Positions 1 to 15,235 of a DNA stretch of 15,235 nt are shown here, in pieces (positions within the stretch are counted from its first letter, which is position 1; each line of letters begins with the position of its first letter). Source of the DNA: an uncultured Lachnospiraceae bacterium. Lineage in GTDB: Bacteria; Bacillota_A; Clostridia; Lachnospirales; Lachnospiraceae. The notes below the pieces were generated by a model. It was not told the DNA's origin and searched no databases. It saw only the letters and a program-made list of their open reading frames with translations. The DNA lies in NCBI GenBank assembly GCA_946410365.1, contig CAMKAA010000007.1:1-15235 (forward strand). The letters run 5' to 3'. A program made the position numbers and the translations under genes.

Positions 1-1430
1 CTGTAAGCTACCTTCGGAGCCATGGTCTCGATCTCGACCTTGTACTCGTTCTTGAGCATGCTCTTGACAACTTCAAGCTGCATGTCGCCGATGCCGTACA
101 TAAGAGTCTGCTTGTTGGCAGCATCGTTCTCCATTCTGAATGTAGGATCTTCAGAAGAGATCTTGGCCATCGCCTGAGCGATCTTGTCGACGTCGTTCTT
201 ATTCTTAGCCTTATATCTGATGTAGGTATAAGGAGTTGAGATCTCAGTCTTGCCGTACTGGATCGGGACAGCCTTTGTTGAAAGGGAATCGCCTGTTTTC
301 GCTTCGCCGAGCTTAGCTACTGCGCCGAGATCGCCTGCGTGAAGCTCGGGAACCTCGGTGGTCTTGTTGCCCTGCATGATGTAGAGCTTGCCGATTCTCA
401 TCTCTGTCTCGAGGTTTGTGTCATAGACAGTATCATCTGTCTTGAAGACGCCGGAGCGGATCTTGATCAGGGAATATCTTCCGATGAAAGGATCCACGAT
501 CGTCTTGAAGATATATGCGCTCTTGGGCTTGGAGAAGTCGAAGTTCGCCTCGAAGATCTCATTGGTCTTGAGGTTGATGCCGCTCACCTTGCGGTGCTCG
601 GGGCTCGGCATATACTTAACGATATCATCCATCAGTGTGAATACGCCGCGGCAGATGGTGCTTGCGCCCATCTCTACGGGAACAATAGAGCCGTCAAGGA
701 CCTGGGATCTCACAGCAGACCTGATCTCTGCCTCTGAGAACACGTCGCCTTCAAAATAGCGCTCCATGAACTCTTCACTTGTCTCGGCGACTGTCTCCAT
801 CAGGGTGTCGCGATAGTTCTCAAGGTATTCCTGGCTGTAATCCGGCACTGCGCACTCTACAGCTTCCTTGCCCTTCCACTCATACGCCTTTTCAGCGATG
901 ACATTGACATATCCCGCAAACTTCTCATCCACACGGAAGGGGAAATTGAAGGGAGCGATCTTCTTGCCGTACATCTCGGAAAGCTGCTCTACCACTGAAC
1001 GATAGGAGACATTGTCGATATCCATATCAGTAACAAAGAACATTCTGGGGATGTTGTACTTCTCGCACATATCCCATGCTCTCTCTGTGCCGACCTCGAC
1101 GCCGGCCTTACCGGAAATAACAATGATTGCCGCGTCAGCAACACTGATCGCCTCTTCTACTTCACCTACGAAGTCAAAGTATCCGGGAGTGTCCAGAATA
1201 TTGATCTTGCAGTCCTGCCACTCGACGGGGATGAGAGAAGTCTTGATGGAGAAACCTCTCTTCTGCTCTTCCTTGGTAAAATCGCTGACGGTGTTTCCGT
1301 CTTCGACTCTGCCTACTCTTGAAGTCAAGCCTGCCAGATAGCACATAGCTTCTGCCAGAGTTGTCTTTCCTGCACCGCCGTGACCCAGAAGAACGATATT
1401 TCTGATCTTATCGGTTGTATAAACTTTCAT
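1..1430 (-). CDS. EF-G-like translation factor GTPase, C-terminus cut by left edge
   Basis: The visible 476 codons give the G domain, domain II and the start of domain III of an elongation-factor-G-family protein; full relatives are about 690 residues. The start is ATG at 1430 with GGAGG 7 bases upstream (1438-1442). The P-loop GHGGAGKT lies at residues 16-23, and the G3 box reads DTPGYFDF at 80-87, where translocating EF-G has His after DTPG. The G4 box reads TDMD instead of NKMD. The segment DFTKEEQKRGFSI corresponds to switch I. These features match the divergent EF-G paralogue common in Clostridia, not the housekeeping fusA of the str operon, and no rpsL, rpsG or tuf is adjacent. A role on the ribosome is likely, but which step it serves is unknown. 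It is transcribed divergently from tyrA. Confidence 0.9.
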   Translation of the reverse strand, partial: MKVYTTDKIRNIVLLGHGGAGKTTLAEAMCYLAGLTSRVGRVEDGNTVSDFTKEEQKRGFSIKTSLIPVEWQDCKINILDTPGYFDFVGEVEEAISVADAAIIVISGKAGVEVGTERAWDMCEKYNIPRMFFVTDMDIDNVSYRSVVEQLSEMYGKKIAPFNFPFRVDEKFAGYVNVIAEKAYEWKGKEAVECAVPDYSQEYLENYRDTLMETVAETSEEFMERYFEGDVFSEAEIRSAVRSQVLDGSIVPVEMGASTICRGVFTLMDDIVKYMPSPEHRKVSGINLKTNEIFEANFDFSKPKSAYIFKTIVDPFIGRYSLIKIRSGVFKTDDTVYDTNLETEMRIGKLYIMQGNKTTEVPELHAGDLGAVAKLGEAKTGDSLSTKAVPIQYGKTEISTPYTYIRYKAKNKNDVDKIAQAMAKISSEDPTFRMENDAANKQTLMYGIGDMQLEVVKSMLKNEYKVEIETMAPKVAY

Positions 1431-1469
1431 TTCCAGACCTCCACTATACCAATATTTAGATCATCTGCG

Positions 1470-1488
1470 GCCTCCATACTCGGGAGGC
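1470..1488 (-). other. 5' leader hairpin of the EF-G-like gene
   Basis: On the minus strand GCCTCC pairs with GGAGGC around a 7-base loop (6 bp stem), close to the predicted 5' end of the mRNA. No U-run follows, so it is not a terminator. The GCCTCC arm could also pair with the GGAGG ribosome binding site at 1438-1442. Confidence 0.4.
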
Positions 1489-1505
1489 AACAAACAGTCT
1501 TATAT

Positions 1506-1534
1506 ATTCTAGCAATTCTTCATGCTGTTTACAA
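1506..1534 (-). promoter_or_regulatory. Sigma70-type promoter for the EF-G-like gene
   Basis: Read on the minus strand, a -35 box TTGTAA (1529-1534) and a -10 box TAGAAT (1506-1511) are separated by exactly 17 bases. The predicted transcript starts near 1499 and has a leader of about 70 bases before the ATG at 1430. Confidence 0.6.
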
Positions 1535-1589
1535 GAAGTATATCTGTAAGTTTTCACTTCCTCAGGTTTCAAATGATCATTGAATCCAA

Positions 1590-1618
1590 TTGACTTTCTC
1601 GCTTTAAAGTAATATAGT
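1590..1618 (+). promoter_or_regulatory. Sigma70-type promoter for tyrA-aroA
   Basis: TTGACT (1590-1595) and TATAGT (1613-1618) are separated by 17 bases, each matching the consensus at five of six positions. Transcription would start near 1625, giving a leader of about 80 bases before the preferred tyrA start at 1705. The promoter is back to back with the EF-G-like promoter. Confidence 0.75.
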
Positions 1619-1704
1619 ATAAGCGCTGACTGGTCATGATCGGCTGCGGCGCCGGAACACTTGCCGCTGCGTCAAAACATCTGAGAACAGGATTATTGAA
1701 AAAA

Positions 1705-2817
1705 ATGAGCGAAAATACTGTCAATAATAACAGAAACACATTTGGTTTTGTGGGGCTCGGTCTCATCGGCGGATCTATCGCGAGAGCCATCCGCAAGTAT
1801 ATCCCGGGCGCCAGGATCCTCGCGTTCACCCCTCATCCGGAGACCGTACAGGAAGCGGTCAGTGACGGCGTGGTCGATGAATATGTGCCCGCTGTCGGAG
1901 AAGGCTTCTCTGCCTGCGACGTGATCTTTCTCTGCGCGCCGGTGGAACATAACGCCTCCAACCTTCAGCTGCTTGGCCCCTGGATCAGGGAGGGGACGAT
2001 CCTGACCGATGTGGGAAGCACCAAGGCCGACATTCACAGAGCAGTTCGGGCGGCAGGCCTTCAGAGGAATTTCATAGGCGGCCACCCCATGGCGGGCAGT
2101 GAGCGCATCGGCTACAGAAACTCCAAATCGGGCCTTCTTGAAAACGCCTACTATATCCTCACTCCCGAGCCTGAAGCCGCCAAGGAAGACATCGACTGGA
2201 TGTTCTCTTTTGCCGGTACTATAAAGGCACTGCCTCTTGTCGTATCCCCGGAAAGACACGACTATGCCGTAGCGGCGATCAGCCATGTGCCCCATGTCAT
2301 TTCGGCGAGTCTTGTAAATCTTGTCAAAGAGAGCGACGACACAAGCCAGTTCATGAAGACCATAGCCGCCGGCGGATTCAAGGACATCACCAGGATCTCC
2401 TCTTCCTCTCCCGTGATGTGGGAGCAGATCTGCATGACCAATACGGACAACATCCGTATCCTTCTGGACCGCTATATTGAAGATCTGCTGATATTCAGAA
2501 AATCCCTTGACTCCGGCGACAGCCGTTCCATCAATGAATTTTTTGACAGTGCCAGACAGTACCGCGAGAGCTTCGCCGATATCTCCAGCGGCCCGATCAA
2601 CAGATCGTATATCCTGCACGTCGATATCGAAGACCGTCCCGGCGTCCTGGCTGAAGTCGTCATGTACCTTGCCATCGCGGGCATCAACATCAAGAATATC
2701 GGCATCACTCACAACCGCGAGTACCAGCAGGGTGTCCTGCGCGTCGAGTGCCACTCCTCGGACGGTCTGGCAAAAGCGCGCGAACTTCTGATGAACAGAA
2801 ACTATTCAGTATATTAA
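1705..2817 (+). CDS. tyrA: Prephenate dehydrogenase with C-terminal ACT domain
   Basis: This 370-residue protein oxidatively decarboxylates prephenate to 4-hydroxyphenylpyruvate in the tyrosine branch. The Rossmann motif GLGLIGG is at residues 17-23, and the family signatures HPMAGSE (127-133) and SHVPH (193-197) follow. Residues 303-367 form an ACT domain containing EDRPGVLAEV, a fold that usually binds tyrosine for feedback control. ATG 1705 was preferred over the in-frame ATG at 1636: the latter lies only about 11 bases from the predicted transcription start, has no Shine-Dalgarno, and adds 23 residues that do not resemble the family. The site before 1705 is itself weak (AGGA, 12 bases away). 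The residue after the second Rossmann strand is not the usual acidic one (LAFTPHP), so cofactor preference is uncertain. aroA follows after 54 bases and is probably cotranscribed. Confidence 0.93.
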   Translation: MSENTVNNNRNTFGFVGLGLIGGSIARAIRKYIPGARILAFTPHPETVQEAVSDGVVDEYVPAVGEGFSACDVIFLCAPVEHNASNLQLLGPWIREGTILTDVGSTKADIHRAVRAAGLQRNFIGGHPMAGSERIGYRNSKSGLLENAYYILTPEPEAAKEDIDWMFSFAGTIKALPLVVSPERHDYAVAAISHVPHVISASLVNLVKESDDTSQFMKTIAAGGFKDITRISSSSPVMWEQICMTNTDNIRILLDRYIEDLLIFRKSLDSGDSRSINEFFDSARQYRESFADISSGPINRSYILHVDIEDRPGVLAEVVMYLAIAGINIKNIGITHNREYQQGVLRVECHSSDGLAKARELLMNRNYSVY

Positions 2818-2871
2818 ACCGCAGGCGCCTTCAGCATTAGCGGTTCATGGGCAAACAGCGAGGCAGCAGTT

Positions 2872-4185
2872 ATGAAAACGATCGAACAAAGAACATCCCC
2901 CCTCAGAGGTGAGGTCACTGTTCCGGGGGATAAATCCATCTCCCACCGCGCCGTCATGTTCGGTTCCATCGCGCGCGGAAACACTGAGATCTCCGGATTT
3001 CTGCCCGGCGCAGACTGTCTCTCTACTGTTGACTGCTTCCGAAAACTCGGCGTGGAGATCGACACAGATACTAAGACAGGCCGCGTCACAGTGCACGGTA
3101 AAGGAATGCGCGGACTTCGCCCCGATTCCGATCCCGCCGGTCTTTATACCGGAAACAGCGGGACTACCACCCGGATCATGTCCGGAATACTGGCTCCGCA
3201 GCCTTTCACTTCCGTGATCTCGGGAGACGCGTCCATATCCGTAAGACCGATGCGCAGGATCATTTTGCCCCTGTCCCTTATGGGCGCGTCCATTACGAGC
3301 ATGAACGGAAATGACTGCGCTCCGCTCAGGATCGAGGGCCGCAGACTTCATGGGATCACCTACCACAGTCCGGTTGCTTCCGCCCAGGTCAAATCATCCA
3401 TACTGTGTGCAGGCCTTTACGCGGACGGGATCACAGAAGTCATTGAGCCCTCTCTCTCGAGAGATCATACTGAAAGGATGCTCAGATCCTTTGGGGCTAA
3501 GATCGAATCGTTTGAAGACAGGGACGGATGGCATGCCCGTACTTATTCCTGTCCGGAGCTCAGCGCCCGCAGTATCGCTGTTCCGGGCGACATCTCTTCT
3601 GCCGCCTACTTCATCGCTGCGGCTTCCCTTGTCCCCGGCTCCGAGATCCTGATCCGGAATGTGGGGATCAATCCCACCAGAGCAGGGATCATCGATATCG
3701 CGGTCCGCATGGGCGCCGACATCACAATGCTGAATATCCGCAATGACGCTGAGCCCTCCGCAGATCTACTGGTAAGGCACGCACCTCTGCGCGGCGTCAC
3801 ATTCGGAGGTTCCGTGATCCCGACCCTGATCGACGAGATCCCGGTGATCGCAGTCATGGCTGCTGCCGCCGAAGGAACGACCTGTATCAGAGACGCAGCC
3901 GAGCTCAAAGTAAAGGAAACGGACAGAATCACAACCATCTCCGAAAATCTCAGGGCGATGGGATGCACCGTATTTCCAAATGAAGACGGACTGGTCATAG
4001 AAGGCTTCGGTGCGGAAAGCGGACCTGCCCTGAAAGGAGCCCTGATCCGCACCGGAGGTGATCACCGGATCGCCATGGCCTTTTCGGTCGCCGCTCTGAT
4101 CGCGGACGGGCAGAGCACGATTGACGATGAACACTGCGTGGAGGTCAGTTATCCCGGATTTTACGATGACCTGAGGGCTCTCTGA
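2872..4185 (+). CDS. aroA: 3-phosphoshikimate 1-carboxyvinyltransferase (EPSP synthase)
   Basis: This 437-residue protein joins shikimate-3-phosphate and phosphoenolpyruvate to give EPSP, the sixth step of the shikimate pathway. All family signatures are present in order: PGDKSISHR near residues 18-26, GNSGTTTR, RPMRR, PSLSRDHTERM, a DEIP segment, KETDRI and GGDHRIAMAF. GNSGTTTR is the Bacillus/Clostridia form; the enterobacterial form is GNAGTAMR. The length is normal and no key residue appears lost. The ATG at 2872 is preceded by a modest GAGGC about 7 bases upstream. It lies 54 bases after tyrA and is the last gene of the unit, ending before the hairpin at 4218-4255. The other shikimate genes are not in the window. 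Confidence 0.96.
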   Translation: MKTIEQRTSPLRGEVTVPGDKSISHRAVMFGSIARGNTEISGFLPGADCLSTVDCFRKLGVEIDTDTKTGRVTVHGKGMRGLRPDSDPAGLYTGNSGTTTRIMSGILAPQPFTSVISGDASISVRPMRRIILPLSLMGASITSMNGNDCAPLRIEGRRLHGITYHSPVASAQVKSSILCAGLYADGITEVIEPSLSRDHTERMLRSFGAKIESFEDRDGWHARTYSCPELSARSIAVPGDISSAAYFIAAASLVPGSEILIRNVGINPTRAGIIDIAVRMGADITMLNIRNDAEPSADLLVRHAPLRGVTFGGSVIPTLIDEIPVIAVMAAAAEGTTCIRDAAELKVKETDRITTISENLRAMGCTVFPNEDGLVIEGFGAESGPALKGALIRTGGDHRIAMAFSVAALIADGQSTIDDEHCVEVSYPGFYDDLRAL

Positions 4186-4217
4186 AACTCTTTTTCACAG
4201 CGCAGCAGTTTAGCGGT

Positions 4218-4255
4218 AACGGGCGCCATCCGCTTATTCGCGGTTGGCGCCCGTT
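4218..4255 (+). terminator. Hairpin terminator between convergent aroA and the surface-protein gene
   Basis: AACGGGCGCCA (4218-4228) pairs perfectly with TGGCGCCCGTT (4245-4255). After one T-T mismatch, CCGC pairs with GCGG around the 6-base loop TTATTC. The plus-strand downstream side is T-rich (TTCTTACTTTCTTACTTTC), so it mainly serves aroA. The minus-strand gene stops 16 bases away and may share the stem, although its downstream side has no T-run. Confidence 0.85.
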
Positions 4256-4270
4256 CTTACTTTCTTACTT

Positions 4271-7200
4271 TCAGTTCTTTTTTCTTTTTCGCCGGAGAAT
4301 CCATGCTGCGCATGCCAGGGCAGCTGCAAAGATTACAGTCCACAATACCGGACTGCTTCCGTCGCCCGTTGCTGTTCCGGCCCGTGTCTTTCGTCTGACC
4401 GTCTGCGCTTTGTCTTTAAGATCACTATGTGCCCCGACCACTTTTTCGGCGTCTTTATCCGTCCCGGTCTCATACAGCGTCTCAAACACAACATATTCCC
4501 CGTCCCTGAGATCCGCGGAATTGAACCTGAATGCAGCAGATACTTCCCCGTTTCTCTTCTCAGCTGTAAACACAGTTTCCCCTGTGATCTCCCGTCCTCC
4601 GCTCATGGCAGGTTTTCCGGAAGATTTTTCCATCAGGACACCGGAAATCCGATATTTTGTCCCCGGCGTAAGATTTCTGTAAGTAACTGTATCGTTGATC
4701 TGTACAGTACCTTCAGAGGCGATCTCGCGGTCTCCGTCTGCAAGGTCTGCCGCGGATGTGCGGATCCACGGGAAGTCGATGCTCTGCGCTTCATCTTCCA
4801 GATTCTCGTGGACGAACACGTCCTTGCCGCAGGAACTCACTTTCTCAAACGCAGTGACGGACTTTCCCGCGATCTGTGAAGCGTCAAATTCAAACACCAC
4901 AGTCACGCTCCCGTCCGGGCTCTCAGGTACAAACTCCTTTGAAACCGTCACCTGATTTCCGCCCGACAGCACGGGTAAACCTGTCTCTTTATCCACGAGG
5001 GTTCCCGTCACGGTGTATGTCTTGCCGGGGATCAGGTTGATATAGCTCACCTCATCCAGAATCCTGACCTCTTCGTCCGCGTTTGCGGTATGGCCTCCGG
5101 TATCGCTGTCCCGGGCTGTTGTTCTTCCGTCAGGGAAGTGGATCGTCTGCTCCTCATCTTCGAGATCCTCATGGGAGAACAAAAGGACCCTGGTCCCTTC
5201 TTCCGCATTGATGTATTCCATAGTCTCGAATATGACCGCGCTTCTGCCCCTTAGTTCATCGGAGTTGAGGGCAAAATATACATCCACACTTCCGTCTCTC
5301 TCTTTGGGCGTGAAGATCTGTTCCGGCTCTTCTCTGCCGTCCTCATCCACCATCACAGCATCGAGTTCCCGCGCTTTTTCTTCGCCGGAAGGTTTTTGCA
5401 TCACTCTTCCGCGCACTGCGTATTCAGCTCCGGGTACAAGGTTCCTGTAAAAGATCCGGTCTCTTATGATCACTTTCCCGCCGGCCATCATTGTGTGTTC
5501 CTCTGTATCCGGGTCCACAGCCATGGTATGTCCTTCGGGAAGATATATTGTCTGTCCTTCATCTTCCGGATCCTTGTGCTGCGCGATAATAGATGTATCC
5601 AGGTACAGTTCTTCAAAAACAACAAGTTCGTTCCCGGCAAGCCGCGACGCATCGAAGTTAAAGAACAGCTCCTCTTCCCCTTCGGGGCTCTCAGGAATAA
5701 ATGTCTTTTCCGCTGTCACTTCTCCGCCGTTTACTGTCAATGGCTCTCCCGTGGATCTCACCGCGAGTACGCCTTTCAGCGTATACTCTCTGCCCGGAAG
5801 AAGGTTCTCATAGGAGATCGTGTCCCTGATCTCCGCCTCTTCCCCTGCGGGCAGGATATGATCGCCCGCAGCCGGATTTATCGCCTCTGTTCCGATCCGC
5901 GGAAAGTAAACATGCTGCGACATGTCTTCAAGGTCCTCATGAACAGCCAGCTCCTTTCCCCCGCACTGCAAAGACTCATAGACAACTGCTGTTTTTCCGG
6001 CGAGTGTGCTGTCCCCGTAAAAAGTGAATACTATATCGACAGTACCGTCGATCGAGTCCGCAGTGAAGCTTTTCTCCGCGGTGATTTCATTGCCCCCGGC
6101 ATCTCTCAGTGTCTTCCCGGTTTCCCGGTCCACAAGATGTCCCTTCATGACATATTGTCTGCCGATGACCAGGTCTTTGTACGATACGCTGTCCAGGATC
6201 GAGATCTCTCCTTCGGCAAAAGCATTCTTAGAACCGGTCGCCTGATCACAAGCCAGTGTTATGATTCCGGGCGGGACCGGAGTGTCCTCAACCACAAAAC
6301 TGTCAGAAGTTTCCCTCTTACCCTGTATATCCACAAGTTCGGCATCCCCTGAACCGGAGATCTCCCTGATCTGTCCGATATACATTTTAAAGCCGTCAAA
6401 AGTGCCGTCATTAATATATCCCGGGGCAGCTTCTGTCTCCTCGATCGTGACGGTCCCAAGGGGAAGGATCACCTCTTCTCCCTTTTTATACAGCGTTCCG
6501 GAGACAAGATTTTCATCCCGCAGAGCCGCGGTATATCTGCCTTCGTCTGCCAATACTTTTATGACCCAGCTCGCGGCAGGTTCTGAGGGAAGTGAAGAGG
6601 CATCATAATATCCGTCATAATAATTGACCGTGAATTTCGTTCCTTCAAGGCTGTTGCACTTTCCCTCTTCTTCTCCTTTACATTTTTTCTCGATTATTAA
6701 ATCTGCGGGAATAGATTTTAGCCCGTCATAAGCGGTGACCAGTGTTGTCTCGCCGGCAGAAGCAGTGAATTCATAGACCTCGTCAGACCTCTTGTAACCT
6801 TTCGGGGCGATACCTTCGATCATATAGTATGTTCCCGGACTCAGTTCGACAGTACCGGATGTGCCGTCCGCACCTGTGATCAGAGTGCCTCCCTTCACAA
6901 ACCCGTCGCTTCCTCTGGCGAGTGCGGCTTCTCTGGATGTATAGATCCAGTAACGCGCGTCTTTAAATCCATAACAACTGTTTCCACCTGTAATGTCAGG
7001 ATCAGAGGATACTTTTTTAACTTTAGCGCCGGGCAGGAGAGAAAAACACCCGAAGCCGAAATTCTGATGCCTGTACCCATAACTGGAGCGTCCGTTCTGC
7101 TCAGTGACATAGCCGTAATAGTCATTGGGAACGGGAAGATCCTCGATCGCGTTAACATATCTGTATACCAGGTCTCTCAATCTGCTGTTCGCGTCTGCAA

Positions 7201-8458
7201 ATCCTTCTCCGGGATCGGACTGGGAATAGCCGAGCCTTGCGTAGATCTCAGACGCGGCGACATGAGTGACAATATTATTGAAGCCATAGTCAGAGGTGCC
7301 TGTTACCCTTTCGATCACATCTGATCCGGGACCACTCGGCCCGTAATAAAGAGCTTTAACAAACATAGGAGCTGAAACCTGATACACCTCTCCGGCATAC
7401 ACACCTTCCATCTCGCGTCCGTCCAAATGCGGATCCAGACAATAGGACCAGCCTACGCGTTTGTCCCCCAGATAGATGCCGTAGCAGAAAGTTGACCAGT
7501 CTTCCTCATCACCGCCTAAAAGCCCGTATTTCTTATACCAGTAGCGGTATCCTCCCCTGTGGGATACTTTGATCAGCCCCGTGACGTTTCTGATCCCGCC
7601 TCCGCCTTTCTTCCAATCCGGTTCCGGCACTGCCGTCAGCACAGCATTTCGGGCCTTTTTCTCAGAGACGTCTTTTTTCGGTTGAACTGCCGCCTCTCCG
7701 GAAGTATCCTTTCCAAATTCAATGTCAAAGATCATCCTGTCCCCTGCCATGACTGTCGCGGTATAGGCAAAAGCCTCTTTTCCGTCACTGAATCCGGTCT
7801 CCTCTTTACTGCCGTTATCACTGCTCACCGAATACAGGGAGATCAGATACCCTTCCGCCGGCTCCGCGATCACTGTGAGCATTGTGTCCTGCGGATATTC
7901 CGCATCCAGTACATATCCATCTTCGTTCACGTCCGTGATCTCAGGATCACAGCCGCGTTTAGTCAGACTGACTCTGCCGTCTTCTTCTCTTTGCAGTGTG
8001 TAAGAAGGATCTTCTTCCGATGCCTCCTCATCGCTATCCGCGATCACTTTGATCACGCCTCCGCTGCAGTCAGTCCGGATCGCGATCCTTCCTGTCTTAG
8101 CAGTCTCTCCGGGCTCTTCTTCAGCTGCGGGAGCCTGTGTTGTTCCGATTCCAGGCTCTTCCCTTTCCGCTGCTTCCGCCGCTGTATTTCCTGTCCCGTT
8201 TTCGTCTGTTTCACCATTCTGCGGTGAAACATCATTCACCGAAGAAGCGGGATTGCCCGATGAAGGTTCTCCTTCAGGCAATTCCTGTATCCCGTCGTTC
8301 ATTTCTGTCCCCGCGCTTTCGGCGCCTGCCTCCGCTGCGGTCTCTGCAGTACCCGCGTCAAAAGATTCCGCGGCGAATACTGTCCCCGGAACCGACGTCG
8401 AAATGACTGCAGCCGCTGCGATCGCTGCTGCAAGCAGCCAGCTTAATAACCTCTTCAT
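4271..8458 (-). CDS. Wall-anchored VaFE-repeat surface protein with thioester-like and SpaA-like domains
   Basis: This 1395-residue protein starts at ATG 8458, with AGGAG 7 bases upstream; an upstream in-frame ATG at 8524 would bury the signal peptide. Domains in order: signal peptide (1-30, cleavage near VFAA/E); acidic low-complexity linker (31-122); a beta-rich domain (about 123-252); a thioester-domain-like region (about 290-478, Cys325, Cys340, His399); a SpaA-like domain (478-580, candidate isopeptide Lys481 or Lys482 and Glu548); a second SpaA-like domain (587-725, with the EETEAAPGY motif); five VaFE repeats (about 731-1355); a GTATGD sorting-like motif (1361-1366); a membrane helix (about 1370-1388); and the basic tail RRKRKKN. 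It should be exported by Sec and displayed on the wall as a rigid stalk bearing an adhesive head. Function as an adhesin or pilus-like fibre is inferred. No sortase gene lies nearby. Confidence 0.92.
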   Translation of the reverse strand: MKRLLSWLLAAAIAAAAVISTSVPGTVFAAESFDAGTAETAAEAGAESAGTEMNDGIQELPEGEPSSGNPASSVNDVSPQNGETDENGTGNTAAEAAEREEPGIGTTQAPAAEEEPGETAKTGRIAIRTDCSGGVIKVIADSDEEASEEDPSYTLQREEDGRVSLTKRGCDPEITDVNEDGYVLDAEYPQDTMLTVIAEPAEGYLISLYSVSSDNGSKEETGFSDGKEAFAYTATVMAGDRMIFDIEFGKDTSGEAAVQPKKDVSEKKARNAVLTAVPEPDWKKGGGGIRNVTGLIKVSHRGGYRYWYKKYGLLGGDEEDWSTFCYGIYLGDKRVGWSYCLDPHLDGREMEGVYAGEVYQVSAPMFVKALYYGPSGPGSDVIERVTGTSDYGFNNIVTHVAASEIYARLGYSQSDPGEGFADANSRLRDLVYRYVNAIEDLPVPNDYYGYVTEQNGRSSYGYRHQNFGFGCFSLLPGAKVKKVSSDPDITGGNSCYGFKDARYWIYTSREAALARGSDGFVKGGTLITGADGTSGTVELSPGTYYMIEGIAPKGYKRSDEVYEFTASAGETTLVTAYDGLKSIPADLIIEKKCKGEEEGKCNSLEGTKFTVNYYDGYYDASSLPSEPAASWVIKVLADEGRYTAALRDENLVSGTLYKKGEEVILPLGTVTIEETEAAPGYINDGTFDGFKMYIGQIREISGSGDAELVDIQGKRETSDSFVVEDTPVPPGIITLACDQATGSKNAFAEGEISILDSVSYKDLVIGRQYVMKGHLVDRETGKTLRDAGGNEITAEKSFTADSIDGTVDIVFTFYGDSTLAGKTAVVYESLQCGGKELAVHEDLEDMSQHVYFPRIGTEAINPAAGDHILPAGEEAEIRDTISYENLLPGREYTLKGVLAVRSTGEPLTVNGGEVTAEKTFIPESPEGEEELFFNFDASRLAGNELVVFEELYLDTSIIAQHKDPEDEGQTIYLPEGHTMAVDPDTEEHTMMAGGKVIIRDRIFYRNLVPGAEYAVRGRVMQKPSGEEKARELDAVMVDEDGREEPEQIFTPKERDGSVDVYFALNSDELRGRSAVIFETMEYINAEEGTRVLLFSHEDLEDEEQTIHFPDGRTTARDSDTGGHTANADEEVRILDEVSYINLIPGKTYTVTGTLVDKETGLPVLSGGNQVTVSKEFVPESPDGSVTVVFEFDASQIAGKSVTAFEKVSSCGKDVFVHENLEDEAQSIDFPWIRTSAADLADGDREIASEGTVQINDTVTYRNLTPGTKYRISGVLMEKSSGKPAMSGGREITGETVFTAEKRNGEVSAAFRFNSADLRDGEYVVFETLYETGTDKDAEKVVGAHSDLKDKAQTVRRKTRAGTATGDGSSPVLWTVIFAAALACAAWILRRKRKKN
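4394..6268 (-). repeat. Five tandem VaFE (T-Q ester bond) domain repeats in the surface protein
   Basis: Five units of about 120-130 residues each begin near a Thr (residues 734, 857, 978, 1113 or 1114, and 1234) and end in H-x-D/N-x-x-D-x-x-Q, with Gln at 848, 969, 1104, 1225 and 1352. Each has a central Asp in a (L/R/N)D-x-(V/I)-x-Y-x-(D/N)-L block and a V-aromatic-(F/Y)-E-like motif (VVYES, VVFEE, AVIFE, VTAFE, VVFET). In the known T-Q ester family these Thr and Gln form an intramolecular ester crosslink. Unit 3 carries an extra acidic insert of about 12 residues. Confidence 0.85.
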
Positions 8459-8826
8459 CTCTTTACTCCTGCTAATATGACTTATGAATTGTGACTTTAT
8501 AAAAACGGGTAACGAGAGCGGCATTTGAAGCCGGACCGGTAAACTGGGAGAACTACCCGGTATTGTCTTTGCTTAAAATGGATGATCTGCGCGGAAAAAA
8601 GCGCGTGAAATGCAGCTTTAAGAAAACAGCCTCATTGTTCCGGCGGCAAAAGATCGCTGCCCGATCCGGAACCGATAGGGAGATTATAGTTTATGCTGAA
8701 CAAAATTGTGCCTGTTATTTTAAAAAAGGCCGCAAAAAACGCGGCATATCTTCAGATATGCCGCGTTTTCGACTCGATTTCGTATTAATTCTAAATACTT
8801 TTCGGTGGATATTCCGCCGAAGCAGG
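8459..8826. other. Intergenic region between the ATPase and surface-protein genes
   Basis: No convincing gene lies in these 368 bases. They hold the ATPase terminator (8736-8769) and the upstream region of the surface-protein gene. Two weak minus-strand promoter candidates are visible. One is a perfect -10 TATAAT (8683-8688) with a poor -35, which would give a leader of over 200 bases. The other is TATAAA (8486-8491) close to the gene, also with a poor -35. AGGAG at 8466-8470 is the ribosome binding site. A 5-bp ACCGG/CCGGT stem sits near 8534-8560, too weak to interpret. No known riboswitch was recognised. Confidence 0.5.
8736..8769 (-). terminator. Intrinsic terminator of the HerA-like ATPase gene
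   Basis: AAAACGCGGCATATC (8736-8750) is perfectly complementary to 8755-8769 around the loop TTCA, giving a 15-bp stem. On the minus strand the stem runs into T-rich sequence (TTTTTT, then GCGGCC, then TTTTTT). It lies 57 bases past the ATPase stop codon. The plus-strand side also has a short T-run, so it could work in both directions. Confidence 0.85.
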
Positions 8827-10458
8827 TCAACCGCCGAAAAGGGTGTTGAGAATTCCTCTTCCAAGGCTGGATCCTAGATTGCCTCCGAGAGTCTTGCCAA
8901 ATTTTCCGCCGATGGTTCCGCCCACTGTCTTTCCTACTTCGCGGCCGACCGTACCGGCTACAGTACCTCCTATGGACTTGGCTGCGCGCTTCTTGGCGAG
9001 CGCTTCCTTTTCGGCTTCTCTTGCTGCCGCTGCCGCCTCTTTCGCTTGCTGTTTGGCGGCTTCCGCCTCTTCCTTCGCTCTCTGTTTGGCAGCCTCAGCT
9101 TCTTCCTTCGCTCTCTGTTTGGCAGCCTCAGCTTCTTCCTTCGCTCTGGCAAGCGCTGCTTCCTTCTCTACTCCGAGACGAAGGAGGATCTCATATGCGG
9201 ATTCGGGATCGACTGCTTCCGCGTACTTGCCGTAGAGAATGCTTTCCTTGATCTTCTGGTCCCTCTCGTAATCAGTCACAGCGCCCATGCGGCTCTGCGG
9301 AGGCAGAATGTATACCTTCTGCGCAATGCTCGGAGTGCCGTCCTCCTGAAGGAAAGATACCACTGCTTCTCCGGTTCCCAGTCCCAGGATCGTGTCAAAA
9401 GTATTGAATGCGGGATTGACCCGGAATGATTCCGCTGCTGCCTTGACAGCCTTCTGGTCCGCGGGTGTATAAGCACGGAGCCCATGCTGGACTCTGTTGC
9501 TCAGCTGCGCGAGAACCCCGTCCGGAATATCTCTGGGATTCTGTGTGCAGAAATAGACTCCTACGCCCTTGGAGCGGATGAGCTTGACTACCTGCTCAAT
9601 TTTCTCGATCAGCGCCTTAGGCGCGTCGTTGAAGAGCAGATGGGCCTCATCAAAGAAGAATACCATCTTGGGCCTTGAGAGATCGCCCACTTCCGGAAGC
9701 ATCTCAAACAGTTCAGAGAGAAGCCACAGAAGGAATGTGGAATAGAGTCTTCCGTTGTTGATCAGGCTCTCGCTGTCCAGGATATTGATCATGCCTTTTC
9801 CGCCTTCTGCAGCCAGCCAGTCGCGGATATTGAGACCGGGTTCCCCGAAGAATGTCTCACCGCCGTCTATCTCCAGAGCGACAACAGCGCGAAGGATCGC
9901 GGCAATGGATGCGGGACTCATCTTGCCGTACATAGCTTCATAATCCTTGCGGTTATCATTCACATGATTGAGCATGGCCTTGAGATCCTTGAGATCGATC
10001 AGAAGAAGTCCGTCGTCGTCTGCGATCTTAAAGATGATCGACAGAATGTTGGACTGCAGCTCATTAAGTTTGAGGATGCGGGCCAGAAGAAGCGGTCCCA
10101 TCTCAGAGACCGTGGTCCTGAGCTGAATGCCCTTTACACCGTAAATATCCCAGAATGTGACCGGATATCCCTGATAGGAAAAACCATGCTGCGCAAGACC
10201 GAAGCGCTCGATCCTGGCGCGCATATTCTCGCTGTCCTCACCGGGAGCCATCATTCCGGCAATATCTCCCTTGACGTCCGCGAGAAATACGGGAACTCCC
10301 ATATCGCTGAACGCCTCAGCCATAACTTTGAGTGTTACGGTCTTACCTGTTCCGGTCGCACCGGCTACCAGGCCATGCCTGTTTGCCTTTCCGGGCAGAA
10401 GACAGATTTCCTCTCCGGCATCATTAAGAGCCAGCCAAATTTTGCCATCCTTATACAC
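8827..10458 (-). CDS. HerA/YjgR-like P-loop ATPase (DUF853 family)
   Basis: This 543-residue protein belongs to the HerA-FtsK-type ATPases related to E. coli YjgR. The family block ANRHGLVAGATGTGKT includes the Walker A GATGTGKT at residues 33-40. ADVKGDIAGM (60-69) follows, then Walker B MVFFFDEAH (265-273), and CTQNPRDIPDGVLAQLSNR (304-322) with the sensor and arginine-finger region. Residues about 431-492 form a charged coiled coil with an 11-residue repeat AKEEAEAAKQR. The last about 48 residues are a Gly-rich segment with G spaced every three to four residues (IGGTVAGTVG...). The start is GTG at 10458: the family N-terminus MYKDGKI begins there and GGGGG lies 7 bases upstream. The cellular role of YjgR proteins is not established. 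The 110-base gap from the preceding SGNH gene holds only an imperfect hairpin (10502-10532) and a weak -10 (TATACT, 10555-10560). Confidence 0.92.
   Translation of the reverse strand: MYKDGKIWLALNDAGEEICLLPGKANRHGLVAGATGTGKTVTLKVMAEAFSDMGVPVFLADVKGDIAGMMAPGEDSENMRARIERFGLAQHGFSYQGYPVTFWDIYGVKGIQLRTTVSEMGPLLLARILKLNELQSNILSIIFKIADDDGLLLIDLKDLKAMLNHVNDNRKDYEAMYGKMSPASIAAILRAVVALEIDGGETFFGEPGLNIRDWLAAEGGKGMINILDSESLINNGRLYSTFLLWLLSELFEMLPEVGDLSRPKMVFFFDEAHLLFNDAPKALIEKIEQVVKLIRSKGVGVYFCTQNPRDIPDGVLAQLSNRVQHGLRAYTPADQKAVKAAAESFRVNPAFNTFDTILGLGTGEAVVSFLQEDGTPSIAQKVYILPPQSRMGAVTDYERDQKIKESILYGKYAEAVDPESAYEILLRLGVEKEAALARAKEEAEAAKQRAKEEAEAAKQRAKEEAEAAKQQAKEAAAAAREAEKEALAKKRAAKSIGGTVAGTVGREVGKTVGGTIGGKFGKTLGGNLGSSLGRGILNTLFGG
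9035..9146 (-). repeat. 33-bp tandem repeats coding the ATPase coiled coil
   Basis: A 33-bp unit recurs with exact phase at 9068, 9101 and 9134. The last copy is partial, and a degenerate copy lies at about 9035-9067. Each unit encodes the 11-residue AKEEAEAAKQR motif. Near identity at the DNA level suggests recent in-frame expansion, so copy number may vary between strains. Confidence 0.8.
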
Positions 10459-10568
10459 TTTGTCACCCCCGTCCCATAAAACTGAATAGGTTGTTTCCTG
10501 CCTGAGCGCGTTTCACCCCTGAAAGCTCTCAGCCCAGATACATTACGTACTCTAAGTATACACTAAAA

Positions 10569-11609
10569 CTATTGCTCTTTGGCTTTTTCTTTTTCCTCTT
10601 TCCGTTCCTTTTCTATCCGCTTTTGGACATGGTAGAAACTGATGCCTTCCATCTCATCCACAAGCTTGTCGTAGGCCGTAAGTTCCTCATCCCAGCTGCT
10701 GTAAGCGGGATCTCCCCTGTGATCGGTGAGGATTCCTTCCCTGCTGAAATAATCGCCGAAAAAGGTGGTCATCTTTTTGACACCGTCCAGGTTCATGTGG
10801 TCCCCGCGATCGTTGGAATCTGTCTTCCAGTTGATCCCGATCTCATCGGTGTGCTGGTTCATGTCGATGTACTCGACGCCTTCCTCCCGCGCAAACTCAG
10901 CGATATTGTTGACCCTGGTCCAGTTGTAGTTCCTGGGAGAGGCGTCACTGTAAAGGATCAGCTTGATACCCTTATCGTCGCAGAATTTTTTGACCTTGCG
11001 GAACCATGTGCGGTTGAAATCAGGAATCTGTGTCCTGACATCCCCCAGCTCCTCATTCATATAGTCCGGGCTGCCTTCGTATTCCTGAACTTCCCGGTTG
11101 ATCAGATACCCTTTGTGATAGATCTTGACTCCCCTTCCCTCAATGTAAGGCTTCCAGATACTGTGGTATTTAAGAAAAGTAAACCGGTGATAAAGAGGCT
11201 GGGACAGGATCATCTGCATATCCTGCTTGTCATTGTATCTGAAGAGAGGAAGTGTCTCAAAGAGAAGGTACCTGACATTCTGATCCTCGGCCGCTTCCAG
11301 GACCGTATAATAGATTTCCGGCATCCGAATGCCATCCGCTCCGATGTTGAAGGCGGTATATCCCTTCTGTCTCCACAGCTCCATCGGGGTCAGAGAGGAA
11401 AGGCTCAGACTGTCCCCCATGTTGAGAACATCGACCGTGTAAGGCTCCTGCTTCATCATCTCTGTGATCCTTGCATTTCTGTTCTGGACCCGGTTGTCGT
11501 CAAACCATTTGACCGGAGTCGACAGAGCGGATGCAGCGGTCAGAAGGAGCAGAAAAACCGCGCCGAATAGTATTAACCTGATTATTCCCGTATTTTTTAC
11601 GTTCGACAT
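10569..11609 (-). CDS. SGNH hydrolase/DltD-like membrane-anchored protein (second copy in operon)
   Basis: This 346-residue protein has an N-terminal membrane helix (about residues 9-30) followed by an extracytoplasmic SGNH-like domain. The nucleophile motif GDSLS puts Ser67 after Gly-Asp, and the C-terminal GDHMN block (269-273) supplies the expected Asp270/His271 pair. The conserved NIGADGIRM (88-96) is shared with its neighbour. The tail is a highly charged helix (about 328-346). DltD, PatB and AlgX-type SGNH proteins pair with MBOAT acyltransferases to move acyl groups on wall or exopolysaccharide polymers; that role here is inferred from context. The start at 11609 has GAGG 5 bases upstream. 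It is the last gene of the cluster, 84 bases after its paralogue, with a hairpin between them. Confidence 0.85.
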   Translation of the reverse strand: MSNVKNTGIIRLILFGAVFLLLLTAASALSTPVKWFDDNRVQNRNARITEMMKQEPYTVDVLNMGDSLSLSSLTPMELWRQKGYTAFNIGADGIRMPEIYYTVLEAAEDQNVRYLLFETLPLFRYNDKQDMQMILSQPLYHRFTFLKYHSIWKPYIEGRGVKIYHKGYLINREVQEYEGSPDYMNEELGDVRTQIPDFNRTWFRKVKKFCDDKGIKLILYSDASPRNYNWTRVNNIAEFAREEGVEYIDMNQHTDEIGINWKTDSNDRGDHMNLDGVKKMTTFFGDYFSREGILTDHRGDPAYSSWDEELTAYDKLVDEMEGISFYHVQKRIEKERKEEKEKAKEQ

Positions 11610-11638
11610 TACAGCCTCATATAATTAATTGGTTACGC

Positions 11639-11687
11639 AAAGGACTTCCGGCATGAGTATTACACTCTTTTGACCCGGAAGTCCTTT
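11639..11687 (-). other. Long intercistronic hairpin between the two SGNH genes
   Basis: AAAGGACTTCCGG (11639-11651) is perfectly complementary to CCGGAAGTCCTTT (11675-11687), a 13-bp stem around a 23-base loop that holds a further GAGT/ACTC pairing. No T-run follows on either strand, so it is not a classic terminator. It starts 7 bases past the stop codon of the upstream gene and could protect the mRNA 3' end, mark a processing site, or partly stop transcription. Confidence 0.7.
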
Positions 11688-11693
11688 GAAGCT

Positions 11694-12764
11694 TCACTTT
11701 TTCACATCGTTATTATTTGTGGTATCTTCTTTTCTGTACTTCTCGTCCCACTCTTTTTCCTTTTTTTCAGTGTAGATGTCAAGGAAGCTCTTTCCTTCCA
11801 TCTCTTCGACGAGTTTGTCATAATCCACAAGTTCATCATCCCAGTCACTGTAAGCGGGATCGCCCCTGTGATCCGTCAGGTCCAGGTTGTTCCGGAAATA
11901 ATTTCCAAAGTACTTTACGACTTTCCTGGCGCCGTTCAGATTCATGTGATCACCGCCGTCGTTGGTATCCTGGCTCCAGTCAAGGCCCAGCTCATCCAGT
12001 TTCCCGTTCAGGTCGATATATGTCACGCCCTTCTCTTTCGCGAAAGACTCCATGGCATCGATCCTGACCTGGTTGTAGTTCTTTGCCGAAGGCATACTGT
12101 AGATGATGATCTGTATACCTCTTTCGTCGCAGAACTTCTTTATCCGGTCAAAAACCAGACTGTTAAAGGCAGATACGCGCATCTTGCTGTTGGGATCATT
12201 GATGTCGAGGTCAAGATAATCCTCTTCACCGTCGTATTCCCAAACATTCTGATTGACAGTATAGCCCCTGTGATAGACCATGATGCCTTCTTCTTCCACC
12301 AGGGATTTCCAGATATTGTGGTATTTCAGGAAAGGAAACCGGTGGTAGAGAGGCTGGGAGAGAGTCATCTGCAGGTCCTGCCCCATCGCATAGCGAAAGA
12401 GCACCAGAGATTCGATCATTAAATACTTGGGCTTCTGCTTCTCACAGGCTTCGACTACCGCGTAATAAGCTTCCTGCATGCGTATACCGTCAGCACCGAT
12501 ATTGAAAGAAGTATAGCCCTGTTCTCTCCAGAGTTCCAACGGCGAGAAACCGGCGGTACTCAGGCTGTCTCCAAGATTAAAAACGTCGATCGTATCGGCA
12601 GGCTGTTCCATCATCTGCACAGTACGGGCATTTCTGTCCTGGATCTTATTTTCATCAAACCATTTCGTGGGTCTCATCATTGCTGACGCAATTACGACAG
12701 CAAGTAATGCAACGGCCCCGAAAAGGATCAGTTTAACAATACTCTTTCTGCTGTCTTGTGTCAT
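11694..12764 (-). CDS. SGNH hydrolase/DltD-like membrane-anchored protein (first copy in operon)
   Basis: This 356-residue protein is a paralogue of the downstream gene, about half identical by eye across its whole length. It has a membrane helix near residues 9-29, then GDSLS with Ser67, NIGADGIRM (88-96), LSQPLYHRF, and GDHMN with Asp272/His273. Near the C-terminus LTDHRGDPAYS is shared exactly with the paralogue, followed by a charged, Asn-rich tail. The ATG is one base after the MBOAT stop (TGATATG), so the two are almost certainly translationally coupled. A DltD-like role, helping the MBOAT hand its acyl group to an acceptor outside the membrane, is the best inference; a deacylase or esterase role is also possible. 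Confidence 0.87.
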   Translation of the reverse strand: MTQDSRKSIVKLILFGAVALLAVVIASAMMRPTKWFDENKIQDRNARTVQMMEQPADTIDVFNLGDSLSTAGFSPLELWREQGYTSFNIGADGIRMQEAYYAVVEACEKQKPKYLMIESLVLFRYAMGQDLQMTLSQPLYHRFPFLKYHNIWKSLVEEEGIMVYHRGYTVNQNVWEYDGEEDYLDLDINDPNSKMRVSAFNSLVFDRIKKFCDERGIQIIIYSMPSAKNYNQVRIDAMESFAKEKGVTYIDLNGKLDELGLDWSQDTNDGGDHMNLNGARKVVKYFGNYFRNNLDLTDHRGDPAYSDWDDELVDYDKLVEEMEGKSFLDIYTEKKEKEWDEKYRKEDTTNNNDVKK

Positions 12765-12765
12765 A

Positions 12766-14346
12766 TCAGAACCCCGCGTAGATCAGGTCTACAGGCTGAT
12801 AACCGGTACCGTAAGCGCCGAACAGCAGGATCGCGAAAATGATCAGATAATAAACGCTCCACTTGTAAGGAGTGCGCGCGTTCAGTATTTTTCCTCTCAC
12901 ATCGACGCCCTTCTCCTTGAGGAACCCGACGATCCATACGATAACGCTTCCTACGCAGATCGCCCAGACATCTCCCGTCGTGATCGCGTTAGGCCAGTAC
13001 TTCCACAGCGAACTGATGTGGAAGTTTCCGAAGATACTGAAGAACATATGGAATCCCGCTTTAAGGTTAACGGCGTTGAAGAACAGTTCTCCGGTAAAGA
13101 TGATCACCCATGTCTTGAGGATCCTCAGAGTCTTGAGCCACCAGGCGTTCGGATCGAGACCCATCTTTGCGTAATTCTTCTCCTTGATCGGCTCCATCGC
13201 CACTCCAAAGAGAAGGATCACAAAGTAGTACATTCCGTAGAACAGGTATTTCCACCCCGCTCCGTGCCAGACGCCTGTCGCCACCCATACGGGGAAAAGC
13301 GCCATAGCAGATGTTCCGACCATTGACCAATACTTTCCGTATTTCTTTCTGGCCGTCTTGTTCCAGTTCTTCACCATCGGAGACACTGTGATCGGATAGA
13401 ACACATAGTTCTTGAACCAGTTTCCAAGGCTCATGTGCCAGCGCCTCCAGAATTCCGCGGCGCTCTGCGCCGAGAAAGGCTGGTTGAAGTTCTCCGGAAT
13501 CGTCACGCCAAACAATTTGCCGCTTCCGATAACGATGTCAATACTGCCGGAGAATTCAAGGTACAGCTGGATCGTATAGGCGATCGCAGCCAGAACGATA
13601 AAACTTCCGTGATAATCCTGGTAATTGCCGAACAGATGCGTAGTAAGGTAACTGAGTCTGTCAGAGATCACCATCTTCTTGAACAGACCCCAGATGATCC
13701 TGAGGAAACCTTCATTCAGGTTCGCCATATTCAGGGGCTCCCCTGCAAACAGCGCGTCTGAAGTATCGGGATATCTCGCAATGGGGCCCTCCATGATCTG
13801 GGGGAAGAAACTCAGAAACAGGGCCAGTTTGCCCAAATGCTTCTCAGCGGGATATCTCTCCCAGTATACGTCGGCGATGTAGCCGACCGCCTCCATGGTA
13901 TAGAATGAAATTCCCATGGGAAACATCACTTTCGCCATCGGAAGCTGTGAGCCGAGTTTGCCCAAAAAGAGATTCATGTTCTCGATCACAAAATTCAGAT
14001 AGTTTACGTAAAACAGAATGCCCAGCAAAACAAGGACTCCCACTCTGAGGGCGATCACCCTCTTCTTCTGGAACTCCTTTTTTACTTCACTCTTCTGTTT
14101 GCGGTCCGTGCACTCCGCCTGTTTCGCCTTGCAGGCCTCGCCGATCTTATCCAGCCATAGACCTATACCCCAGGTGAAAGCCGATGTCGCCATCAGCAGC
14201 AGCACAAGGTATTTACTGAATGAAATATACAATGCATAGCTGGCGGCGAGCAGAACTCCCCACCTTGCTTTTTTAGGTGCCAGCTGGTATACGATCAGAA
14301 CAACAGGCAGAAATACCAGCAGGTACAGATTGGTATATATGGCCAT
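12766..14346 (-). CDS. MBOAT-family O-acyltransferase (DltB/AlgI-like)
   Basis: This 526-residue polytopic membrane protein has roughly ten or more hydrophobic segments. AlgI/DltB hallmarks appear in order: an N-terminal FLPVVLIVYQLAPKK segment, GISFYTMEAVGYIADVY (145-161), FFPQIMEGPIARY (180-192), a FSGSID motif (265-270) where relatives have SGYSD, EFWRRWHMSLGNW (298-310), and WHGAGWKYLFYG (360-371), whose His361 is the expected catalytic residue. A basic cytoplasmic loop lies at about 68-97. Such enzymes take an acyl group from a carrier thioester and pass it across the membrane. It starts 4 bases after the carrier-protein stop (TGA-GTAA-ATG), with AGGAG inside the carrier gene. That pairing suggests the carrier protein is its donor. 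Confidence 0.94.
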   Translation of the reverse strand: MAIYTNLYLLVFLPVVLIVYQLAPKKARWGVLLAASYALYISFSKYLVLLLMATSAFTWGIGLWLDKIGEACKAKQAECTDRKQKSEVKKEFQKKRVIALRVGVLVLLGILFYVNYLNFVIENMNLFLGKLGSQLPMAKVMFPMGISFYTMEAVGYIADVYWERYPAEKHLGKLALFLSFFPQIMEGPIARYPDTSDALFAGEPLNMANLNEGFLRIIWGLFKKMVISDRLSYLTTHLFGNYQDYHGSFIVLAAIAYTIQLYLEFSGSIDIVIGSGKLFGVTIPENFNQPFSAQSAAEFWRRWHMSLGNWFKNYVFYPITVSPMVKNWNKTARKKYGKYWSMVGTSAMALFPVWVATGVWHGAGWKYLFYGMYYFVILLFGVAMEPIKEKNYAKMGLDPNAWWLKTLRILKTWVIIFTGELFFNAVNLKAGFHMFFSIFGNFHISSLWKYWPNAITTGDVWAICVGSVIVWIVGFLKEKGVDVRGKILNARTPYKWSVYYLIIFAILLFGAYGTGYQPVDLIYAGF

Positions 14347-14350
14347 TTAC

Positions 14351-14578
14351 TCAGTTCTCCTGAAGCCTCTCGATCATTTTCCACATTGCAGCTGCAGAGT
14401 TGAAGTTCTCGGGAGTCATCTCCGCCGCGTCTACTTCAATATCAAAATGCTCCTCGATCTCGGAGATCAGAGTGATGATTCCGAAGGAATCAAGAATGTG
14501 ATCGTCAATGAGAGCTGTCTCGTTCTCATAGTCTACAGAGTCGTCGATGTCCTGCAGGATTTCCAGTAATTCTTCCAT
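14351..14578 (-). CDS. Acyl/aminoacyl carrier protein, DltC-like
   Basis: This 75-residue acidic protein has the length and helical pattern of a carrier protein. The motif ILDSFGIITLISEIEEHFDIEV (broken here: ILDSFG at 28-33, then an IEEHFDI block) resembles D-alanyl carrier protein DltC, which has LLDSFGTVELL. Ser31 is the expected phosphopantetheine attachment site. It has the strongest ribosome binding site in the cluster, fitting the high levels carrier proteins need. It follows the PLP decarboxylase by 96 bases and precedes the MBOAT by 4. It probably carries the acyl or aminoacyl group that the MBOAT transfers; which group cannot be read from the sequence. Confidence 0.9.
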   Translation of the reverse strand: MEELLEILQDIDDSVDYENETALIDDHILDSFGIITLISEIEEHFDIEVDAAEMTPENFNSAAAMWKMIERLQEN

Positions 14579-14583
14579 AATTT

Positions 14584-14589
14584 CCTCCT
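14584..14589 (-). promoter_or_regulatory. Consensus ribosome binding site of the carrier-protein gene
   Basis: AGGAGG on the minus strand lies 5 bases before the ATG at 14578, a full consensus match that fixes the start. The 96-base gap upstream (14579-14674) is A+T rich and could hold an internal promoter: TTGTGA, 16 bases, TAAATA is the best candidate, but weak. Confidence 0.75.
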
Positions 14590-14674
14590 AGTATTCTTCA
14601 TATAGTGTAAGTAACATGCTTATCATAACTTATTTACAGCAAAACTGCCATATCACAATGGGATTTGTTTGCCC

Positions 14675-15235
14675 TCAATATTTTGCCATATTGAAAGTGT
14701 AGGACTGGATCTGGTCCCTTGCCCTGATAAACCCGTCCTTCTCTCCGAAGAGCACTACCGCGGGCAGTTCATGGCTGAGGAACAGAGACATTCCCTCGTA
14801 AAAACTGTAGGCGCCTGTCTTAAAGAAGACGACACGGTCACCAAGTCCGAGTGTTGCCGGAAAGCTCCGGCAAAGCAGATCGTTCATTGTGCAGAGAGAT
14901 CCGTAGATGCCCCAGTCCTTCTGCACTCTGTCACAGGGCTCGTCCGCAGGGATCACTGCCATCTGGGGCCTGTACATTCCCTTGATCTGCCCGTCGTAAT
15001 TGAGCTGATGAATGCCGCCGTCCACAAGGCAGATCGCGTTGCCGTTGTTCTCCTTGATGTCCAGTGCTGTCGTCACATAGCATCCGCACTCAGCAGCATA
15101 GGCTCTTCCCATCTCAATGGTCACGATGCCTTTCCACTTCATATCCTGCACCATCTGACGGAACATCTCAAGGTGCTCCGGATCCCGCAGGTCCTCTTCC
15201 TTCTTCTTCTGGTCCTCGAAATAGGAAACGGCAAA
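14675..15235 (-). CDS. PLP-dependent decarboxylase, diaminopimelate/ornithine decarboxylase fold type III, 5' end off right edge
   Basis: The visible 186 C-terminal residues continue in frame to the edge and correspond to the end of the barrel plus the C-terminal beta domain. Family landmarks in order: GIVTIEMGRAYAAECG (usual EPGR...AG), a CLVDGGIHQL block (usual vDgG), GSLCTMNDLL (in diaminopimelate decarboxylase PICESGDVL), GLGDRVVF, and GAYSFYEG (usual aGAYg, with the Tyr that contacts PLP). The Cys of the CxxxD motif is kept, but the Glu that reads the distal amino group of diaminopimelate is Thr, so it is probably not LysA. The usual Pro of EPGR is Met. Position just before the carrier gene suggests it acts on a carrier-bound or related amino acid; an amino-acid racemase or free-substrate decarboxylase remains possible. 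The N-terminal PLP-lysine region is not visible. Confidence 0.82.
   Translation of the reverse strand, partial: FAVSYFEDQKKKEEDLRDPEHLEMFRQMVQDMKWKGIVTIEMGRAYAAECGCYVTTALDIKENNGNAICLVDGGIHQLNYDGQIKGMYRPQMAVIPADEPCDRVQKDWGIYGSLCTMNDLLCRSFPATLGLGDRVVFFKTGAYSFYEGMSLFLSHELPAVVLFGEKDGFIRARDQIQSYTFNMAKY

Follow-up and report, generated by a model that had tools for sequence, protein, structure and literature searches.

What is the role of a PLP-dependent decarboxylase encoded among genes that resemble those of the Dlt (D-alanylation) machinery? The window, that is, the whole stretch of 15,235 nucleotides from an uncultured Lachnospiraceae bacterium that was analysed, raises this question through five genes, all confirmed as open reading frames on the minus strand, where a first-pass annotation had placed them:

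14675..15235, minus strand: PLP decarboxylase of the alanine-racemase fold, C-terminal 186 residues, cut at the contig end (PF00278)
14351..14578, minus strand: carrier protein of 75 residues with a D-S motif for phosphopantetheine (PF00550)
12766..14346, minus strand: DltB-like MBOAT acyltransferase of 526 residues (PF03062)
11694..12764, minus strand: SGNH1, with a hydrophobic N-terminal stretch and G-D-S and D-G-G-D-H motifs
10569..11609, minus strand: SGNH2, a protein of the same kind as SGNH1 (55% identity)

According to the coordinates of the open reading frames, 4 bases separate the carrier and MBOAT genes and 1 base the MBOAT and SGNH1 genes, in agreement with the spacing of 1-4 bases previously described for the core, and the outer gaps measure 96 bases (decarboxylase-carrier) and 84 bases (SGNH1-SGNH2). 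We propose that in many gut Lachnospiraceae a relative of the Dlt machinery, together with a carrier-type decarboxylase, probably modifies an outer polymer with the decarboxylation product of an acidic amino acid, perhaps beta-alanine, and not with D-alanine.

The same gene order recurs in dozens of genomes, and consequently the gene set of the window is not a chance arrangement. Since only the best 80 of 235 confirmed MBOAT loci were kept, these are the loci nearest to the MBOAT of the window; 72 of them have at least 3.2 kb of upstream sequence, and among these 72 a ligase and a decarboxylase are both found in 64, the order ligase-decarboxylase-carrier-MBOAT in 62, a ligase and a carrier without decarboxylase in one, and none of these genes in seven. 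An SGNH gene follows the MBOAT gene in 79 of the same best 80. Cultured bacteria with the cluster include Suipraeoptans intestinalis (L019), Blautia sp. An81 (L020) and Claveliimonas bilis (L041). No recognisable carrier was seen in L015 and L016, and the ligase-decarboxylase-carrier trio is retained despite an altered order in L091, L102, L103, L107, L108, L139 and L142. Among 116 decarboxylase hits, which contain repeat fetches of some genomes, the ligase gene lies beside 112 and the carrier gene beside 111, and in 105 cases a DltB-like MBOAT is encoded no more than 8 kb away in the same orientation; a decarboxylase that parts from the carrier in relatives, previously regarded as an argument against the proposal, is thus not what is observed. 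All these proportions are conditional on the route by which the loci were fetched (by MBOAT, by decarboxylase or by the DltA model). In a sample of Lachnospiraceae genomes the cluster decarboxylase is present in at least 58 of 299, gene neighbourhoods having been read in part of these 58, and few genomes have a canonical DltA (2 of 100); the centre genome, G006, is included in each sample. The threshold between this decarboxylase and LysA was set after a gap in the scores had been seen (first pieces at 198 bits or more versus 130 bits or less), and G124 (186 bits), whose locus L101 is BtrK-like, was for that reason not counted.

The 186 residues of the decarboxylase are 98% identical to the C-terminus of the complete 400-residue protein of L002. 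The C-terminal sheet domain of PLP decarboxylases is recognised in the window (PF00278, 33.9 bits, cut-off 23), and the catalytic cysteine stands in a C-T-M-N-D motif (codon 14891-14893). BtrK is the best relative among solved structures, and the alignment displays C-T/S-x-x-D at the catalytic cysteine of the cluster enzymes, C-T-P-E-D at the BtrK counterpart, and neither of the LysA motifs, C-E and R-P-x-x-Y, in the cluster decarboxylase. Likewise, the cluster decarboxylases form one clade in the tree (26/26 rows, support 100/100), and a branch with support 98/94 puts this clade on the side of BtrK and LysA on the other. The L002 protein scores 142 bits against the LysA model TIGR01048, well under its cut-off of 298. 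In fact, a separate LysA-type gene is found in 16 of 17 examined genomes that have the cluster decarboxylase; these genes score 265-290 bits, narrowly under the LysA cut-off, the one from L004, the sole one aligned, has both C-E and R-P-x-x-Y, and in the closest relatives (L002-L007) the LysA-type protein is encoded independently, some 2 kb upstream from the ligase. A plain lysA with biosynthetic neighbours, the alternative that the first-pass annotation had feared, is therefore ruled out by score, motifs, tree and the separate LysA-type gene. Judged by its sequence, the protein is a PLP decarboxylase of the alanine-racemase fold that falls outside the LysA clade and has a BtrK-like catalytic loop, the features by which a putative carrier-dependent decarboxylase would be recognised. 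Gene fusion was considered as proof of coupling, and no open frame matched two of the five cluster-gene profiles; a long frame in L091 proved to be a decarboxylase joined to a transglutaminase-type surface part.

The gene expected to load the carrier is missing from the window, and the AMP-binding ligase predicted earlier is found in relatives, as a stand-alone adenylating enzyme encoded just upstream of the decarboxylase, with 9 bases between the two genes in L002; phosphopantetheinyl transferase domains, also predicted, occur in 18 of 18 genomes examined. This ligase is not a canonical DltA, which had been named as an observation that would speak against the proposal: against TIGR01734 (cut-off 559.85) the L002 and L010 proteins reach 263.8 and 294.8 bits, respectively. 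Among solved structures the L002 ligase matches beta-aminoacyl-ACP synthetases (220 bits) better than all DltA structures (188 bits), the former scoring level with single NRPS modules, and the variant ligase of L102 prefers DltA (189 bits) to beta-aminoacyl-ACP synthetases (173 bits). Lys or Arg stands at specificity position 239 of every ligase encoded next to a decarboxylase (108 of 108), a set in which only identical ligase ends were merged, so that close relatives are not independent. This invariant basic residue would point to an acidic substrate. The main-type pocket code, D-D-V-K..S-L-C-N, does not match the D-Ala code of DltA, which reads SDLMVLCTV(A/C) in all four DltA-type ligases of L143-L146 (L145 and L146 being below the TIGR01734 cut-off) and DLMVLCTVA in L111, over that cut-off. 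Two decarboxylase-linked ligases, L091 and L107, have a different pocket and fall outside the main group in the tree. Of 24 ligases that lack a decarboxylase neighbour, 14 have Lys239 as well; the residue is therefore not specific to clusters with the decarboxylase, and at most it may mark an acidic substrate. Val236, Ser301 and Leu322 form what we take to be a small-substrate code (Ser code). Asp235, the usual mark of alpha-carboxylate activation, is retained; in the available part of one account, however, the amine too is bound by the conserved Asp of a beta-amino acid ligase (PMC11284099).

The association between ligase and decarboxylase has exceptions. The ligase profile was derived largely from decarboxylase-linked sequences. 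Of the 107 ligases of this type that have sufficient flanking sequence, four (L073, L177, L183 and L184) lack a decarboxylase neighbour; they are scattered across the ligase tree, and this weakens a strict coupling of the two genes. Two of the four genomes have a decarboxylase cluster elsewhere (G097 and G098), and in G016 and G020 the decarboxylase search found none. In 6 of 8 loci of a sister ligase type with Lys239, the gene immediately upstream encodes an Asp/Glu racemase, a protein unrelated to the cluster decarboxylase.

The motifs of the remaining components are intact. The carrier is recognised by PF00550 (21.9 bits, cut-off 20.8), has Ser31 in the D-S motif (14486-14488) and matches structures of DltC and peptidyl carriers, and its scores against the DltC models TIGR01688 and PRK05087 stay under the cut-offs (28.6 of 52.35 and 40.8 of 68 bits). 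The MBOAT scores 44.5 bits against PF03062 (cut-off 27) and 144 bits against the DltB model TIGR04091 (cut-off 375), and matches solved DltB with an E value of 2e-21 in a sequence comparison; its single W-H-G motif, with His361 at 13264-13266, is invariant in 16 aligned rows. In SGNH1 the motif residues are Ser67 (G-D-S) and Asp269 and His273 (D-G-G-D-H), and the motif Gly, Ser, Asp and His are invariant across 42 aligned rows (residue numbers here include Met1, which the numbering of the MBOAT and SGNH rows leaves out). SGNH1 and SGNH2 are paralogues, with 55% identity across 323 positions. Both had been called DltD-like; two SGNH proteins are indeed present, but the DltD label is loose, since no match to DltD (PF04914) was listed at E values up to 5 for the six SGNH proteins searched, and the profile comparison with canonical DltD gave a probability of 56% over 82 C-terminal columns only, so that DltD membership is weak. 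SGNH1 scores 21 bits against GDSL_2, below the cut-off of 32.9. It occupies the gene place expected for DltD.

Taking these elements together, we hypothesize that the cluster is a decarboxylative relative of Dlt, a reading whose chances we judge to be even. The stand-alone ligase would activate an acidic alpha-amino acid, more probably aspartate than glutamate, at the side-chain carboxylate and load it on the carrier; the decarboxylase would then strip the free alpha-carboxylate from the carrier-bound residue, leaving a beta-alanyl (or 4-aminobutyryl) thioester; and the MBOAT and the membrane-anchored SGNH proteins may move the group across the membrane, where it would become ester-linked to an extracellular polymer, in the way that DltB and DltD deliver D-Ala. 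Decarboxylation after loading has a precedent in BtrK, which acts on glutamyl-BtrI (PMC7857480). In the available part of another source, VinN/VinL/VinO load 3-methyl-Asp with a stand-alone ligase and a carrier before decarboxylating it, and in the FlvN (Asp) pathway decarboxylation likewise precedes the next step (PMC11284099). Loading, decarboxylation on the carrier and export had been suggested in the first-pass annotation, of which the gene set and its conservation are borne out, the on-carrier step, the amino acid and the acceptor remaining predictions. The charge other than that of D-Ala also suggested there is not expected, since a beta-alanyl or 4-aminobutyryl group carries one amine, as D-Ala does.

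Some of the same observations could be read differently. The decarboxylase might act on a free amino acid and merely supply the ligase with a substrate, such as free beta-Ala or GABA, for loading and export. This would leave the invariant Lys239 without a partner, the substrate having no second carboxylate, and the beta-Ala code of bleomycin differs from the ligase codes found here. Precedent exists in IdnL3 of the incednine pathway, which decarboxylates free beta-glutamate according to the accessible part of its description (PMC11284099), and the genomes with the same ligase code in which no decarboxylase was found look as if their substrate could come from elsewhere. Since the decarboxylase gene nevertheless stays with the ligase and the carrier (112 and 111 of 116 hits, duplicates included), we consider this reading unlikely. 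Rather improbable, in our judgement, is that the acyl group is destined for a small molecule, a glycolipid or a secreted natural product. Other BtrK-type enzymes serve antibiotic pathways, trios or pairs occur without a nearby MBOAT (L094, L095, L105 and L109), and the L107 trio adjoins radical SAM and UvrA-like genes; against this stand the relationship of the MBOAT to DltB and its presence near 105 of the 116 decarboxylase hits, duplicates included.

The fold of the enzyme leaves room for two further readings. A racemase or other fold-III enzyme, with the cluster moving an ordinary D-amino acid, would fit the alanine-racemase fold and be reminiscent of the sister clusters with their unrelated Asp/Glu racemase next to the ligase, but the decarboxylase C-terminal domain, the decarboxylase catalytic Cys and the grouping with BtrK make it very improbable. 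Finally, meso-diaminopimelate could be loaded by its L-centre and decarboxylated at its D-centre on the carrier to give a lysyl group; the LysA fold is shared, and the missing binding motifs for the far end of diaminopimelate would suit a far end tied as a thioester. The presumed small-substrate pocket (Ser code), the place of the clade on the BtrK side and the possibility of loading lysine directly render this highly improbable.

D-alanylation sets the charge of the Gram-positive envelope and the tolerance to cationic peptides and lantibiotics. In the available part of a survey of eight gut commensals, a complete dltABCD was counted in none (PMC10877564), and gut Lachnospiraceae look as if they were without D-alanylation. 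Searches for dlt would miss the cluster, since its ligase, carrier and MBOAT are under the dlt cut-offs and its SGNH proteins miss the DltD model. If true, Dlt-like transfer of another amino acid would close this gap and bring carrier-bound decarboxylation into envelope chemistry. More tentatively, and with some doubt, the Dlt machine of Lachnospiraceae may have become several interchangeable systems of aminoacylation: the main one would write beta-alanyl (or 4-aminobutyryl) esters on a surface polymer via carrier-bound decarboxylation and its sisters other residues, canonical D-alanylation being rare. In the sister systems the decarboxylase is replaced by an Asp/Glu racemase or, at a single locus, by a formyltransferase. 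The literature searched yielded no description of a Dlt-like cluster combined with a carrier-linked decarboxylase, in accordance with the earlier statement that this combination is not described.

Among known systems, LysA shares the fold and the PLP site of the cluster decarboxylase and differs in its score and in its C-E and R-P-x-x-Y motifs. The exosortase-A-associated pair resembles the cluster in that TIGR03099 is the top NCBIfam model for the decarboxylase and the ligase matches TIGR03098, but the L002 proteins fall far under the cut-offs (156 of 478 and 180 of 592 bits, respectively), which rules out a canonical pair. The butirosin enzymes BtrI and BtrK likewise set a PLP decarboxylase of the same branch, with a C-T motif, beside a carrier; BtrJ is an ATP-grasp ligase, whereas the cluster uses an adenylation enzyme and would pass its product to a membrane acyltransferase. 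Closer in their loading step are VinN/VinL/VinO and FlvN, where, in the part of the account available, a stand-alone adenylation enzyme, a carrier and a PLP decarboxylase act on a loaded acidic amino acid (PMC11284099); these systems, of which VinO and VinN were compared by description only, feed a polyketide synthase. Unlike Dlt, the cluster has an extra PLP decarboxylase, its ligase, carrier and MBOAT are under the Dlt family cut-offs, its SGNH proteins have no DltD family match, and its ligase pocket reads D-V-K-S-L-C-N and not D-L-M-C-T-V-A; the cut-offs and the pocket code rule out a canonical Dlt operon. Like DltA, DltB, DltC and DltD, it brings together in one operon a ligase, a small carrier, a DltB-like MBOAT and an anchored SGNH-type protein.

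The cluster of the window starts, in transcription order, with a truncated gene, and the part that is missing from the window is present in L002, a contig of a Lachnospiraceae MAG, whose complete 400-residue decarboxylase is 98% identical to the 186-residue window fragment. The components of both clusters are as follows.

15235-10569, minus strand, first in transcription order: PLP decarboxylase, C-terminal 186 residues, running off the contig end
15235-10569, minus strand, second: carrier, 75 residues, after the decarboxylase
15235-10569, minus strand, third: MBOAT, 526 residues, after the carrier
15235-10569, minus strand, last: two SGNH-type proteins, each with an N-terminal hydrophobic stretch
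L002, 6934-8457: adenylating ligase, 507 residues, upstream of the decarboxylase
L002, 8466-9668: decarboxylase, followed by carrier, MBOAT and two SGNH proteins
L002, 5656-6756: third SGNH protein, divergent, upstream of the ligase, 38% identical to SGNH1, one of the two window SGNH paralogs

The third SGNH protein is found at the equivalent position in the related loci L001 and L003-L007, and L002-L007 also have their housekeeping lysA nearby, some 2 kb upstream of the ligase. The window also encodes (4271-8524, minus strand) a 1417-residue surface protein with a thioester domain, a SpaA fold and five T-Q ester bond domains.

An alignment search with the MBOAT returned 235 confirmed loci, and the best 80 were analyzed; their titles point to Lachnospiraceae (genera or bins) or to broader bins of Firmicutes/Clostridia. 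Among the 72 of these whose flank upstream of the MBOAT measures 3.2 kb or more, ligase, decarboxylase and carrier occur together upstream in 62, ligase and decarboxylase with no recognised carrier in two (L015, L016), and ligase and carrier without decarboxylase in one (L073); all three are absent upstream in seven, two of which (L050, L070) harbor ligase, decarboxylase and carrier downstream instead. The eight short-flank loci comprise two with the full set, three with decarboxylase and carrier and three with nothing. All but one of the best 80 of the 235 loci (79) have an SGNH gene after the MBOAT. In a wider count (142 loci, duplicate fetches included; same strand, within 8 kb), the 116 decarboxylase hits have as neighbors a ligase in 112 cases, a carrier in 111, an MBOAT in 105 and an SGNH gene in 86. 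Seven distinct loci (L091, L102, L103, L107, L108, L139, L142) keep the parts in an altered order. Of 68 decarboxylase-carrier pairs measured, with carrier starts picked mechanically, 29 have overlapping frames (by 1-38 bases).

The L002 decarboxylase scores below the cut-offs of its two best NCBIfam models: the first, TIGR03099, gives 156 bits against a cut-off of 478, and the second, LysA, 142 bits against 298, while the best solved relative is BtrK (98.3 bits; best DAP decarboxylase, 86.5 bits). The PLP lysine, E-x-G-R, the catalytic Cys and Tyr are conserved in the alignment. Where LysA has C-E and R-P-x-x-Y, which contact the far end of DAP, the cluster enzymes have C-T/S-x-x-D and Y-x-G-Q, close to the C-T-P-E-D and F-R-G-R of BtrK. 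A 40-row tree unites the 26 decarboxylase sequences in one clade (100/100), and a 98/94 branch groups them with BtrK and BtrK-like rows, away from LysA. The cluster enzyme was found in 17 of 18 genomes examined, 16 of which carry an additional LysA-type gene (265-290 bits, narrowly missing the LysA cut-off of 297.9), the exception being G005, with only fragments of one; the 18th genome, G016, has only a LysA above cut-off and no cluster decarboxylase.

BtrK-like decarboxylases of Clostridia also occur in other gene neighborhoods (L101, L133, L134, L135); among the lower-scoring hits, L133-L135 adjoin, by eye, short frames that resemble carriers and contain a D-S motif, and none was seen alongside L136 and L137. 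In L091 (6713-10057) one reading frame encodes both the decarboxylase and surface domains of Ig-like and transglutaminase type, an unexpected arrangement for a cytoplasmic enzyme and possibly an assembly error. L107 (4700-7564) is a second ligase-carrier-decarboxylase trio, this one without MBOAT; its neighbors are radical SAM and UvrA-like genes, and its contig also carries the main cluster of L056.

At 198 bits or more the decarboxylase alignment matched 58 of 299 genomes from Lachnospiraceae (the family of Suipraeoptans intestinalis), a figure that excludes G124 (186 bits, BtrK-like); among the matches listed, the next below, second pieces and G124 aside, gave 130 bits. It was found in 14 of 391 genomes of a class sample (at least 362 bits) and 4 of 398 of a phylum sample (at least 400 bits). 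Canonical DltA exceeded its cut-off in one of 18 genomes chosen from MBOAT loci and in two of 100 Lachnospiraceae genomes, and Pfam DltD was present in 10 of 150, three of them weak (28-35 bits). A published survey gives no complete dltABCD in any of eight gut commensals (PMC10877564).

The L002 ligase falls far below the cut-off of DltA models. In GrsA numbering, the main-type pocket code is D-V-K-[ITV]-[MLI]-S-[LVI]-C-N with rare exceptions, and Asp235, Lys239, Ser301 and Cys330 are present in all 69 ligase frames longer than 440 residues that the first 80 loci supplied, after removal of two fragments. Five DltA-type ligases instead show D-L-M-V-L-C-T-V-A/C (L111, L143 and L144 above the TIGR01734 cut-off; L145 and L146 below). 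Comparison of the C-terminal 430 residues leaves 132 distinct ligases. All 108 of them with a decarboxylase neighbor within 5.5 kb have Lys or Arg at 239, and 106 of these have Asp or Asn at 233. Of the other 24, 14 have Lys239, and immediately upstream of six of these lies a gene for an Asp/Glu racemase (PF01177 in five, identified in L187 by a profile built in this analysis); 10 have another residue, none with such a racemase within 5.5 kb (two with short flanks).

A tree of 62 ligases shows a 39-member group (SH-aLRT 83) made up of 30 decarboxylase-linked ligases, five decarboxylase-linked variants that differ in code or gene order, and four ligases without decarboxylase. These four are scattered inside the group, and the tree reads as decarboxylase loss in four places; two of their genomes (G097, G098) have another decarboxylase cluster elsewhere, and a genome search found none in G020 and G016. 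DltA (100) and a racemase-linked group (100) that includes L091 stand apart, and L107, whose branch is very long, lies outside the groups.

A sister cluster, again Dlt-like, was recognized at eight loci by the ligase code YDAKC-A/C-GLGM; it also has carrier, MBOAT and SGNH genes. A racemase gene stands directly upstream of the ligase in six of the loci (L174, L175, L179, L187, L188, L190) and about 7 kb downstream in L189; L185 has the ligase code with no racemase gene and no recognised carrier. The racemase type probably places D-Asp or D-Glu on the surface. Elsewhere, a cluster with the main ligase type and no local decarboxylase has a formyltransferase-domain gene (PF00551; L183, 7422-8303) between ligase and carrier. 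In L184, a transglutaminase-domain gene (6462-7655) immediately follows the carrier.

Regarding export, the MBOAT is a sequence relative of DltB. The SGNH proteins have no Pfam DltD match, and in profile comparisons they matched eight DltD rows weakly (probability 56%, 82 columns) and clearly (probability 100) a mixed set of eight SGNH rows drawn from Dlt-like clusters of the racemase, decarboxylase and other types. In L049, L062 and L091 the MBOAT-SGNH pairs adjoin genes of nucleotide-sugar metabolism (of dTDP-glucose dehydratase type, judged by eye; in L049, Pfam gives Polysacc_synt_2), which hints at a polysaccharide acceptor. Downstream of SGNH in L039, L073 and L080 lie, by eye, a response regulator gene, confirmed by Pfam in L039, and a likely sensor gene; envelope-stress control genes are often placed in this way.

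No description of a Dlt-like cluster with a decarboxylase was found in a search of the open literature; to our knowledge, the two halves are each known and their union is not. A PLP decarboxylase requires a free amino group and a carboxylate on one carbon, and therefore an amino acid that is tethered to the carrier by this very carboxylate cannot serve as substrate. Either the side-chain carboxylate is activated or the free acid is decarboxylated before loading. We favor loading first, because Lys239 calls for a ligase substrate with two carboxylates: an acidic amino acid would be activated through its side-chain carboxylate, loaded on the carrier and then decarboxylated. Val236, Ser301 and Leu322, identical to the corresponding residues of the serine code, faintly suggest a small acid, aspartate, giving a beta-alanyl group. 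Against solved structures, the L002 ligase scores higher with beta-aminoacyl-ACP synthetases (220 bits) than with DltA (188), level with single NRPS modules, whereas the variant ligase of L102 prefers DltA (189 over 173 bits). The conserved Asp235 is compatible with side-chain activation, since, according to PMC11284099, the conserved Asp of a beta-amino acid ligase likewise contacts the substrate amine. Activation through the side-chain carboxylate is reported for VinN/VinL/VinO (PMC11284099) and for BtrI/BtrK (PMC7857480).
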